Under the pieces are notes generated by a model that worked only from the letters and a program-made list of their open reading frames with translations, was not told the origin of the DNA and did no database searches. Positions 1 to 64,000 of a stretch of DNA of 64,000 bases are shown here, in pieces; position 1 is the stretch's first letter, and every line of letters begins with the position of its first letter. Position numbers and translations under genes: made by a program. Origin of the DNA: Clavibacter tessellarius (GTDB lineage: Bacteria; Actinomycetota; Actinomycetes; Actinomycetales; Microbacteriaceae); contig NZ_LQXA01000003.1 in the NCBI RefSeq assembly GCF_001618005.1, positions 1 to 64,000 of the forward strand. The letters are read 5' to 3'.

Positions 1-924
1 CCGCCGCGCCTCCTCCAGCCGCGCCGCGAGCCGCGCGACCTCGTCGGCCTCGGTGCGCAGCGCCTCCGCGCGCGCCATGAGCGAGCGGCGCCGCTCGAGC
101 GCCCGGGTGATCCGCTCCGCCTCCGCGAGCGCCGCCGCCGTCCGGCGCCGCGCGGCCTCGTCCTCCTCGCGCGCCGCGTCCGCCGCATCTGCCAGCTCGG
201 CCAGGAGCCGCACGGTGTCGGCCGCGTCGTCGACCGCGAGCGCCTCCACGCGCGTCGCCTCGCGGAGGCCCGTGAGCGCCTCCGCCACCTTCGCGTCCGC
301 CGCGTCGGTGCGCGCCTTCGCGGCCGTCCGCATCTCGGCGAGCTGCTTCGCGGTGACGTCGTAGACGGCCGTGCCGAACAGCGACTGCAGCACCAGCCGC
401 CGCTGCTCGCCCGTCGAGCGCAGGAACTCCGCGAACTCGCCCTGCGGCAGCACGACGGTCTGCACGAACTGCGCGCGCGTGAGCCCCACGATGCGCGCGA
501 TCTCCGTGCCCACCTCCTGCGTGCTGGTGCCGAGCACCTCGCCCGCGTCGGCCTCGGGCGACGACAGCCGGAACAGCTTCGCGGTCGCGTTCTGGTTCGT
601 GGTCCCCGTGCCGCGCGCCTTCGGGCGCTGGTGCTGCGGGCTCCGGCGCACCCGGTGGATGCCCGCGGCCGTCTCGAACACGAGCTCCACGTACGGCTCC
701 ACGCCCGGCGCCGCGTGGTGGCTGTGCAGGCGGTCGCGGCTCGACCCCTCGCTCGCGAGCGACCCGTAGAGCGCGAACACGATCGCGTCGATGAGCGTCG
801 ACTTGCCGGATCCGGTAGGCCCCTCCAGGAGGAACAGCCCCGACCTCCCGAGCTCGGCCACGTCGATGACGTGCTCGCCGGCGAACGGACCGATGGCGCG
901 CAGGGTGAGGCGGTGCAGGTCCAT
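1..924 (-). CDS. sbcC: Exonuclease subunit SbcC, N-terminal part (cut by window edge)
   Basis: ATPase subunit of the SbcCD (Rad50/Mre11-type) nuclease, which opens DNA hairpins and processes ends in the cytoplasm. About 308 N-terminal residues are visible. They begin MDLHRLTLRAIGPFAGEH and contain the Walker A GPTGSGKST near residue 37, then the N-lobe of the ABC ATPase. Toward the window edge the sequence becomes rich in Ala, Glu and Arg, as expected for the start of the long coiled coil. The zinc hook and C-terminal ATPase half lie outside the window. The ATG overlaps the sbcD stop by one base (TGATG), so translation is probably coupled to sbcD. Read directly from the reverse strand. Confidence 0.93.
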   Translation of the reverse strand, partial: MDLHRLTLRAIGPFAGEHVIDVAELGRSGLFLLEGPTGSGKSTLIDAIVFALYGSLASEGSSRDRLHSHHAAPGVEPYVELVFETAAGIHRVRRSPQHQRPKARGTGTTNQNATAKLFRLSSPEADAGEVLGTSTQEVGTEIARIVGLTRAQFVQTVVLPQGEFAEFLRSTGEQRRLVLQSLFGTAVYDVTAKQLAEMRTAAKARTDAADAKVAEALTGLREATRVEALAVDDAADTVRLLAELADAADAAREEDEAARRRTAAALAEAERITRALERRRSLMARAEALRTEADEVARLAARLEEARR

Positions 925-2090
925 CAGGCGCTCCGGTCCGCGGCGAGGGCCTGCTCGTACGCCTGGCGGAGGACGAGCGCCTCGGCGTCGGTGGGCGGCG
1001 CGCCCGTCGCGTGCTCCACGAAGTCGGCGGCGACCTCGAGCGGATCCGTCGTGGCGTCCACCACCCGCGACCGCACGCCCTCGACGCGCCCCTCCGGCTC
1101 GTGCAGCACCACGAGCGCGTGCGGCAGCGCCTCCCGCACACGCGCCACGAGGTGGGCCGGATGCACCGGATCCGTCACGTGCACCCGCAGCCACGCGTCG
1201 GCGAGGTCGGCGTGCCTGCCGTCCGTGATCTCCGCGAGCGTGCCCGTGACCTCGTCGAGCCGCCGCGGCACGGGGGCGTCGATCAGCCCGACCGTCGTGG
1301 ACCCGTCGGCCCGCAGCTCGACGAGCGCGCTCGACTTGCGCTGCATCCGCTCCCCGAAGGAGAAGGCGAGCGGCGAGCCGGAGTATCGGATGACGGGCCG
1401 TGCCGATCCCGCCGCCCGCACCTCCTGCGCCCCGTGCAGGTGCCCGAGCGCCACGTAGTCCGCGCCCCGGAACGCCGAAGCCGGCACCTGGTCGAACCCG
1501 CCCACGCGGATGTCCCGCTCGCTCTCGCTGGGCGCCGCGCCCGTGACGAAGGCGTGCGCGACCACGACCACGCGCGCCTCCGGTCGTCCGGCGGCGTCGG
1601 CGCGCACCCGGTCCATCGCCGCGCCCAGCACGGCCTCGTGCGAGCGCGGCAGGGGAGGGGCGCCGGCGGCGGCGAGCGACGCGCGCACGGCATCCGGATC
1701 CAGGTACGGCACCCCGTAGAACGCCACCGGCCCGTCGGCGTCCTCCACCACGACGGGCCGATCCAGCGTCTCGACCGAGGCCAGGATGTGCAGGCCGTCC
1801 CGCAGCAACCCCGACGCGAACCCGAGGCGCGCGGCCGAGTCGTGGTTGCCGGGCGTGACGATGACGGTGGCGTGCGCGCTCAGCCGCGCGAGCGCGTCGC
1901 CGAGCAGCGTGACGCTCGGCACGCCCGGCACCGCGCGGTCGTAGACGTCGCCGGCGACGAGCACCACGTCCACCGGCCGCTCCTCCACGAGTGAGACCAG
2001 GTGGTCGAGGAACGCGGCGTGATGCGCGTGCAGGTCCTCGCCGTGGAGGGTGCGCCCGAGGTGCCAGTCGCTCGTGTGGAGGATGCGCAC
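924..2090 (-). CDS. sbcD: Exonuclease subunit SbcD (Mre11-like nuclease)
   Basis: Metallophosphoesterase nuclease subunit of SbcCD. The 388-residue protein starts MRILHTSDWHLGRTLHG and carries the phosphoesterase signatures in order: DxH (SDWHLG), GDVYDR, the GNHDS motif near residue 82, and a later GHLHGAQ motif. These supply the two-metal site. Length is normal for the family. It is the first gene of an sbcDC operon read leftward, with sbcC starting inside its stop codon. The 121-bp gap to the divergent DUF3151 gene should hold its promoter. Confidence 0.95.
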   Translation of the reverse strand: MRILHTSDWHLGRTLHGEDLHAHHAAFLDHLVSLVEERPVDVVLVAGDVYDRAVPGVPSVTLLGDALARLSAHATVIVTPGNHDSAARLGFASGLLRDGLHILASVETLDRPVVVEDADGPVAFYGVPYLDPDAVRASLAAAGAPPLPRSHEAVLGAAMDRVRADAAGRPEARVVVVAHAFVTGAAPSESERDIRVGGFDQVPASAFRGADYVALGHLHGAQEVRAAGSARPVIRYSGSPLAFSFGERMQRKSSALVELRADGSTTVGLIDAPVPRRLDEVTGTLAEITDGRHADLADAWLRVHVTDPVHPAHLVARVREALPHALVVLHEPEGRVEGVRSRVVDATTDPLEVAADFVEHATGAPPTDAEALVLRQAYEQALAADRSA

Positions 2091-2211
2091 GCGGGTCCTT
2101 CCGTGGGGCTGCCGGCGGTGCCCGTCACGCTACCGGAGGGCGCCGACACGGCCGGGCCGCCCGGGCGGCTGCCGCAGGAGGACCGGCCGGACCGCCTTGG
2201 TAGGATCGAGT

Positions 2212-2688
2212 GTGACTGGAGAGAACCTGCTCGGCGTCCCCGAGACGCGCCTGGCCGACGAGCCCGAGGTCGCCGCCCGCATCGCGAACGCCGACGGCGA
2301 TCACGACACGCTCGGCGCCATCGCGGCCGACCACCCGCAGTCGTCGCTCGTCTGGGCGCTGCTCGCCGACTCCGCGTACGTGCAGGGCGACCGCATCGCC
2401 TCCTACGCGTTCGCGCGCGTCGGCTACCACCGCGGGCTCGACTCGCTGCGCAAGTCCGGCTGGAAGGGCCAGGGCCCCGTGCCGTGGAGCCACGAGCCGA
2501 ACCGCGGCGTCCTCCGCTCCCTCTACGCGCTGCGTCGCGCGGCCGCCGCCATCGGCGAGGAGGACGAGGTCTCGCGCCTCAGCGCCTTCCTGCGCGACGC
2601 GGATCCCACGGCCGCCGGCCACATCGAGGCCGCGACCGCCGGGGCGCTCCCGCCCACGGAGGCCATCGTCATCCGCGGCCAGGACTGA
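2212..2688 (+). CDS. DUF3151 family protein
   Basis: Small soluble actinobacterial protein of unknown function (158 residues) that I place in DUF3151. The GTG start at 2212 gives MTGENLLGVPETRLADEP, the conserved-looking N-terminus; the longer reading frame upstream is arginine-rich and looks non-coding. The middle (WALLADSAY, YAFARVGYHRGLDSLR) is helical and TPR-like in feel. It lies 99 bp upstream of purA in the same direction, so co-transcription is plausible. No catalytic motif is visible. The family call is from memory of the sequence pattern, not from a search. Confidence 0.8.
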   Translation: MTGENLLGVPETRLADEPEVAARIANADGDHDTLGAIAADHPQSSLVWALLADSAYVQGDRIASYAFARVGYHRGLDSLRKSGWKGQGPVPWSHEPNRGVLRSLYALRRAAAAIGEEDEVSRLSAFLRDADPTAAGHIEAATAGALPPTEAIVIRGQD

Positions 2689-2787
2689 CCCGCCCGCTCC
2701 GCGCAGCACCCCGCACCGCAGCTCCGCCCGCACCACCGCACGCCACCCGATCCACCCCGACCGACCCGCCCCGACGAGGAGTGAGCC

Positions 2788-4077
2788 ATGCCCGCAGTAG
2801 TGATCATCGGAGCCCAGTGGGGGGACGAGGGCAAGGGACGCGCGACCGACCTCCTCGGCAGCCGCGTCGACTACGTCGTGAAGTTCAACGGCGGCAACAA
2901 CGCCGGCCACACGGTCGTCGTCGGCGACGAGAAGTACGCGCTGCACCTGCTGCCGTCGGGCATCCTCACGCCGGGCGTCGTGCCCGTCATCGGCAACGGC
3001 GTCGTCGTCGACATCGAGGTGCTGTTCCACGAGCTCGACGCGCTCGCCGCCCGCGGCGTGGACGTCTCGCGCCTCCGCGTCAGCGCGAACGCGCACGTCA
3101 TCACGCACTACCACCGCACCATCGACAAGGTCACGGAGCGCTTCCTCGGCAAGCGCCAGATCGGCACCACCGGCCGCGGCATCGGGCCTACGTACGCCGA
3201 CAAGATCAACCGCGTCGGCATCCGGATCCAGGACCTCTTCGACGAGAACATCCTGCGCCAGAAGGTGGAGGCGGCCCTCGACGCCAAGAACCACATGCTC
3301 GTCAAGATCTACAACCGCCGCGCCATCTCGGCCGACGAGATCGTGGAGAGCCTGCTCTCCTACGTGGAGCGCCTGCGGCCCATGGTCGGCGACGCGTCGC
3401 TCGAGCTGAACGCCGCGCTGGACGAGGGCAAGACCGTGCTCTTCGAGGCCGGCCAGGCCACCATGCTCGACATCGACCACGGCACGTACCCGTTCGTCAC
3501 GTCCTCCAGCGCCACCTCGGGCGGCGCGGCCACGGGCTCGGGCGTCGCGCCCAACCGGCTCGAGCGGATCATCGCGGTCGTCAAGGCGTACACGACCCGC
3601 GTCGGCGCCGGCCCGTTCCCCACCGAGCTGCACGACGCGTCGGGCGAGTACCTGCGCGCCAAGGGCTTCGAGTTCGGCACCACCACCGGCCGCCCGCGCC
3701 GCTGCGGCTGGTACGACGCGCCCATCGCGCGCTACACGGCGCGCATCAACGGCGTCACCGACTTCGTGCTCACCAAGCTCGACGTGCTCTCGGGCCTCGC
3801 GACCATCCCGGTCTGCGTCGCCTACGACGTCGACGGCGTGCGCCACGACGAGGTGCCCGTCTCGCAGTCCGACTTCCACCACGCCACGCCCGTCTACGAG
3901 GAGCTGCCGGGCTGGCAGGAGGACATCACGGGCTGCCGCACCTTCGCCGACCTGCCGAAGAACGCGCAGGACTACGTGATGGCCATCGAGCGCATGAGCG
4001 GCGCCCGCATCTCGGCCGTCGGCGTGGGCCCGGAGCGCGAGCAGGTCGTCGTGCTGCACGACCTCCTCGAGGCCTGA
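2788..4077 (+). CDS. purA: Adenylosuccinate synthetase
   Basis: Catalyses the GTP-dependent joining of IMP and aspartate to adenylosuccinate, the first committed step from IMP to AMP. The 429-residue protein begins [18 protein letters not shown], which holds the catalytic Asp and the P-loop-like GDEGKG segment. It continues with [22 protein letters not shown] and [21 protein letters not shown] motifs, all diagnostic. Length matches the bacterial enzyme. The start is preceded by a clear Shine-Dalgarno (gaggag). Other purine genes (purSQL, purC, purD) are on the opposite strand far to the right, so this gene is a separate unit. Confidence 0.98.
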
Positions 4078-4169
4078 CCCTGATCCAGGACGGCTGGGCC
4101 GACGACGCCCGCCTCGGCACGGACGCCGCCGACCTCGCGCGCTTCCTCAGCCGGGCCGACGCGCGCACC

Positions 4170-4298
4170 ATGAACCGCGAGCGACTCCAGGCGGATCTCG
4201 ACATGGGCCAGGAGCAGTACGTGGCGGCGTGGCGCGAGCTGCACCGCTTCGGCTACGTGTCGTCGGCGGAGCTGCGGCGGCTGGTCGTCGAGCGGTAG
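4170..4298 (+). CDS. Small hypothetical protein whose 3' end holds the left 25-bp repeat
   Basis: Short frame of 42 residues from ATG 4170, ending in the residues LRRLVVER and a stop. The frame stays open upstream to the purA stop with protein-like sequence (QDGWADDARLGTDAADLARF), but I see no ATG, GTG or TTG there, so the true start is uncertain. No family recognised. Its last codons and stop coincide with the left copy of the 25-bp repeat that brackets the following cassette. This makes it resemble a gene whose 3' end was used as an insertion target and rebuilt. Confidence 0.4.
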   Translation: MNRERLQADLDMGQEQYVAAWRELHRFGYVSSAELRRLVVER

Positions 4299-4299
4299 G
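4275..4299 (+). repeat. Left copy of 25-bp perfect direct repeat
   Basis: Identical over 25 bp to 5435-5459; the flanking bases differ on both sides (g versus a before, g versus a after). It covers the final codons and stop of the small frame ending at 4298. Together the two copies bracket the nucleotidyltransferase/HEPN pair, with 1,135 bp between them. Confidence 0.9.
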
Positions 4300-4343
4300 G
4301 CCCCGAGGCTCGCGCGCGCATCAGGTCAGACCCGATCGATCGA

Positions 4344-4375
4344 CCAGGATAGTTGGCGATCGACTACGATCCTGG
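4344..4375. promoter_or_regulatory. Candidate operator of the nucleotidyltransferase gene
   Basis: Perfect 7-bp inverted repeat, CCAGGAT at 4344-4350 and ATCCTGG at 4369-4375, separated by 18 bp, with the right arm ending 2 bp before the ATG at 4378. CGATCGAC also occurs twice nearby (around 4335 and 4357). As the downstream protein has a winged-helix N-terminus, autoregulation at this site is a reasonable inference. Confidence 0.4.
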
Positions 4376-4377
4376 GC

Positions 4378-4992
4378 ATGCAACTGCAGCATCCGTTCCG
4401 CACGATCACTCCCACGATCGATGGAGACGTCCTCCGCGTGCTCGCCCGGTCGGACTCGTGGTTCACGGTCGCGCGGATCCGCAGCCTCGCGGGCTCGGGA
4501 TCGCCCGAGGGCATCCGCCGGGTCCTGCGCCGGCTGGCGGAGCAAGGCGTGGTCGACACCCAGTCGGCCGGGAAGGCCGTGCTGCACAAGCTGAACCGGG
4601 ACCATCTCGCAGCTCCGGCGATCCTGGAGCTCGCGCGTCTCGATCGGGAGCTCCACGACCGCATCCGGGCCTCCCTCGCGGCCTTCCGCGTCGCACCCCT
4701 GTTCGCCGTCCTCTTCGGCTCGGGGGCGCGGCTCTCCATGCGGCTCGACAGCGACCTCGACCTGCTGCTCGTCCGGGATCGGCCCGCCTCCGACGAATGG
4801 TCCGACGACGTCTCGGAGCTCGCACGCCGGATCCATCGGTGGACGGGAAACGATCCACGGATCATCGAGTACGGTCGCGACGACATCCGCGGGGCGGCCG
4901 CGGAGGAGCCGCTCCTGGAGTCGATCGCCGACGAGGGGATCGTGTTGACGGGGAGCGCGGCGCGCTTCCGGAAGGAGGTCGCAGGCACATGA
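4378..4992 (+). CDS. Winged-helix/nucleotidyltransferase (MNT-type) protein of a HEPN/MNT pair
   Basis: A 204-residue protein with two parts. Residues 12-75 look like a winged helix-turn-helix (VLRVLARSDSWFTVARIR, then IRRVLRRLAEQGVVD). Residues 95-190 form a minimal nucleotidyltransferase with GSGAR followed by SDLDLLLV, the GSx(10-11)DxD metal-binding signature of the MNT fold. In HepT/MntA-type toxin-antitoxin systems the MNT protein neutralises a HEPN RNase by AMP transfer. Here the next gene (overlapping stop and start, ATGA) encodes a HEPN-like protein. Order is nucleotidyltransferase first, unlike many hepT-mntA pairs. The fused DNA-binding domain suggests it also represses its own promoter. 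Substrate specificity is unknown. Confidence 0.75.
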   Translation: MQLQHPFRTITPTIDGDVLRVLARSDSWFTVARIRSLAGSGSPEGIRRVLRRLAEQGVVDTQSAGKAVLHKLNRDHLAAPAILELARLDRELHDRIRASLAAFRVAPLFAVLFGSGARLSMRLDSDLDLLLVRDRPASDEWSDDVSELARRIHRWTGNDPRIIEYGRDDIRGAAAEEPLLESIADEGIVLTGSAARFRKEVAGT

Positions 4993-5389
4993 CGCCGACT
5001 CGCGAAGCAGGGCGGACCGAGGCGGACGGTCGATTCCGCAAGGCGAGGCAGTTCGCGGACGCCGCGGAGCTGTTCGCCGACGCGGCCTCCGATGACGCCG
5101 ACGAGTTCGGCGATGCCTACGTCACCCTCGCGGTGCATTCCGGCATCGCCTCCGGGGACGTCATCTCGATCGTCGCCAGCGGTGAGTACTCCCCGACGGG
5201 CAACCACCAGGAGTCGGTGGCGATGCTCCGCCGGGCGGACCCGGTGCGGCCAAGCACCTCGAGAGGCTGCTCGCTCTGAAGACCAAGGCGGGCTACGCGC
5301 ATCGCCCCGTCTCCTCGGACGACGTGGCCAGGGCGCGTCGCGCACACGAGGCGCTGCTGGAGATCGCGTCCGCGGTGGTGGCTGGATAG
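4989..5389 (+). pseudogene. HEPN-like protein gene broken by a -1 frameshift
   Basis: Starts at ATG 4989, overlapping the previous stop. Frame 1 gives MTPTREAGRTEADGRFRKAR, then AYVTLAVHSGIASGDVISI and NHQESVAMLRRADP, after which it runs into unrelated residues and stops at 5279. Near 5238-5246 the family-like sequence continues in the -1 frame as GAAKHLERLLALKTKAGYAH and on to LEIASAVVAG, stopping at 5389. Joined, the product would be about 133 residues, normal for these HEPN-like partners. The simplest reading is loss of one base; the C-terminal helix with the KTKAGYAH segment is lost. No classical slippery heptamer is present, so programmed frameshifting is unlikely. A sequencing error is the main alternative. 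Confidence 0.7.
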
Positions 5390-5434
5390 CGCTGCACGAC
5401 TCGCGGCTCGCGGCTCGCGCAGCAGGTGGTGTCA

Positions 5435-5459
5435 CGGCGGCTGGTCGTCGAGCGGTAGG
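5435..5459 (+). repeat. Right copy of 25-bp perfect direct repeat
   Basis: Second copy of the sequence at 4275-4299, starting 46 bp after the end of the broken HEPN gene and just before the PadR promoter region. A 7-bp tandem (ctcgcgg, about three copies) lies shortly upstream at 5399-5418. Confidence 0.9.
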
Positions 5460-5491
5460 ACGCCCCCGATCGGGCTATTCCGTTGCGCTGT

Positions 5492-5521
5492 ATATCGTCC
5501 GACTGTACAGTCGGACGATAT
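5492..5521. promoter_or_regulatory. Perfect 30-bp palindrome, candidate PadR operator
   Basis: A perfect dyad centred between 5506 and 5507. The left half reads ATATCGTCCGACTGT and the right half is its exact complement. It ends 12 bp before the padR-like ATG, directly against the Shine-Dalgarno (gaggagg). A bound dimer here would block transcription or translation start, and PadR proteins normally repress their own operons from such sites. Confidence 0.8.
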
Positions 5522-5533
5522 GAGGAGGGCGCG

Positions 5534-5857
5534 ATGACGAGGGACCCGCTGCTGCCGCTCACCGAGACGGTGGCCTGCATCCTGCTCGCCCTGCGCGAGC
5601 CGGCGCACGGGTACGCGATCATGGCGCGCGTCGAGGAGATGAGCGAGGGCGCGGTGCGCCTCGCGCCGGGGACGCTCTACGGCGCCCTCGACACGCTCGT
5701 GAAGCAGCGGCTCATCACCCGGGTGGCGAGCGAGGATCCGCGGCGCAAGGTGTACCTCATCACCGACCGGGGATCCGAGGTGCTCGCGCAGGACGCCGAG
5801 CGCATGGCCCACCTCGTGCGGCTGCACGACCGCGGCCGGGGGAGCAGGGAGGGATGA
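5534..5857 (+). CDS. PadR family transcriptional regulator
   Basis: 107-residue DNA-binding protein with the PadR winged helix: LTETVACILLALREPAHGYAI, then a recognition region with LAPGTLYGALDTLVKQRLI and the wing RRKVYLITDRGSEVL. It lacks the longer C-terminal dimerisation part seen in some PadR proteins, so it belongs to the short subfamily. The ATG at 5534 follows gaggagg. It is the first gene of a two-gene unit; its last four bases (ATGA) hold the start of the DUF2812 gene. A palindrome immediately upstream is the likely operator. Confidence 0.9.
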   Translation: MTRDPLLPLTETVACILLALREPAHGYAIMARVEEMSEGAVRLAPGTLYGALDTLVKQRLITRVASEDPRRKVYLITDRGSEVLAQDAERMAHLVRLHDRGRGSREG

Positions 5858-6483
5858 CCATGGTGATCAGGTTCTTCGTCGACTTCGACGAGGAGGAGCG
5901 CTGGCTCGACCGGATGGCGGCCGAGGGGCGGCTGATGCGGAGGCGCGGGTTCGTCTACACGTCGACGGACATCGAGCCCGGATCCGCCGTCGTGCGGATC
6001 GACTACCGGCCGAGCATGACGGCGGCCGACTTCGCCGACTACGTGCAGCTCTTCGCCGACGCGGGCTGGAGGCACATCAGCGGCAGCCGCAGGAGCGGCA
6101 CGCAGCACTTCGCGTCCACGACGGCGGATGCGGACGCCGAGATCTTCTCCGACGCCCGGTCGCGGGCCGAGCGGTACAAGCGCGCGCTCGACGTGAACGC
6201 GGCGGTGCTCCTGCCGCTGCTGGTGGTGGTGTTCGTCCTCGCCGCGACGGAGGGATCCGGCGTCCGCGCGATCCTGCGCCCGGACGAGTGGTACCTGACG
6301 CCCGGCCTCTGGGAGATGGAGGGGTGGCGGTTCGCCGGCGCGTTCCTGTTCGAGACGGTGTTCGTGGCGATGCGGGTGGGACTGCCGCTGCTCCTCGTGG
6401 TCGGGTGCGTCGTGATGCTCGTGACGGCGGTGCGGCAGGGGATCCTCTATCGGCGCGCGGTCGCGGCGGCGGCGGAGGCGTAG
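5854..6483 (+). CDS. DUF2812 domain membrane protein
   Basis: 209-residue protein. The N-terminal 100 residues (FFVDFDEEERWLDRMAAEG, WRHISGSR) fit the DUF2812 domain. Two hydrophobic segments follow, at about residues 116-135 and 165-190, so it is probably an inner-membrane protein with the domain in the cytoplasm. DUF2812 genes are commonly paired with PadR regulators, exactly as here, with a 4-bp ATGA overlap. Function is unknown; a sensor or transport accessory role is a guess. Confidence 0.75.
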   Translation: MTMVIRFFVDFDEEERWLDRMAAEGRLMRRRGFVYTSTDIEPGSAVVRIDYRPSMTAADFADYVQLFADAGWRHISGSRRSGTQHFASTTADADAEIFSDARSRAERYKRALDVNAAVLLPLLVVVFVLAATEGSGVRAILRPDEWYLTPGLWEMEGWRFAGAFLFETVFVAMRVGLPLLLVVGCVVMLVTAVRQGILYRRAVAAAAEA

Positions 6484-6552
6484 GTCCCACCGTCCTCCAC
6501 GGCCAGGCCCGGCGTCGCGCCGACTCCGTCGCGGCGGCGGTATGGTCATCCC

Positions 6553-6648
6553 GAACACGGGAGTCCGGTAGGCCGGGCTGAGAGGAAGACCACCAGTCTT
6601 CGACCGTAAGAACCTGATCTGGATCATGCCAGCGCAGGGAGGCATCTC
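6553..6648 (+). ncRNA. TPP (THI-box) riboswitch
   Basis: The region contains the conserved THI-box blocks in order: ggccgggctgagagg (the CUGAGA motif), a variable arm with the hairpin agaccaccagtctt, then gaccgtaagaacctgatctg (ACCUGAUCUGG motif) and gatcatgccagcgcaggga, the last helix strand. It ends about 60 bp before the GTG of ykoF. It should switch the ykoFEDC operon off when thiamine pyrophosphate is plentiful. Confidence 0.95.
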
Positions 6649-6710
6649 TTGAGGGACCGCGCATCCGCGCGCGTCCCACCCGTGCATCCGCGACCACGGA
6701 AGGCACGCGC

Positions 6711-7340
6711 GTGACCAGCACCGCATCCCCCACCACCCGCCTCGAGGCGGCGCCCACCCCCGAGGAGTTCGGCGTCGGCGCCCGGCTCAGCCTCGCCGTC
6801 ATGCGCGACGACTTCGTCGACGTGATCCTCGGCGCGCTCGCCGCGACGCCCGCCGACGGCCTCGTCGTCGAGACCGACGACGTGAGCACGTTCGTCGGCG
6901 GGTCCGAGCAGGACATCGTCCGCTGGCTCGTCGCCCTGCTCGCGCACGCCGCCGGATCCGGCGCGCACGTGCAGGCGACCATCGCGTTCTCGCGGGGCTG
7001 CCCGGGCGAGGTCGCGTGCGGCACGGGCGTCGTGCGCGTCGGCGAGGTGCCGGCGGCGGACGCCACCGGGATCGCCGCGTCCGCGCAGTGGGCGCTGTAC
7101 CCGCTGTCCGACGCGGCCTCGGCGGATCACATGAAGGACATCCACGCGGCCATCGACCACGCCCGCACGGTCGGCACCTTCGCCGGGTCGCAGCACTTCG
7201 TGACGGCGCTCCGCGGCGACCTCGCCGACGTGATCACCACGGCCGCCGCCGGCTGGGTGCTCGTGGGCCGCTCGGTGGCGCACGTCACCAGCCACCTCAC
7301 CGTCTCGTTGAACAGCCCGAGCCGGACGGCCGGCGCATGA
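6711..7340 (+). CDS. ykoF: YkoF-type thiamine/HMP-binding protein
   Basis: 209-residue cytoplasmic protein of the YkoF family, which binds the thiamine precursor hydroxymethylpyrimidine in B. subtilis. Two related halves are visible: GARLSLAVMRDDFVDVILGA near the N-terminus and a second, SAQWALYPLSDAASADHMKD, near residue 123. The GTG start at 6711 is the first codon after the TPP riboswitch. It overlaps ykoE by ATGA and is the first gene of ykoFEDC, a complete ECF-type uptake operon for a thiamine precursor. The family assignment rests on the sequence pattern and on the operon order. Confidence 0.88.
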   Translation: MTSTASPTTRLEAAPTPEEFGVGARLSLAVMRDDFVDVILGALAATPADGLVVETDDVSTFVGGSEQDIVRWLVALLAHAAGSGAHVQATIAFSRGCPGEVACGTGVVRVGEVPAADATGIAASAQWALYPLSDAASADHMKDIHAAIDHARTVGTFAGSQHFVTALRGDLADVITTAAAGWVLVGRSVAHVTSHLTVSLNSPSRTAGA

Positions 7341-7954
7341 GCGCGCCCGTCGAGGCGCGGGATCCGCGTCCCACCGCCCCGCGCCGCGCGCGCTGGGACC
7401 TCCGCGACATCGTGCTGCTCGTCACGCTGGGCGTGGTCTTCGGCTTCCTCTACTGGGTGCTCGTGCAGGGCTGGACCGCGCTGTCGGTCGCGGCCGGGCC
7501 GCTCGGCGACCTGACCCAGCACGTGCTGCTCGGCGGCTGGCTGCTCGTCGCGCCCATCGCGATCGCCGTCATCCGGCGGCCGTTCGCGGGCGTCGCGGCG
7601 GAGGTGATCGCGTCGGTCATCGAGGTCGTGTTCCTCGGGTCGGCCGTGGGGCCGATCCTCTTCGTGTCGGCGGCGATCCAGGGCGCGGGCAGCGAGATCC
7701 CGTTCGCGGCCGGACGCTACCGCCGCTACGGCTGGCTGCACTACGCGGTCTCGGGCGGTCTCGGCGCGCTGCTCGTCTTCTTCTTCTCGGCGTTCCGCTC
7801 CGACTGGTACGGCACCGACCTGTTCTGGGTGCGGCTCGTGATCCAGGTGGCTTCCGGCGTCGTGTTCGGCGGCCTGCTGGCGAAGGTGATCGTCGACGCG
7901 CTGGTCCGCACGGGCGCGGTCGACGACTTCGCCGTCGGCCGGGCGCAGGGGTGA
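7337..7954 (+). CDS. ykoE: YkoE-type ECF transporter substrate-binding membrane subunit
   Basis: 205-residue membrane protein and substrate-specificity (S) component of the thiamine-precursor ECF transporter. It opens with RWDLRDIVLLVTLGVVFGF, typical of YkoE, and has about five or six hydrophobic helices. The segment QGAGSEIPFA matches the conserved YkoE loop. The ATG overlaps the ykoF stop, and its own stop overlaps the GTG of the ATPase gene, so all four genes are translationally linked. Controlled by the upstream TPP riboswitch. Confidence 0.9.
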   Translation: MSAPVEARDPRPTAPRRARWDLRDIVLLVTLGVVFGFLYWVLVQGWTALSVAAGPLGDLTQHVLLGGWLLVAPIAIAVIRRPFAGVAAEVIASVIEVVFLGSAVGPILFVSAAIQGAGSEIPFAAGRYRRYGWLHYAVSGGLGALLVFFFSAFRSDWYGTDLFWVRLVIQVASGVVFGGLLAKVIVDALVRTGAVDDFAVGRAQG

Positions 7955-9438
7955 CGGACGCGCGAGGCCCCGTCGTCGCGCTCGACGGGGTGGGCGTCGC
8001 GTTCCGCTCGCGGGAGGTGCTGCGGGACGTGACCTGCCGGATCGGGGCGGGGGAGCGGATCCTCGTGATCGGCCCGTCCGGATCCGGCAAGTCGACCCTG
8101 CTGCACGTCGTCACCGGCGTGGTGCCGCACTCCGTGCACGCGACCATGACGGGGAGCGCGACCGTCGCGGGGCTCGTGGACGCGCCCGTGCTCGACCGGG
8201 TGCGGCACGTGGGCTTCGTGGCGCAGGATCCGTCGGCCGCCGTCGTGCTGCCCACGGTCGAGCAGGACGTGGCGCTCGTGCTCGAGAACCACGGCGTGGA
8301 TCCGGCGGAGGTCGACGCGCGCATCGACGAGGCGCTCGAGGCCGTGGGCGCCGGCCACCTCCGGCACCGGGAGACGGACCGGCTGAGCGGGGGAGAAGCG
8401 CAGCGCGTCGCCATCGCGGCCGCGCTCGCCGCCCGGCCCGCGCTCCTCGTGCTCGACGAGCCGACCGCGATGCTCGACGCCGCGGGCGTGCGCGCCGTGC
8501 GGGACGCGATCGCGCGGCTGCCGGCGGAGGTCGCCGTGCTGATGGTGGAGCACCGGCTCGACGCGCTCGGGCCGGAGGGGCTGCCGGCGCGGACCATCGC
8601 GCTGGATCCCGCCGGCCGGCTCCTCGCCGACGGCCCCACCCACGAGGTGCTGCGGGAGCACGCGGCGGCGCTCGCCGAGTCCGGCTGCTGGGTGCCGGGG
8701 TGGGCGGCGGACGCGCACACGCCGGTCCCGCGCGCGTCCGCGGCCCCCGCGGCGGAGCCGGTGCTGCGTGCCGTCGGGCTCGCCGTGCACCCGGCGGCCG
8801 TGCGGCCGCGTCGCTTCCGCCGCGCGCCGGATCCGCTCCCGCCCGTGCTCGCGGGCGTCGACCTGGCGCTCCGGCCGGGCGAGCTGGTGGCGCTCATCGG
8901 GGCGAACGGATCCGGCAAGTCGACCCTGCTGCGGACCCTCGCCGGGCTCGTTCCCCCGGTCGCCGGGAGTGTCGCGGGGGCGCGGCCCGGCATGGTGTTC
9001 CAGGATCCGGCGCACCAGTTCGTGGCCGCCAGCGTGCGCGACGAGATCGCCGTCGGCCTCGCGGACGACGACCCGCGCATCGACGACGCGCTCCGCTGCC
9101 ACCGCCTCGAGCACGTGCGGGACGCGTCGCCGCACCGGCTGTCGGGCGGGGAGAAGCGGCGGCTGAGCCTCGCCGCGATGCTCGTGCACGACCGGCCGGT
9201 GCTCCTCGCGGACGAGCCCACCTTCGGGCTCGACCGCCGCGATGCCGAGGCGGCCATGGGGGCGCTCGTCGATGCGTCGCGCACGCGCGCGGTCGTGTTC
9301 TCCAGCCACGACCTCGCGCTCGTCGGGCGTCACGCCACGCGGGCCGTGGTGCTCGGGCGCGGCACGGTGATCCACGACGGCGGGGTGGACGCGCTCGTCG
9401 CGTCGCCGGCCCTCCTCGTCGCGGGCGGGATCGCGTGA
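7951..9438 (+). CDS. ykoD: YkoD-type ECF transporter ATPase with two ABC domains
   Basis: 495-residue protein with two complete nucleotide-binding domains in one chain. Domain 1 has GPSGSGKST (about residue 46), LSGGEAQRVAI and LLVLDEPTAML. Domain 2 has GANGSGKST (about residue 316), LSGGEKRRLSL and VLLADEPTFGLD. Such fused ATPases energise ECF transporters; together with YkoC and YkoE this one would power uptake of the thiamine precursor. GTG start in a 4-bp overlap with ykoE, and GTGA overlap with ykoC. Confidence 0.92.
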   Translation: MTDARGPVVALDGVGVAFRSREVLRDVTCRIGAGERILVIGPSGSGKSTLLHVVTGVVPHSVHATMTGSATVAGLVDAPVLDRVRHVGFVAQDPSAAVVLPTVEQDVALVLENHGVDPAEVDARIDEALEAVGAGHLRHRETDRLSGGEAQRVAIAAALAARPALLVLDEPTAMLDAAGVRAVRDAIARLPAEVAVLMVEHRLDALGPEGLPARTIALDPAGRLLADGPTHEVLREHAAALAESGCWVPGWAADAHTPVPRASAAPAAEPVLRAVGLAVHPAAVRPRRFRRAPDPLPPVLAGVDLALRPGELVALIGANGSGKSTLLRTLAGLVPPVAGSVAGARPGMVFQDPAHQFVAASVRDEIAVGLADDDPRIDDALRCHRLEHVRDASPHRLSGGEKRRLSLAAMLVHDRPVLLADEPTFGLDRRDAEAAMGALVDASRTRAVVFSSHDLALVGRHATRAVVLGRGTVIHDGGVDALVASPALLVAGGIA

Positions 9439-10157
9439 GCGGCCCGGTCGTCAGCGGCCTCGGCGTGAGCGGGCCACGCGTGAGCGGGCCGCGCGCGAGC
9501 TGGCTCGCCCGGCGCAACCCGTCGGCGGTGCTCGCCGGGCTGTTCGCGGTGTCGGCCGCGCTCATCGCCGTGCGGGATCCGGCCGTCGCCCTCGGCGTGC
9601 TCGTGCTCGCCGTGGCGCTGGCGCTCGTCGGCGCGCGCGTCGGCGTCGGCGCCGTCCTCCGCGCGCAGCTCGCATTCGGCGGCTTCGCCCTCGGGATCCT
9701 GCTGGTGAACGCGATGAGCCGGCCGGGCGCGGTGCTCGCGCGGGCGGGGGCGTTCCGGATCACCGAGGAGGGCCTCGACATGGGCGCCGCGCTCGCCCTG
9801 CGGACGCTCGCGCTCGGCACGCTGTCGGTCGCGTTCCTGGCGGCCGTGGATCCGGTCGACCTCATGATCAGCCTGCACCTCGACCTGCGGCTGCCCGCGC
9901 GCGTGACCTTCGCGGTGCTCGCCGGTCAGCGGATGCTCCAGCGGCTCCCCGCGGAGTGGGCGACGATCCGCGCGGCGCAGGCCGTGCGCGCGCCCCTCGA
10001 CCGGCGCGGTCGTCCGCGGCGGGGACCCTTCGCGGCGGCGGCGTTCGCGCTGCTGGTGTCGTGCATCCGCCGGTCGGCCCGCGTCGCGCAGTCTCTGGAG
10101 GCCCGGGGCCTCGGGCTCGAGCCGCGCACGGTGTGGCGACGGAGGTCGCGGGGCTGA
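9435..10157 (+). CDS. ykoC: YkoC-type ECF transporter transmembrane (EcfT) subunit
   Basis: 240-residue integral membrane coupling subunit. The N-terminal residues VSGPVVSGLGVSGPRVSGPR form a short low-complexity repeat, so the real start may be later (WLARRNPSAVL onward looks like the family). Several hydrophobic helices follow. Near the end the EcfT coupling helices are seen: VRAPLDRRGR and VAQSLEARGLGLE, the Ala-Arg-Gly motif that contacts the ATPase. Last gene of the ykoFEDC operon. Confidence 0.87.
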   Translation: MSGPVVSGLGVSGPRVSGPRASWLARRNPSAVLAGLFAVSAALIAVRDPAVALGVLVLAVALALVGARVGVGAVLRAQLAFGGFALGILLVNAMSRPGAVLARAGAFRITEEGLDMGAALALRTLALGTLSVAFLAAVDPVDLMISLHLDLRLPARVTFAVLAGQRMLQRLPAEWATIRAAQAVRAPLDRRGRPRRGPFAAAAFALLVSCIRRSARVAQSLEARGLGLEPRTVWRRRSRG

Positions 10158-10177
10158 CGCGCGGGCCCGCCGGCGGA

Positions 10178-10714
10178 TCAGGCGCCGGACGCCCCGACGA
10201 GGACCGCGCCCGCGATCCGGTCGGCCGCCTCGACCGGCGTGATGCGCGACGTGTCGACGACCTCCGCCTCCGCGTGCAGCCAGGTGCGGGCCGCCTCCTC
10301 GTAGGGCTCCACGCGGGAGAAGCGGAAGGCCGACGGGCCGAGGTCCGCATCGTGCTGGATCCGGTCGCGGAGCGTCGCCGTGTCCGCGTGCAGCACGAAG
10401 TGGCGGATGGGGATGCCGTGCGCGGCGAGGCCGGCGCTGATCTCGCGCCAGTAGGCCTCGACGAGCACTGTCATGGGCATGACGAGCGTGCCGCCCGCGT
10501 AGTCGAGCACGCGCCGCGCCGTCTCGACCACGAGCGGGCGCCACGGCGTCCAGTGCTGGAAGTCGTCCAGCTTCGGGAGGGGCGGCCGGATGTCCATGAG
10601 CACCTCGCCGACCTTCTCGGCGTCGAGCACGCGGCCGTCGGGGATCCGCTCCTGCACGAGCCGCGAGGTCGTCGTCTTGCCCACGCCGTGGGTGCCGTTC
10701 AGCCAGATGATCAT
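10178..10714 (-). CDS. P-loop ATPase, TmrB-like
   Basis: 178-residue protein with MIIWLNGTHGVGKTTTSRL at the N-terminus (Walker A GTHGVGKT). Several stretches (the MIIWLNG opening, DAEKVGEVL, the DDFQ..W segment, VMPMTVL) resemble B. subtilis TmrB, the ATP-binding protein behind tunicamycin resistance. TmrB acts by binding the drug at the membrane; whether this relative does so is unknown. The gene stands alone, convergent with ykoC (20 bp between stops) and divergent from the BLUF gene. Confidence 0.75.
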   Translation of the reverse strand: MIIWLNGTHGVGKTTTSRLVQERIPDGRVLDAEKVGEVLMDIRPPLPKLDDFQHWTPWRPLVVETARRVLDYAGGTLVMPMTVLVEAYWREISAGLAAHGIPIRHFVLHADTATLRDRIQHDADLGPSAFRFSRVEPYEEAARTWLHAEAEVVDTSRITPVEAADRIAGAVLVGASGA

Positions 10715-10870
10715 GGCCGGAGGCTATCGGCGGCGTGGCGCCGACGGCATCCGTCCGGCGACGTATCCCGGTCCGCCCTGGCCGCCGGCGTGCCGGAGGA
10801 CCAGGCTGGAGGGGCGGCGGGATCCGGCCCCGTCCCACGACGCGCTTCCCCGCGCACGCGGAAGGACCCC

Positions 10871-11299
10871 ATGCTCTCGATCGTCTACTCCAGCACCGCC
10901 GAGCGGTCCTTCGACGACGTCGACCTCGCGCAGCTCCTGGCCCAGAGCCGCGCGACCAACGCGGCGCACGGGCTCACGGGCCTCCTCGTCCACCGGCAGG
11001 GGCGCTTCCTCCAGCTGATCGAGGGCGAGGAGGACGAGGTGCGCGAGCGCATGGCCGCGATCCTCGCCGACGACCGCCACGGCCGGATCGCCACGCTCAT
11101 GGAGGAGCGGATCACCGAGCGTCAGTTCCCCGACTGGACGATGGGCATGGCGAAGTACGACGCCCGCGTGGCCGAGCGGATCCCCGGCTACCGCGACACC
11201 TTCGACGACCTCGAGGGCGAGCGCCCGGACGACGCCATCCGGCCCGCGCTCCGCGAGCTGATCCGCTGGTTCCAGGAGGACACCGGCCGGCTGTCCTGA
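10871..11299 (+). CDS. Stand-alone BLUF domain blue-light photoreceptor
   Basis: 142-residue protein made of one FAD-binding BLUF domain with a short C-terminal helix. The photochemical residues are all present and in the same relative spacing as in AppA: Tyr6, Asn30, Gln48, Trp89 and Met91 (each AppA number minus 15). Short BLUF proteins usually signal through a partner protein, since they have no output domain. No obvious partner is adjacent: the neighbours are a TmrB-like ATPase and an acyl-CoA dehydrogenase-type gene. The start at 10871 follows ggaagg. Confidence 0.93.
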   Translation: MLSIVYSSTAERSFDDVDLAQLLAQSRATNAAHGLTGLLVHRQGRFLQLIEGEEDEVRERMAAILADDRHGRIATLMEERITERQFPDWTMGMAKYDARVAERIPGYRDTFDDLEGERPDDAIRPALRELIRWFQEDTGRLS

Positions 11300-11321
11300 G
11301 GGGCGGGGCCCGACGCCGGCC

Positions 11322-12188
11322 TCACCCGCCCGGGTACCGGTAGAACCCCTCGCCCGTCTCGACGCCCGTCTTGCCGTGCCGCACGTAGTTCTCGTGGAGG
11401 TACTCGGCCCAGGCCCGCACCGTCGGATCGTCCGACATGCGCGCGGTGGCGTAGGAGTTGCGGAGGCCGATGACGTCGTAGATCTGGAACGGGCCGTACG
11501 GGGAGCCGGTCGCGGTGCGCCAGGTCGCGTCGATGGTCTCGACGTCGGCGTACCCGCCCACGAGGAGCTCGGCGGCGGCGCGCATGAACGGCGCCAGCAT
11601 GGTGTTGAGCACGTACCCGGACTTCTCCCTCGTCATCACGACCGGCGTCATCCCGGTGTCTGCTGCGTACCGACGCACGGCCTCCACGGCCGCCGCATCG
11701 GTCGAGGGGGAGGGCATGATCTCCGCGGTGCCGTAGCGCCAGATGCGGTTCGCGAAGTGCAGGGCCAGGAACCGGCCGGGCAGGTGCACCACGTCGACGA
11801 GATCGCTCGGCACCATGTACGACGAGTTCGTGGCGATGATCGCGTCGTCCCGCGCGAGACGGGAGACCGCGTGATGAAGCTCCCTCTTCACGGAGAGCAC
11901 TTCCGGCGCCGCCTCGATGACGAGATCCGCGTCCCGCACGGCCTCGGCCAGGTCCGTCGTGATGCGGAGGGAGGCGAGCGCGGCCGCCGTGCTGCTCGGC
12001 GTGGCGCCGACCACCGCATCCTCGACGTACGCCGCGGGCAGCCCGGCCAGGCGCCGTCGGGAGGCGTCGAGCGCCGTCTCGCTGATGTCGTAGGCCGTGA
12101 CGCGCCGACCGCGGAACGCGGCGTGGAAGGCGATCTGCGAGCCGAGCGTGCCGATCCCCAGCACGGCCACGGTCTGGATCTCGGACAT
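11322..12188 (-). CDS. 3-hydroxyacyl-CoA dehydrogenase family protein
   Basis: 288-residue NAD-dependent oxidoreductase. The N-terminal Rossmann motif is VAVLGIGTLGSQIAFHAA (GxGxxG), followed by TAYDIS and the family segment TNSSYMVPSDL. The HFFNP-type active-site region reads LHFANRIWRYGTAEIM, a known variant. The C-terminal helical domain includes EKSGYVLNTMLAPF. A start at 12188 with aggagg upstream is better than the longer frame. Substrate is unknown; 3-hydroxybutyryl-CoA or a related hydroxy acid is possible. Confidence 0.88.
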   Translation of the reverse strand: MSEIQTVAVLGIGTLGSQIAFHAAFRGRRVTAYDISETALDASRRRLAGLPAAYVEDAVVGATPSSTAAALASLRITTDLAEAVRDADLVIEAAPEVLSVKRELHHAVSRLARDDAIIATNSSYMVPSDLVDVVHLPGRFLALHFANRIWRYGTAEIMPSPSTDAAAVEAVRRYAADTGMTPVVMTREKSGYVLNTMLAPFMRAAAELLVGGYADVETIDATWRTATGSPYGPFQIYDVIGLRNSYATARMSDDPTVRAWAEYLHENYVRHGKTGVETGEGFYRYPGG

Positions 12189-12314
12189 GCGGGTCCTCCT
12201 GGGGTGGGGTGACGCGACCCACGAGGAGCGGGTGCCGGACGACGCCCGGCCGCCTTCACGCCCGGGCGTCCGCGTCACGGTAGTCAGCCGCCCACCGGCC
12301 CGGGCTCGTTCTCC

Positions 12315-13253
12315 TCAGCTGGCGGGCGTCGCGCCCCGCCAGAATCCCGCGAGGAGCTCCGCGCTCGCCTCCGGCTGGTCGACCTGGGCGGAGTGGCCCG
12401 CGTCGGCGACCACCTCGTAGCGGGCGCCCGTGCGCTCGGCCATGTCGCGCTGCCAGTCCTGGGGCCACGCGTCGTCGGCGTCGCCGTGCGACACGAGCAC
12501 GGGGAGGCCGGTGGCGCGGAGCTCGTCGGCACGGTCGCTCTGCGCCTGCATGATCTCCAGCGCGCCGAGCAGCTGCGCCGACGCCGTGCCGAACAGGCGG
12601 GTGCGGAACCACTCCACCTCGGGGTCGGCGCCGTCGAGCTGCTCGGGCAGGAACCACAGCGGCCAGAGGCCGGCGCTGCCCGACGCGCGGACCGCCGCGA
12701 TCTGCTCGGACCGCTCGCCGCGGCTGCGGGGGCCCGAGTTCCAGTGCGTGTAGCTGGCGAAGCGGCCGGGATCGCGGATCACGGCCTGGAGGCCGACGAC
12801 GCCGCCGAAGCTGTGGCCGAGGAGGTGCACGGGGCCGAGCGGCGCGGCGGGGGCGGCATCGGTCGCGACGTGACGGCCGCCGGATCCACCGACGCCCGCG
12901 AGAGCGTCGACCACGTGGTGCACGTCCTGGCCGAGAGTCTCGAGCTCGTAGCCCGACGCGTCCACGGGCGGCTCGGCCTGGCCGGGGCCGGTGGATCCCC
13001 ACTGCCCGCGCTGCGAGAACGCCACCACCGTGAAGCCGCGGTCGGCGAGCGGGCCGAGCAGCGGGAAGAAGTCCTCCTTCGACCCGGTGAAGCCCGGCAC
13101 GAGCAGCGCGACGGGCGCGGTCGCCGGATCCCCCGTGCGGGCGGGCACGCGCACGGCCGACAGCCGCGCCGCCGGGACCTCGATCACGAGGTCCTCCGCG
13201 TCCTTCGGCCGGTGCTCGGACAGGGTGCGCGGGGCGTGGGCGTCGGTGCTCAT
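12315..13253 (-). CDS. Alpha/beta hydrolase
   Basis: 312-residue cytoplasmic hydrolase. It shows the oxyanion-region start VALLVPGFTGSKEDF, the nucleophile elbow GHSFGG, an acid in VLVSHGDADDAWP and the catalytic His in ADAGHSAQV. These make the Ser-Asp-His triad complete. The ATG at 13253 is preferred to the frame extending 17 residues upstream. Substrate not predictable; esterase or lipase-like activity is the family norm. Confidence 0.85.
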   Translation of the reverse strand: MSTDAHAPRTLSEHRPKDAEDLVIEVPAARLSAVRVPARTGDPATAPVALLVPGFTGSKEDFFPLLGPLADRGFTVVAFSQRGQWGSTGPGQAEPPVDASGYELETLGQDVHHVVDALAGVGGSGGRHVATDAAPAAPLGPVHLLGHSFGGVVGLQAVIRDPGRFASYTHWNSGPRSRGERSEQIAAVRASGSAGLWPLWFLPEQLDGADPEVEWFRTRLFGTASAQLLGALEIMQAQSDRADELRATGLPVLVSHGDADDAWPQDWQRDMAERTGARYEVVADAGHSAQVDQPEASAELLAGFWRGATPAS

Positions 13254-13293
13254 GGGGTCAGCGTAGGCCGGGGGTGCGGCGGCGGCGCGGTCG

Positions 13294-14781
13294 TCAGGCC
13301 GCATCCACCACCGGCAGCGTCAGCCGGAAGCGGGCGCCCGCGCCCGGGACGGCGGGCAGGCAGACGAGGTCGCCGCCCTGGGCGCGGGCGAGCGCGCGGG
13401 CGATGGAGAGGCCGAGGCCGGCGCCGCCGTGCTGGCGGTCGCGGCCGTCGTCGAGGCGGACGAGGCGGTCGAAGACGCGCTCGCGGTCGGCCTCGGGCAC
13501 GCCGGGGCCGTCGTCGGACACCGTGACGTGCACGGATCCGTCGTCGGCCGCCTCCGCCGCCACGCGCACCTCGGCCGCGGCGTAGCGGGCCGCGTTCTGC
13601 AGGAGGTTGTCGAGGATCTGGGCGAGCCGGTCGGGATCCGCCCGCACGGCCGGGGGAGCGCCGCGCACGTCGGCGTCGATCCGGATGCCCGGGGTCCGCG
13701 CCCGCTGCTGCGCGACCGCGGCCTCCAGCACGGGCGGGACGCGCACCGGGCGTCCCTCGACGGAGAGGCCCTCGTCGAGGCGCGCCATCATCAGCATGTC
13801 CTCGACCAGGCGGCCCGCGCGGATCGCCTCGCGCACGACGTGCACCGACAGGCGCTCGCGCTCCTCGGCGCTCGGGTCGGTGCGCACGAGGGCGTCGGCG
13901 GAGGCGCGGATCCCGGCGACGGGCGTCCGCAGCTCGTGGGCGGCGTCGGCGACGAAGGCGCGCATGCGGGCCTCGGCCGCGAGGGCCTGGCGCTCGGCGT
14001 GCTCGATGTCGTCGAGCATCTCGTCGAAGGCGACGGCCGTGCGGCCGAGCTCGGTGGTCGGGCGGGTGGGGCGGAGGCGGCGGCCGCGGTCGCCGCGGCC
14101 GATGGAGCGGGCGACGCCCGTCATGACCTCGAGCGGGCGGAGCGTGCCGCGGACCACGACGACGAGCGCCACCGCCGCGAGCGCGAGGAACACGAGCGAG
14201 GTGACGGCGAGGATCCCGCGGAGGGAGGCCAGGGTGTCGTCCACGGATCCGGTGCCCGCCGACAGCTCGAGCACCGTCCCGTCGCTGAGGTCGGAGCGGA
14301 GGGTGATGCCGTCGGCGGTGGAGCGCACCGAGCTCGCGGAGACGGAGACCGCGTCGGCGCGCGGCGTGGCCGGGGCGGTGACGGATCCGCGCGCGTCGCC
14401 CAGCGGATCCGGCCCGGGCAGCGTGGCCCCGAGCGGATCCCGGCCGGGCCGCACGGAGACGGCCCCGCCGTCGGGGGTCGTGATCTGCACGGCCACGCCC
14501 TGCGCGCTCAGCCGCTCGGCGAGCGCGTCGTCGTCGAGCACGCCCACGAGCGCCGCGGCCGCGGACGCGCGGTCGGCCAGCCGGTCCTGGATCTGCTGCC
14601 GCAGCTGCGCCCCGAGGATCGTCTGCACCGTGAGCGAGAGCGCCACGAGCAGCACCGCGAGGAGCGCGAGCACGGCGAGGACAGTGCGGGTGCGGAGCGA
14701 GCCCGTGCGGAGCGGAGCGTCCGGCGTGCGCGCGGGAGCGCGGCGGTGCGCCAGGCGCCGCGCGCGGGCGACCGCGCTCAC
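13294..14781 (-). CDS. Two-component sensor histidine kinase
   Basis: 495-residue membrane kinase. Transmembrane helix 1 lies at about residues 33-52 and helix 2 at about 190-211, enclosing an extracytoplasmic sensor region of about 135 residues. A HAMP-like linker follows, then the HisKA box FVADAAHELRTPVAGI with phospho-acceptor His282, an N box (DNLLQNAARY) and G boxes (DDGPGVPEADRERVF, GAGLGLSI). The GTG start overlaps the stop of the response regulator (GTGA), so the pair is co-translated. Its stimulus is unknown. Confidence 0.93.
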   Translation of the reverse strand: MSAVARARRLAHRRAPARTPDAPLRTGSLRTRTVLAVLALLAVLLVALSLTVQTILGAQLRQQIQDRLADRASAAAALVGVLDDDALAERLSAQGVAVQITTPDGGAVSVRPGRDPLGATLPGPDPLGDARGSVTAPATPRADAVSVSASSVRSTADGITLRSDLSDGTVLELSAGTGSVDDTLASLRGILAVTSLVFLALAAVALVVVVRGTLRPLEVMTGVARSIGRGDRGRRLRPTRPTTELGRTAVAFDEMLDDIEHAERQALAAEARMRAFVADAAHELRTPVAGIRASADALVRTDPSAEERERLSVHVVREAIRAGRLVEDMLMMARLDEGLSVEGRPVRVPPVLEAAVAQQRARTPGIRIDADVRGAPPAVRADPDRLAQILDNLLQNAARYAAAEVRVAAEAADDGSVHVTVSDDGPGVPEADRERVFDRLVRLDDGRDRQHGGAGLGLSIARALARAQGGDLVCLPAVPGAGARFRLTLPVVDAA

Positions 14782-15446
14782 GCCTCCACCCGGTAGCCGA
14801 GCCCGCGGACGGTGTGCAGGAGCCGCGGCCCACGCGCCTCCATCTTCTTGCGGAGCGCGCTGATGTGGACCTCGACGAGGTTCGGATCCGCGTGGTCGTA
14901 CCCCCACACCTGCGTGAGCAGCTGCGTCTTGGAGAGCGTGCGGCCGCGGTGCGCGGCGAGGTAGGCGAGCAGCTGGAACTCGATGGAGGTGAGGTCGAGC
15001 ACCTCGCCGCCGCGGCGCGCGAGGCCGGAGTCGGGATCCACCAGCAGGTCGCCGATCTCCACCACGCTCGCGAGCCGGCCGCGCCGCCGCAGCACCGCGC
15101 CGACGCGGGCCACGAGCTCCGCGAGCGCGAACGGCTTCACGATGTAGTCGTCGACGCCCTGGCCGAAGCCGCGCAGGCGATCCTCGACGGCGTCGCGCGC
15201 GGTGAGCATGATGACGCTCGCGTCGCTCCAGCGGCGGATCCGCTCGGCCAGCTGGATGCCGCTCGGCCCGGGGAGCATCCAGTCGAGCACCACGAGGTCG
15301 GGCAGGAAGCCCTTGACCTCCTCCTCGAGCTCGACGCCCGAGGCGAGGCCGCGGACGACGAAGCGCTCGGCGGTGAGGGTGGAGACGACGGCGGCGCGGA
15401 TGGCCTCGTCGTCCTCCACCACGAGGACGCGTGCGGGAGGGAGCAT
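14778..15446 (-). CDS. OmpR/PhoB-family response regulator
   Basis: 222-residue regulator: receiver domain with acidic pocket VVEDDE, phospho-acceptor Asp55 (LVVLDWMLPG), the switch Lys in DDYIVKPFALAEL, then a winged-helix DNA-binding domain (LTSIEFQLLAYLAAHRGRT, VWGYDHADPNLVEVHIS). Partner of the kinase gene that overlaps its stop. A pair of 7-bp direct repeats spaced 11 bp lies between this gene and the divergent repeat-protein gene and fits the binding site of an OmpR-type protein. Confidence 0.94.
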   Translation of the reverse strand: MLPPARVLVVEDDEAIRAAVVSTLTAERFVVRGLASGVELEEEVKGFLPDLVVLDWMLPGPSGIQLAERIRRWSDASVIMLTARDAVEDRLRGFGQGVDDYIVKPFALAELVARVGAVLRRRGRLASVVEIGDLLVDPDSGLARRGGEVLDLTSIEFQLLAYLAAHRGRTLSKTQLLTQVWGYDHADPNLVEVHISALRKKMEARGPRLLHTVRGLGYRVEA

Positions 15447-15506
15447 GAGGCGACCCTAGGAGGCCCGGATGGGCGATCCCGGCCGCATGTCCGCCCGGGA
15501 CGCGGA

Positions 15507-15524
15507 ACTTAAGCAGGACTTCAG
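15507..15524 (+). promoter_or_regulatory. Candidate response-regulator box (11-bp-spaced direct repeats)
   Basis: ACTTAAG at 15507-15513 and ACTTCAG at 15518-15524, one helical turn apart (11 bp). OmpR/PhoB-type regulators bind head-to-tail to repeats with this spacing. The site is 60 bp upstream of the regulator gene and 69 bp upstream of the divergent repeat-protein gene, so it could control either or both. Confidence 0.5.
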
Positions 15525-15592
15525 ATCCGCTGCCGAGCCTGGCAGTACCGACCCGGCGCATCCCGCGCCGCGGCGGACACGGAAGGAACACC

Positions 15593-16270
15593 ATGGACGA
15601 CACCATCACGGTCTTCGAGAAGGGCCGCGGCACGCAGAAGCCAGCGCCGCGGAAGCGCCGCGCGGGCATGGCCGTCGGCATCGCCGGCGCCTCCCTCGGC
15701 CTCGTCGCACTCCTCTCCTCGGCGGCGTTCGCCGACGGGAACGGCGGCGACACCAGCGGCGCCACCGGATCCGGGAGCGGCACGACCGCCACCTGCCCGG
15801 CGCCGCCCGCGCTGCCGGACGGATCCACGCCGCCCGCGCTCCCGACGCCGTCGAAGAACGCCGACGGATCCACCGCCACCGTGCCCGCGCCGCCGACGAA
15901 CGCGGACGGGACGCCGGCCACGCCGCCCACCCCGCCGACGCCGCCCACGCCGTCGAAGAACGCCGACGGATCCACCGCCACCGTGCCCGCGCCGCCGACG
16001 AACGCGGACGGCACGCCGGCCACGCCGCCCACCCCGCCCACGCCTCCGACCAACGCGGACGGATCCACGGCCACCGTGCCGGCCCCGCCCGCCGACGGCT
16101 GCGCGCCGCCCGCCCCGCCGGTCGGCAAGGACGGCACGGCACCCACCCCGCCCGCCGCTCCCGCGGCCCCGGGGACGACCGGCGGCGCCACCGCCCCGGC
16201 CGCTCCGGCCGCTCCGCAGCAGTCCGGCGGCGGCTCGGCCACGACGCCGGCGCCCACGACCGGCAGCTGA
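15593..16270 (+). CDS. Membrane-anchored proline-rich repeat protein
   Basis: 225-residue protein of unknown function. A short basic cytoplasmic head (KPAPRKRRAG) precedes one hydrophobic helix at about residues 25-46 that is either a signal peptide or an anchor. The exported part is low-complexity Pro/Thr/Ala with an imperfect 34-residue repeat (SKNADGSTATVPAPPTNADG plus TPATPPTPP), about two and a half copies; in DNA the unit is 102 bp. Two Cys residues flank the repeats. It is divergent from the two-component pair and probably controlled by it. Such proteins often span or stick to the cell wall. Confidence 0.7.
   Translation: MDDTITVFEKGRGTQKPAPRKRRAGMAVGIAGASLGLVALLSSAAFADGNGGDTSGATGSGSGTTATCPAPPALPDGSTPPALPTPSKNADGSTATVPAPPTNADGTPATPPTPPTPPTPSKNADGSTATVPAPPTNADGTPATPPTPPTPPTNADGSTATVPAPPADGCAPPAPPVGKDGTAPTPPAAPAAPGTTGGATAPAAPAAPQQSGGGSATTPAPTTGS
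15851..16090 (+). repeat. 102-bp tandem repeat inside the proline-rich gene
   Basis: The unit beginning tcgaagaacgccgacggatc at 15851 recurs at 15953, giving a 102-bp period, and a shortened third copy begins near 16052. The repeat is in frame, so copy-number changes would alter length without breaking the protein. Confidence 0.75.
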
Positions 16271-16283
16271 CCGGATCCACCGC

Positions 16284-16319
16284 CCGGCCGGGCCCGCGAC
16301 ACCCGCGGGTCCCGGCCGG
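16284..16319 (+). terminator. Candidate rho-independent terminator
   Basis: Strong GC hairpin 14 bp after the repeat-protein stop: a stem of 15 pairs with one bulged A on the right arm, outer arms ccggccggg and cccggccgg. There is no long T run, as is usual in high-GC actinobacteria. Confidence 0.6.
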
Positions 16320-16339
16320 ACCTCTGCCAGGCTGGCCGC

Positions 16340-16981
16340 GTGACCGCCAGCATCCCCGCGCCCGTGCCGCTCGTCGGCACCCACGTCCGCCTCGATCCGC
16401 TCACGCCCGAGCACGTGCCCGCCCTCCATGCCGCCATCGCGCACCCCGCGGTCTTCGCGGGCGGCTTCGGCGGCGGCGCGGCGGGCCTCCGCGCGGATCC
16501 CGACGCCTTCGCCGAGTGGGCCCGCGGCTACTTCCGCTGGGACGACCTGCCGTACGCCGTGATCCTCGTGGGCGGCCCCCACGACGGGACGCTCGTCGGC
16601 ACGAGCACCCTCACCGACCTCGACGTGCGGCGCGAGCGGATCCACCTCGGCTGGACCGCGTACGACCCGCGCGTCTGGGGCACCGTCGTCAACGCCGAGG
16701 CCAAGCGCCTCCTCCTCGGCCTCGCGTTCGACTCCGGGTTCGGCCGCGTCGAGCTCCAGGCCGACGCGCGCAACGACCGCTCGCGCGCCGCGATCCGGAA
16801 GCTCGGCGCCACGCTCGAGGGCGTGCGCCGCCGCGACCAGCGCCGCGCCGACGGCACCTGGCGGGACGCCGCGGTCCACTCGATCCTCGTCGACGAGTGG
16901 CCGACCGTCCGCGCCGGCCTCGACGCGCGCATCGCCGCCCACGAGGACCGCCCGGTGCTGTTCCGCACGCCGCCCGCATGA
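16340..16981 (+). CDS. GNAT family acetyltransferase (RimJ/RimL type)
   Basis: 213-residue acetyltransferase. Features of the RimJ/RimL group are visible: VGTHVRLDPLTPEHVPAL at the start, the beta-strand HLGWTAYDPRVWGTVVNAEA with the acetyl-CoA-binding loop, and the end motif VELQADARNDRSRAAIRKLG. The substrate amine is unknown. Its stop overlaps an ATG (ATGA) that leads only into a 12-codon remnant, so a downstream partner gene seems to have been lost. Confidence 0.87.
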   Translation: MTASIPAPVPLVGTHVRLDPLTPEHVPALHAAIAHPAVFAGGFGGGAAGLRADPDAFAEWARGYFRWDDLPYAVILVGGPHDGTLVGTSTLTDLDVRRERIHLGWTAYDPRVWGTVVNAEAKRLLLGLAFDSGFGRVELQADARNDRSRAAIRKLGATLEGVRRRDQRRADGTWRDAAVHSILVDEWPTVRAGLDARIAAHEDRPVLFRTPPA

Positions 16982-17016
16982 GCCGGATCCTCGTCACGGG
17001 CATGTCCGGCGCCTGA
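16978..17016 (+). pseudogene. Twelve-codon remnant of a P-loop kinase-like gene
   Basis: The ATG overlaps the GNAT stop and reads MSRILVTGMSGA, then a stop. MSRILVTGMSGxGKS is a typical N-terminus of small P-loop kinases or AAA proteins, so translation ends exactly where the GKS/T of Walker A should follow. The sequence after it (to about 17130) has no continuation that I recognise in any frame. It looks like the stump of a deleted gene. Confidence 0.5.
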
Positions 17017-17130
17017 CGACGTCGGCGGGCGGGGGCCGTCCGGCGATCCGCATGGCGTCCGGCGATCCGGATGCGCCGGGCATCCGGCCCGAGACCTGCA
17101 TGCGCGCGCACGCTCGGGACTCCGGCGGAG

Positions 17131-17829
17131 CTATCCCGCGGGAGGCCGGCGCGGCGTGCCGGGGGCCGGACGGGGGCGCGGATGCGGTCCGGTCCGGGGG
17201 CGCCGCGCCGCCGTCGGGACGCGGACGGCGCCGTCCCGGTGGGCGGTCAGGAGCGCCATGCCCGCGGGCGCAGGCCCGGGCCCGGCGTCGCTCCCGGTGA
17301 TGCGGATGGAGTGCACCCGCAGCGGCGTCCCCGCGGTCCCCTCGGCCACGCGGATCACCGCGGGCCCCCGCTCCATGCGCAGGTCGAGCGTGGTGGAGCG
17401 GCGCGCGGCCCCGGGCTCCAGCGGCGGGTAGCGGACGGTGCGCGTCTGCGCGCGGTCCAGCGCGAAGCCGAGCGCGAGCGGGACCTCGGCGGCGTGGTCG
17501 TAGGTCACCGTGACGGAGTGCACCCCCGCCTCCTCGGTCGTGACGGCGAAGTCGAGGTAGCTGCGGCTGCCGGGTTCGGCGGCGTCGGGCGGGGGTGGGC
17601 TCGCGTGGACGCGGGCGGCGTCGACGGCGGGGTAGCAGCGGACGTGGACGATTCCATGCCTCCGTGGTGCGCATAGGGGGGACGTCCGCGCGATCCGTCC
17701 GGCGTCGTCGCCGGTCGGAGGATGCGGACACCCGATGCTGCGAGGAGCAGCGGAGCGTCGCGGCCGGTGGGTGGACGGCGCGGGCATCGGGGCGGGACCG
17801 CGCACGGGACTCGGGTGTCCGGTCGGCAC
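17131..17829 (-). CDS. Hypothetical protein with carbohydrate-binding-module-like core (possibly degenerate)
   Basis: The 232-residue frame has a convincing centre (about residues 90-185: SRSYLDFAVTTEEAGVHSVT, ALGFALDRAQTRTVRYPPLE, RRSTTLDLRMERGPAVIRV, LRVHSIRIT). It looks like a beta-sandwich of the CBM6/CBM35 kind usually attached to glycoside hydrolases. The first 60 and last 35 residues are Pro/Arg-rich and look non-coding, and no good start precedes the core. An ATG in a neighbouring frame (near 17670) would suit a start if one base were changed. It is either a small real gene with an odd start or a leftover domain. Confidence 0.35.
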   Translation of the reverse strand: MPTGHPSPVRGPAPMPAPSTHRPRRSAAPRSIGCPHPPTGDDAGRIARTSPLCAPRRHGIVHVRCYPAVDAARVHASPPPPDAAEPGSRSYLDFAVTTEEAGVHSVTVTYDHAAEVPLALGFALDRAQTRTVRYPPLEPGAARRSTTLDLRMERGPAVIRVAEGTAGTPLRVHSIRITGSDAGPGPAPAGMALLTAHRDGAVRVPTAARRPRTGPHPRPRPAPGTPRRPPAG

Positions 17830-17959
17830 GTCGTTCGGCCCCGGCGATGCAGGGCGACGGGCTCACCCTACGGCGTCGGCGGGCGTCGCGGGCCCGCGCG
17901 TCGAGGTCGGCGGGCGGACGCGCCCGCCGCGTACCCTCGGGAGGACGGCAGGGGGAGTG

Positions 17960-18562
17960 ATGGGCGACGGAGGCACGCAGCCGACGCGCGACGACGACTC
18001 CGGGGTCGGGGCCCGACGTCCGGCCCGCGGATCGCTCCACCACGTCGAGCTGCAGGTGCGCGACCTCGACCGGGCGCTGGCGGCGTGGGGCTGGATCCTC
18101 GGCGAGCTCGGCTACCGGGAGGACGCCCGCTGGTCCGACGGCGCGAGCCTCCGCCTCGGCGACGCGTACGTCGTGATCGCCCGCGCACCCCGCGACGCCG
18201 CGCACGACCGCCGCGGCGCGGGCCTCAGCCACCTCGCCTTCCACGCGGGATCCGCGGCCGACGTCGACCGGCTCTGGGACGCGGCGCCCGACCACGGCTG
18301 GGCGCGCCTCTACGCCGATCGTCACCCGTTCGCCGGCGGACCGGACCACCGCGCCGCGTTCCTCGAGGACGCCGAGCGCTTCAAGGTGGAGCTCGTCGCC
18401 GACGACGATCCCGCTGCTCGGCTCCCTCCACCGGCGGCCGCCGCCGCCAGCCGGGAATCCATTCCACGGCGGCCCGCACGATACCGCGAGCGCCGGCCCG
18501 CGGTGCGTTTTCGAAATACCGGGAATACCCTTCCTTGGGGGGTTCGCACCCTTCGAGGATGA
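17960..18562 (+). CDS. VOC (glyoxalase/bleomycin resistance) family protein
   Basis: 200-residue frame. The first 150 residues form a VOC fold: GSLHHVELQVRDLDRALAAW, then GLSHLAFHAG, DRHPFAGGPDHRAAFLEDAE and ERFKVELVADD, with His and Glu positions that could bind a metal. After about residue 150 the sequence (DPAARLPPPAAAAASRES onward) turns non-protein-like and AT content rises, so the natural stop may have been lost. ATG 17960 follows a ggggga ribosome site; a GTG sits one codon earlier. Activity is unknown. Confidence 0.75.
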   Translation: MGDGGTQPTRDDDSGVGARRPARGSLHHVELQVRDLDRALAAWGWILGELGYREDARWSDGASLRLGDAYVVIARAPRDAAHDRRGAGLSHLAFHAGSAADVDRLWDAAPDHGWARLYADRHPFAGGPDHRAAFLEDAERFKVELVADDDPAARLPPPAAAAASRESIPRRPARYRERRPAVRFRNTGNTLPWGVRTLRG

Positions 18563-18701
18563 TGTTTTACTCGATGGGTCGCAGCACGCTTCCACGGTGA
18601 CGCGAATGCGGGACGAGTCGTGTCCCCGTCGCGCCGGCCGTCGGGTGGCGCCTTTCCGCTGCGGTTCCCGAGTCCTCACTGAATCGATTGCAGGTGCGCA
18701 C

Positions 18702-19979
18702 GTGTCCCTTCAGGAAATGCATGGCACGGATCCTGGCGCCGTGTACTACCCGGTCTCCGAGCAGAAGATGGTCCGCGGCGAGGGGGTGTACCTCTTCGAC
18801 GAGGAGGGGAACGCCTTCCTCGACTGCGCATCCGCCACCTTCAACCTCAGCCTGGGGTACTCGCACCCCGCCGTGGTGTCCGCCATCAAGGATCAGGCGG
18901 AGCGGCTGGTGCACGTGACCAGCAGCTTCCAGACCGATCAGATCAACCATCTCTCCCGCCGCCTGGTGGATCTGGCGCCGTCCTCCATCACCCGCGCCCA
19001 CCTGAAGGTCTCCGGAGGCTCGGAGGCGAACGAGGGCGCGATCAAGATGGCCCAGCGCGCCACGGGCAAGCGCGACGTCATCACGCTCTTCCGCGCGCAT
19101 GTCGGACAGACCATGATGATGACGAGCATGTCCGGCAACGCCTTCCGACGCGAACCGTTCCAGACGCTCTTCCACAACTCCCTCCAGGTGCCCGACCCCT
19201 ACTGCCACCGGTGCTTCTACGCGCAGGACGCCGCATCATGCGGGTCGCTCTGCACGGAGCGCCTCTACGACTTCATGGAATACGCGAGCAGCGGCAGCGT
19301 CGCGGCTTTCCTGGTCGAGCCGATATCGGGGAACGGAGGGAACATCATCCCGCCGATGGGGTATTTCCAGAAGCTCCGGCAGTTCTGCGACGACATGGGC
19401 ATCAAGCTCATCCTCGACGAGATCCAGACGGGCATCGGGCGCACCGGGCGGATGTTCGCCGCCGAGCACTTCGGTGTCGAGCCGGATGCGATCACCGTCG
19501 CCAAGGGACTCGGCGGCTCCGGAGCGCAGGTCGCGGCGATCCTCGCCAGCGACGAGCTCGCGGACCTGCCCAGCGACCAGCACTCCTTCACGTACGGCTC
19601 GAACATCATGGCCGCCGCCGCGGCGAACGCGACGCTCGACATCATCGACGACGAGGCCTTCCTCGCGAACGTCCGGGCGACGGGCGCGCGCATCCTGGCG
19701 CGCCTGCACGAGATGAAGAAGAGGTACCCGTTCATGGACGACGTGCGCGGCCTCGGTCTCATGATCGGCGTGGAGATCGCGGATGCGGACGGCAGCCCCA
19801 ACGTCGCGCTCACGAACGAGCTCGCTCGTCGGGCCATGGACTTCGGCCTGATCCTGCGCACGTCGCGCTACGGGCGGGGCAACGTGCTGAAGATCCGGCC
19901 CCCGCTCATCCTCACCATGGAGCAGGCCGACCTCATCTGCGACCGCTTCGACGCCCTGCTGGCCACCCATGCGGGCTGA
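18702..19979 (+). CDS. Class III PLP-dependent aminotransferase (or phospho-lyase) family protein
   Basis: About 425 residues of the class III fold. Visible: DEEGNAFLDCASATFNLSLG, SGGSEANEGAIKMAQRAT for PLP phosphate binding, LILDEIQTGIGRTGRM with the PLP-contacting Asp, and the Schiff-base Lys in AITVAKGLGGSG. A Cys-rich loop (YCHRCFYAQDAASCGSLC) is present, as in a subgroup of this family. That subgroup includes 2-aminotransferases and PLP phospho-lyases, so the reaction is open. The GTG at 18702 is chosen because family similarity starts just after it; an ATG at 18717 is the alternative. It is the first gene of a tight four-gene operon. Confidence 0.85.
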   Translation: MSLQEMHGTDPGAVYYPVSEQKMVRGEGVYLFDEEGNAFLDCASATFNLSLGYSHPAVVSAIKDQAERLVHVTSSFQTDQINHLSRRLVDLAPSSITRAHLKVSGGSEANEGAIKMAQRATGKRDVITLFRAHVGQTMMMTSMSGNAFRREPFQTLFHNSLQVPDPYCHRCFYAQDAASCGSLCTERLYDFMEYASSGSVAAFLVEPISGNGGNIIPPMGYFQKLRQFCDDMGIKLILDEIQTGIGRTGRMFAAEHFGVEPDAITVAKGLGGSGAQVAAILASDELADLPSDQHSFTYGSNIMAAAAANATLDIIDDEAFLANVRATGARILARLHEMKKRYPFMDDVRGLGLMIGVEIADADGSPNVALTNELARRAMDFGLILRTSRYGRGNVLKIRPPLILTMEQADLICDRFDALLATHAG

Positions 19980-21186
19980 GGAGCCGGATCTCGACATCCT
20001 GTTCGTCGGCGGCGGCTTCCGGACGACGTCGTTCCTCGCGTCGGCGCCGTGGCTGCTCGGCACGCGCCTCGGCATCGTCGAGCGCCGCCCGAGCCTCGGC
20101 GGCGGCGACTACCACGACTACGGGATCCTCAGCACGTCCGTCGGCGCGCGCTTCCTCAAGGACGTGGACCTGGCGGGGGACTGGCCGGAGCTGTGGCGCT
20201 CCCCGGTCGTGCGCGAGGTCGCCACGGCGGAGGGACCCGTGGACCTGCGCGAGCTCGCGGCCGCGCTCGACCGGATCGGGCAGGCGGTCACGTCCGCGCT
20301 GCCCGACGGCGCCGTCCTGTCCGGCCGGCACGCGTCGGAGGTGGAGATCGGGGGATCGCACCCCTCGGTGAGCCTGACCTCCGGCGAGACGCTCCGCGCC
20401 CGGCACGTCGTGCTGGCGACCGGACGGCGGGAGCCGCCGCATCCGGCGCTCGCGCCGTGGCCCGACACCACGCTGCTCTCCGGTCGCGTGCTCGATCCGC
20501 GGACCAGGCCCCGGATCCTGGAGCTCGTGCGCGCGCGACCCGGTGCGCCGATCGTGGTGGCGGGATCCTCCCACTCCGCCATGTCCGCGCTCCGCGTGCT
20601 CCTCGACATGCGCGCCGCCGACCCGAGGACGTTCGCCGGGCACCGCATCGAGGTCCTCGAGCGCTCTCCCGCGCGTCTGTTCTACGGGTCCCTGGAGGAG
20701 GCGCGCCGGTCCCAGGTGCCCGAGCGGGAGATCCTCGCGACGCCCGAGGCGGTCTGCGGCGTCACGGGCGCGGTGTTCCGGGACACCGGTCTCCGACACG
20801 AGTCGAAGCTCCTCTACACGAGGCTGTGGGACGGCGCCGTGCCCGACGTGCAGCTCGTGCGGGACACCGACGTGGAGCACGAGGCCGACCGGCTCGGCGA
20901 GGCGGCGCTCATCGTCCAGGCCCTCGGATACGTGGGTCGCGCGCCCGTGCTGACCATGCGCGGGCAGGGGGTCCTCCGGGCCGCCGACTCCCGGCGACGC
21001 GTGGACGCGGACGTCCGGGGTCGACTCCTGGTGGAGGGGCGGCGGCGTGATGACGTGACCGCCCTGCGCCTGGATCCGACGCCCCCCGGGCACCGCGACA
21101 ACGCCCAGTACGGCCAAGACCTCTACGCGCACCTGTCGGATCGCCTGCGCGGGCTGCTCGACCCGGCCAGGGCGGGCACGTCGTGA
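19969..21186 (+). CDS. FAD/NAD(P)-binding oxidoreductase, N-monooxygenase-like
   Basis: 405-residue flavoprotein. The FAD site is near the start (LDILFVGGGFRTTSFLAS), with a later dinucleotide site PIVVAGSSHSAMSAL at about residue 195 and the closing motif VQALGYVGRAP near residue 315. This layout resembles SidA/PvdA-type lysine or ornithine N-hydroxylases and related class B monooxygenases, but the overall match is weak. The ATG lies 11 bp inside the end of the aminotransferase gene, so the two are co-translated. Substrate is unknown; the pathway neighbours suggest an amine or amino acid. Confidence 0.7.
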   Translation: MRAEEPDLDILFVGGGFRTTSFLASAPWLLGTRLGIVERRPSLGGGDYHDYGILSTSVGARFLKDVDLAGDWPELWRSPVVREVATAEGPVDLRELAAALDRIGQAVTSALPDGAVLSGRHASEVEIGGSHPSVSLTSGETLRARHVVLATGRREPPHPALAPWPDTTLLSGRVLDPRTRPRILELVRARPGAPIVVAGSSHSAMSALRVLLDMRAADPRTFAGHRIEVLERSPARLFYGSLEEARRSQVPEREILATPEAVCGVTGAVFRDTGLRHESKLLYTRLWDGAVPDVQLVRDTDVEHEADRLGEAALIVQALGYVGRAPVLTMRGQGVLRAADSRRRVDADVRGRLLVEGRRRDDVTALRLDPTPPGHRDNAQYGQDLYAHLSDRLRGLLDPARAGTS

Positions 21187-22571
21187 GCGCGCTGCCCCGC
21201 CCCACCGCCGAGGGCGCGTCCGCCGAGGCCGCGTCCGCCGAGGCCATCGCCGCCGATGCGGTGGCGCGCGCCGCCACCGACAGGCCCTTCCTCCTCGGGA
21301 TCACCGGTCCGGACACATCGGGGAAGAGCCGCCTGGCAGAGGCCGTCCGCGCCGAGGTCGTGCGGGCGGGCCGACGCTGCACCGTGGTGCACGTCGACGA
21401 CTTCCACAACCCCCGCAGCGTCCGGTACGACAGCAGCCTGTCGGAGCGCGACGCGTACCTGACGCGCAGCATCGACACCCGGCGGCTCGTCGCCGAGGTC
21501 CTCGCCCCGTTGCGGCAGGCCGGATCGCTCGAGACGCGCCTCCGCCATCTCGATCTCGCGACGGACACCTACTCGATCGAACGCGAGTACCGCGTGCGGC
21601 CCGGCGACATCGTGATCGTGGAGGGGATCTTCCTGCTGCGGGACGAGCTCCGAGCCCACCTCGACCGCGTCGTCCACCTCCACGTGGATCCGCAGGAGAT
21701 GCTCGACCGCGGCTTCCGGCGCGACGTCCCCGAGCAGGGGCCCGACGTGATGCGGAAGTACCACGAGAAGTACATACCCGGCCAGCAGGAGCACCTGCGC
21801 GCCCACCCGCCCCGGGAGCACGCCGACGTCATCGTGGACAACACGCTGTGGGAGCGGCCCCTGCTCGTGCCGCACGCCCCCCATCCACGCGCGGTGCTCG
21901 CCCGGTCCGACATCCGGTGGATCGTGTTCGATCTCTGGGAGACGCTGGTGGACCTGCCGCGCAGCACCAAGGACCACGCGTTCGCCGCGCTGTGCGAGAG
22001 CCTGGGGGAGGATCCGCGCCTGCTCCGCACCCCGTGGCAGGCGACCCGGTTCGCGCGCGAGACGGGAGACGTCAGCAGCTACCTCGACGAGCTCGCGAGC
22101 CTCCTCGACCGCAGCTGGTCGTCCACCCGCCGACGCGAGGCGCTCGCGGCGCGGCGCGCCATCCACGGCCGCGAATTCGAGCTCGCCGCGCCCCGGATCG
22201 TCCGGCAGCTCGGGCGCATCCGGGACAGCGGCATGGGCCTCGGCCTCGTGTCGAACTGCAGCTCCGACGTGCGGGACATGCTCGACGCATCCGGTCTCAC
22301 CTCGGCGTTCGACGCGGTCGCGCTGTCCGCCGAGACGGGGGTGATGAAGCCCGACCCCCGGGCGTTCCGCGCCGCGATGGCGGCCCTCCACGCGGAGCCG
22401 GACGCGACGCTCTTCGTGGGCGATGGGTCGGACGCGGAGCTGGTCGGGGCGCTCGTGGCGGGGATGCATCCGGTGCGCATCGAGGTCCACTCCCGGGTGA
22501 CCTGGCCCGGCACGGTCACCGCCTCGCTGGAGGACCTCGCGGACGCCGTCGTCGCGAGCACCGCCGCATGA
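21183..22571 (+). CDS. Fusion of uridine kinase-like P-loop kinase and HAD phosphatase
   Basis: 462 residues in two modules. Residues 30-235: a uridine-kinase-like kinase with Walker A GITGPDTSGKSRLAEAV, the acceptor-site segment VVHVDDFHNPRSVRY and DIVIVEGIFLLRDELR. Residues 240-460: a HAD hydrolase with motif I WIVFDLWETLVDL, motif II GLVSNCSSD, motif III ETGVMKPDPRAF and motif IV FVGDGSDAELVG. A kinase joined to a phosphatase suggests opposing or sequential phosphate chemistry on one metabolite. The GTG start overlaps the stop of the flavoprotein gene. No equivalent fusion is known to me. Confidence 0.8.
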   Translation: MSALPRPTAEGASAEAASAEAIAADAVARAATDRPFLLGITGPDTSGKSRLAEAVRAEVVRAGRRCTVVHVDDFHNPRSVRYDSSLSERDAYLTRSIDTRRLVAEVLAPLRQAGSLETRLRHLDLATDTYSIEREYRVRPGDIVIVEGIFLLRDELRAHLDRVVHLHVDPQEMLDRGFRRDVPEQGPDVMRKYHEKYIPGQQEHLRAHPPREHADVIVDNTLWERPLLVPHAPHPRAVLARSDIRWIVFDLWETLVDLPRSTKDHAFAALCESLGEDPRLLRTPWQATRFARETGDVSSYLDELASLLDRSWSSTRRREALAARRAIHGREFELAAPRIVRQLGRIRDSGMGLGLVSNCSSDVRDMLDASGLTSAFDAVALSAETGVMKPDPRAFRAAMAALHAEPDATLFVGDGSDAELVGALVAGMHPVRIEVHSRVTWPGTVTASLEDLADAVVASTAA

Positions 22572-22611
22572 TCCTGCCATCCACCCACGCCCCACCTCAG
22601 GAAGGACGCCC

Positions 22612-23277
22612 ATGAACGACTACCTCGACCTCGTCATCTTCGACTGCGACGGGGTGCTGGTGGACAGCGAGGTCCTCGCCGTGGAGGTGGACAAGCGGAT
22701 CCTCGCGGAGCTGGGCTGGCACCTCAGCACGGCGGAGATCGTCGACCGCTTCCTCGGCACGTCCGCGCGCAGCTTCCAGGCCCAGGTGGAGGCGCACCTG
22801 GGCATCACGATGGCGCCCGACTGGGAAGAGAGGTACCGGCCTTGGTTCGTCGAGGCCTTCGAGGCGGAGCTGCGGGCGGTGCCGGGGATCGAGGACGCGC
22901 TCGACGCGATCACGGTCCCCACCTGCGTCGCATCGAGCGGGAGCCACGAGAAGATCCGGACGACGCTCGGGCTCACCGGCCTGCTCGGCCGGTTCGAGGG
23001 GCGCATCCACAGCTCGTCGGAGGTCGCCCACGGCAAGCCCGCACCCGACATCTTCCTGCACGCGGCCGCGCGGATGGGAGCGGCGCCCGAGCGCGCGGTC
23101 GTCATCGAGGACAGCAAGTACGGGGTCCGCGCCGCACGCGCCGCGGGGATGCGCGCGTTCGGTTACGCGGGCGGCCTCACGCCGGCCGCGTGGCTGGAGC
23201 AGGAGGGCGCGATCGTGTTCACCGACATGGCTGAGCTCCCTGCCCTCCTCCGCGCGCACGCGCCCGACCCGGAGTGA
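22612..23277 (+). CDS. HAD hydrolase, beta-phosphoglucomutase-like
   Basis: 221-residue HAD protein with all four motifs: VIFDCDGVLVDSE, CVASSGSHEKI, HGKPAPDIF and VVIEDSKYGVRAA. The cap is the alpha-helical type of the phosphoglucomutase/phosphatase group. It starts 40 bp after the fusion gene, with aggaagg upstream, and closes the operon. As the operon then holds one kinase and two phosphatase domains, a phosphorylated intermediate is likely. Confidence 0.85.
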   Translation: MNDYLDLVIFDCDGVLVDSEVLAVEVDKRILAELGWHLSTAEIVDRFLGTSARSFQAQVEAHLGITMAPDWEERYRPWFVEAFEAELRAVPGIEDALDAITVPTCVASSGSHEKIRTTLGLTGLLGRFEGRIHSSSEVAHGKPAPDIFLHAAARMGAAPERAVVIEDSKYGVRAARAAGMRAFGYAGGLTPAAWLEQEGAIVFTDMAELPALLRAHAPDPE

Positions 23278-23283
23278 GCATCC

Positions 23284-23299
23284 TGCGACTCGAGTCGCA
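23284..23299. promoter_or_regulatory. 16-bp perfect palindrome upstream of the beta-lactamase-like gene
   Basis: TGCGACTCGAGTCGCA, 59 bp before the ATG at 23358. With no loop it is a poor terminator and a better candidate protein-binding site, perhaps for the downstream NarL-type regulator. Confidence 0.35.
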
Positions 23300-23357
23300 A
23301 CCCGGATGACGACTCCGGCACCCTGTGCGCGCGCCGCGCACCCGGGAGCGTGGAGGC

Positions 23358-25427
23358 ATGCACACGACACCGCACCCATCCACCTCCGGGGTCCGATCCC
23401 GGCGCCTCGCGCCCGTCGTCGGCGCCGTCGCCCTCGTCCTGGCGCTGCCGCTCGCGATGGGCGCCGCCACGTCCGCCGGCCCCGCGGATCCGCCGCCGCC
23501 CGCCCCGCCGCAGCACCAGCCGGGCGGGCACGACCTCCAGAAGGACGACGTCGACGCGTGGCTCGACGGCGTGGTCGGCGCCGCGCTGCCGACCACGGGC
23601 ATCCCCGGCGCGGCCGTCTCGGTCGTCGCCGACGGGAAGGTGCTCACCTCCCGCGGCTACGGCCTCGCCGACACCGGCACCGAGAGCGGATCCGCCCGCC
23701 CGGTGGATCCCGCCGACACCCTCTTCCGCGTCGGCTCCGTCTCCAAGGTGGTCTCCGCCACGGCCGTGATGCAGCTCGTGGAGGAGGGCCGCCTCGAACT
23801 CGACGCCGACGTGCAGCAGTACCTCGACTTCGACCTCGACACCCCGAAGGGCACCGTGACCCTCCGGCACCTGCTCACCCACACGGCCGGGTTCGAGGAG
23901 GTCATCACGGGCCTCATCGGCGTGCCCGGCTCGGAGCGCGCCCTCGGCGACGTGATGAGGACGGATCCGCCCGAGCAGGTCTTCGTCCCCGGCACCACCC
24001 CCGCCTACTCGAACCACGGCGCGAGCCTCGCCGGCTACGTCGCCGAGCGCGTGGCCGGGAAGCCGTTCGTCGACCTCGTGCAGCAGGAGGTGCTCGACCG
24101 CGCCGGGATGACCTCGTCGTCGTTCGCGCAGCCGCTGCCGGCCGACCTCGACGCCCGCCTCGCGAAGGGCTACCCCGGCGACTCCCAGCCCGCGTACCCG
24201 ACGGAGGTCGTCAACGCGGCGCCGGCCGGCGCGCTCTCCGCGACCGCCGACGACATGGCCCGCTTCATGCTCGCCCACCTGGGCGACCTGCCCAAGGATC
24301 AGGCCCTGCTGGATCCCGCTACCCTCGACGAGATGCACCGCCCCGCCCTCGGCGCCGACCAGCTCGGCACGTTCGCGGCCGGCCAACGCATGGCCCTCGG
24401 CTTCTTCGACGACAGCACGCCGGGGATCCGCGCGTTCGGCCACGACGGCGACACCAACGTCTTCCACACGGCCATGCGCATGTTCCCGGACAGCGACGCG
24501 GGGATCTTCGTCACGTTCAACGGCAACGGCCGCGACGCCGTCGACACGCTCGAGCTCCGCACCGCCGTGCTGCAGGGCTTCGCCGACCGGTACCTGCGCG
24601 AGGACGGCGACGCCGGATCCGCCGGATCCGCCGCCGCGACCTCCGCACCCGCGGGCGACCCCGCGGCCGCCGCCGAGCTCGCCGGCACGTGGCTCTCCTC
24701 CCGCTCCCCGTTCTCGAACCCGGGCGCGCTGCTGAACCTCAGCGGCCAGACCGAGATCGTGCCGCGCGCCGACGGCACCATCGCCGTCACGCCGAAGCCG
24801 CTCGGGATCACCACGGGCGTCTACGAGAAGGCCGGCGACCACCTGTGGCGCGAGGCCGGCGGCGACGCCCTGCTCGCGACCCGCGCTTCCGCCGACGGCG
24901 GACCGGTCGACGCGATCGCGTGGGGCGCGTCCTTCACGATGCTCCGGGCCGAGCCGTGGCAGGCCGCGTCGGTGGCGATCCCCGGCCTCCTCGCCGCGGT
25001 CGCCGTGCTCGCGGTGTCGGTGGTCGCCTGGCCGGCCGCGGCCATCGCCGGCATCGGGCGCCGCCGACGGGCCCGTGCCTCCGGTGCCGACGCGGTCGCC
25101 GTGCCGCGAACCCGCCGCAGCCGCGCGCTGCTGCTGTCGCGCATCGGCCAGGCGGTGACGCTCGTCGCGCTCCTCGGCTGGGCGGCGGCCGCCGTGCAGG
25201 CGCTCTCCCTCGTCGACGTCCCGGCCGGGCAGCTCCGCACGCTCCAGGTGCTGCAGGTCGTCGGGGCGCTCGCGGTGATCCCCGCGGCGCTCGCCGCGTG
25301 GCAGGCGATCCGCACCCGTCGCGGCGTCGGGATCGTGACGGGCCGGATCCTCGTGGTCGTCGCCCTGGTCGGCATCGCGGCCTTCGCGATCGGCTTCCGG
25401 CTCCTCGCGCCGAGCGTGAGCTACTGA
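23358..25427 (+). CDS. Serine hydrolase of the class C beta-lactamase fold with C-terminal membrane segments
   Basis: 689 residues. A signal peptide or anchor (residues 15-40) is followed by the exported serine hydrolase domain: SxxK motif S127-V-S-K130 (FRVGSVSKVV), the Tyr-x-Asn motif in PAYSNHGASLAGY, and an HxG-type motif in FGHDGDTNVF. After about residue 430 a beta-rich domain follows, then three or four hydrophobic helices at roughly 535-560, 605-630 and 640-680. This build is common in actinobacterial peptidases or esterases; true beta-lactamase activity is not implied. The kinase gene begins in its stop (TGATG), so the three genes form one unit. Confidence 0.85.
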   Translation: MHTTPHPSTSGVRSRRLAPVVGAVALVLALPLAMGAATSAGPADPPPPAPPQHQPGGHDLQKDDVDAWLDGVVGAALPTTGIPGAAVSVVADGKVLTSRGYGLADTGTESGSARPVDPADTLFRVGSVSKVVSATAVMQLVEEGRLELDADVQQYLDFDLDTPKGTVTLRHLLTHTAGFEEVITGLIGVPGSERALGDVMRTDPPEQVFVPGTTPAYSNHGASLAGYVAERVAGKPFVDLVQQEVLDRAGMTSSSFAQPLPADLDARLAKGYPGDSQPAYPTEVVNAAPAGALSATADDMARFMLAHLGDLPKDQALLDPATLDEMHRPALGADQLGTFAAGQRMALGFFDDSTPGIRAFGHDGDTNVFHTAMRMFPDSDAGIFVTFNGNGRDAVDTLELRTAVLQGFADRYLREDGDAGSAGSAAATSAPAGDPAAAAELAGTWLSSRSPFSNPGALLNLSGQTEIVPRADGTIAVTPKPLGITTGVYEKAGDHLWREAGGDALLATRASADGGPVDAIAWGASFTMLRAEPWQAASVAIPGLLAAVAVLAVSVVAWPAAAIAGIGRRRRARASGADAVAVPRTRRSRALLLSRIGQAVTLVALLGWAAAAVQALSLVDVPAGQLRTLQVLQVVGALAVIPAALAAWQAIRTRRGVGIVTGRILVVVALVGIAAFAIGFRLLAPSVSY

Positions 25428-26860
25428 TGCGCGGCGGGGACGGGCGCGACGCCTGGCATGCTCGGGAGGTGACCGACCCGACACCCGACCGCGCGGACGC
25501 GGCCCGCGCGGACGCGGCTCCCGCGGTCGCCCCCGCCCCCGTCCGGCCGCGGGGCGCGCTCGCCGACCGCATCCGCCAGGCGCTCGCCCGCGTCGGCATC
25601 CGCACCGCCGCCCGGCGCGACGCGGCCGCCGCGGCCGCATGGGCGCTCCTCACCATCCCGCTACTCGGCGTGCTCGGCGCGCTCGTCTGGGCGGACGGCA
25701 CCGCCCGCAGCATGTCGCCGGCGCAGGGCGCGGTCATCGCGGTCCTCGCCGTCGTGCAGTGCGCGCCCCTCGCGTGGCGGCGCCGGCATCCGCGGTCGAC
25801 CCTCCTGGCCGTCTCGCTCCTCCAGGCGGCGCTCGTCGCGGCGCTCCCGCCGCAGTTCGGGTTCTGGGCCGCCGCGCCCGTCGTCGCGGCCTACACGGTC
25901 GGGGCACTCCTGCCGCCGGCGTCCGCCGTCCGCATCGTGGTCGCGGCCATCGCCATCGAGGCGGTGGGCGCGTCCCTCGCCGCCACCGGGCAGGTGCGCG
26001 CGCTGCTCGTGCCCACGGCGGTGGACGCGCGGTACGGCATCGACACGGTCGTCTCGGCCGCGTCGATCCTCGTCAGCGGGCTGCTCATCGCCGCCGCGAG
26101 CGCCGCCGTCGGATCCTGGGTCGCGCTCCGCCGCCGCCACGACGGCGACGTGCTCGCGCGGGCCGCCGAGACCCTCGAGCACCAGGCGGCGCTCGGCCGG
26201 GCCGCGGTGGCCGCCGAGCGCACCCGGATGGCGCGCGAGCTGCACGACGTGGCCGCGCACCACCTCACCGCGCTCGTGGTGCAGGCGGGCGCTGCCGAGC
26301 GGCTCGTGGACCTCGATCCGGAGCGCGCCAAGGACTCCCTCCGCGGCATCCGCGTGCAGGGCCGGGAGACCCTCGACGCGCTGCGCTCCATCGTCGGGAT
26401 CCTCCGCCAGACCTCCGATGCCGAGGGCGCCGAAGGGATCGGCACCGTCCCCGTGCCCGGCCTCGCCGACCTGCCCGGCCTCGTGGTGGCGGCCCGTGCG
26501 GCGGGCACGGAGGTCGAGGAGCGCGTGACGGGCGACGCCTCGCCGCTCGGGCCGCTCGCCGACGTCACCGCGTACCGGACCGTGCAGGAGTCCCTCGCCA
26601 ACGCGCGCCGGCACGCGCCGGGATCCGCGGTGACGCTGACCGTGCAGGCCGAGCCGACGCGCATCGCGCTCACGGTCGAGAACGCCCTGCCCGCCGCCCG
26701 CCCCGCGACCGCGCCCGGCTACGGCCTGGTCGGGATGCGCGAGCGGGCCGCGCTCGTCGGCGGACGCCTCGAGGCCGGACCCTCCGCGACCGGCACGTGG
26801 CGCGTGCGCCTCGAGCTGCCGGTCGAGCCCGTCGCCGCCGACCGTGCGGGCGCCGCGTGA
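25427..26860 (+). CDS. NarL-type sensor histidine kinase
   Basis: 477-residue kinase of the HisKA_3 class. Up to five hydrophobic helices occupy residues 70-235. The dimerisation box is RMARELHDVAAHHLTALVVQ with His273. The ATP-binding domain ends in GYGLVGMRERAALVGG. The ATG at 25427 overlaps the preceding stop; a GTG at 25469, 14 codons in, is an alternative with a Shine-Dalgarno placed too close. It pairs with the response regulator that starts in its stop codon. The beta-lactamase-like membrane protein encoded upstream may act as its sensor partner. Confidence 0.9.
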   Translation: MRGGDGRDAWHAREVTDPTPDRADAARADAAPAVAPAPVRPRGALADRIRQALARVGIRTAARRDAAAAAAWALLTIPLLGVLGALVWADGTARSMSPAQGAVIAVLAVVQCAPLAWRRRHPRSTLLAVSLLQAALVAALPPQFGFWAAAPVVAAYTVGALLPPASAVRIVVAAIAIEAVGASLAATGQVRALLVPTAVDARYGIDTVVSAASILVSGLLIAAASAAVGSWVALRRRHDGDVLARAAETLEHQAALGRAAVAAERTRMARELHDVAAHHLTALVVQAGAAERLVDLDPERAKDSLRGIRVQGRETLDALRSIVGILRQTSDAEGAEGIGTVPVPGLADLPGLVVAARAAGTEVEERVTGDASPLGPLADVTAYRTVQESLANARRHAPGSAVTLTVQAEPTRIALTVENALPAARPATAPGYGLVGMRERAALVGGRLEAGPSATGTWRVRLELPVEPVAADRAGAA

Positions 26861-27528
26861 TCCGCGTGGTGCTGGTCGACGACCAGTCCATCGTCCGCGC
26901 CGGCTTCCGCGTCGTGCTCGAGACGGCCGGCGGGATCGAGGTGGTCGGCGAGGCGTCCGGCGGCCGCGAGGCCGTCGCGCTCGTCGGCCGGCTCGCGCCG
27001 GACGTCGTCGTGATGGACGTGCGGATGCCCGGCGGCGACGGCATCGAGGCCACCCGCGCGATCACGGGGGCGGACGTCGACGCCGCGGACGTCGCCGACG
27101 ACCCCGCCCCCGCCGTCTTGGTCGCCACCACCTTCGACCTCGACGAGTACGTCTTCGGCGCGCTCGAGGCCGGCGCCCGCGGCTTCGTGCTCAAGGACGC
27201 CGAGCCCGAGGAGTTCATCCAGGCCGTCCGCGCGCTCGCCGTCGGGCAGTCCGCGCTCGACGGCGTCACCACGCGCCGCGTCATGGCCGAGTTCACGCGC
27301 CGCCGGGCCGCCTCGGCCGTGCATCCGGGCGCCGACGTGCTCACGCCCCGGGAGCAGGACATCGTGCGGCTCCTCGGCGACGGCCTCTCGAACGACGAGA
27401 TCGGCGCGCGGCTCGTGATCGAGACCAGCACCGTGAAGTCGCACCTCACCCGGATCATGACGAAGCTCGCCACGCGCGACCGCCTGCAGACCGTCGTCTG
27501 GGGCTACCGCTCGGGCCTCCTGCCCTGA
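26857..27528 (+). CDS. NarL/FixJ-family response regulator
   Basis: 223 residues: receiver domain with LVDDQSIVRAGF, phospho-acceptor Asp54 (VVVMDVRMPGGDG) and the switch Lys in RGFVLKDAEPEEF, then a LuxR-type helix-turn-helix (LTPREQDIVRLLGDGLSNDE, TVKSHLTRIMTKL). The receiver has a short acidic insertion (GADVDAADVADDPAP) compared with standard NarL. GTG start in a 4-bp overlap with the kinase gene. Confidence 0.93.
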   Translation: MIRVVLVDDQSIVRAGFRVVLETAGGIEVVGEASGGREAVALVGRLAPDVVVMDVRMPGGDGIEATRAITGADVDAADVADDPAPAVLVATTFDLDEYVFGALEAGARGFVLKDAEPEEFIQAVRALAVGQSALDGVTTRRVMAEFTRRRAASAVHPGADVLTPREQDIVRLLGDGLSNDEIGARLVIETSTVKSHLTRIMTKLATRDRLQTVVWGYRSGLLP

Positions 27529-27675
27529 CCGGATCCGGCTCGGCGCGACGCGCCCGGGACGCCGCTGGCGGTCGCGCGGATCGTCCTCCGCGTTCGCCCG
27601 CGATCCACCGTCCGTGCCGCGAACGTGCATGGAGAGCGGCGCACGCTCCCAGCCCGGTCGTGGTCTGATGGATCC

Positions 27676-28095
27676 ATGGAACCCATCTACACCGCTATCG
27701 CGCACGCCTCCGGCGGAGGACGCGACGGACACGTCCGCAGCGAGGACGACCAGATCGACTTCGACACCCGTCCCCCCAAGGAGATGGGCGGCTCGGGCGA
27801 GGGCACGAACCCGGAGCAGCTCTTCGCCGCCGGGTACAGCGCCTGCTTCCTGGGCGCCACCCACCTCGTCGGCAAGAACGCCGGCGTCGACACGAAGGAC
27901 GCGGGCGTCTCCGCCAGCGTGTCCATCGGCGACAACGGCCAGGGCGGATTCGGCCTCGCGGTCGAGCTCGACGTCTACCTCCCGAACGTGCCGGCCGAGC
28001 GCCGCCAGGAGATCGCGGACGCGGCCCACCAGGTCTGCCCGTACTCCAACGCCACGCGCGGCAACATCGACGTGAAGGTCACCATCGTCGACTGA
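27676..28095 (+). CDS. ohr: Organic hydroperoxide resistance protein
   Basis: 139-residue thiol peroxidase of the Ohr/OsmC family that reduces organic hydroperoxides, normally using lipoyl-protein as electron donor. Both reactive cysteines are present: Cys57 in AAGYSACFLGA and Cys121 in QVCPYSNATRGN; the Glu of NPEQLF is the conserved partner residue. Length is normal. It is followed by a strong hairpin terminator. No adjacent OhrR-type regulator is seen. Confidence 0.95.
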   Translation: MEPIYTAIAHASGGGRDGHVRSEDDQIDFDTRPPKEMGGSGEGTNPEQLFAAGYSACFLGATHLVGKNAGVDTKDAGVSASVSIGDNGQGGFGLAVELDVYLPNVPAERRQEIADAAHQVCPYSNATRGNIDVKVTIVD

Positions 28096-28114
28096 CCGTC
28101 ACCGCTCGACCCGC

Positions 28115-28146
28115 GAGGCGGGCGTCCCGATGGGGACGCCCGCCTC
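28115..28146 (+). terminator. Rho-independent terminator after ohr
   Basis: Perfect 14-bp stem with a 4-base loop (gatg), starting 20 bp after the ohr stop. Arms are gaggcgggcgtccc and its complement. No T run. Confidence 0.75.
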
Positions 28147-28179
28147 CGTCGTCCAGGGGCGGATGGGTAGGGTCGTGCC

Positions 28180-28563
28180 ATGCCTGAGAACACCGGCCCC
28201 GCAGGGGCTCCCCTCGACGACGACGCCCGTGCCGCCCTCGAGGAGCTGGGGGAGATCCGCGGGAGCATCGACAACATCGACGCCGCCCTCGTGCACCTGC
28301 TCGCCGAGCGGTTCAAGTTCACCCAGTCGGTCGGCCGGCTGAAGGCCGCGCACGGGCTGCCCGCGGCGGATCCCGAGCGCGAGCGCCGCCAGATCCTCCG
28401 CCTCCGCGCCCTGGCCGAGGAGTCGAAGCTCGACCCGGCCTTCGCGGAGAAGTTCCTCAACTTCATCGTCGCCGAGGTCATCCACCACCACACGCAGATC
28501 GCCGAGGACCAGGGCGCCGCCACCTCCGCGGTCGCGCCCGAGGACGGCGGGCCGGCGGCCTGA
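28180..28563 (+). CDS. Chorismate mutase, AroQ type
   Basis: 127-residue all-helical chorismate mutase that converts chorismate to prephenate for Phe and Tyr synthesis. The core runs ELGEIRGSIDNIDAALVHLL, AERFKFTQSVGRLKAAHGLP, then RRQILRLRALAEESKLDP and FLNFIVAEVIHHHTQI; the Arg, Lys and Gln positions of AroQ active sites are present. It carries short disordered tails at both ends. It resembles the secondary type of mutase in Actinobacteria that works with a partner DAHP synthase, which is not in this window. Confidence 0.85.
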   Translation: MPENTGPAGAPLDDDARAALEELGEIRGSIDNIDAALVHLLAERFKFTQSVGRLKAAHGLPAADPERERRQILRLRALAEESKLDPAFAEKFLNFIVAEVIHHHTQIAEDQGAATSAVAPEDGGPAA

Positions 28564-28746
28564 GGCGGCGCCTGCGGCGCCGCGTTCTCGATCAATCCGG
28601 ACTCACGCGCGGCTATGGCCGAATGCGAGCAGATCACCGAGTCTTCTCTTCCGCCAGTCGTTGCATCAGAACCCGCCGCGTTGCCCCTCGGAGCTCGAAT
28701 CGGCGCTCGTCTGCGTGAATCAAGGCCTCACCCGGACGCGTGCGGA

Positions 28747-29214
28747 TTACTCCGCGGAATCCCTGGGGGTCCGTCCAAAGACCTTCTCAAGCCTCCCATC
28801 CAACCAGTCCTCCGAGCCCTCTTCCAATATCTTGGTTGGGTGATTGGAGTAGAGGAGTTCGTGGGACATCTGCATGTCGAGTTGGCGCGAGACGAGGTCG
28901 TAGGTGATGCGGTATTGCGTCGGGCGCGGGACGCCGGCCTCGTCGAACTGGGCCTCTGCGGTTCTGAGGTCGTTGCGCAAGAATCGCTGTACTGCGACTA
29001 CGCGCTCGTCGCTCGCGTCCACACCGCGCAGCTGATTTGCGTAGAGGACGGCCCCTTCTTGCTCGAAGAAGACGTTGGCGTAGACGTGCCCGATCTCAGA
29101 ACCCGCGTAGATGTATGTCCTGGTCAGGCCCGGGGCGCCCCCGCTGTATTCGAGGGCCAGGGGCACCCACTTGGATGTGAGTTCTTGCAGGATTTCGTAT
29201 TCTGTCCTCGCCAT
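28747..29214 (-). CDS. DUF600/YezG-like immunity protein (copy c)
   Basis: 155 residues. Shares with the two paralogues to its right the pattern SGGAPGLTRTYIYAGSE, YANVFFEQEGAVLYANQLRG, VQRFLRNDLRTAEAQ and PTQYRITYDLVSRQLDMQMS. It is the most divergent of the three. DUF600/YezG proteins neutralise LXG or other polymorphic toxins, and this pattern of an aromatic, Asn-rich VFF strand and a YD..RQLD motif fits that group. It is the last gene of a leftward array of four immunity-like genes. No toxin gene is adjacent. Confidence 0.6.
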   Translation of the reverse strand: MARTEYEILQELTSKWVPLALEYSGGAPGLTRTYIYAGSEIGHVYANVFFEQEGAVLYANQLRGVDASDERVVAVQRFLRNDLRTAEAQFDEAGVPRPTQYRITYDLVSRQLDMQMSHELLYSNHPTKILEEGSEDWLDGRLEKVFGRTPRDSAE

Positions 29215-29226
29215 GGCTGTCCTCGG

Positions 29227-29694
29227 TCAGTTTCCGTTCGGCGCAGGGGCGTCATCGTCGCCGAATATCTTCCTCAAGCGTCCGTCGAGCCAGTCCTCGG
29301 CGCCTTCTTCCATGATCTTCGCGGGGTGGTTGGCGTACATGGGTTCGTGTGATAGCTGCATGTCAAGCTGTCGTATGACGGTGTCGTACGCCACGCGGTA
29401 TTGCGTCGGCACGGGGGCGCCGAGCTCGCGGAGCCGCGTCTCGGCCGCCTTGAGGTCCTTGAGCAGGAAGCGCTGCACGGCCACGGTCCGGTCCGGGTCG
29501 GCGTCCACGCCGCGTAGCTCGCTGGCGTAGATGACGGAGCCATCCTGCTCGAAGAAGACGTTCGCGTACGTCCTATCTCGCTCGGAGGCGGCGTAGACGA
29601 ATATCCGGGTCAGGTCCGGAGCGCCGTCGGAGTACTCGAGGGCCAGGGATACCCAGCTCTCGATGAGTTCCGCCAAGACCTGCTCTTGATCCAT
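29227..29694 (-). CDS. DUF600/YezG-like immunity protein (copy b)
   Basis: 155 residues from ATG 29694 (MDQEQVLAELIESWVSLALE). Very close to copy a at 30304-30771: both end in EDWLDGRLRKIFGDDDAPAP and share long identical DNA in their 3' halves, so they are recent duplicates. A gagagaaaagg-type ribosome site precedes the ATG, matching copy a in position and supporting this start over the longer frame. Its product probably binds and blocks a specific toxin; which one cannot be told. Confidence 0.6.
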   Translation of the reverse strand: MDQEQVLAELIESWVSLALEYSDGAPDLTRIFVYAASERDRTYANVFFEQDGSVIYASELRGVDADPDRTVAVQRFLLKDLKAAETRLRELGAPVPTQYRVAYDTVIRQLDMQLSHEPMYANHPAKIMEEGAEDWLDGRLRKIFGDDDAPAPNGN

Positions 29695-29754
29695 CCGTCG
29701 CCTTTTCTCTCTCAATGGGAAGCGATGATCATCCACTCGCCATTGCAGCGGAGA

Positions 29755-30270
29755 TCATCGATCGAACTTGCCCAGATGCTCCCAGTCGCCGAACTGGGGC
29801 ACTCGTTCCCAATGGCGATCCATCTTCACCTCTCGGTACTCTGAGACGTGAGTGAGTGGATCTGCGTCATCCATGACGACGTGCTTGGCGTAGCCTTCGG
29901 GCTTGAAGACGAACTCCTCTACGGCGTTGGCCTCGTTGATCCGATGGAAGGACCGATCGGCGGGATAGCGGTGCTCCGTCACGTTGGACATGAAGAGCCG
30001 GCCCTGCAGGTTCGTGAACCCGTATCGAAAGCGCTGGCGGCCGAGTTCGTCGAGAAATGAGACATTGACGAAGTCGGCATGAGGGATGACTTCGAGCAGG
30101 AATTCAGGCACCGTGCGATCTCGGGCGTCATCCTTGAGTGCCGCGACGGAGAACCAATGGTCGGGCTCGGGGACCAGGCCGTCGAAACGGTTCCGTGCGT
30201 CGGCCTCCGACAATGGATTGATGGGCTCGTTGAATTCGCCGTCCCATCTTTCGCAGTAGATGTACTTCAC
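29755..30270 (-). CDS. Hypothetical protein within the immunity array
   Basis: 171-residue soluble protein starting MKYIYCERWDGEFNEPINPL. No family recognised. It is aromatic and acidic (GYAKHVVMDDADPLTHVSEY, HWERVPQFGDWEHLGKF), features common in immunity proteins, and lies between two DUF600-like copies in the same direction. Base composition is lower in GC than the neighbours. Role as an immunity protein is inferred only from position and character. Confidence 0.55.
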   Translation of the reverse strand: MKYIYCERWDGEFNEPINPLSEADARNRFDGLVPEPDHWFSVAALKDDARDRTVPEFLLEVIPHADFVNVSFLDELGRQRFRYGFTNLQGRLFMSNVTEHRYPADRSFHRINEANAVEEFVFKPEGYAKHVVMDDADPLTHVSEYREVKMDRHWERVPQFGDWEHLGKFDR

Positions 30271-30303
30271 CGGGAGTCCTCGAAGGCGTGGGCGTGGTCG
30301 ATC

Positions 30304-30771
30304 TCAGCCTCCGCTCGGCGCAGGGGCGTCATCGTCACCGAATATCTTCCTCAAGCGCCCGTCGAGCCAGTCCTCGGCGCCTTCTTCCATGATCTTCGTG
30401 GGGCGGTTCGCGTACACGGGTTCGTATGATAGCTGCATATCGAGCTGACGTATGACGGTGTCATACGTCACTCGATATTGTGTCGGAATTGGTGCGCCCA
30501 GTTCTTGAAGCTGTGTCTCGGCCGCCTTGAGGTCGCGGAGCATGAATCGCTGCACTGTCACGGCCCGATCCCGACTGGCGTCCACGCCTTCGAGCTCGTT
30601 CGCATACACGACGGATCCCCTCGGCTCGAAGAACATGTTCGCGTAAGCGCTGTCTCGCTCAGGCGCACCATATACGAATATCTTTGTCAGATCGGGGGCG
30701 CCGTCCGCATACTCGAGGCCCAGTGACACCCAGTTCCGGATGAGGTCGTTCAAGATCGCCGCGTGATCCAT
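30304..30771 (-). CDS. DUF600/YezG-like immunity protein (copy a)
   Basis: 155 residues from ATG 30771 (MDHAAILNDLIRNWVSLGLE), with ggaggaaag upstream; an ATG six codons earlier is possible. Motifs as in copy b: LTKIFVYGAPERDSAYANMF, then PTQYRVTYDTVIRQLDMQLS and the same C-terminus. First gene of the leftward four-gene array. The long open frame that continues upstream through the ATP-grasp gene is an artefact of frame overlap. Confidence 0.6.
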   Translation of the reverse strand: MDHAAILNDLIRNWVSLGLEYADGAPDLTKIFVYGAPERDSAYANMFFEPRGSVVYANELEGVDASRDRAVTVQRFMLRDLKAAETQLQELGAPIPTQYRVTYDTVIRQLDMQLSYEPVYANRPTKIMEEGAEDWLDGRLRKIFGDDDAPAPSGG

Positions 30772-30929
30772 CCGTCGCTTTCCTCCCATAGCCGCGTCCT
30801 CGCGCCGACGCTCGGTGCGCAGAGCCGAGGTGCCCCCATCCGGGGGCATCCCGACGACGTGCCCAGCATCCCCGTGCCGCGTCACCTCGTCAAGCGCCGG
30901 ATGGGATCCGCGGGTACGGCCGCGAGGCC

Positions 30930-31913
30930 TCAGCCCTCCGGGTACTCCTCCCGCAGCACGCGCTCCAGCAACGCAGCTACCGCGCCCGGGCCCGAGGCGG
31001 GAGCGACCGCCTCGACGCCCGCGTTGTAGTTGGTGTTCGTGTTCACGTCGTAGGTCACGAGCCGGCCGTCGGCGGTCTCGATGAACTCGATCCCGGCCAC
31101 CTCGATCCCCAGCCCCGCGAGGAATGCGACGTAGCGCTGCACGAGCGGATGCTCCGCGGTGATGTCCTCCCGCAGCGAGAAGATCGTGTCGCCCGGCTGC
31201 TGCGCGATGGTCGCGCCGGGCGGCATCACCAGCGCGCCCGTCGCCGGGTCGATCGCGCACGCGTCCGCCGGGCACAGCTGGTACCCGCCGCGCGCCGTGT
31301 CGGCCTGGATCGCGTAGACGAAGCGCCCGCCCACGATCTCCACGCGCGTCACCCGCGGGGTCGCCGCCTCCAGGAACTCCTGCAGCAGCGTGATCCCGTC
31401 CTGCGGCTCCTCGAAGTCCGGCCCGTCCACGTAGGCGGCCAGCTCCTCGACGCTGTCGAACCTCCGGACGCCGAGGCCCTTGCCGCCCTGGTTGTGCTTG
31501 GTGATGAACGGCGTCGGCAGGCCGCGCGCCGCCTCGACGATCCGGTGGCTGCCGATCACGGCGCGCGTCCGCGGCACCTCGATCCCGGCGGCGCGGAGGG
31601 CCGTGAGCTGGTCGACCTTGCTCACCTCGAGCTCGATCGTGCGGCGGCCGTTGACCGTGCGGCGGCCGTGCGACTCCAGCCAGCTCATGAGCGAGCGCGT
31701 GTAGTCCTTGGACAGCGCGTGGTCGCGCGTGTGGGCGGAGGCGCTGATCCTCGACCAGAAGATCCCCTCGGGCGGCGCCTCGTCGATCTCCAGCACGCCG
31801 TCGGTGAGGAGCCACTCCTCGTAGGGCACGCCGCGCGCGTCGAGGGCGGCGGCGAACGGCCCGAACCACTCGGGGTTCTCGTGGATGGCGAATACCTTCG
31901 GTGCGGTGGTCAT
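30930..31913 (-). CDS. ATP-grasp domain protein (RimK-like)
   Basis: 327-residue ATP-grasp enzyme, likely to ligate a carboxylate to an amine or thiol. Visible: an N-terminal pre-ATP-grasp domain (KVFAIHENPEWFGPFAAALD, FWSRISASAHTRDHAL), the ATP lid with PTPFITKHNQGGKGLGVRRF, VTRVEIVGGRFVYAI, and the metal-binding C-terminus GIEFIETADGRLVTYDVNTN followed by TNYN. The carboxylate, amine and product are unknown. It is transcribed alone and is not obviously linked to the immunity genes downstream. Confidence 0.82.
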   Translation of the reverse strand: MTTAPKVFAIHENPEWFGPFAAALDARGVPYEEWLLTDGVLEIDEAPPEGIFWSRISASAHTRDHALSKDYTRSLMSWLESHGRRTVNGRRTIELEVSKVDQLTALRAAGIEVPRTRAVIGSHRIVEAARGLPTPFITKHNQGGKGLGVRRFDSVEELAAYVDGPDFEEPQDGITLLQEFLEAATPRVTRVEIVGGRFVYAIQADTARGGYQLCPADACAIDPATGALVMPPGATIAQQPGDTIFSLREDITAEHPLVQRYVAFLAGLGIEVAGIEFIETADGRLVTYDVNTNTNYNAGVEAVAPASGPGAVAALLERVLREEYPEG

Positions 31914-31979
31914 CCACCCAGGCTACGAGGCCGGGGAGGCCGCGCCCAACGCGTGACGCGCGAGGCGTGACGCGCGACG

Positions 31980-32810
31980 TCAGCGCAGGCGCACGAGCGC
32001 CTGCACGGGCAGGTGGTCGCTCATCATGCGGCCCTGCCAGGCGAAGTCGTTGACGGCGGCGGCGCGCACGTCGACGCGGTCGCTGACGAGGATCCAGTCG
32101 ATGCGCGGCGCCCCCACCACCGGCGGCCGGTAGTCGGGGAACGTGCCGAAGGCGGGCGTGGCCTGCCGCGCGGTGTCGAGCCAGGAGTCACGGAGGCCGC
32201 CGCGGCGCGTGAGCGCGTCGTAGGGCGTGGAGTCGACGGGCGCGTTGAAGTCGCCCATGAGCACGAGCGGCAGTCCGGCGAAGCGCGTGCGGACGAGCTC
32301 CGCGATGGCCTCGGCCGCGCGGTCGCGGGCCTCGGCGACGTCGTGGTCGAGGTGCGTGTCGAGCACCACGAGCGGGAGGCCGGTGGCCTCGTCCTGGAAG
32401 CGGGCCCAGGTGAGGATCCGCGGCATGGGGTTGCCCCACGTCATGCTGCCGATCACGTCCGGGGTGTCCGAGAGCCACATCACGTCATGCTCGAGGAGGG
32501 TGAGGCGGGAGGCCTGGTAGAAGATCGCGCCGTGCTCGCCGTGGCTGCCGCCCTCGCGGCCCTGCCCGATCATGCGGTACGACGGCGGCAGCGCCTTGTC
32601 GATGACCTGGATCTGCGGCCACACCGCCTCCTGCACCCCGAGCACCGTGGGCCGCTCCTGCTGGAGGAACCGGGTCAGCGGCTCCTGGCGCTCGGGCCAG
32701 TGGTCGGCCTCGCCGGGGCGGGTGCCGTGCCACGGCATGCGCACGTTGAGCGAGATCAGGTGGATGTCGTCGCCGGTCGTCGGGCCGATCGCGGGGGTCA
32801 TGCCCACCAT
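31980..32810 (-). CDS. Endonuclease/exonuclease/phosphatase family protein (copy 1)
   Basis: 276 residues of the EEP fold (DNase I/inositol phosphatase superfamily). Motifs: LISLNVRMPW (Asn), VLGVQEAVWPQ (metal-binding Glu), VVLDTHLDHDVAEARDRAA (catalytic His), VLMGDFNAP (Asp, Asn), IDWILVSD and the final SDHLPVQALVRLR (Asp-His). It has no signal peptide. It resembles the protein from 33803-34855 along its whole length. The start may be M1 or M4. Substrate may be a nucleic acid, a sugar phosphate or a lipid phosphate. Confidence 0.85.
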   Translation of the reverse strand: MVGMTPAIGPTTGDDIHLISLNVRMPWHGTRPGEADHWPERQEPLTRFLQQERPTVLGVQEAVWPQIQVIDKALPPSYRMIGQGREGGSHGEHGAIFYQASRLTLLEHDVMWLSDTPDVIGSMTWGNPMPRILTWARFQDEATGLPLVVLDTHLDHDVAEARDRAAEAIAELVRTRFAGLPLVLMGDFNAPVDSTPYDALTRRGGLRDSWLDTARQATPAFGTFPDYRPPVVGAPRIDWILVSDRVDVRAAAVNDFAWQGRMMSDHLPVQALVRLR

Positions 32811-32955
32811 TCAACCCCGCCCGCCTGATCGCCGGGCCGCGGCGCGGCGAACGGATGAGCACCCGAGCGCGATGACGACCGCGGGGTCGTCGTCGAAGCA
32901 GCGGTCGGACGCCGCCGGCGTGCGCGCGATGCGAGAGGGCTCGACGGCGCTCGGG

Positions 32956-33675
32956 TCAGCCCCGGAGGCGGGACGCGCCCGTGCGGGTCACGGCCCGCAC
33001 CGACTCGAGCACTGAATCGATGGCACGTCCGGCCTGCTCCCCGGAGGCGTCGTACGTGCTCTGCGAGCGGCGGTACGGGTCGACCACGTCGTAGTCGTCC
33101 TCCTGCGCGGGCGGCAGGGTGACGCCCCGCTGCGCCGCGATGAGCGGGATGAGCGCGCGCAGCTGCGCCGGGACGTCGCCGTCGCACGTGATGTGCTTCT
33201 CCTCCCCGCTCACCTCGACGAGGTGCGCGGAGAGCGCCGCGAACTCGCGGAGGGTGAAGGTGGAGCGGTTGGCACGCGGCACCTGGCGCACGACGGCGCT
33301 GCGGTGCTCGCGGGCCATCGTGAGCACGAGGTCCGTGCCCCGGATGATGTCGGGCGTGAGGAACCGGGCCTGGTGCTCGCTCGGGTCGCCGCCGTAGCGG
33401 ACGGACAGCTCGGCCGCCTGCTCCGGCATGCGCTGCCCGTCGGCCGCGATCGTGCCGGCGCTGGAGAAGCGCACGACCGAGTCGGCTTCGGAGGCGTCGC
33501 CGCCGAAGATCGCGCGGACCCTCGCTCGGAGCACCTGCTCTGCGAGGGGCGAGCGGCAGATGTTGCCGGAGCAGACGAACAGCACGCGGAACGGGCCGTC
33601 GTCGACGCCCGCGGTGGATGCGGCGCCGAGGGCTGCGCGTGCGGCCCTGCGGCTCGTGGGGGGGAGTTCCGACAT
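32956..33675 (-). CDS. Low-molecular-weight protein tyrosine phosphatase
   Basis: 239 residues, larger than the usual 150 because of N- and C-terminal extensions. The P-loop is VLFVCSGNICRSPLAEQ (Cys35-x5-Arg41) and the general-acid loop is DVVDPYRRS near residue 205. Bacterial relatives act on tyrosine kinases that control exopolysaccharide synthesis (Wzb/EpsP type). No kinase or capsule gene is adjacent. The gene lies between two EEP-fold paralogues, all in the same direction. Confidence 0.88.
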   Translation of the reverse strand: MSELPPTSRRAARAALGAASTAGVDDGPFRVLFVCSGNICRSPLAEQVLRARVRAIFGGDASEADSVVRFSSAGTIAADGQRMPEQAAELSVRYGGDPSEHQARFLTPDIIRGTDLVLTMAREHRSAVVRQVPRANRSTFTLREFAALSAHLVEVSGEEKHITCDGDVPAQLRALIPLIAAQRGVTLPPAQEDDYDVVDPYRRSQSTYDASGEQAGRAIDSVLESVRAVTRTGASRLRG

Positions 33676-33802
33676 GGAGGGGAGATGTGCCTTGATCTTC
33701 TCGATGGGCGCCTCGGTCTTCCGACCTTCCTCGCCCTCGGTGTACCCGCAACTGTAGCCGTAGTGGCCCTGGCCGTCCGCCTGCGGACCCGGGCCGTGCG
33801 GG

Positions 33803-34855
33803 TCAGGCGGTGCGCGCGAGGCGGACCAGCGCCTGCACGGCGGCGTGGTCCGAGGGGGAGCGACCCTGCCACGTGTACGGGTTGATGGCCGAGTCGACCA
33901 CCTCGACGCCGCGACCCGCGAGGATCCAGTCGATGCGCTCGCCCTCGGGCACCGGGTCGCCGTACGCGGTGAAGGTGCCGATGCCGGGCGTCGCGTGGTG
34001 CGCGGCCGTGGTCCAGGTGTCGGCGAGGCCGGCGTCGCGCGTGAGGATGTCGTACGCCGCCGACTCCTCGGCCGGCGCGTTGAAGTCGCCCGTGACGACG
34101 ACCGGGGCGCCCGAGGCGACCTCCTGCAGGCGCTCGGTGATGAGGTCGGCGCTCTTCACGCGGGCGAGCTCCGACTCGTGGTCGAGGTGCGTGTTGAGGT
34201 GCACGAACTCGGCGCCGCTGCGGCGGTCGCGGAAGCGCGCCCACGTCGCGATGCGGGTGGTGCTGCAGCCCCACGAGCGCGAGCCGATGAGCTCGGGCAG
34301 GTCGGACAGCCAGAACTGGTCCCACGCGACGACGTCGAGGCGGCGCTCGTCGTAGAAGATCGCGCTGTACTCGCCGCCGGACCCGCCGTCACGGCCGTAG
34401 CCGAGCATGCGGTGGTGGGGGAGCGCGCGCGCGATGGCGGGCAGCTGGGCCGAGAGGGCCTCCTGCACGCCGAGCACGGTGGGCTGCTCGAGCTGGAGGA
34501 AGCGGGCGAGCACGGGCTCGCGGTCGGCCCAGTGGTCGGGGTCGCCGGGCTCGGTGGAGGGGCGGGCCAGGCGGATGTTGCAGGTCATGACGTGCACGAG
34601 GTCGCCCTCGGCCGAGCCGATGGTCGCCTGCTGGGGCGGGGCGGGAGCGACGGGAGCCGCTGCCGCCGGGCGAGACGGAGGGGGGTCGGCCTCCGCGGTG
34701 CCGTCCGGGCCGTCGGTCGTGGTGGTCGTCTCGTCCGCGCGCGGCCGCTCGAGGAGCGCCGTGCCGGAACCGCGGGTGGGGCGTCCGATGCCCGGATCCG
34801 AGGATCCGGCGCCGTCGAACAGGTCGCGTCGGCTGGATCCGCCGCTCGCCATCAT
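33803..34855 (-). CDS. Endonuclease/exonuclease/phosphatase family protein (copy 2)
   Basis: 350 residues. The first 85 are Ser/Thr/Pro-rich and disordered (TTTTTDGPDGTAEADPPP). The EEP domain then runs VHVMTCNIRLARPSTEPGDP, VLGVQEALSAQ, FVHLNTHLDHESELAR, VVVTGDFNAP, RIDWILAG and SPSDHAAVQALVRLA, with the catalytic His, Asp and Asn positions intact. Clear paralogue of the 31980-32810 gene. The ATG at 34855 has gaggag in front, and a second ATG follows directly. Function is unknown. Confidence 0.83.
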   Translation of the reverse strand: MMASGGSSRRDLFDGAGSSDPGIGRPTRGSGTALLERPRADETTTTTDGPDGTAEADPPPSRPAAAAPVAPAPPQQATIGSAEGDLVHVMTCNIRLARPSTEPGDPDHWADREPVLARFLQLEQPTVLGVQEALSAQLPAIARALPHHRMLGYGRDGGSGGEYSAIFYDERRLDVVAWDQFWLSDLPELIGSRSWGCSTTRIATWARFRDRRSGAEFVHLNTHLDHESELARVKSADLITERLQEVASGAPVVVTGDFNAPAEESAAYDILTRDAGLADTWTTAAHHATPGIGTFTAYGDPVPEGERIDWILAGRGVEVVDSAINPYTWQGRSPSDHAAVQALVRLARTA

Positions 34856-35053
34856 GGAGATCTCCTCGGGTCGCACGTGTCTCGCATGATCAGCCTGCGC
34901 GTGCGTGCCCCTGCGGGGCACCAACGGCGCATGGCGGATGCGTGAACTGCACGGACAGGTCTACGCGAGGGGTGCGGGGATGGCAACCCGGGGGCGGCGT
35001 GTCGGCCCGTCGCGGAGGGATCCGCCAGGCGATGCCAGGCCCCCGGACAGACG

Positions 35054-35085
35054 CGCGCGCCGCCGGCGAGTTCCGGCGGCGCGCG
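35054..35085 (-). terminator. Terminator of the purSQL-hydrolase operon
   Basis: Perfect 13-bp GC stem (right arm ccggcggcgcgcg) with a 6-base loop, lying 20 bp beyond the stop of the dienelactone hydrolase gene on the minus strand. Confidence 0.65.
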
Positions 35086-35104
35086 GATCGGTGCGGGGAG
35101 CGGG

Positions 35105-35902
35105 TCAGCCCACGTGCTCCGCGAGGAAGTCCGTGAGCGCGCGCCAGGAGCGGCGCTCGGCGCGGTCCTGGTACTGCGCGCCGTGCTCGGGCGAGTCGAC
35201 GCCGGGCACGGAGAACGCGTGCATCGCGCCGCTGTAGGTGACGACCTGCCAGTCGATCGCGGGACGCGTGCGCATCTCGTCCTGGAACGCGGCCAGCTTC
35301 TCGTCCGGGACCATCGGGTCGTCCGCGCCGGTGAGGACGAGGATCGCGGCCTTCACGTCCGCGACGTCGGCCGGCTCGTGCACCACGAGGCTGCCGTGCA
35401 GCGAGATGGCGGCCTTGATCTCGGCGCCCGCGCGGGCGACCTCGAGGGAGGCGCTGCCGCCGAAGCAGTAGCCCATGACGGCGATGCGCGACGGGTCGAC
35501 GTCGGGCTCGGCGGCGAGCCGGTCGATGCCGGCCTGCACGCGGGCGCGCATGAGCGGCAGGTCGGCGTAGTAGGCGCCGGCCACATCCGCCGCCTCCGCG
35601 GGACCGGGGCGCACGTTGCGGCCGTACACGTCGGCGGCGAACGCGACGTAGCCGAGGCGCGCGAGCATCTGGATGCGCGCGGCCACGTGCCCGCCGACCC
35701 CGAACCAGTCGTGGATCACGAGCACGGCCGGGCGGCGGCCACCCTGCGACGCGTCGCGGGCGAGCAGGCCCTCGAGCTCGGTGCCCTCGTGCTCGTACAG
35801 CACCGGGCCCATCTGGATGTCCGCGCCCGCGGGCAGGGGCACGCGCTCGGTGAGCTCGGCGAGGGACGGCGACCAGACGGGGGTCGATGCGGGATCGGTC
35901 AT
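35105..35902 (-). CDS. Dienelactone hydrolase family protein
   Basis: 265-residue alpha/beta hydrolase with a Cys nucleophile: Cys146 in MGYCFGGSASLE, Asp195 in TGADDPMVPD and His228 in SGAMHAFSVPG. This is the complete triad of dienelactone hydrolases, which open chlorocatechol-derived lactones, though many relatives have other roles. It starts 3 bp beyond the purL stop, so it is the last gene of the purine operon, an unusual place for a catabolic-type enzyme. Similar hydrolase genes trail pur operons elsewhere without explanation. Confidence 0.88.
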   Translation of the reverse strand: MTDPASTPVWSPSLAELTERVPLPAGADIQMGPVLYEHEGTELEGLLARDASQGGRRPAVLVIHDWFGVGGHVAARIQMLARLGYVAFAADVYGRNVRPGPAEAADVAGAYYADLPLMRARVQAGIDRLAAEPDVDPSRIAVMGYCFGGSASLEVARAGAEIKAAISLHGSLVVHEPADVADVKAAILVLTGADDPMVPDEKLAAFQDEMRTRPAIDWQVVTYSGAMHAFSVPGVDSPEHGAQYQDRAERRSWRALTDFLAEHVG

Positions 35903-35904
35903 GC

Positions 35905-38265
35905 TCAGGCCTCCACGGCGGTGCCGAAGCGGGCGGGCAGCGCGGCGCGGTGGATCCCGCGCAGCTCCTCGACCGACAGGGTGAACAGGCCCTGCAGCTC
36001 GAGGCCGGGCGCCTGCGCGTCCGTCACCCCGATGCGGAGCACGGGGTAGCCGCGCCCCTCGCAGAGGCCCTGGAACTTGACGTCGTCCTCGCGGGGGACC
36101 GTGACGAGCATCCGGCCGGTGGACTCGGAGAAGAGGGCGGTGGCCTGGTCGACGCCGTCGCGCTGGACGATGCCGTCGAGCCAGACGCGCGCGCCGACGC
36201 CGAAGCGCATCACGGACTCCGCGAGCGCCTGGCCGAGGCCGCCGTCCGAGAGGTCGTGCGCGCTCGCGACGAGCGACTGCGTGGCGCCGGCGGCGATGAG
36301 GGAGGCGAGCTCCTTCTCCGCGGTGAGGTCGACCACGGGCGGGACGCCGCCGAGGTGGTCGTGCACGGTGCCGGCCCACGCGGATCCGTCGAGCTCCTCG
36401 CGCGTGACGCCGAGGAGGTAGATGTTGTCGCCCTCGTCCTGCCAGCCGGACGGGATGCGGCGCGCGACGTCGTCGATCACGCCGAGCACGCCCACGACGG
36501 GCGTGGGGTGGATGGCCTGCGTGCCCGTCTGGTTGTAGAGGGAGACGTTGCCGCCCGTGACGGGGATCTCGAGCTCGAGGCAGCCGTCCGCGAGGCCCTC
36601 GACCGTGCGGCTGAACTGCCACATGACCTCGGGGTCCTCGGGGCTGCCGAAGTTGAGGCAATCGCTCACGGCGACGGGCGTGGCGCCGGATGCGGCGACG
36701 TTGCGGTACGCCTCCGCGAGGGCGAGCTGCGCGCCGCGGTACGGGTCGAGCTGGCAGAAGCGCCCGTTCGCGTCGGTCGCGACCGAGAAGCCGAGGCCGC
36801 TCTGCTCGTCGACGCGGACCATGCCCGCGTCGTCGGGGAACGACAGGGCCGTGTTGCCCATGACGTAGCGGTCGTACTGGTCGGTGATCCACGACGCGTC
36901 GGCCAGGTTCGGGCTGCCGAGCAGCTGGAGGAACTGGTCGCGGATGTCGTCGGGCGCGGTGGGGCGCGCGAGACGCGACGCGGAGTCGGCCTGGAGGGCG
37001 TCGATCCACGTGGGGTAGGAGACGGGCCGGTCGTACACCGGGCCGTCGACCGCGACCGTGCGCGGCTCGACGTCGACGATGCGCTCGCCGTGGTGGTCGA
37101 TGACGAGGCGGCCGGTGTCGGTGACCTCGCCGAGCACGCTCGTCTCGACGTCCCACTTCGCGACGACCGCGAGGAAGCCGTCGAGCTTCTCCGGCTTCAC
37201 GACCGCCATCATGCGCTCCTGGCTCTCCGACATGAGGATCTCCTCGGCGGTGAGCGACGGGTCGCGCAGCAGCACCTCCTCGAGCCGGATGTGCATGCCG
37301 CCGTCGCCGTTCGAGGCGAGCTCGCTCGTGGCGCAGGAGATGCCCGCGGCGCCGAGGTCCTGGATGCCCTCGACGAGATCCTCCCGGAACAGCTCGAGGC
37401 AGCACTCGATGAGCACCTTCTCCGCGAACGGATCGCCCACCTGCACCGCGGGGCGCTTGGTCGGGCCGCCGTCGGCGAAGGTGTCGCTCGCGAGGATGGA
37501 TGCGCCGCCGATGCCGTCGCCGCCCGTGCGGGCGCCGAACAGCACGACCTTGTTGCCCACGCCGCGCGCGTTGGCGAGGTGGAGGTCCTCGTGGCGGAGC
37601 ACGCCCACCGCGAGCGCGTTGACGAGCGGGTTGCCCTGGTACACGCGGTCGAAGTAGGTCTCGCCGCCGATGTTCGGGAGGCCGAGGCAGTTGCCGTAGA
37701 AGCTGATGCCGGAGACCACGCCGTGCACGACGCGCGCGGTGTCCGGGTCGTCGATGTCGCCGAAGCGGAGCGCGTCCATCACGGCGACCGGGCGGGCGCC
37801 CATCGAGATGATGTCGCGGACGATGCCGCCGACGCCGGTGGCCGCGCCCTGGAACGGCTCGATGTAGGAGGGGTGGTTGTGGCTCTCGATCTTGAAGGTG
37901 ACGGCCCAGCCCTCGCCCACGTCGACGACGCCGGCGTTCTCGCCCATGCCGACCATGAGGTCCTTCTTCATGGACTCGGACACCTTCTGCCCGAACTGGC
38001 GCAGGTACTTCTTCGAGGACTTGTAGGAGCAGTGCTCGCTCCACATGACCGAGTACATGGCGAGCTCGCCGCTCGTGGGGCGGCGGCCGAGGATCTCGCG
38101 GATCCTCAGGTACTCGCCCTCGGTGAGCCCGAGCGCCGCGTACGGCTGCTCCTTCTCGGGGGTGCGCTCGGCCATCTCGACGGTGTCGGCGACGTGGCGG
38201 CGGGCGCTGCGTCCCTCTCCCGCGGGGTCGGTGGGGACGGAGGCGGGATCGGGGTGGACGCTCAC
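35905..38265 (-). CDS. purL: Phosphoribosylformylglycinamidine synthase subunit PurL
   Basis: 786-residue small-type PurL, the ATP-dependent synthetase that converts FGAR to FGAM using ammonia from PurQ with PurS as bridge. Motifs: [20 protein letters not shown] near the N-terminus, [36 protein letters not shown], and [16 protein letters not shown] in the second half. The GTG at 38265 overlaps the purQ stop; the ATG at residue 31 ([14 protein letters not shown]) is an alternative start where family similarity begins. Confidence 0.97.
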
Positions 38266-38957
38266 TGCGCGAGGACTCCTTCGAGGACGGACGTGAAGAG
38301 ACGGAGGCCGTCGACACCGGAGCGCATGGCGGCCGGGGTGTCCGGTCCGAAGCCCTCCTCGACGGCGTGCTCGGGGTGGGGCATGAGGCCGACGACGTTG
38401 CCGCGGGCGTTGGTGATCCCGGCGATGTCGCGCAGGGATCCGTTCGGGTTGCCGCCGAGGTAGCGGAAGGCCACGCGGCCCTCGCCCTCGAGGCGGTCGA
38501 GCGTGTCGGCGTCGGCGATGAAGCCGCCCTCGCCGTTCTTGAGCGGGATGGTGATCTCCTCGCCCTCGGTGAAGGCGTTCGTCCACGCGGTGCCGGCGGC
38601 CTCGACGCGGAGGCGCTGGTCGCGGCAGACGAAGTTGCCGGCCTCGTTGCGGATCAGCCCGCCGGGCAGCAGGTGCGCCTCGGTGAGCATCTGGAAGCCG
38701 TTGCAGATGCCGAGGACGGGGACGCCGCGCTCGGCCGCGTCCACCACCTCGCGCATGATCGGCGCGAACGCCGCGATGGCGCCGGCGCGCATGTAGTCGC
38801 CGTAGCTGAATCCGCCGGGGAGCACGACCGCGTCGACGCCCTGGAGGTCGTGGTCGCCGTGCCAGAGCGCGACGGGCGTGGCGCCCGCGAGGCGGACGGC
38901 GCGCTGGGCGTCGCGGTCGTCGAGGGATCCCGGGAAGGTGATGACCCCGACGCGCAT
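38262..38957 (-). CDS. purQ: Phosphoribosylformylglycinamidine synthase subunit PurQ
   Basis: 231-residue glutamine amidotransferase that feeds ammonia to PurL. Signatures: [34 protein letters not shown], the nucleophile Cys in [11 protein letters not shown], and the His-Glu pair in [11 protein letters not shown]. Start and stop overlap purS and purL by 1 and 4 bases, so the three subunits are made together. Confidence 0.97.
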
Positions 38958-39349
38958 CAGCGCTGCTCCGCCGCGGCCGAGCCGTGGGGGAGCGGGTGCG
39001 CGGCGACGTCGGTGTCGGCCGTGCCGCCGTCGGCGACCGTGTGCTCGTCGGTGACGTTGCCGGTGGACATGTCCGCCTCGGCGGTGAGGCCGAACCCGTC
39101 GAGCCCGGCGACGTGGACGCTGATGACGTCCTCGATGACGGAGTTGGAGAGCATGTCGGCGGCGAGCGACTGGATGTCGGCGAGCAGCGCGTCGTCCACC
39201 TCGCCCTCGACGGTGAGCTCGAAGCGCTTGCCGATGCGGACGCCGGTGAAGCGGTCCTTGCCGAGGCGGGCGAGGGCGCCGGCCACGGCCTTCCCCTGGG
39301 GGTCGAGCAGCTCGGCCTTGGGCATCACTTCGACGACGATCGTTGGCAC
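38957..39349 (-). CDS. purS: Phosphoribosylformylglycinamidine synthase subunit PurS
   Basis: 130 residues. The first 80 are the normal PurS fold ([55 protein letters not shown]). A further 45 residues ([20 protein letters not shown] onward) extend the C-terminus; usual PurS is 80-90 residues, so this tail is extra and looks disordered. First gene of the purS-purQ-purL operon. Confidence 0.95.
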
Positions 39350-39446
39350 GATGGGACTCCGGATTCCTGGAGGCGGGTGGATGCGCTCAGCGTACCGGAC
39401 GGCCGCGTCCCGCCGGGCTGGTCCGACGGGGCGGTCGCGGGCAGCG

Positions 39447-40130
39447 TCAGCCGATCGCCTCGGGCAGCAGCTCCACGCGGTAGGCGGCGTCGATGGTCTC
39501 GCCCGTGGCGGGGTCCTCGAGCTGCACGCGCCAGCGCGACGCGAACTGGTCGACGCCCGGGACCATCGCGACCGTGCCCGAGATGAGCACCGTGCCGGGC
39601 ACCCGGAGGCCGCGCTCGGCGAGCACGTCGAGCCAGTGGTCGGGCGTGAGGAGCGCGGCGAGCGTGGCGTCTTGGATGAGCTCCTCGGCGCCCTCCTCGC
39701 CGACCCAGCCGCGCAGGCGGATCGCGTCGAGCCGGTCGCGCACGTCGGCGAGGCGCCACGCCTTCCGGCCGAGCACGTCGGGTCCGGCGTTCTTGCTCCA
39801 CGCGACGCCGTGCACCTCGAGCGCGCGGTCGGTGTGGTCGCACGCGACCGTGAGGAGCACGTCGTCGTGGGTGATCACGAGCGCCCACTCGGCCTCGCCG
39901 GAGGTGCGGCCGTGCTGCGCGGGGACGGCGTCCGCCTGCGACGCGAGGTAGGGCGCCACCGGGTAGAGCGCGGGCGTGACCTCGGGGCCGGGGACGCCGA
40001 GCTCGGCGAGCTCCGCGATGTGCGCCTGCACCTCGGCCTGGTCGCGGCCCGCGTAGCCGGCGTTGAGGAGGCGCACGACCTCGACGCTCGTGGTGGATCC
40101 GTCGGGCAGCTGGAAGCGCAGGGTGGTCAT
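39447..40130 (-). CDS. DUF2848 family protein
   Basis: 227-residue soluble protein that I assign to DUF2848, distantly related to fumarylacetoacetate hydrolase-fold enzymes. Visible stretches: ALYPVAPYLASQADAVPAQH, GEAEWALVITHDDVLLTVAC, GVAWSKNAGPDVLGRKAWRL and GTVLISGTVAMVPGVDQFAS. The reaction is unknown. It is divergent from the transporter gene at 40303, and the shared 172-bp region holds a TGTATACA palindrome, so it probably belongs to the GntR-controlled catabolic set. Confidence 0.78.
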   Translation of the reverse strand: MTTLRFQLPDGSTTSVEVVRLLNAGYAGRDQAEVQAHIAELAELGVPGPEVTPALYPVAPYLASQADAVPAQHGRTSGEAEWALVITHDDVLLTVACDHTDRALEVHGVAWSKNAGPDVLGRKAWRLADVRDRLDAIRLRGWVGEEGAEELIQDATLAALLTPDHWLDVLAERGLRVPGTVLISGTVAMVPGVDQFASRWRVQLEDPATGETIDAAYRVELLPEAIG

Positions 40131-40212
40131 CGGTCCTCCGGTGGTGTTTCGAGCGTGTGAAGAGATGCGGATCCGGTCGCCCGGCCATGGTCATCGGCGT
40201 CCGGTATGCCTA

Positions 40213-40222
40213 CTGTATACAG
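40213..40222. promoter_or_regulatory. Candidate GntR operator in the DUF2848/transporter promoter region
   Basis: Perfect palindrome CTGTATACAG. Its core TGTATACA recurs at 42461-42468 beside the GntR gene start. FadR-type GntR proteins bind short palindromes of this style (TnGTnnnACnA). Confidence 0.6.
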
Positions 40223-40302
40223 CACACCGACCGGACGCCCGGCGGGGTCCGCCAGCCGGATCCGCGGCGGCTCCCCACCCGGTCCCGCACCCGAGGAGAC
40301 CC

Positions 40303-41706
40303 ATGGCCGACGACCCCACCGCCGCTGCGGCGACCACCGCATCCGCCGCCTACGCGCCCGCATCCGGCGCGCCCCACGACACCCCGAGGCCGTCGCGCCG
40401 CGAGCTCGTGAAGGCCTTCACCGCGAGCCTCACCGGCACCTCGCTCGAGTGGTACGACTTCGCCGTCTACTCGGCAGCCAGCGCCGTCGTGTTCCCGATC
40501 GTGTTCTTCCCCGCCTCCGATCCGTACACGGCGATGATCCTCGCGTTCTCCACCTACGCGGTCGGCTACGTGTCGCGCCCCGTCGGCGGGTTCGTGTTCG
40601 GGCGGCTCGGCGACAAGATCGGCCGGAAGCCCGTCCTCGTGCTCACGCTGCTGCTCATCGGCATCGCGACGTTCCTCATCGGCGTGCTCCCGGGGTACGC
40701 GACCATCGGGCTCGCGGCGCCGATCATCCTCGTGCTCCTCCGCTTCGCGCAGGGCGTGGGCGTCGGCGGCGAGTGGGGCGGCGCGGTGCTGCTCTCCAGC
40801 GAGTTCGGGGATCCGCGGAGGCGCGGCTTCTGGTCGTCGGCCGCGCAGGTCGGCCCGCCCGCCGGCAACCTGCTCGCCAACGGCGCGCTCGCTCTGCTCA
40901 CGGTGCTGCTCACCGAGGAGGACTTCCTCGGCTGGGGCTGGCGCGTGGCCTTCCTCCTCTCCGCGCTGCTCGTGGCGTTCGGCCTCTGGATCCGCCTGAA
41001 GCTCGAGGACACCCCTGTGTTCAAGGCGCTGCAGGAGCGCGGCGACCGGCCGAGCGCGCCCATCTCGGAGATCTTCCGCACGCAGGCCCGCCCGCTCGTG
41101 GCCGCGATCCTCAGCCGCGTCGGGCCCGACGTGCTCTACGCGCTCTTCACCGTCTTCACGCTCACCTACGGCGTGAACTCGCTCGGCTTCGAGCGCAGCC
41201 AGGTGCTCGTGGCGGTGCTCGTCGGATCCGCCGTGCAGCTGTTCACGATCCCGTTCGCGGGGGCCGTGAGCGACCGGATCAACCGCCGGGCGCTCTACGC
41301 GACCGCGGCGGTGGGAGCGGCCGTGTGGGCGTACGTGTTCTTCGCGATCACGGACGGCTCGTCGACCTTCGTGCTCGGCGTGGGCATCGTCCTCGGCCTG
41401 TTCTTCCACTCCTTCATGTACGGGCCGCAGGCGGCGTACATCATCGAGCAGTTCTCGCCCCGGCTCCGCTACACGGGCGCCTCGCTCGCGTACACGATCG
41501 CCGGCGTGATCGGCGGGGCCATCGCGCCGCTGATGTTCACGATCATCTACGAGGAGACCGGCAGCTGGGTCGGCATCGCGCTGTACCTCACCGCCGCGGT
41601 CGTGCTCACGCTCGTGGGCCTCGCGATGGGCCGCGACTCCGACGTGGCCGAGGACGAGGAGTACGTGCGGACCGGCGCCGAGGGCGTGGCCGCGCCGCGC
41701 GTCTGA
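40303..41706 (+). CDS. MFS transporter, metabolite:H+ symporter (MHS) family
   Basis: 467 residues with twelve hydrophobic helices. It opens with LTGTSLEWYDFAVYSAASAV, the hallmark of MHS symporters (shikimate, proline/betaine, alpha-ketoglutarate carriers). It contains the MFS loop motif GRLGDKIGRKPVLV between helices 2 and 3, GVGVGGEWGGAVLLSSEF, and a second loop motif GAVSDRINRRAL. Likely imports an organic acid or amide that the neighbouring DUF2848 protein and nitrilase-family enzyme use. ATG at 40303 with gaggag upstream. Confidence 0.9.
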   Translation: MADDPTAAAATTASAAYAPASGAPHDTPRPSRRELVKAFTASLTGTSLEWYDFAVYSAASAVVFPIVFFPASDPYTAMILAFSTYAVGYVSRPVGGFVFGRLGDKIGRKPVLVLTLLLIGIATFLIGVLPGYATIGLAAPIILVLLRFAQGVGVGGEWGGAVLLSSEFGDPRRRGFWSSAAQVGPPAGNLLANGALALLTVLLTEEDFLGWGWRVAFLLSALLVAFGLWIRLKLEDTPVFKALQERGDRPSAPISEIFRTQARPLVAAILSRVGPDVLYALFTVFTLTYGVNSLGFERSQVLVAVLVGSAVQLFTIPFAGAVSDRINRRALYATAAVGAAVWAYVFFAITDGSSTFVLGVGIVLGLFFHSFMYGPQAAYIIEQFSPRLRYTGASLAYTIAGVIGGAIAPLMFTIIYEETGSWVGIALYLTAAVVLTLVGLAMGRDSDVAEDEEYVRTGAEGVAAPRV

Positions 41707-41719
41707 CGCTCCCCGCACG

Positions 41720-41758
41720 CGGCGACGCCCGGATCCCGTCGGGGTCCGGGCGTCGCCG
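41720..41758. terminator. Bidirectional terminator between transporter and GntR genes
   Basis: Hairpin of 14 perfect pairs (left arm cggcgacgcccgga), with further pairing inside the loop. It lies between convergent stops at 41706 and 41780 and can serve both. Confidence 0.7.
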
Positions 41759-41779
41759 TGTGCGGTTCGGGCCGCCGCG

Positions 41780-42454
41780 TCAGGCGCGCAGCAGCACGTC
41801 GAGCGTGACGGCGAGGTGCCGGTCGATCGCGTCGCGGGCCGCCTCGGCGTCGCCCGCCGCGAGCGCGTCGACGATGCCGGCGTGCTCCTCGCAGACCCGG
41901 TCCTGCCGGTCCACCGCGCGGTAGAGCGCCTCGACGCCCACGAGGATCTGCCGGGCGCGGAGCTTCGCGTAGGTGCGGCTCATCAGCTCGCTGCCCGCGG
42001 CGTCGACGAGCAGCTGGTGGAAGCGCCGGTCGTGCTCGATGAACTCCCGGCCGCTCTCGCGCGGCGGGCTCTGGACCATGGCGCGCTGCTGCTCGAGCAC
42101 CTCGCGCATGGCGTCGAGCGGGGTGCGGTCGTGCTCGACGGCGCTCGTCGCGGCGTGCCGCTCGAGCACGCCGCGCAGCTCCATCAGCTCGGCGATCTCG
42201 CGGCCGGTGATGACGGGGATGCGGGCGCCGCGCTTCGGGATCATCTCCACCAGGTCGTCGGCGGCGAGCAGCAGCAGGGCCTCGCGGACGGGCGTGCGCG
42301 AGACGCCGATGCGCTCCGCCAGCTCCTGCTCGTTGAGGAACGCGCCCTGCTGGTCCGGGTCGGTGAGGACGTGCGCGTGCAGGAACTCGTAGGCCCGCGC
42401 GCGGCCGGAGAGGGCGCTCGCCGAGGTGCCTGGATCGCCCGCGCGTTCTCGCAT
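41780..42454 (-). CDS. GntR family regulator, FCD (FadR) subfamily
   Basis: 224 residues: N-terminal winged helix (GAFLNEQELAERIGVSRTPV, REALLLLAADDLVEMIPKRG) and C-terminal FCD ligand domain (ELMELRGVLERHAATSAVEH, FIEHDRRFHQLLVDAAGSEL, HAGIVDALAAGDAEAA) with the Asp/His positions that bind a metal and a carboxylate ligand. It is divergent from the nitrilase-family gene. Only 28 bp separate the two start codons, and they contain a TGTATACA palindrome. It probably represses this locus until an organic-acid inducer binds. Confidence 0.9.
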   Translation of the reverse strand: MRERAGDPGTSASALSGRARAYEFLHAHVLTDPDQQGAFLNEQELAERIGVSRTPVREALLLLAADDLVEMIPKRGARIPVITGREIAELMELRGVLERHAATSAVEHDRTPLDAMREVLEQQRAMVQSPPRESGREFIEHDRRFHQLLVDAAGSELMSRTYAKLRARQILVGVEALYRAVDRQDRVCEEHAGIVDALAAGDAEAARDAIDRHLAVTLDVLLRA

Positions 42455-42459
42455 ACGCT

Positions 42460-42469
42460 ATGTATACAT
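42460..42469. promoter_or_regulatory. Candidate GntR operator between gntR and nitrilase starts
   Basis: Perfect palindrome ATGTATACAT, 5 bp from the GntR start codon and 13 bp from the nitrilase ATG. It shares TGTATACA with 40214-40221. The 28-bp gap means at least one promoter must lie inside the opposite gene. Confidence 0.65.
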
Positions 42470-42482
42470 CACCAGGAGGACC

Positions 42483-43322
42483 ATGAAGATCGCGCTCGCA
42501 CAGATCATCAGCTCGCCGGATCCCGCGGACAACCTCGCACGGATCGAGCGGTTCGCGGAGGATGCGGCCCGGCAGGGCGCCGAGCTCATGGTGTTCCCCG
42601 AGGCGGCGCAGCGCGCGTTCGGCAACCCGCTGCCGGAGGTCGCGGAGCCGCTCGACGGGCCGTGGGCGTCCGGGGTGCGGGCGATCGCCGACCGGCTCGG
42701 GGTCGTGATCGTCGCGGGCATGTTCACGCCGGGCGCCGACGGCCGGGTGCGGAACACGCTCCTGGTCGCGCGGCCCACGGGAGCGCAGGCCGAGGGCGCC
42801 TCCTCGTACGACAAGATCCACCTCTTCGACGCCTTCGGGTTCCGCGAGTCCGACGCCGTCGACCCGGGCGATGCGGTCGCGGTGATCGAGGTCGGCGGCA
42901 CCCGCGCGTCCCTCGCCACCTGCTACGACGTGCGCTTCCCGGCCCTCTTCCTCGCGGGCGCCGACCGCGGCGCCGCCGTCAGCATCGTGTGCGCGAGCTG
43001 GGGCGCCGGCCCCGGCAAGGCCGACCAGTGGGACCTGCTGCTCCGGGCTCGCGCGCTCGACTCCACGACCTTCGTGGTCGCGGTCGGCCAGGGCGATCCC
43101 GCGACGCTGCCGGCCGGATCCCGCGGCCATGACCCCGCGTCCGGCGCGCCCACGGGCATCGGCCGGAGCGCTGTCGTCTCCCCGCTCGGCGAGGTGCTGC
43201 ACCGCCTCGGCGGCGAGGAGGAGCTGCTCGTCGTGGACGTGGATCCGTCGGCGGTCGAGGCCGCGCGCGGCACGCTGCCCGTGCTCGCGAACCGGCGGCG
43301 GGGGCTCGAGCGCGACGCCTGA
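42483..43322 (+). CDS. Nitrilase-superfamily carbon-nitrogen hydrolase
   Basis: 279-residue amidase-type hydrolase. The catalytic triad is intact: Glu40 (MVFPEAA), Lys111 (SYDKIHLFDAF) and Cys147 (LATCYDVRFP). It looks like the omega-amidase/Nit branch, acting on small amides such as 2-oxo-acid amides. ATG at 42483 with aggagg upstream. Grouped by shared operators with an MHS transporter and DUF2848, it may release ammonia from an imported amide. Confidence 0.9.
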   Translation: MKIALAQIISSPDPADNLARIERFAEDAARQGAELMVFPEAAQRAFGNPLPEVAEPLDGPWASGVRAIADRLGVVIVAGMFTPGADGRVRNTLLVARPTGAQAEGASSYDKIHLFDAFGFRESDAVDPGDAVAVIEVGGTRASLATCYDVRFPALFLAGADRGAAVSIVCASWGAGPGKADQWDLLLRARALDSTTFVVAVGQGDPATLPAGSRGHDPASGAPTGIGRSAVVSPLGEVLHRLGGEEELLVVDVDPSAVEAARGTLPVLANRRRGLERDA

Positions 43323-43348
43323 CTCCGCGTCTCCCGCCGGCGACACGA

Positions 43349-43382
43349 CGCGGGCCCGGCCGCCTGGGCGACCGGGCCCGCG
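43349..43382. terminator. Terminator between nitrilase and aldo/keto reductase genes
   Basis: 11-bp perfect stem (cgcgggcccgg and complement) with a 12-base loop, between convergent stops at 43322 and 43397. Confidence 0.7.
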
Positions 43383-43396
43383 GGCATGCGAGCGGA

Positions 43397-44386
<990 letters not shown>

Positions 44387-44474
44387 GCGGTGCTCCGATC
44401 TCCCGCGGCCGGATGGGCCGCCCGTCGAGCCTAGGCACGTCCCGGGACGGCGACGCGCCGTCGTCCCGCTTCTT

Positions 44475-44487
44475 TTGAATGGCTCAA
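44475..44487. promoter_or_regulatory. Candidate Fur-family box upstream of furA-katA
   Basis: TTGA-ATGGC-TCAA inverted repeat, 23 bp before the furA ATG. FurA of Actinobacteria represses its own furA-katG/katA operon from AT-rich boxes in this position; this stretch is locally AT-rich against the background. Confidence 0.4.
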
Positions 44488-44510
44488 GGGAAGTGTGCTT
44501 GACTGCGGCG

Positions 44511-44996
44511 ATGCCCACCGACCTCGCGCACCACCACGCGCCGCCCCTCGACGCCGACGCCCTGCGCGCCGCGCTCCGGGAGGCGGGTCTCCGGGTGACC
44601 CGGCCGCGCGTCGCCGTCCTCACGGCGGTCGACGCGCAGCCCCACTCGGACGCCGACGAGGTGCTCCGCGCGGTCAAGGGCGATCTCCCGAGCACGAGCA
44701 TCCAGGCGGTCTACGGCGTGCTCGGCGCGCTCGCGGCCGCGGGTCTCGTGCGCCGCATCGAGCCCGCGGGATCGTCCGCGCGCTACGAGCGTCGTACGGG
44801 CGACAATCACCATCACCTCGTGTGCACGTCATGCCGGAAGATCGTCGACGTGGACTGCGCGGTGGGGGAGTCCCCCTGCCTCGCGCCGTCCGACTCGGCG
44901 GGGTTCCTCGTGGCGAGCGCCGAGGTCACCTACTGGGGCCTGTGCCCCGCCTGCCGGACCGCATCCGCGGATCCCGGTGTCACCGTCGCGACCTAG
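44511..44996 (+). CDS. furA: Fur family regulator (FurA/PerR-like)
   Basis: 161 residues: winged helix with [20 protein letters not shown] and [20 protein letters not shown], the regulatory metal site [19 protein letters not shown] and a second Cys pair CPACRT for structural zinc. Its pairing with a catalase gene 77 bp downstream points to peroxide sensing by metal-catalysed oxidation, as in FurA/PerR. ATG 44511. Probably represses itself and katA. Confidence 0.9.
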
Positions 44997-45073
44997 CGGT
45001 CGCCACCGGCCCGCCCCACGGCCGACTGCCCGAGCCAGCACCGCCCCGTTCCACCGCTGACAGGAGAAACACC

Positions 45074-46603
45074 ATGACCGACCAGAAGTACACGACCACC
45101 GACTCCGGCGCCCCGGTCGCCAGCGACGAGCACTCGCTGTCCGTCGGCCCCGACGGCGCCATCCCCCTCCACGACCACTACCTCGTCGAGAAGCTCGCGC
45201 AGTTCAACCGGGAGCGCATCCCGGAGCGCGTCGTGCACGCCAAGGGCGGCGGCGCGTTCGGCATCTTCCGCACCACGGGCGACGTCAGCGCCTACACCCG
45301 CGCCTCCCTCTTCCAGCCCGGCGCCGAGGTCGAGATGCTCGCGCGCTTCTCCACCGTCGCCGGCGAGCAGGGCAGCCCCGACACGTGGCGCGACCCCCGC
45401 GGCTTCGCGCTGAAGTTCTACACGGACGAGGGCAACTACGACCTCGTCGGCAACAACACGCCCGTCTTCTTCATCCGCGACGGGATCAAGTTCCCCGACT
45501 TCATCCGCTCGCAGAAGCGCCTGCCGGGCTCGCACCTCCGCGACCACGACATGCAGTGGGACTTCTGGACGCTCTCGCCCGAGACCGCCCACCAGGTCAC
45601 CTGGCTCATGGGCGACCGCGGCCTGCCGAGCTCGTGGCGCCACATGGACGGCTTCGGCTCCCACACCTACCAGTGGATCAACGCGGCCGGCGAGCGCTTC
45701 TGGGTGAAGTACCACTTCAAGACGCAGCAGGGCATCGAGATCCTGAAGCAGGAGCAGGCCGACCAGATCGCCGGCGAGGACGCCGACTTCCACATCCGCG
45801 ACCTCACCGAGGCCATCGACCGCGGCGACTACCCGGAGTGGAAGCTCGAGGTGCAGATCATGCCCTACGAGGAGGCGAAGTCGTACCGGTTCAACCCGTT
45901 CGACCTCACGAAGGTCTGGTCGCAGAAGGACTACCCGCGCATCGAGGTCGGCACCATGACCCTGAACCGCAACCCGGAGAACTACTTCGCGCAGATCGAG
46001 CAGGCCGCGTTCGCGCCCTCGAACTTCGTGCCCGGGATCCAGACCAGCCCCGACAAGATGCTCCTCGCGCGCATCTTCAGCTACGCCGACGCGCACCGCT
46101 ACCGCGTGGGCACGAACCACGCGCAGCTGCCCGTGAACGCGCCCAAGTCGCCCGTGCACAGCTACTCGAAGGACGGCCAGGGCCGCTACGCGTTCCAGGA
46201 CGCCGGCACGCCCGTCTACGCGCCCAACTCGCTGGGCGGCGCGCACGCCGACCCGGCTCGCGCCGCCGAGAGCGCCGGCTGGGAGCAGGACGGCGAGCTC
46301 GTCCGCGCGGCCGCCACGCTGCACGCGGAGGACGACGACTTCGTCCAGGCCCGGATGCTCGTCAACGAGTCGATGGACGACGCCCAGCGCGAGCGCCTCG
46401 TCGGCAACATCGTCGGTCACGTGAGCAAGGTCACGAGGCCCGAGCTGCGCGCCCGCGTCATCCAGTACTGGACGAACGTGGACGCCTGGCTCGGTGCGGC
46501 CGTCGCCGCGGGCCTGCCGCCGCTCGCCGGATCCGCGCCCGTCGCGGAGGCCACGCCCGGCCCGACGCGCGACGCCGAGGAGGTCTCCGTCGCGGCCCAC
46601 TGA
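45074..46603 (+). CDS. katA: Monofunctional haem catalase
   Basis: 509-residue clade 3-type catalase that breaks down hydrogen peroxide. Active-site region: [18 protein letters not shown] (catalytic His) and [20 protein letters not shown]; the distal Asn is in [16 protein letters not shown] and the haem-ligand Tyr in [17 protein letters not shown]. Length is full. A good ribosome site (aggagaaac) precedes the ATG. Transcribed with or just after furA and closed by a strong hairpin. Confidence 0.97.
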
Positions 46604-46633
46604 GCCGCGGCGGTGATCCGCTGGTCGCGTGAC

Positions 46634-46670
46634 ACGACGCCCGTCCCCTCGACGAGGGGGCGGGCGTCGT
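46634..46670 (+). terminator. Terminator after katA
   Basis: GC hairpin with arms acgacgcccgtcccct and agggggcgggcgtcgt (one G-T pair), 31 bp after the katA stop. The stem is nearly the same sequence as that at 47896-47933. Confidence 0.75.
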
Positions 46671-46820
46671 CGCGTGCGCCGCCGGCCCGCACGCGACCGC
46701 ACCGGGCCCGCCGGGCGCCCTGCTCCTGTGCGATGCGCCCCCGCCCGGGGGCGCGGCCGTGTCAGCGTCATGCCGCGCGTCGATCGACGCGCACCCCTCA
46801 CACGAGAACAGGACGGAACC

Positions 46821-47843
46821 ATGGCACTCGCCACCCGCTCCACCATCCTCGGCACGGCGGCCTGCGCCGCGCTGGCCGTCGGCATGCTCGCCGGCGGCGG
46901 CGCCGCGACCGCCGCCACCGTCGTCCCCGGCACCGTCGGGTCCGGCGTCCTCCAGCAGTCGGTCGCGCGCGGCTCGACGGCCTCGACGTCGACCTACTGG
47001 ACCCCCGCGCGCATGCAGGCGGCGAAGTCGAACGCCTTCGTCGATCCCGACCCGGCCGACGGTGACGGCCCCGGTGCCGCCCCGGACAGCGCGGTCGCGT
47101 CGCGCGCGGGCTCCGCGGTGACGGCGCCGACCGGGATCCCGGGCTTCGACGAGTCCCAGCCCGTCCCCGGATTCGCGCCGCAGGACCACCTCGGCGTGGT
47201 GTTCTTCCGCAGCGGCGGCGTCGACCAGCGCTGCACGGGCAACGTGGTGGCATCCGTGTCCGGCGACCTCGTCGCCACGGCGGGGCGGTGCGTCTCCGCG
47301 CTGGCCGGGCAGTTCGTCTCCCAGCTCGCGTTCGTGCCGCAGTACGACGGCACCGCGCCCCACGGCGTCTGGGGCGCGGTGGCCGTGTCGGCTCCGGCCC
47401 GGTGGGTCACCGGCCGCGAGGTCGCCTTCGACTCCGCGTTCTTCCAGGTGAAGGCACCGGCGGGAGCCGCCGCCGGCGCCACGCTCTCGTCGACCGTCGG
47501 CGCATCCGGCGTGTCCTTCACGGGGGCGAAGGACGACGACGACTTCCGCTCGACCGGCTACCCGCTCGACGGCGGCCACGACGGCACGAAGGCCGTCTCC
47601 GTGGAGAGCGGCGCCGAGCCGAACCCGTGGATGAACCGGGACGACGCCATCGAGGGGCTGCAGATCGAGTCCCGCGCCGGCATCAGCGGATCCCCGTGGG
47701 TCTCGACGGACGACGCGCCGGTGCGCGACGTGCAGCGCGGCATGACCTCGTTCGCCTACCAGCACTTCACGCACTCGGCCTTCGGCCCGCAGTGGAAGGC
47801 CGATCTCCACGCGACGTACCTCGCCGCGGCCGCCGCGTCCTGA
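46821..47843 (+). CDS. Secreted chymotrypsin-like serine protease homologue lacking the catalytic His
   Basis: 340 residues with a Sec signal peptide (hydrophobic stretch to about residue 32, ending AATAA). The S1-type fold is clear: VDQRCTGNVVASVSGDLVAT, Asp204 in VAFDSAFFQV, and the nucleophile motif RAGISGSPW with Ser289. The catalytic His position reads VATAGRCVS, so His is replaced by Arg156 (CGG). Cys138 and Cys157 keep the usual disulfide. The frame is otherwise intact. It may be a non-catalytic secreted protein; such exported S1 proteins are common in plant-associated Microbacteriaceae. No pro-region is obvious beyond residues 33-120. Confidence 0.82.
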   Translation: MALATRSTILGTAACAALAVGMLAGGGAATAATVVPGTVGSGVLQQSVARGSTASTSTYWTPARMQAAKSNAFVDPDPADGDGPGAAPDSAVASRAGSAVTAPTGIPGFDESQPVPGFAPQDHLGVVFFRSGGVDQRCTGNVVASVSGDLVATAGRCVSALAGQFVSQLAFVPQYDGTAPHGVWGAVAVSAPARWVTGREVAFDSAFFQVKAPAGAAAGATLSSTVGASGVSFTGAKDDDDFRSTGYPLDGGHDGTKAVSVESGAEPNPWMNRDDAIEGLQIESRAGISGSPWVSTDDAPVRDVQRGMTSFAYQHFTHSAFGPQWKADLHATYLAAAAAS

Positions 47844-47895
47844 CCCACCGGGCGGATCGCTGACCCGCGGATCGCTGACCCGCGGATCGCCGCAC

Positions 47896-47933
47896 ACGAC
47901 GCCCGTCCCCGCTCGGCAGGGGACGGGCGTCGT
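47896..47933 (+). terminator. Terminator after the protease-like gene
   Basis: Perfect 15-bp stem (acgacgcccgtcccc and complement) with an 8-base loop, 53 bp beyond the stop. Confidence 0.8.
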
Positions 47934-48041
47934 CGTGCTCCGGCGGGACCTGCGCAGCGGCTCCGAGCCTCGTCGCGGGGGTGCCGGCCATGGCACCGTG
48001 GGCGCATCGACGCCGAACCCCCGGAACCGGAAGGACACCGC

Positions 48042-48659
48042 ATGCGCAGCACCCGCCCCATCCCCGGCGACCCGTGGCCGCACGACATGGTGCTCCGGAT
48101 CGACGAGCCCCGCGAGCTCACGTCCCTCCTGTTCGTGCGGGAGGCGTGGCGGCTGGCGATCGACGACGTGCCGGCGCTCGACGGCGTGCCCGATGTCGGG
48201 GCCTCGGCGCGTCCGGCCGGGCTGGGCGACGCCGAGGCGGTGGAGCGCTGGCGCAGCGAGTGGGCCAGGGCCTGGCCTCGTCTCGCGGCGCTCCGTGAGG
48301 CGATGCACGCTCCGCAGGAGGAGAGGATGCGCCTGCTCCGCGGGATCGCCCCCGACGGGCAGGCCGCCGGGCGCCTCTCCCTCGGGGAGGGCATCGACCG
48401 GGACGCGTTCGAGGCGTGGCACGCGACCCTGCACGACGACCACCGGCTGCCGCTCGCCGAGCACCCGGAGCGGATCTGCGTCGAGGCCCTCGCCGACGCC
48501 TGGCGGGCCGGGCTCGCGAGCATCGTGCAGCTGCCCTACGCCGGGTACCACGCCGAGCGGATCGACCCGGCGACGCTCGTCGTGTCGCGGACGACGCGGC
48601 ATGATCCCGCGATGTACCGGCGAGCGCTCGCGACGCCGGTGTCGCGCACCGAGGGCTGA
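48042..48659 (+). CDS. Hypothetical actinobacterial protein
   Basis: 205-residue soluble protein with no recognised domain. It begins MRSTRPIPGDPWPHDMVLRI and is rich in Trp, Arg and acidic residues (VERWRSEWARAWPRLAALRE, EGIDRDAFEAWHATLHDDHR). Codon use matches neighbouring genes and ggaagg precedes the ATG, so it is a real gene. It stands alone, convergent with the ABC exporter genes. Confidence 0.7.
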   Translation: MRSTRPIPGDPWPHDMVLRIDEPRELTSLLFVREAWRLAIDDVPALDGVPDVGASARPAGLGDAEAVERWRSEWARAWPRLAALREAMHAPQEERMRLLRGIAPDGQAAGRLSLGEGIDRDAFEAWHATLHDDHRLPLAEHPERICVEALADAWRAGLASIVQLPYAGYHAERIDPATLVVSRTTRHDPAMYRRALATPVSRTEG

Positions 48660-48666
48660 CGGCCCG

Positions 48667-50067
48667 TCACTCCACCGCGAGCGCGGCGACCGGGGAGATG
48701 CGCGTCACCCGGCGCGCGGCGCCGAGGGAGGCGACGACGGTGAGCAGCGTCGCGGCGACCGTCACCGCGGCGATCAGCCACAGCGGCACCACGGGCTCGA
48801 TGAACCCGCCCGTGCTCGGCAGCGAGGCCAGCAGCGACTGCGCGCCCGCCCAGCCGTAGACGGTGCCGAGCGCGAGCCCCACGAGCACCGCCGTCACGGT
48901 GAGCTGCGCGCTCTCGACCGTGATCATGCGCCGCAGCTGCCGCGTGGTGAAGCCGAGCGCGCGGAGCAGGCCCAGCTCGCGGGTGCGCTGGAGCACGCTG
49001 AGGGCGAGGGTGCTCATCATGCCGATGGCCGCGATCAGGGCGCTGAACCCCGTGAGCACGGAGAAGACGACGACCATGGCGACGAGCGTCGGGGCGACGG
49101 CCTGCATGCTCTCCGGATCGTGCGCGTAGTGGCGGGCGATGGCGTGCTCCACGCTCGCGGAGGCGACGGCGAACATGGTGACGAGGGCGACCCCGATGAC
49201 GAGCCCGGTGGTGGTGCGCGTGCTCCGCTCGGGGTAGCGGACGGCGTTCTCGGCGGCGAGGCGACCGCTGGGGCCTCGGCCGAGCACCCGGCCGACGAGG
49301 CGCAGGGCCGTCGGCATGACGACCGGGGCGCCGAGCACGAAGCCCGAGAACGAGAGCAGGCCTCCCGCGGCGGACGGCAGGATCCCGATCGGATCCTCGA
49401 GGCCCTTCACGATGCCGAGCGCGAGCAGCCCGATCCCGAGCACCAGGAGGACGACCGCCACGGCGTCCCGGCCCCGGTGGCGCCGCGCCTCCTCGTGCCG
49501 CATCTCCTGCGCGCCGCCGACGGCCTGCATGGGCGAGACGTCCAGCACGCGCCGGGACCCGATCCACGACGCGAGCCAGGTGGTGAGCAGCACGGCGACC
49601 ACCGGCAGCGCGACGGCGGGCTGGACGAGCGCGTACGGCAGGTCGGGGACGAGACGCAGCGACGTCGCGACCGCCAGGAGCGCGGCGGTGGCCGCGATGC
49701 CGACTCCGACGCCGAGGACGCTGCCCACCGCGCCCACGGCCAGGCCCTCGCGGGCGACGGCGCGCCGCTGGCTGGACGCGCTCGCGCCGATCAGTCGGAG
49801 GAGCGCGATGGTGCGCGTGCGCCCGGCGATGATCGTGGCGAAGGCGTTGGCCGTGACCACCGCGCCGACGAAGGTGGCGATGGCGATGAACACGACGCCC
49901 ACGGCGGTGAGCATCGCGATGACGATGTCCTTGCCGCCCGTGTAGCCGTTCGCCGAGATCATCGTGGAGAGGTCGCCGACCACGAGCAGCAGCGTGGTGC
50001 CGAACGCCGACGACAGCGTGGCGACGAGCACGCTCGGACCGTGCCCCCGCAGCGCGGAGACCTTCAC
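48667..50067 (-). CDS. FtsX-like ABC permease (MacB type)
   Basis: 466-residue permease with two FtsX-like halves. Helices occur near the N-terminus (VLVATLSSAFGTTLLLVVGD, then AMLTAVGVVFIAIATFVGAV), in the middle and near the C-terminus, where the typical end RVTRISPVAALAVE is found. The segments RTRTIALLRLIGASASSQRR and RTRELGLLRALGFTTRQLRR are the coupling helices repeated in each half. Forms an exporter with the ATPase encoded just upstream; the GTG start overlaps that stop. Cargo is unknown, often peptides or lipids. Confidence 0.9.
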   Translation of the reverse strand: MKVSALRGHGPSVLVATLSSAFGTTLLLVVGDLSTMISANGYTGGKDIVIAMLTAVGVVFIAIATFVGAVVTANAFATIIAGRTRTIALLRLIGASASSQRRAVAREGLAVGAVGSVLGVGVGIAATAALLAVATSLRLVPDLPYALVQPAVALPVVAVLLTTWLASWIGSRRVLDVSPMQAVGGAQEMRHEEARRHRGRDAVAVVLLVLGIGLLALGIVKGLEDPIGILPSAAGGLLSFSGFVLGAPVVMPTALRLVGRVLGRGPSGRLAAENAVRYPERSTRTTTGLVIGVALVTMFAVASASVEHAIARHYAHDPESMQAVAPTLVAMVVVFSVLTGFSALIAAIGMMSTLALSVLQRTRELGLLRALGFTTRQLRRMITVESAQLTVTAVLVGLALGTVYGWAGAQSLLASLPSTGGFIEPVVPLWLIAAVTVAATLLTVVASLGAARRVTRISPVAALAVE

Positions 50068-50825
50068 GCGACGCCCTCCATCCCCAGCATGTACCCACTG
50101 ATGTCGGCCGCGCTCGACCGGCCGCGCTCCTCCACCACGCGGCCGTCGGCCACGAAGACGACGCGGTCGGCGTAGCTCGCGGCGACCGGATCGTGCGTCA
50201 CCATCGCGATGCTCTGGCCGTGCTCGGAGCTGGCCGCGGCCAGCAGGGTCAGGACCTCGCGCCCGGTCCGCGAGTCGAGGTTGCCCGTCGGCTCGTCGGC
50301 GAACACGAGGTCGGGCCGCGTGCCCAGCGCGCGCACGATCGCGACGCGCTGCTGCTGGCCGCCGGACAGCTCGTGCGGGCGGTGGCGGAGGCGGGGCGCG
50401 AGGCCGAGCGACCCGATCAGCCCGTCGATCCACCGGCGCTCGTCGGCGTCGGGTCGGCGGCCGTCGAGCTCGAACGGGAGCAGGATGTTGCCCTCGACGT
50501 CGAGCGTGGGCACGAGGTTGAAGGACTGGAACACGAAGCCGACGCGGCGGCGCCGGAGCAGGGTGAGGGCCGTGTCGTCGAGGGCGGAGACGTCGGTGTC
50601 GCCGATCCAGACGCGGCCGGACGTGGGGGTGTCGAGGCCGGCGAGGATGTGCATCAGGGTGGACTTGCCGGATCCGCTCGGGCCCATGATCGCCGTGAAC
50701 TCGCCGCGGCGGATCTCGAGGGTCACGTCGTCGAGGGCGGTGACCGCGGTGCTCCCGCTCCCGTACGACTTGCACAGGCGCTCGGCGCGCGCGACGACAC
50801 CGGAGGACTCGGGGGATGTCTGCAT
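50064..50825 (-). CDS. ABC transporter ATP-binding protein (MacB/LolD type)
   Basis: 253 residues with Walker A GPSGSGKST, signature LSGGQQQRVAIVRAL, Walker B LVFADEPTGNLDSRTG and the switch His in VTHDPVAASYADRVVF. The QQQRVAIVRAL signature is typical of the MacB/LolD exporter class. ATG at 50825. Operon with the FtsX-like permease. No two-component system or peptide gene is adjacent to suggest the trigger. Confidence 0.93.
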   Translation of the reverse strand: MQTSPESSGVVARAERLCKSYGSGSTAVTALDDVTLEIRRGEFTAIMGPSGSGKSTLMHILAGLDTPTSGRVWIGDTDVSALDDTALTLLRRRRVGFVFQSFNLVPTLDVEGNILLPFELDGRRPDADERRWIDGLIGSLGLAPRLRHRPHELSGGQQQRVAIVRALGTRPDLVFADEPTGNLDSRTGREVLTLLAAASSEHGQSIAMVTHDPVAASYADRVVFVADGRVVEERGRSSAADISGYMLGMEGVA

Positions 50826-50951
50826 GCTCCGACAGTAGGGAGGAGCCGGGGGCGGCGCGTCGGTCTCTCGGACCATCCCGGGCGGGCTCCGGGCCGGTCC
50901 CGGGTCGGGTCCCGCCCTACGCGGTGCGGCGGACCGGGCCCGCGGGCGCGC

Positions 50952-51464
50952 TCACCCCAGCGGCAGCTCCATCTCCAGGTCGCGCTGCGAGCGGTCGAGC
51001 GCGTACGGGACGCTGCGGCCCGTGAGCGCGAAGCCGCGGCGCGCGTAGTAGGCGCGGGCGCGCGGGTTGTCCTCGTGGACCTCGAGCCGCACGGCGCGGA
51101 CGTTCGGCCGGTCGCGCGCCCACGCGATCACGGCGTCGAGGAGCATGTCGGTGACGCCCGCCGCGCGGCCGCGGGCGTCGGGGGTGATGTAGACGCTCAC
51201 GAGCATCACGCGCGTGGGATCCGCGGCCACGAACGCGTTCATCGCGCCGAGCCAGCGGCCGGTCGCGCGCTCCACGGCGACGTAGGCGGTGCTGCCCGGC
51301 TGCTCGGCGCGCGCGGTGCGGGCGCGCCAGTCCGACTCCGGCTGGGCGCGCGCGTGCTCGAGCGTCTCGAGGTACGCGAGCGGGGTGTCCTCGAGCATCT
51401 CGAGGCGGAGGGCGCGGTACTCGCGCCAGTCCTCAGCGCGGAGGCGGTGGATCACGGCGTCCAT
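50952..51464 (-). CDS. GNAT family acetyltransferase
   Basis: 170 residues. It starts MDAVIHRLRAEDWREYRALR, with the acetyl-CoA binding region SVYITPDARGRAAGVTDMLL and the closing strand VRLEVHEDNPRARAYYARRG, both typical of GNAT enzymes. It is 5 bp downstream of a second GNAT gene in the same direction, so the two are one transcript. Acceptor unknown. Confidence 0.88.
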   Translation of the reverse strand: MDAVIHRLRAEDWREYRALRLEMLEDTPLAYLETLEHARAQPESDWRARTARAEQPGSTAYVAVERATGRWLGAMNAFVAADPTRVMLVSVYITPDARGRAAGVTDMLLDAVIAWARDRPNVRAVRLEVHEDNPRARAYYARRGFALTGRSVPYALDRSQRDLEMELPLG

Positions 51465-51469
51465 CGGGA

Positions 51470-52045
51470 TCAGACCAGCTGGCCGTTCACGTGGAGGTCG
51501 CCCGCGGGGAGGGCGTCCGCGGGCGCCGTGACGGGGAGCGCCATCCAGCCGTGGTCCTGGTGCACGACGCCCGCGGCGCCGAGGAGCGTGAAGCCGTTGT
51601 AGTGGCCCCTGCGGCCGTCGAGCGGGAGCCAGCCGTGGCGCGCGTAGTAGCCCGTGGTCTCGGCGCCCGTCTCGAGGAGGCCGAACGGGACGGCGAGGCG
51701 CGCGAGGGCGCCGCGGATCCCGTCGGCGAGCAGCGTGCCGAGGCCCTCGCCCTGCCGCTCCGGGCGCACGGCGACCATGCCGGTGGATCCCATGAGCAGG
51801 TCGTCCGCCGGGTCGCCCCGGCCGTCGCCCACCTCCACGAACACGCGACGGATCCCCGCGTGCGCCACGAGCGCGTCGCCGTCGTGCACGAGGATCCGCA
51901 GCTCGGGCTGCGCGCCCGCCCAGCTGCGCGCGCCCGCGTAGCCCGCCGCGAAGTCGGGGAAGGCGAGCGCGAGGAGCGCCGCGATCCGCTCGTGCTCGGC
52001 GACGTCGAGCGCGCCCTCGCGGACGACGGAGAGGCGGGGTCCCAT
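51470..52045 (-). CDS. GNAT-fold acyltransferase, NodA/AAC(2')-like
   Basis: 191 residues. The core VAHAGIRRVFVEVGDGRGDP, then MGSTGMVAVRPERQGEGLGT, resembles the GNAT subgroup that includes NodA acyltransferases and aminoglycoside 2'-N-acetyltransferases. The acetyl-CoA loop RPERQGEGLG is clear. The closing LDGRRGHYNGFTLLGAAGVV is unusual. Function is unknown; drug modification or acylation of an amino sugar are both conceivable. Confidence 0.75.
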   Translation of the reverse strand: MGPRLSVVREGALDVAEHERIAALLALAFPDFAAGYAGARSWAGAQPELRILVHDGDALVAHAGIRRVFVEVGDGRGDPADDLLMGSTGMVAVRPERQGEGLGTLLADGIRGALARLAVPFGLLETGAETTGYYARHGWLPLDGRRGHYNGFTLLGAAGVVHQDHGWMALPVTAPADALPAGDLHVNGQLV

Positions 52046-52131
52046 GGGTCGAGGGTATCGGCCGGCCGCGCCGGTGTCCGGGCCCGGCCGCAGCCCGGAC
52101 GCGCGCGCCGCCCGCCCGTAGGGTGGAGCGC

Positions 52132-53304
52132 ATGACCACCCCGCAGTCCGTCTGGCAGGACAAGCTCGGCCGCCTCTCCATCCGCTGCGTGCAGATCCTG
52201 GCGGTCCTCGTGGTCGCCATCGCGATCGTGTACGCCGCCATCTCGCTCAAGCTCGTCGTGATCCCGGTGATCATCGCGCTGATCCTCGCGTGCGCCGTGC
52301 GCCCGATGGTGCTGTGGATGGAGCGCCGCGGCGTCCCGGACGCGCTCGCCGCCGCCATCGCGCTCCTCACCGGCCTCGTGCTCTTCGGCGGCGCGATCAC
52401 GCTCGTCGTCTTCGGCGTGCAGAGCCAGTGGCCGACGCTCGTGAAGGCCACCAGCGAGGGCGTCGACCAGTTGCAGGCGTTCATCCAGGAGGGCGGGCTG
52501 CCCATCGACTCGGCGCAGATCGACTCGCTCCGCACGTCCGCGGTCGACTTCCTCACCAGCAGCCAGTTCGGATCCGGCGCCATCGCGGGCGTCTCCGCCG
52601 CGGCCGAGGTCGTGACGGGCGCGGTGCTCGGGCTCGTGGTGTTCTTCTTCTTCGTCAAGGACGGGCCGCAGATCTGGGCGTTCCTCATCCGCCCGTTCCG
52701 CGGTCGTGGCCGGAAGCGCGCCGTGCGCGTCGGCCACGAGGGCTCCAAGGTGCTCGGCGGCTACATCCGCGGCACGGCGACGGTCGCGCTCGTCGACACG
52801 GTGTTCATCGGCGCCGGCCTCTTCATCCTCGGGGTGCCGCTGGCGCTGCCGCTCTCGCTCGTGGTGTTCATCGGCGCGTTCGTGCCGATCGTCGGCGCGA
52901 CCGTCGCGGGGATCCTCGCGGCGCTCGTCGCGCTCGTCACCAACGACCTCAACACGGCCATCGTGGTCGTGATCATCGTCGTCGCCGTGAACCAGCTCGA
53001 GGGCAACCTGCTGCAGCCGGTCGTGCTCGGCAACGCGCTCAAGCTGCACGGGCTCGTCGTGCTGCTGGCGCTCACCGCCGGCACGATCCTCGGCGGCATC
53101 ATCGGCGCGATCCTCTCGGTGCCGCTCACCGCCGTCGCCTGGACCGCCTGGAAGATCGTGATGGAGCCCGACGAGGAGGAGCCGGCCGACGCGAGCCCAC
53201 GGCAGGCGGAGGCGCCACCGGGGAAGCGCGGCGTGCGCGGCCTCACCTCGCTGCTCACCGGCCGCTCCTCGGCTCCCGCGACCACGACGCACGCCGACCG
53301 ATGA
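52132..53304 (+). CDS. AI-2E family (PerM-type) permease
   Basis: 390-residue membrane protein with about eight helices. Signatures: LKLVVIPVIIALILACAVRP, FFFFVKDGPQIWAFLI, VFIGAFVPIVGATVAG and NQLEGNLLQPVVLGNALKLH, the last being the conserved family motif. Some members move autoinducer-2 or act as Na+/H+ antiporters; the substrate here is unknown. The C-terminal 50 residues are cytoplasmic and disordered. Its stop overlaps the start of the DUF1206 gene. Confidence 0.92.
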   Translation: MTTPQSVWQDKLGRLSIRCVQILAVLVVAIAIVYAAISLKLVVIPVIIALILACAVRPMVLWMERRGVPDALAAAIALLTGLVLFGGAITLVVFGVQSQWPTLVKATSEGVDQLQAFIQEGGLPIDSAQIDSLRTSAVDFLTSSQFGSGAIAGVSAAAEVVTGAVLGLVVFFFFVKDGPQIWAFLIRPFRGRGRKRAVRVGHEGSKVLGGYIRGTATVALVDTVFIGAGLFILGVPLALPLSLVVFIGAFVPIVGATVAGILAALVALVTNDLNTAIVVVIIVVAVNQLEGNLLQPVVLGNALKLHGLVVLLALTAGTILGGIIGAILSVPLTAVAWTAWKIVMEPDEEEPADASPRQAEAPPGKRGVRGLTSLLTGRSSAPATTTHADR

Positions 53305-54101
53305 GCGCCAGCGGCGCCGCGTCCCGCCTCCAGCGCGAGCCCGGGTTCGCCGTCGCCGCGCGTCTCGGGCACGCGGTCAACGGCCTGCTGCACCTCCTCA
53401 TCGGCGTCATCGCGTTCCGCCTCGCCACGGGCACCGGTGGCGGCGGGGCCGACCAGTCCGGCGCGCTCGGCTCCATCGCCCAGACGCCGGGCGGCCGCAT
53501 CCTCGTCTGGGTCATCGTGGTCGGCCTCGTCGGCCTCGGCCTCTGGCAGCTCGTGGAGACCGTGCTCGCGCGCGGCGACGACGCGAAGGGCACCTGGGCC
53601 GCGCGCGCCAAGGAGCTCGGCAAGGCCGTGGCGTACCTCGTGATCGCGTCGACGGCCCTGCGCTTCGCGACCGGCGGATCCAGCGACTCGACCGAGCAGA
53701 CGCAGTCGCTGAGCGCCCGCGTCCTCGCGGCGCCCGGCGGCGTCGTGATGCTCGTGCTCGTCGGCCTCGGCGTCATCGCGGTGGGCGTCTACTTCGCCCA
53801 CAAGGGCGGGACGAAGCGCTTCCGCGAGGACATCTCCGTGCCCGCGGGCTCGCTCGGCCGGGGCATCACCGCGCTCGGCGTCGCCGGCTACATCGCCAAG
53901 GGCGTGGCGCTCGTCGCGGTCGGCGTGCTGTTCGTCGTCGGCGCCGTGACAGCCGACCCGCGCCGCGCCACGGGCCTCGACGGCGCGCTCCAGTCGCTCG
54001 CCGAGCTCCCCGCCGGCGTCGCCGTCCTCGCGATCACGGGCCTCGGCCTCATCGCGTACGGCCTGTACTGCGGCGCCCGCGCGCGCTACGCGGACCTGTG
54101 A
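53301..54101 (+). CDS. DUF1206 membrane protein
   Basis: 266 residues with six helices arranged as three repeated pairs: LGHAVNGLLHLLIGVIAFRL, LGKAVAYLVIASTALRFATG and LGVAGYIAKGVALVAVGVLF each begin a repeat, matching the triple DUF1206 domain. Unknown function. The ATG overlaps the permease stop and its stop overlaps the GTG of the short PhzF-like gene, so the three are expressed together. Confidence 0.88.
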   Translation: MSASGAASRLQREPGFAVAARLGHAVNGLLHLLIGVIAFRLATGTGGGGADQSGALGSIAQTPGGRILVWVIVVGLVGLGLWQLVETVLARGDDAKGTWAARAKELGKAVAYLVIASTALRFATGGSSDSTEQTQSLSARVLAAPGGVVMLVLVGLGVIAVGVYFAHKGGTKRFREDISVPAGSLGRGITALGVAGYIAKGVALVAVGVLFVVGAVTADPRRATGLDGALQSLAELPAGVAVLAITGLGLIAYGLYCGARARYADL

Positions 54102-54589
54102 CCGGGCGTCCGGTCGTCGCCCTCGACGGCGTGCGGCCGGACGAGGTGCACGTCGTGCGGGTGTTCGCGGACGCGCACGGGCAGCACGGCAACGAGCTCG
54201 GGATCGTGCTCGCGTCGGCGCGCACGGACGGTCGCGAGGCGGGGATCGCGCGCGAGCTGCCGTTCGCCGGGCACCCGACGGTCGGCGCCGCGTGGTGGCA
54301 GGCGTCGCGTGGGGCGACCGTCGCGGACGCGAGCGTGGACCACCTCTACGCCTGGGCGTGGATCGACGAGGCCGCGGGCGGGATCCGCTCGCGCATGGGC
54401 GCTCCCGCGCTGGGCATCGCCGAGGACGAGGCGACGGGATCCGCCGCGCTCCGCATCACCGCGCACCCCGGTCGCGACCTGCGGATCACGCAGGGCCGCG
54501 GCAGCGAGCTGGTGACGCGGCTGCTGCCCGACGGCCGGGCCGAGGTCAGCGGGCGGACGGTCGCGGACCGCGTGGTCCCGCTGCCCTGA
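54098..54589 (+). CDS. Shortened PhzF family protein
   Basis: 163 residues, against about 260-300 for full PhzF isomerases. PhzF landmarks are there: VRVFADAHGQHGNELGIVL, ELPFAGHPTVGAAWW and EDEATGSAAL. The strand between the first two, which carries the SET(T/V)F segment with the catalytic Glu, is missing, as is most of the middle of the protein. It may be a natural minimal form or an internally deleted gene. GTG start in a 4-bp overlap with DUF1206. Confidence 0.7.
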   Translation: MTGRPVVALDGVRPDEVHVVRVFADAHGQHGNELGIVLASARTDGREAGIARELPFAGHPTVGAAWWQASRGATVADASVDHLYAWAWIDEAAGGIRSRMGAPALGIAEDEATGSAALRITAHPGRDLRITQGRGSELVTRLLPDGRAEVSGRTVADRVVPLP

Positions 54590-54631
54590 TCCGCGCGCCC
54601 GACGCCCTGACGCGCTGCCGCGCCGGCTCCG

Positions 54632-55960
54632 CTACGCCGTCGTGCGCTCGGCCGTCCCGTCGTCGTCGTCCGCGTCCGCCGGCTCCTCGCGCGGCACGAC
54701 GAGGATCTCCGAGATCCGGCGCCGGTCGAGCGCGGTCACCTGGAGGGTCACGCCGTCGACCGCGACCGAGTCGCCGACCTGCGCGAGCCGCCCGAGGTTC
54801 TCGATCACGAAGCCCGCGACGGTGTCGGACGCCGAGTCGGGGAGCCTGACGCCCGTCGCCTCCTCGAAGTCCTGGAAATTGAGGCGGCCGTCGATCGTGC
54901 CGCCGTCCTCCGCGAGGTCGCGCGCGGCGGAGTCGGTGTCGTACTCGTCGAAGATCTCGCCCACGACCTCCTCCACGAGGTCCTCGAGCGTGACGATGCC
55001 GTCGGTGCCGCCGTACTCGTCGACGATGACGGCGATCTGGTGGCCCTCGGCGCGCATCATCGTGAGCGTCGGCAGCACGCGCGCGGTCGCCGGGAGGTAC
55101 GGGATCGGGCGGAGGATCTCGGCGACGGGCCGCTCCGGATCCGCCGCGATCGCCTGGTACAGGTCGCGCACGTGCACGAAGCCGATGACGTCGTCGATGC
55201 TCTTGTCCATCACGGGATAGCGCGAGTACGGCCGGTCCTGCACGTCGATCCCCGCGTCGCGCACCGTGCCCGCGCCGTCGAGCGCGGCGATCTCGGGCCG
55301 CGGCTTCATCACCTCGCTGAGCTGGCGGTGGCGGAGGGAGAGCACGTCGTCGAGGATCCGGCGCTCGTCGTCCGGGAGGCCCTCGTGGCTGGAGACGATG
55401 TCGCGGAGCTCCTCCTCGCTCATCTCCTCGCCGGTCTTGTGCGGGTCGCCGCCGAGGAGGCGCACGACCAGGTCCGTCGACGCGGAGAGCAGCCAGATCA
55501 CGGGCCGCATGAGGATCGCGAAGCCGTTGAGCACGGGCGCGACGCCGTACGCGAACCCGGCGTTGCGCTGGATCGCGAGGCGCTTGGGCGCGAGCTCGCC
55601 GAGCACGAGGGACAGGTACGCGATCACCAGCGTCAGCAGGAGCGTGGCGAGCGTGGAGGCGAAGCCGGCCTCCAGGCCCCACGACTCGAGCAGCGGGACG
55701 ACGGACGGGGCGATGGACGAGGCGCCGTAGGCGGCGGACGCGAACCCGGCGACGGTCACGCCGATCTGCACCGCCGCGAGGAAGGTGTTGGGGTTCCGGG
55801 CGAGCGCGGCGACCTTCTCACCGCGGCGGCCGCGGGCGGCGAGGGCGTTGAGCTGGCCCTCTCGGAGGGTGACGAGCGCCATCTCGGTGGCGGCGAACAC
55901 GCCGCCGACGAGGACGAACACGACGACGAGGACGATGTTGAGGAGGAGGTCGCCGTTCAC
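54632..55960 (-). CDS. CorC/HlyC-type hemolysin-like CBS-domain protein
   Basis: 442 residues: DUF21 membrane domain (NIVLVVVFVLVGGVFAATEM, then three more helices to about residue 150, with LGELAPKRLAIQR), two CBS domains (IDVQDRPYSRYPVMDKSIDD, IAVIVDEYGGTDGIVTLEDL) and a C-terminal CorC_HlyC domain (VAGFVIENLGRLAQVGDSVA). Relatives export Mg2+ or Co2+. The GTG at 55960 lacks a strong ribosome site but gives the expected N-terminus; the longer upstream frame is Pro/Arg-rich and not coding-like. Confidence 0.9.
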   Translation of the reverse strand: MNGDLLLNIVLVVVFVLVGGVFAATEMALVTLREGQLNALAARGRRGEKVAALARNPNTFLAAVQIGVTVAGFASAAYGASSIAPSVVPLLESWGLEAGFASTLATLLLTLVIAYLSLVLGELAPKRLAIQRNAGFAYGVAPVLNGFAILMRPVIWLLSASTDLVVRLLGGDPHKTGEEMSEEELRDIVSSHEGLPDDERRILDDVLSLRHRQLSEVMKPRPEIAALDGAGTVRDAGIDVQDRPYSRYPVMDKSIDDVIGFVHVRDLYQAIAADPERPVAEILRPIPYLPATARVLPTLTMMRAEGHQIAVIVDEYGGTDGIVTLEDLVEEVVGEIFDEYDTDSAARDLAEDGGTIDGRLNFQDFEEATGVRLPDSASDTVAGFVIENLGRLAQVGDSVAVDGVTLQVTALDRRRISEILVVPREEPADADDDDGTAERTTA

Positions 55961-56151
55961 GAGCGGGTGCCGGCCCGGCGGATCGCGGTGAGGCGGGCGG
56001 CGCGGAGGGTGCGGGGCGTGCCCGGGGTCGTCCGGGCGCCGAGACTGTGGCTGTCGGGAGCGGGCTCCCGCGCGGTTCTGTGCATGGATCGAGGGTAGTG
56101 GAGCGGGTGGGGAAATAGCCGGGGCGGGCGGTCGTGCCCTAGCGTCGGGGC

Positions 56152-56571
56152 ATGGATCACGGCATGGATCAGCAATGGAACGCCCCATGGGTGTGGCTCG
56201 CCCTCGCGCTCGTCAACGCCGGCCTCGCCGAGCAGAAGAACCGGTCGAGGTGGACGTGGTTCCTCGTCTCCCTGTTCCTCGGCCCGATCGCGACCCTCTT
56301 CATCGTGACGTGGGAGCGCGTCCCCGAGCGGCCCGTCGCGCCCCGGCAGGAGGGGCCGACGAACGGGCTCCTCGCGGTGGGCGTCGGGTTGGCCATCCTG
56401 GCGGTCGCCAGCGCCGTGGTGGCGGCGATCGGCGGGGACACCGGCATGTGGACGCTCGCGGGCGCGCTCGCCCTGGTGGCCGCGGTCTCCCTGGTGCTCC
56501 ACGTCCTCGCGCATCGGCGGTGGGCGGCGCTGCGGTCCGCGCGCGCGGAGGCCGGCGGCGACCGGTCGTGA
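56152..56571 (+). CDS. Hypothetical membrane protein
   Basis: 139 residues with about four hydrophobic helices: residues 13-25 (WVWLALALVNAGL), 34-54 (WTWFLVSLFLGPIATLFIV), 73-93 and 98-118. A pattern of antiporter-like small proteins but no recognised family. Its stop overlaps the GTG of the monooxygenase-like gene, so the pair is co-translated. Confidence 0.65.
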   Translation: MDHGMDQQWNAPWVWLALALVNAGLAEQKNRSRWTWFLVSLFLGPIATLFIVTWERVPERPVAPRQEGPTNGLLAVGVGLAILAVASAVVAAIGGDTGMWTLAGALALVAAVSLVLHVLAHRRWAALRSARAEAGGDRS

Positions 56572-56855
56572 TCCGGATCCGCGGCGAGCTGGTGTGCGCC
56601 GACGCCGCCGAGTCGGATGCCGTGGACCATCACCTTCCGGAGCACGCCGAGCGCACGCGTGCTGAGCCCGGCTGCCTCGCGTTCGAGGTCGTGCCGACGG
56701 CGGACCCGCTCGTGTGGCGCGTGGACGAGCTCTTCCGCGATGACGACGCGGTCGGCGCGCACCGCGAGCGCATGGATGGGAGCGCGTGGGCGCGGGCGAC
56801 GGCCGGGATCGAGCGGCGTTACGCGCAGGTCGTGACGGAGGCTGAGACCGGCTAG
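56568..56855 (+). CDS. Antibiotic biosynthesis monooxygenase (ABM) domain protein
   Basis: 95-residue dimeric alpha/beta-barrel domain: VIRIRGELVCADAAESDAVD, HHLPEHAERTRAEPGCLAFE, WRVDELFRDDDAVGAHRERM. The EPGCLAFEV segment followed by W-x-VDE-F-x-D-D is diagnostic of ABM proteins, many of which oxidise quinols without a cofactor or act as haem oxygenases. GTG start within the previous stop. Substrate is unknown. Confidence 0.82.
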   Translation: MIRIRGELVCADAAESDAVDHHLPEHAERTRAEPGCLAFEVVPTADPLVWRVDELFRDDDAVGAHRERMDGSAWARATAGIERRYAQVVTEAETG

Positions 56856-56900
56856 TCCGCCGCCGTCCGTGGCTGACGCGCGTGCGCCGGCGACTGCGAT

Positions 56901-56922
56901 CCGGCGTCGAGCAAGACGCCGG
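56901..56922. terminator. Weak hairpin between convergent genes
   Basis: 8-bp perfect stem (ccggcgtc and complement) with a 6-base loop, between the ABM stop (56855) and the FAD monooxygenase stop (56962). Possible shared terminator. Confidence 0.35.
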
Positions 56923-56961
56923 TCGGAGCGACGCGACGTCGCCGATCCGGCCGCGGCGCCG

Positions 56962-58191
56962 TCAGCCGCGCAGCGCCGGGTACTCCGCGAGCGTCGGCGC
57001 GTGCCGGGCGCTCGTCAGCAGGAAGCGGTCGCCGAACCCGCGCACGGGCCGCGACGCGGCCACCCGCACGGCGCCGCGCAGCGCCTTCTGCCCGAGCGCG
57101 GACGACGGGTGCGTGATGCGCGCCCCGCCCGGCGGCAGCCCCTGCGCGCTGTCGGCGTAGCGCCGCAGCTGCGCCTCGTATCGCGCGAACGCGGCCGGGA
57201 AGGTGTCGCCCGTGTCCGCGAGCGCGCGTCCCAGCTCGCCCGCGAGCACGTGGGCGGCGACCAGCGAGAGGGTCGTGCCCATGCCCGTGGGGCCGGATCC
57301 CCAGGCCGCGTCGCCGAGGAGCGCGATGCGTCCCTTCGACCACGTCGAGACGATCACCTGCTCCATGCGCTGCGTGTAGAACTCGTCCGGGCGCGCTTGG
57401 AGGCCGTCGAGGATCCGCTCGACCTGCCAGCCCGCGCCGCGGAAGCGCGCGCGGAGCACGGTCATCTGCGCGTCGAACGGCAGCTGCTCGAACCCGGAGG
57501 GCTCCGACTCGAACGACAGGCTCGCGCGGATCGTGCCCACGTCGTCGGGCCGGATGGTGGCGTTCCGCGCGCCGCGCCCCGTGAGGAAGTCCCAGTAGCC
57601 GGTGTCGCCGGGGATCCGGTCGATAGTCCCGTAGGCGATGCTCACGCCGTGGTCGCGGAGCGTGGTCTCCTCGGCGAAGGCCAGCCGGCGCGTGCGGGAG
57701 CTGCGGCCCTCGGCCACGAGCAGGAGGTCGTAGCGCTCGCGGGATCCGCTCGCGAGCTCGACGTCGACCCCGGTCGCGTCCTGGCGCACCCCCGTCACGA
57801 AGTCGCCGTAGCGGAGCTCGACGTCGTCCCGCACGAGGTCGACGAGGATCCCCGCGAACCGGCCGCGCAGGATCTCCACCTCCGCCGTCGGCCCGTCCTT
57901 CCCGGCGGTGCGGGGGAACGTGGCGAGGACGCGCCCCTCCTCGTCGACGAAGCGCGTCCCGTCCTCGCCGGTGAGGTTCGCCATGACGATGTCCTCGACG
58001 CCCATGCGCCGGAGCACGTCGCGGCCGAGCCCGCGCACGTCGATGTTCTGCCCCGCCTGGCGCGGCTCGGCCGAGCGCTCGAGCAGGGTCACGTCGAAGC
58101 CCTCGCGGTGCAGGCCCCAGGCGAGCGCCGGACCGGCGATGCTGGCTCCCGTCACGAGGACCCTCGGGCGGTGGTGGGTGGTGTCGGCCAT
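56962..58191 (-). CDS. FAD-dependent monooxygenase (aromatic hydroxylase type)
   Basis: 409 residues of the PHBH fold: FAD site RVLVTGASIAGPALAWGLHR near the start (GASIAG in place of GAGIAG), the middle DLLLVAEGRSSRTRRLAF (DG-like motif reading AEG), and the flavin motif ALLGDAAWGSGPTGMGTTLS. Close relatives include TetX-like and antibiotic-modifying hydroxylases as well as aromatic degraders. It is divergent from a MarR-type gene that probably represses it. Confidence 0.88.
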   Translation of the reverse strand: MADTTHHRPRVLVTGASIAGPALAWGLHREGFDVTLLERSAEPRQAGQNIDVRGLGRDVLRRMGVEDIVMANLTGEDGTRFVDEEGRVLATFPRTAGKDGPTAEVEILRGRFAGILVDLVRDDVELRYGDFVTGVRQDATGVDVELASGSRERYDLLLVAEGRSSRTRRLAFAEETTLRDHGVSIAYGTIDRIPGDTGYWDFLTGRGARNATIRPDDVGTIRASLSFESEPSGFEQLPFDAQMTVLRARFRGAGWQVERILDGLQARPDEFYTQRMEQVIVSTWSKGRIALLGDAAWGSGPTGMGTTLSLVAAHVLAGELGRALADTGDTFPAAFARYEAQLRRYADSAQGLPPGGARITHPSSALGQKALRGAVRVAASRPVRGFGDRFLLTSARHAPTLAEYPALRG

Positions 58192-58259
58192 GCGGTGATC
58201 TCCTCGGTCGTCGAGCGGACCCGGGATCCCGGGCGCGAGTAGACTCTATGGCGCAGATA

Positions 58260-58272
58260 CTTCATGGTGAAG
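58260..58272. promoter_or_regulatory. Candidate MarR operator
   Basis: CTTCA-TGG-TGAAG inverted repeat in the 109-bp region between the divergent FAD monooxygenase and MarR genes. MarR proteins bind such short dyads. Confidence 0.45.
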
Positions 58273-58300
58273 CATTCGCGTCGACTCGGAGGAACACGAC

Positions 58301-58795
58301 ATGTCCCACACCATCGCGGTCCCGGGGGACCGCTCCGAGGTGCTCGAGCGGCTCCGAGACCACACGACCGCGTTCGACGAGTCGGTGCGGCAGCTGGCCG
58401 CAGCGCTCGGGCTGCCGACGACCGACACGACGGCGCTCGCCGAGGTGATCTGGGCCGAGACCGCCGGCCGGGCGCTGTCCCCGGCCCGCCTGTCGGAACG
58501 GCTCCACCTGACCTCGGGGGCCACGACCGCGCTCGTCAACCGGCTCGAGGGCGGCGGGCACATCGTGCGGAGCCGGGAGAGCGACGATCGGCGGATCGTG
58601 ACGCTGCGGCCGACGGCGGGGTCCAAGGCGCGCGTGATGGCCATGCTGCAGGGCGCGCAGGTCGAGGTCGACCGGGCGCTCGACGGGTTCACCGCCGACC
58701 AGCTCCGCACGGCGGCGGCGGTCGTGCGCGCGGTCACGGAGGGCACGGCGGCGGGGACGCGCGCACTGGCCGGCGACGGCGCGACCGGGAGCTGA
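58301..58795 (+). CDS. MarR family transcriptional regulator
   Basis: 164 residues with the winged-helix core SPARLSERLHLTSGATTALV, NRLEGGGHIVRSRESDDRRI, and dimerisation helices at both ends. The wing R-E-S-D-D-R-R is the classic MarR DNA contact. Divergent from the FAD monooxygenase, whose expression it probably controls in response to a phenolic or drug ligand. Confidence 0.9.
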   Translation: MSHTIAVPGDRSEVLERLRDHTTAFDESVRQLAAALGLPTTDTTALAEVIWAETAGRALSPARLSERLHLTSGATTALVNRLEGGGHIVRSRESDDRRIVTLRPTAGSKARVMAMLQGAQVEVDRALDGFTADQLRTAAAVVRAVTEGTAAGTRALAGDGATGS

Positions 58796-58810
58796 GGGGC
58801 GGTCGTCGGG

Positions 58811-59638
58811 TCAGCCAGCGGAGACGCAGGGGCTGTCGCAGCCCGCGCGCTCCGCCGCCCGCGTCGCCGCAGCGCGTTCCGCAGCCCGCTCGGCCGCTCG
58901 CGCCAGCAGCGACACGTGCAGGTACCCCGCGTAGCCGCCGGGCGTCCGGCCGTCGCGCCGGCTCGAGGTGAGCACCTCGCCCGCGGCCGACGCCGTGATC
59001 CGCGCGCCGTGGGAGCGGAGCCGGGCGACCAGGTCCACGTCCTCGTGCTCGACGACCGCGGGGAAGCCGCCGGCCGCCGCGTACGCGTCCGCCCGCACGC
59101 CGAGGTTGGCGCCGTGGACGTGCCCGTTCGCCTCGCCGGGCACGCGCGTCGCCCGCCAGGCCGCGATCTGCGCCGGGCTGAGCGCCTCGAGCTCCGGCCG
59201 GACGGTGCCCACGACCACGTCGGTCCCGGCGTCCGCGAGCTGCAGCTGGCTGGTGATCCACGCGGCCGGCACCTCCGAGTCGGCGTCGGTGCACGCGAGC
59301 CACAGCTCGGCGTCCGCACCGTCCCAGCCGGCGCGCGCGGCGTCGACTCCCCGCGCCCGCGCGGCGCCGACCCGGCCGGCCGAGCTCTCGATGACCTCGA
59401 CGCCGGCCGCCCGGGCGATCTCCGCGGTGCGGTCGCGGCAGTCGTCGGCGACGAGGATCACGCGCACGTCGACGCCCGCGGCCCGGGCGCGCTCCGCGGC
59501 GACCTCGACGGACGCGAGGCAGCGCCCGACGAGCGCCTCCTCGTCGCGCGCGGGGATGACGACCGCGACCGCGCGGATCCGCCGCCGCCCCCGCTCCGGC
59601 TCCTCCGCGCGGTCGGACGCGGCCGACGCCCCCGTCAC
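58811..59638 (-). CDS. Family 2 glycosyltransferase
   Basis: 275 residues: GT-A fold with VAVVIPARDEEALVGRCLAS, VRVILVADDCRDRTAEIARA, the DxD-like CTDADSEVPAAWI, GANLGVRADAYAAAGGFPAV and the catalytic HEDVDLVARLRSHG. The C-terminal 40 residues are Ala/Arg-rich. The GTG overlaps the stop of the large fusion gene upstream, so sugar transfer and the deacetylase/methyltransferase activities are probably one pathway. Confidence 0.85.
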   Translation of the reverse strand: MTGASAASDRAEEPERGRRRIRAVAVVIPARDEEALVGRCLASVEVAAERARAAGVDVRVILVADDCRDRTAEIARAAGVEVIESSAGRVGAARARGVDAARAGWDGADAELWLACTDADSEVPAAWITSQLQLADAGTDVVVGTVRPELEALSPAQIAAWRATRVPGEANGHVHGANLGVRADAYAAAGGFPAVVEHEDVDLVARLRSHGARITASAAGEVLTSSRRDGRTPGGYAGYLHVSLLARAAERAAERAAATRAAERAGCDSPCVSAG

Positions 59639-62238
59639 CGGAGCCCCGTCCGGGCGGCGACCGAGCGCGGATCCGCCGACAGCACCTCGAGCAGGAAGTC
59701 GTCCTCCTCGTGCCGGAGGATGCGCGTCAGCCCGGGCACGCCGGCCAGCCGCGCGTGCACCTCGTCGCCCGAGCGGCGGAAGTCGCCCTCGGGGTGCCGC
59801 CAGTGGCAGGCGACCAGGGTGCCGGAGGGGCCGAGCGCATCGGGCAGCGCCGCGAGCACGCGGTCGAGCGCGTCGTCGTCGAGGTAGTAGCCGACCTCGC
59901 TCATCACGACGAGGTCGAAGGCGCCCGCGGGCCAGTCGGCGCCCACGTCGCGCACCTCCACCCGCACGTGCGGGGCGTCGGCGAGCCGGGCACGGGCGCG
60001 CTCGACGGCGGTCGGGGCCACGTCCACGGCGAGGAGCTCGTCGACGCGCTCGGCCAGGCCCGCGCTCGTCACGCCGATGGAGCAGCCGATCTCGAGCGCG
60101 CGCCCGTAGCGCTCGTCGGGCAGCGCCGCGAGGGTCGCCAGGCGCTTGCGACGCTCGTACCAGCGGGTGGTGACGCGCCACGGATCCTCGTCGCGCGCGT
60201 ACGCGGCGTCGAAGCGCTCGGCCGCGGACGGCGATCCGGCGGGCGTCGGCTCGGCGGAGCGGTCCGGGACGATGAGGACCTCCCGGTCGCGCTCGGCGTG
60301 CCGCAGGAACGCGGGCAGCAGCACGGCGCGGTCCTCAGGGGCGTCGGAGAGCGGCCGCACCTGGCTCGCGTGCGCGTCCATCGCGGCGCGCTTCGCCTGC
60401 CGCGCGGCCGGATCCAGCGGGAGCGCCCGCAGGTCGGCCCACGGCACGCGCGCGTCGTCGGGCGTCGCCCAGTGCCACATCCAGACGGGGTACTCGACGA
60501 GGCGGAGGCCGCGCTCCGCCGCCTGCGCGGCCACCAGCTCGGCGACGACCTCGCCCGTGACGCGGTGGTCGCGGTGTCCGTCGCCGCGCCAGGGTGCCGC
60601 GACCCAGGTGCCCGCCGCCGCCGCGGCGACGAGCGCGGCGAGGTCCGCGCGCACGGCGTCGCGTGCCTCGCGCACACCGCCGTCGGGATGGCCGAGCAGC
60701 ACCAGGCGCGCGCCGGGGGCGACCGCGTCGAGCGCCGCGCGGGCCTCGTCGCGGCGGATCGCGGCGAGACCGGCGGGCGTGACGGTGGGGGATCCGGGGT
60801 GCGATGCCGCGCCGTCGGTCACGATCGCGAGGGTCACCGGCACGCCGCGGGCGGCGGCCGCGGCGAGCAGTCCGCCCGCGCCGACGGACTCGTCGTCCGC
60901 GTGCGCGGACACCACGAGCAGGGCCGGCACGTCGTCGAGGCGCAGCTCGGGGATGGCGTCCCAGCGCGGATCAGCGGGCCACACGTCCGCGTCGACGCCC
61001 GGCTCGCGCGCGTCGAACGCGACGCCGGTCGCGGGCGCGGCGTCACCCGGGCGCTCGACGGGCTCCCGCGCGGCCTCCCGCGTCGCCGCCTCGACCAGCG
61101 CGCCGCCGAGCGACGCGTCGTCGCGCTCGGCGTGGTGCTGCCGCACGTACAGCTCGAGGTCGGCGACGCGCTTGGCGTGCACCGGATCCTGCGCGAGCGG
61201 CGCCGGTCCGAGCGCGTGCGCGACGTGCATCAGCGTCTCCTCGGCGGCGCGGGCGGCGATGCCGCGGACCCGCTTGGCGAGCAGCCGTCCCTCCTCGCCC
61301 TCCGCGAGGCCCCGGTCCACCAGCCGCGCGGCCTCGTCGAGGGCGCTGCGCGACGCGGCGAGGGCCGCGTCCACCGCGCCCAGGTGCATCAGCGTCAGGC
61401 GGTCGGCGCCCGGCCGCTCGGCTGCCGCCAGCAGCGTGCGGGCCAGCCCGACCGCGCCGCCGTGCCAGCAGGCGGCGACGCCGATCGCGCCCCAGTGGAA
61501 CCCGGCGCGCTCGAGGTACCAGCCGGGGGCGCCGACGCGGCGCGCGGGCACGCCGGTCATCCGCAGCGGACCGCTCGGCACCTCGACGAGCCCCCGCGCC
61601 GCCCAGGCGCCGGGCACGACCTCCACGCCGGGGTGGTCGAGGCGCACCGCGTAGAGCGCGCGCGTCCCGTCGGCGGCCGTCGCGGTGATCAGCGCGTGCG
61701 ACAGCGATCCCGCGAGCGAGCACCACGGCTTCGTCCCGGTCAGCACGGCGTCGCCGGGGGCGGGGGCAGGGCCGTCGGCCGGCCGGTCGCTGGCGTCCTC
61801 CGCCGGCACGGCCCGCAGCGGATCCCCGCCTCCCTCGGCCGCGAAGACCCCCCACGTGCCCGCGAGTGGATCCGCGGCGGCGCGCACGCCACCGGCCTCC
61901 CGCTCCTGGTCGAGGATCGCGAGCGCGTCGAGGTGCGGCTCCACCGCCCGGGCGATCCCGAGGTCCGCGGCCGCGAGCGTGGCGAGCGCTTCCCACAGAT
62001 CGCGCGTGCGCCCGCTGCCGGGCAGCGCGCCGTCGGCGCCCAGCGCCACGGCGAGCTCGAGCGCGCGCTCCGTCGGCCACGCGTGCGCCGGGCCGTCCGT
62101 CGCGGCGAGCGCTGCGACGACCCGCCGCGTCGCCGGGCCCGGCGCGTCCTCCGCGAGCGGCACCGCCGTCGACGCGAGCCGGACCCGGATGCCGGGGAGT
62201 TCGGGGAGGATGCGGTCGCGCGGGGAACCGGAGGTCAC
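59635..62238 (-). CDS. Triple fusion: acyl-CoA dehydrogenase-like, PIG-L deacetylase, NodS-like methyltransferase
   Basis: 867 residues in three modules. About 1-390: acyl-CoA dehydrogenase-like (LTGTKPWCSLAGSLSHALIT, WYLERAGFHWGAIGVAACWH, AEETLMHVAHALGPAPLAQD). About 440-650: PIG-L/LmbE zinc deacetylase (LLVVSAHADDESVGAGGLLA with the AHxDDE site, then WRGDGHRDHRVTGEVV). About 670-867: SAM methyltransferase of the NodS type (ALEIGCSIGVTSAGLAERVD, DLVVMSEVGYYLDDDALDRV). These functions are usually on separate adjacent genes. The start is GTG 62238; a GTG five codons upstream is possible. Product is probably a modified sugar or glycolipid, with the glycosyltransferase in the same operon. Confidence 0.82.
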   Translation of the reverse strand: MTSGSPRDRILPELPGIRVRLASTAVPLAEDAPGPATRRVVAALAATDGPAHAWPTERALELAVALGADGALPGSGRTRDLWEALATLAAADLGIARAVEPHLDALAILDQEREAGGVRAAADPLAGTWGVFAAEGGGDPLRAVPAEDASDRPADGPAPAPGDAVLTGTKPWCSLAGSLSHALITATAADGTRALYAVRLDHPGVEVVPGAWAARGLVEVPSGPLRMTGVPARRVGAPGWYLERAGFHWGAIGVAACWHGGAVGLARTLLAAAERPGADRLTLMHLGAVDAALAASRSALDEAARLVDRGLAEGEEGRLLAKRVRGIAARAAEETLMHVAHALGPAPLAQDPVHAKRVADLELYVRQHHAERDDASLGGALVEAATREAAREPVERPGDAAPATGVAFDAREPGVDADVWPADPRWDAIPELRLDDVPALLVVSAHADDESVGAGGLLAAAAARGVPVTLAIVTDGAASHPGSPTVTPAGLAAIRRDEARAALDAVAPGARLVLLGHPDGGVREARDAVRADLAALVAAAAAGTWVAAPWRGDGHRDHRVTGEVVAELVAAQAAERGLRLVEYPVWMWHWATPDDARVPWADLRALPLDPAARQAKRAAMDAHASQVRPLSDAPEDRAVLLPAFLRHAERDREVLIVPDRSAEPTPAGSPSAAERFDAAYARDEDPWRVTTRWYERRKRLATLAALPDERYGRALEIGCSIGVTSAGLAERVDELLAVDVAPTAVERARARLADAPHVRVEVRDVGADWPAGAFDLVVMSEVGYYLDDDALDRVLAALPDALGPSGTLVACHWRHPEGDFRRSGDEVHARLAGVPGLTRILRHEEDDFLLEVLSADPRSVAARTGLR

Positions 62239-62446
62239 AGGGGGTGGATCCACTTCGTCGGTCGGTCGACCGGTCGTCGACCGGCGTCTCCCTTCGAACC
62301 TACAAGCGTCGCGCCCGCGGTGACGCGGTGCTCCGTCCCGGGTGTGCCGCGGGCGCGATCGTGGCGGACGTCCGCGGGGATGTGGGACCCTGGCGGCAGG
62401 GAAGGGGCGCGATCCGCCCGCCCACGCACGACTGGAGGGGACCACC

Positions 62447-62671
62447 ATGACCGAGCACGCCACCGAGCCGTCCGAGTCGATCGACCCGACCGCGTCCGCA
62501 CCTGACGCGCAGCCCACCCCCGAGGCGGTCGAGGAGTTCGAGCGCCTGGCCGTCCTCCGCATGGGCGGCGAGGACATCGAGGGCGCTCTCGACGCCCTCG
62601 CCGACGAGGAGGCCCGCGACGTCGCCGAGGTCGCCATCGACCGCGTCGTCCGGAACTACGAGAACCTCTAG
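62447..62671 (+). CDS. Small acidic hypothetical protein
   Basis: 74 residues, strongly acidic, with a disordered first third (EHATEPSESIDPTASAPDAQ) and a helical remainder (AVEEFERLAVLRMGGEDIEG, VAEVAIDRVVRNYENL). No family recognised. A good ribosome site (ggagggg) precedes ATG 62447. It is convergent with purC and followed at once by a hexamer repeat. Confidence 0.6.
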   Translation: MTEHATEPSESIDPTASAPDAQPTPEAVEEFERLAVLRMGGEDIEGALDALADEEARDVAEVAIDRVVRNYENL

Positions 62672-62674
62672 CCC

Positions 62675-62710
62675 CAGCCGCAGCCGCAGCCGCATCCGCA
62701 GCCCCAGCCG
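62675..62710 (+). repeat. CAGCCG hexanucleotide repeat
   Basis: About six imperfect copies of cagccg (two altered to catccg and ccccag) immediately after the stop of the small acidic gene. Read in the gene's frame it would encode a Pro-Gln run. Confidence 0.7.
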
Positions 62711-62758
62711 CGCGCGTCCACCCGGCGGACGGGCCGACCCGCGGCGGGCACGACCGGC

Positions 62759-63694
62759 CTAGTGCCCGGTCAGCCGCGCGATCAGCTCGCGGTACCGCGC
62801 CGCCGTCCGCTCCACGATCTCGTCCGGCAGCACGGGGGGCGTGCCCGTCCGGTCCCAGTTCGCGGCGAGCCAGTCGCGCACGATCTGCTTGTCGAAGCTG
62901 TCGGTGCGGTTGCCGGTCGCGTACGCCTCGGCATCCCAGTAGCGGGACGAGTCGCTCGTGAGCACCTCGTCCGCCAGCGTCGTGATGCCCGTGCGCGGGT
63001 CGATGCCGAACTCGAACTTGGTGTCCGCGAGGATCACGCCGCGCTCCTCCGCGATGGCCGACGCGCGGCGGTACACGTCGAGCGAGAGGTCGCGCAGCCG
63101 CGCCGCCTCCTCGTGCCCCACGAGCTCCTCCGTGCGGGCGAACGTGATGTTCTCGTCGTGCTCGCCCTGCGGCGCCTTCCAGGCCGGCGTGTAGATGGGT
63201 TCGGGCAGCCGGTCGCCCTGCTGCAGGCCGGCGGGCAGCGGGATGCCGCACACGGTGCCGTGCTCGCGGTACTCCTCCCAGCCGGATCCGGCGAGGTAGC
63301 CGCGCACGACGCACTCGATGGGCAGCATCTCGAGCACGCGGCAGAGCATCGCCCGGCCGCGGACGGGCTCGGGCACGCCGATGCGCGCGAGGGTCGCGGC
63401 GTCCACGAGGTGGTTGGGCACGTCGAGGCGGTCGAACCACCACAGGCTCAGCTGCGTGAGGAGCTCGCCCTTGCCGGGGACGCCCGGCTCGAGCGCGAAG
63501 TCGTAGGCGCTCACGCGGTCGGTCGCGACGACGAGCACGTGCGGCTCGCCCTCGAGCGCCCGGTCCTCCGTGTCGTCCATGGCGGGGCTGAAGAGCTCGC
63601 GCACCTTGCCCGAGTAGGCGTGCTCCCAGCCCGGCAGCTCCCACTCGGAGGCGTGCCCGGCCGGCACGGCGCCCGTGGGGACCGCGCCGCTCAT
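62759..63694 (-). CDS. purC: Phosphoribosylaminoimidazole-succinocarboxamide synthase
   Basis: 311-residue SAICAR synthetase, joining CAIR and aspartate in purine synthesis. Motifs: YSGKVRELFSPAMDD (phosphate loop), LVVATDRVSAYDFALEPGVP, ECVVRGYLAGSGWEEYREHG, ILADTKFEFGIDPRTG and the DSFDKQIVRDWL segment. Longer than the shortest bacterial type, as in other Actinobacteria. ATG overlaps the purD stop (ATGA). Confidence 0.97.
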   Translation of the reverse strand: MSGAVPTGAVPAGHASEWELPGWEHAYSGKVRELFSPAMDDTEDRALEGEPHVLVVATDRVSAYDFALEPGVPGKGELLTQLSLWWFDRLDVPNHLVDAATLARIGVPEPVRGRAMLCRVLEMLPIECVVRGYLAGSGWEEYREHGTVCGIPLPAGLQQGDRLPEPIYTPAWKAPQGEHDENITFARTEELVGHEEAARLRDLSLDVYRRASAIAEERGVILADTKFEFGIDPRTGITTLADEVLTSDSSRYWDAEAYATGNRTDSFDKQIVRDWLAANWDRTGTPPVLPDEIVERTAARYRELIARLTGH

Positions 63695-64000
63695 CGGATG
63701 ACCTGCGCCGCGATGTCGGTGCGGTGCTGGGCGCCGTCGAGCGATATCCGCCCCACCGCCTCGTACACCCGCGACCGCGCCTCGTCGAAGCCCGCGCCCG
63801 TCGCGACCACGCTGAGCACGCGCCCGCCGGTGGCGACCAGCCCGGCGTCGGACTCGGCGGTGGCGGCGTGCGCGATGCTCACGCCCTCGACCCGGCCCGC
63901 CTCGTCGAGGCCCGTGATGACACGGCCGGTGCGCGGCGACTCGGGGTACCCCTCGCTCGCGAGCACGACCGTGACGGCCACGTCGTCGGAGAACTCCGGC
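63691..64000 (-). CDS. purD: Phosphoribosylamine-glycine ligase, C-terminal part (cut by window edge)
   Basis: The last 102 residues of the GAR synthetase are present, with VTVVLASEGYPESPRTGRVI, then RVLSVVATGAGFDEARSRVY and LDGAQHRTDIAAQVI, the typical C-terminal domain. The ATP-grasp part lies beyond the window. Part of a purD-purC operon read leftward, with ATGA overlap. Confidence 0.93.
   Translation of the reverse strand, partial: PEFSDDVAVTVVLASEGYPESPRTGRVITGLDEAGRVEGVSIAHAATAESDAGLVATGGRVLSVVATGAGFDEARSRVYEAVGRISLDGAQHRTDIAAQVIR

What the first reader, a model, noticed from the sequence alone, without database searches (positions are those of the whole stretch)
4275..5459. A two-gene nucleotidyltransferase/HEPN cassette bounded by a 25-bp perfect direct repeat
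Seen: 4275-4299 and 5435-5459 are identical over 25 bp, and between them lie only the winged-helix nucleotidyltransferase gene and the HEPN-like gene. The left copy coincides with the last codons and stop of a small upstream frame, so the 3' end of a gene is kept intact on one side and left as a loose duplicate on the other. Known: integrating elements that target gene 3' ends leave exactly this layout. Inference: the toxin-antitoxin-like pair moved here as a minimal non-autonomous element mobilised in trans. No integrase or transposase is present, which would be a novelty for such a small cassette.
Basis: partly seen in the sequence, partly recalled or inferred. Interest (0 to 1): 0.78.

Follow-up and report, generated by a model that had tools for sequence, protein, structure and literature searches.

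The report
Insertion hotspot for defence-like gene cassettes
At the end of a small gene next to purA in Clavibacter bacteria, unrelated defence-like genes come and go, and in two species they sit between exact copies of the same 23-base gene end, which suggests a docking site used by cassettes that carry no mobility gene.

Summary
The 25-bp perfect repeat is real and specific to this site. The left copy is the 3' end of a small conserved gene behind purA. In 18 of 18 Clavibacter genomes purA and that gene are kept up to the repeat and then diverge: 8 plain, 10 occupied. G017 joins the small gene to PadR with one copy, and G009 has an unrelated low-GC ApeA-like HEPN gene between two perfect copies of the same 23-bp core. 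A Type ISP restriction enzyme (G003) sits at the same point with a different right end. No recombinase lies in the G000 or G009 insert.

Sister species G016 shares it with a decayed right copy, G014 and G007 carry it with no recognisable right copy, and its divergence roughly keeps step with host genes. The HEPN gene is frame-broken in the window. The pair is an MNT/HEPN-like module whose nucleotidyltransferase carries a winged helix.

Best reading: an att-like 23-bp site used by a recombinase acting from outside or since lost. Turnover by ordinary recombination is a serious rival. Integrase-less islands are already known.

The parts
2788..4077 (+). purA (adenylosuccinate synthetase; name recalled from the protein sequence), conserved left neighbour
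   Evidence: 429-aa frame; matched in 18 of 18 genus genomes
4080..4298 (+). small conserved gene behind purA, start codon uncertain (no ATG/GTG/TTG at the place where relatives in another genus start; first in-frame ATG at 4170)
   Evidence: 10 of 299 family genomes, all of this genus and one other; 3 of 3 in that other genus, also next to purA
4275..4299 (+). left 25-bp copy; 23-bp core shared with G009 is 4276-4298
4344..4375 (.). imperfect dyad just ahead of the nucleotidyltransferase gene, possible operator of its winged helix (by eye)
   Evidence: sequence; largely kept in G016, G014 and less so in G007
4378..4992 (+). winged-helix MNT-like nucleotidyltransferase, 204 aa
   Evidence: PDC-M05A 7.2e-14; fold
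4989..5279 (+). HEPN-like partner, frame broken in this window (96 aa before stop); overlaps the preceding stop as ATGA
   Evidence: intact relatives
5435..5459 (+). right 25-bp copy, loose duplicate of the small gene's end
5534..5857 (+). PadR-family regulator, right neighbour
   Evidence: PF03551 7.5e-18
5854..6483 (+). DUF2812 protein, right neighbour
   Evidence: PF11193 5.8e-22

Best explanation
The 3' end of the purA-linked small gene is an att-like insertion site. A 23-bp core (the last 20 coding bases plus the stop codon) is used by a site-specific recombinase that the inserts do not encode: it acts from another element, or was lost. Insertion keeps the gene intact on the left and leaves a second core on the right; recombination between the copies would restore the empty site. 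Cargo are single defence-like modules: an MNT/HEPN-like pair here, an ApeA-like HEPN gene in G009. SHOWN: the repeat, one-copy sites, two unrelated cargoes with nearly the same repeat limits, no recombinase in these two inserts, and a turnover hotspot. INFERRED: that a site-specific recombinase made the repeats, that it acts in trans or was lost, and that the modules act against phage. In this strain the pair is an old resident of the lineage, inherited or exchanged in place, and its HEPN gene is broken (or misassembled).
For: The exact 21-nt core occurs twice only in G000 and G009 of 18 genus genomes. In these two unrelated inserts the repeat limits differ by one base on each side: -23..+1 and -22..0 relative to the last base of the stop codon. 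G017 has one core joined to the PadR flank that lies right of the pair here. The right copy in G009 runs on into the flank of the plain species. The G009 insert is 53.7% GC against 74.0% for the window. Each further core match at up to 3 mismatches in the genus is at or below the level of the reversed control.
Against: Only 2 of 10 occupied sites have a perfect right copy. G016 has 17 of 24 matches; the other seven have none recognised. G003 has a decayed second copy of the purA end and small gene on its right, which a 23-bp core does not explain. No recombinase acting on the core was identified: by score, G000 and G009 have only the two tyrosine recombinases that each of 18 genomes has, and no core match at up to 3 mismatches lies within 10 kb of an accessory one (compared by eye). 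No convincing attP-like copy was seen in plasmids, phages or viral contigs. The pair's divergence follows the hosts, so in G000 the repeat is not explained by a recent insertion of the pair.
Confidence: 0.48

Rival explanations
1. Ordinary recombination hotspot: incoming DNA recombines through purA and other flanking genes, modules are swapped by homologous and illegitimate joining, and the short repeats are by-products (template switching, gene conversion or decayed longer duplications). No site-specific recombinase is involved.
For: Hotspots without mobile elements and with recombination at flanking core genes are established (PMC5635113, passages). G003 shows a decayed longer duplication. 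Seven of 10 occupied sites have no recognisable right copy. A stretch at 4901-5200 identical in G000 and G016 points to exchange in place. No suitable recombinase was identified.
Against: It does not predict two unrelated inserts with repeat limits within one base of each other, nor precise one-copy sites.
Confidence: 0.35
2. Relic of a larger integrase-bearing island: an element once integrated here with its own integrase, later lost all but the cargo, keeping attL and attR. This overlaps with the best explanation and differs in where the recombinase was.
For: Repeat at a gene 3' end with one copy as the gene's own end; accessory tyrosine recombinases exist in 8 of 18 genus genomes.
Against: No integrase remnant was seen in the inserts of G000 or G009, where genes fill most of the space; no genus genome has a larger island at this spot within the stretches fetched.
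Confidence: 0.17
3. Assembly or sequencing artefact at the repeat or the frame break.
For: 61-contig draft; the broken frame lies in a stretch otherwise nearly identical to G016.
Against: G009, in one contig, shows the same architecture independently with other cargo, and both repeat copies of the window run into flanks known from relatives.
Confidence: 0.04

Closest known systems
Microcin H47 genomic island of Escherichia coli (PMC3191183)
   Same: Small island between direct repeats, encodes no recombinase, moved by functions supplied by its host
   Different: 13 kb, extensive imperfect repeats, excision and integration shown in the laboratory; here 1.1-1.4 kb, 23-25 bp repeats, no mobility shown
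Integrase-type islands at gene 3' ends, e.g. SGI1 at trmE (PMC8409611, abstract start in a search listing)
   Same: Site at a gene 3' end. The layout with kept gene end and loose duplicate is recalled as typical, not read there
   Different: No integrase inside; unrelated single-module cargoes
Hotspots lacking recognisable mobile elements (PMC5635113)
   Same: High turnover at a fixed spot beside core genes, no mobility genes
   Different: Short exact repeats with nearly equal limits at two inserts, which recombination at core genes alone does not predict
HepT/MntA (HEPN/MNT) toxin-antitoxin system (PMC7641770)
   Same: Neighbouring MNT nucleotidyltransferase with GSX10DXD and a HEPN-fold partner with a kept tyrosine
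   Different: Winged helix fused to the MNT domain, RX4HXY absent from the partner, partner broken in this window

Membership tests
Integrated genomic island with attL/attR | Flanking direct repeats, one being the 3' end of a gene | tested here: met
   G000 and G009
Integrated genomic island with attL/attR | One-copy site in relatives | tested here: met
   G017 for the PadR flank; plain species for the G009 flank
Integrated genomic island with attL/attR | Encodes its integrase | tested here: not met
   none between the copies in G000 or G009; genome-wide PF00589 places lie elsewhere
Integrated genomic island with attL/attR | Excises as a circle | not testable with these tools
   no reads held
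HepT/MntA toxin-antitoxin | GSX10DXD in the nucleotidyltransferase | tested here: met
   G114, S115, D126, D128 invariant in 5 of 5; looser GS-x8-12-DxD in 29 of 29 parsed family loci
HepT/MntA toxin-antitoxin | RX4HXY in the HEPN partner | tested here: not met
   0 of 26 partners (23 family loci plus L066, L067, L039). An RX4H of the form R-x2-Y-x-H stands at the kept tyrosine in 7 of 23
HepT/MntA toxin-antitoxin | HEPN fold of the partner | tested here: met
HepT/MntA toxin-antitoxin | HEPN toxicity, neutralised by AMP transfer | not testable with these tools
   bench assay needed
HepT/MntA toxin-antitoxin | NCBIfam MntA equivalog above cut-off | tested here: not met
   23.4 bits, cut-off 60
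PADLOC candidate PDC-M05 | PDC-M05A protein | tested here: met
   7.2e-14, 50.1 bits; no curated cut-off in that library
PADLOC candidate PDC-M05 | Second component | tested here: inconclusive
   L039 partner matched only a CARF model at 0.028

The most novel reading that the evidence does not exclude
A 23-bp gene-end site serves as a docking point for unrelated one-module defence cassettes that carry no recombinase and are moved by an outside site-specific recombinase: a minimal plug-in defence site with cassettes down to about 1.1 kb.
Probability: 0.3. Interest if true: 0.68.

Novelty: new member of a known kind. Interest (0 to 1): 0.45.

Why it matters
How single defence modules reach fixed chromosomal spots without mobility genes is an open question. 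This locus is a small test case: defined 23-bp limits, natural one-copy sites and two unrelated cargoes between perfect copies. Strain sequencing could tell site-specific insertion from recombination at flanking genes.

Tried and rejected
Chance repeat: rejected. Dispersed repeat: rejected; outside the genus only 1-mismatch matches appear among the 398 family genomes searched, about as many as the reversed control. Transposon with terminal inverted repeats: none seen by eye at the ends of the G000 and G009 inserts. tRNA target: no tRNA or tmRNA in the window.

attP elsewhere: one exact 21-nt match in viral contigs (L100), opposite the end of an unrelated open frame, taken as chance. With 39 bp, the listed plasmid rows have E 0.04 or worse and the listed phage rows 0.6 or worse; 178 and 273 further records were not listed. 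The nucleotidyltransferase and the small gene in viral contigs: none confirmed.

Are such pairs usually repeat-flanked? One search gave 30 loci; L096 could not be parsed. Of the other 29 the own locus has 25 bp, L085 19 bp tightly around the pair, L076 18 bp far away (the cross-comparisons reach 18), and 26 have 9-15 bp. So this is not a general property of the pair. L085's repeat looks like a regulator's dyad, and relative G430 has other genes there; left open.

Number of gains: the pair lies in three separate places on the purA-region tree, but several inner branches have support of 15-60, so gains and losses cannot be counted.

Papers: searches for Clavibacter with island or accessory-genome terms showed no title on this spot, but searches listed only 12 of 143 and 8 of 268. 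In PMC11856565 the terms PDC, HEPN, hotspot, ApeA and PADLOC do not occur (term search only). Searches looked for repeat-bounded or integrase-less defence cassettes; only PMC3191183 was taken up. PMC7641770 and PMC5635113: passages; PMC3191183: abstract and passages; others: listings only.

Full report
OBSERVATION. The two 25-mers are present at the stated coordinates and identical, and they are the only matches in the 3.30-Mb own genome at up to three mismatches. The left copy ends a small gene found in 10 of 299 family genomes, all of this genus and one other, and next to purA in both. The right copy lies between the pair and PadR. Between the copies are a 204-aa nucleotidyltransferase and a HEPN-like partner whose frame is broken in this window; the three Clavibacter relatives that have the pair keep it intact at 133 aa. 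Whether the break is biological or an error of a 61-contig draft is open.

THE SITE. All 18 genus genomes match purA and the small gene up to the repeat; most then part company with the window there. The genus is Clavibacter: two of the genomes are identified through equal contig lengths (Clavibacter sp. VKM Ac-2872 = G014, C. michiganensis CASJ009 = G007). Eight species run almost straight into a marR-like gene (G002, G004, G005, G006, G008, G010, G012, G015). Ten are occupied: the pair in G000, G016, G014 and G007; PadR-DUF2812 without the pair in G017; an ApeA-like HEPN gene in G009 (ApeA_NTD1 6e-10, HEPN_Apea 5.6e-08); a Type ISP restriction enzyme in G003 (Type_ISP_C 4.1e-80); a 120-codon frame of unknown function in G001 and G013, shortened in G011. 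The stop codon is TGA in the eight plain species and G009 and TAG in the other nine.

THE REPEAT AS AN ATT-LIKE CORE. In G009 the ApeA gene stands between two perfect copies of the same core, 1453 bp apart, and the right copy runs on into the flank of the plain species. The repeat limits in G000 and G009 differ by one base on each side. The exact 21-nt core occurs twice only in these two of 18 genomes. G017 has one copy joined to the PadR flank that lies right of the pair in the window. G016 has a decayed right copy, 17 of 24 matches to its left copy; 2 of 8930 other windows of that locus reach that. The other seven occupied sites show none. The ApeA and Type ISP inserts have low GC (53.7% and 55.6%), the pair insert 70.4%, the window 74.0%.

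NO RECOMBINASE. None was seen in the inserts of G000 and G009. Genome-wide, these two have only the two tyrosine recombinases that, by score, each of the 18 genomes has (probably XerC and XerD, recalled names); eight other species have accessory ones elsewhere. Serine resolvase matches: one in G000, four in G009, one or more in each of 18.

AGE OF THE PAIR. On a purA-region tree G000 and G016 are sisters (100), G014 groups with G013 (95), and G007 with G015 (96) and G017 (98). Nucleotidyltransferase dS from the window to G016, G014 and G007 is 0.275, 0.351 and 0.614; purA gives 0.088, 0.133 and 0.188. Of the frames that one search printed (a filter kept those with dN/dS under 0.35 in at least one comparison), I set aside purA, the pair and one frame antisense to it; nine remain, not checked as genes. 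Their median dS is 0.179, 0.234 and 0.279, so the pair runs at 1.5, 1.5 and 2.2 times the median, and 8 of 9 keep the order G016, G014, G007. The pair has thus roughly kept step with its hosts: long residence with losses, or exchange in place, rather than recent arrival. The stretch 4901-5200, identical in G000 and G016, points to recent exchange.

COMPLICATION. In G003 the right side of the restriction gene carries a decayed piece of the purA end and small gene (77.8% over 54 bp and 82.7% over 75 bp), then a DUF2812 remnant (by eye). That looks like a duplication by ordinary recombination, so at least one insert did not come by the 23-bp core alone.

CONCLUSION. The locus is a Clavibacter hotspot with an att-like 23-bp core and integrase-less, defence-like cargo; an integrase-less island has precedent (PMC3191183). 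Site-specific action remains inferred.

Noticed in passing
window 6546-6654 +: TPP riboswitch above Rfam's cut-off (57.8 bits, cut-off 54.3) ahead of a frame at 6711. The stretch follows PadR-DUF2812 here but a reduced marR/glyoxalase region in G014.
   Followed up: partly
window 29238-30534: Exact repeats of 40, 22, 20 and 20 bp, all 1077 bp apart, as from a tandem-duplicated gene; a similar set 1832-1835 bp apart lies at 32087-34194.
   Followed up: no
window 15845-16038: 65-bp and 26-bp exact repeats with 102-bp spacing, perhaps a repetitive coding stretch.
   Followed up: no
L049, read as reverse complement, right of the Type ISP gene: Decayed second copy of the purA 3' end and small gene, followed by a DUF2812 remnant.
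   Followed up: partly
L085 / L132 (G095) and L131 (G430): A homologous pair in another genus sits tightly between 19-bp repeats of a dyad; a relative has other genes there (one ImmA-like by eye) and shares the right junction.
   Followed up: partly
stop codon of the small gene, 18 genomes: TGA in the eight plain species and G009, TAG in the other nine, which are all occupied; inserts may bring their own gene end.
   Followed up: no
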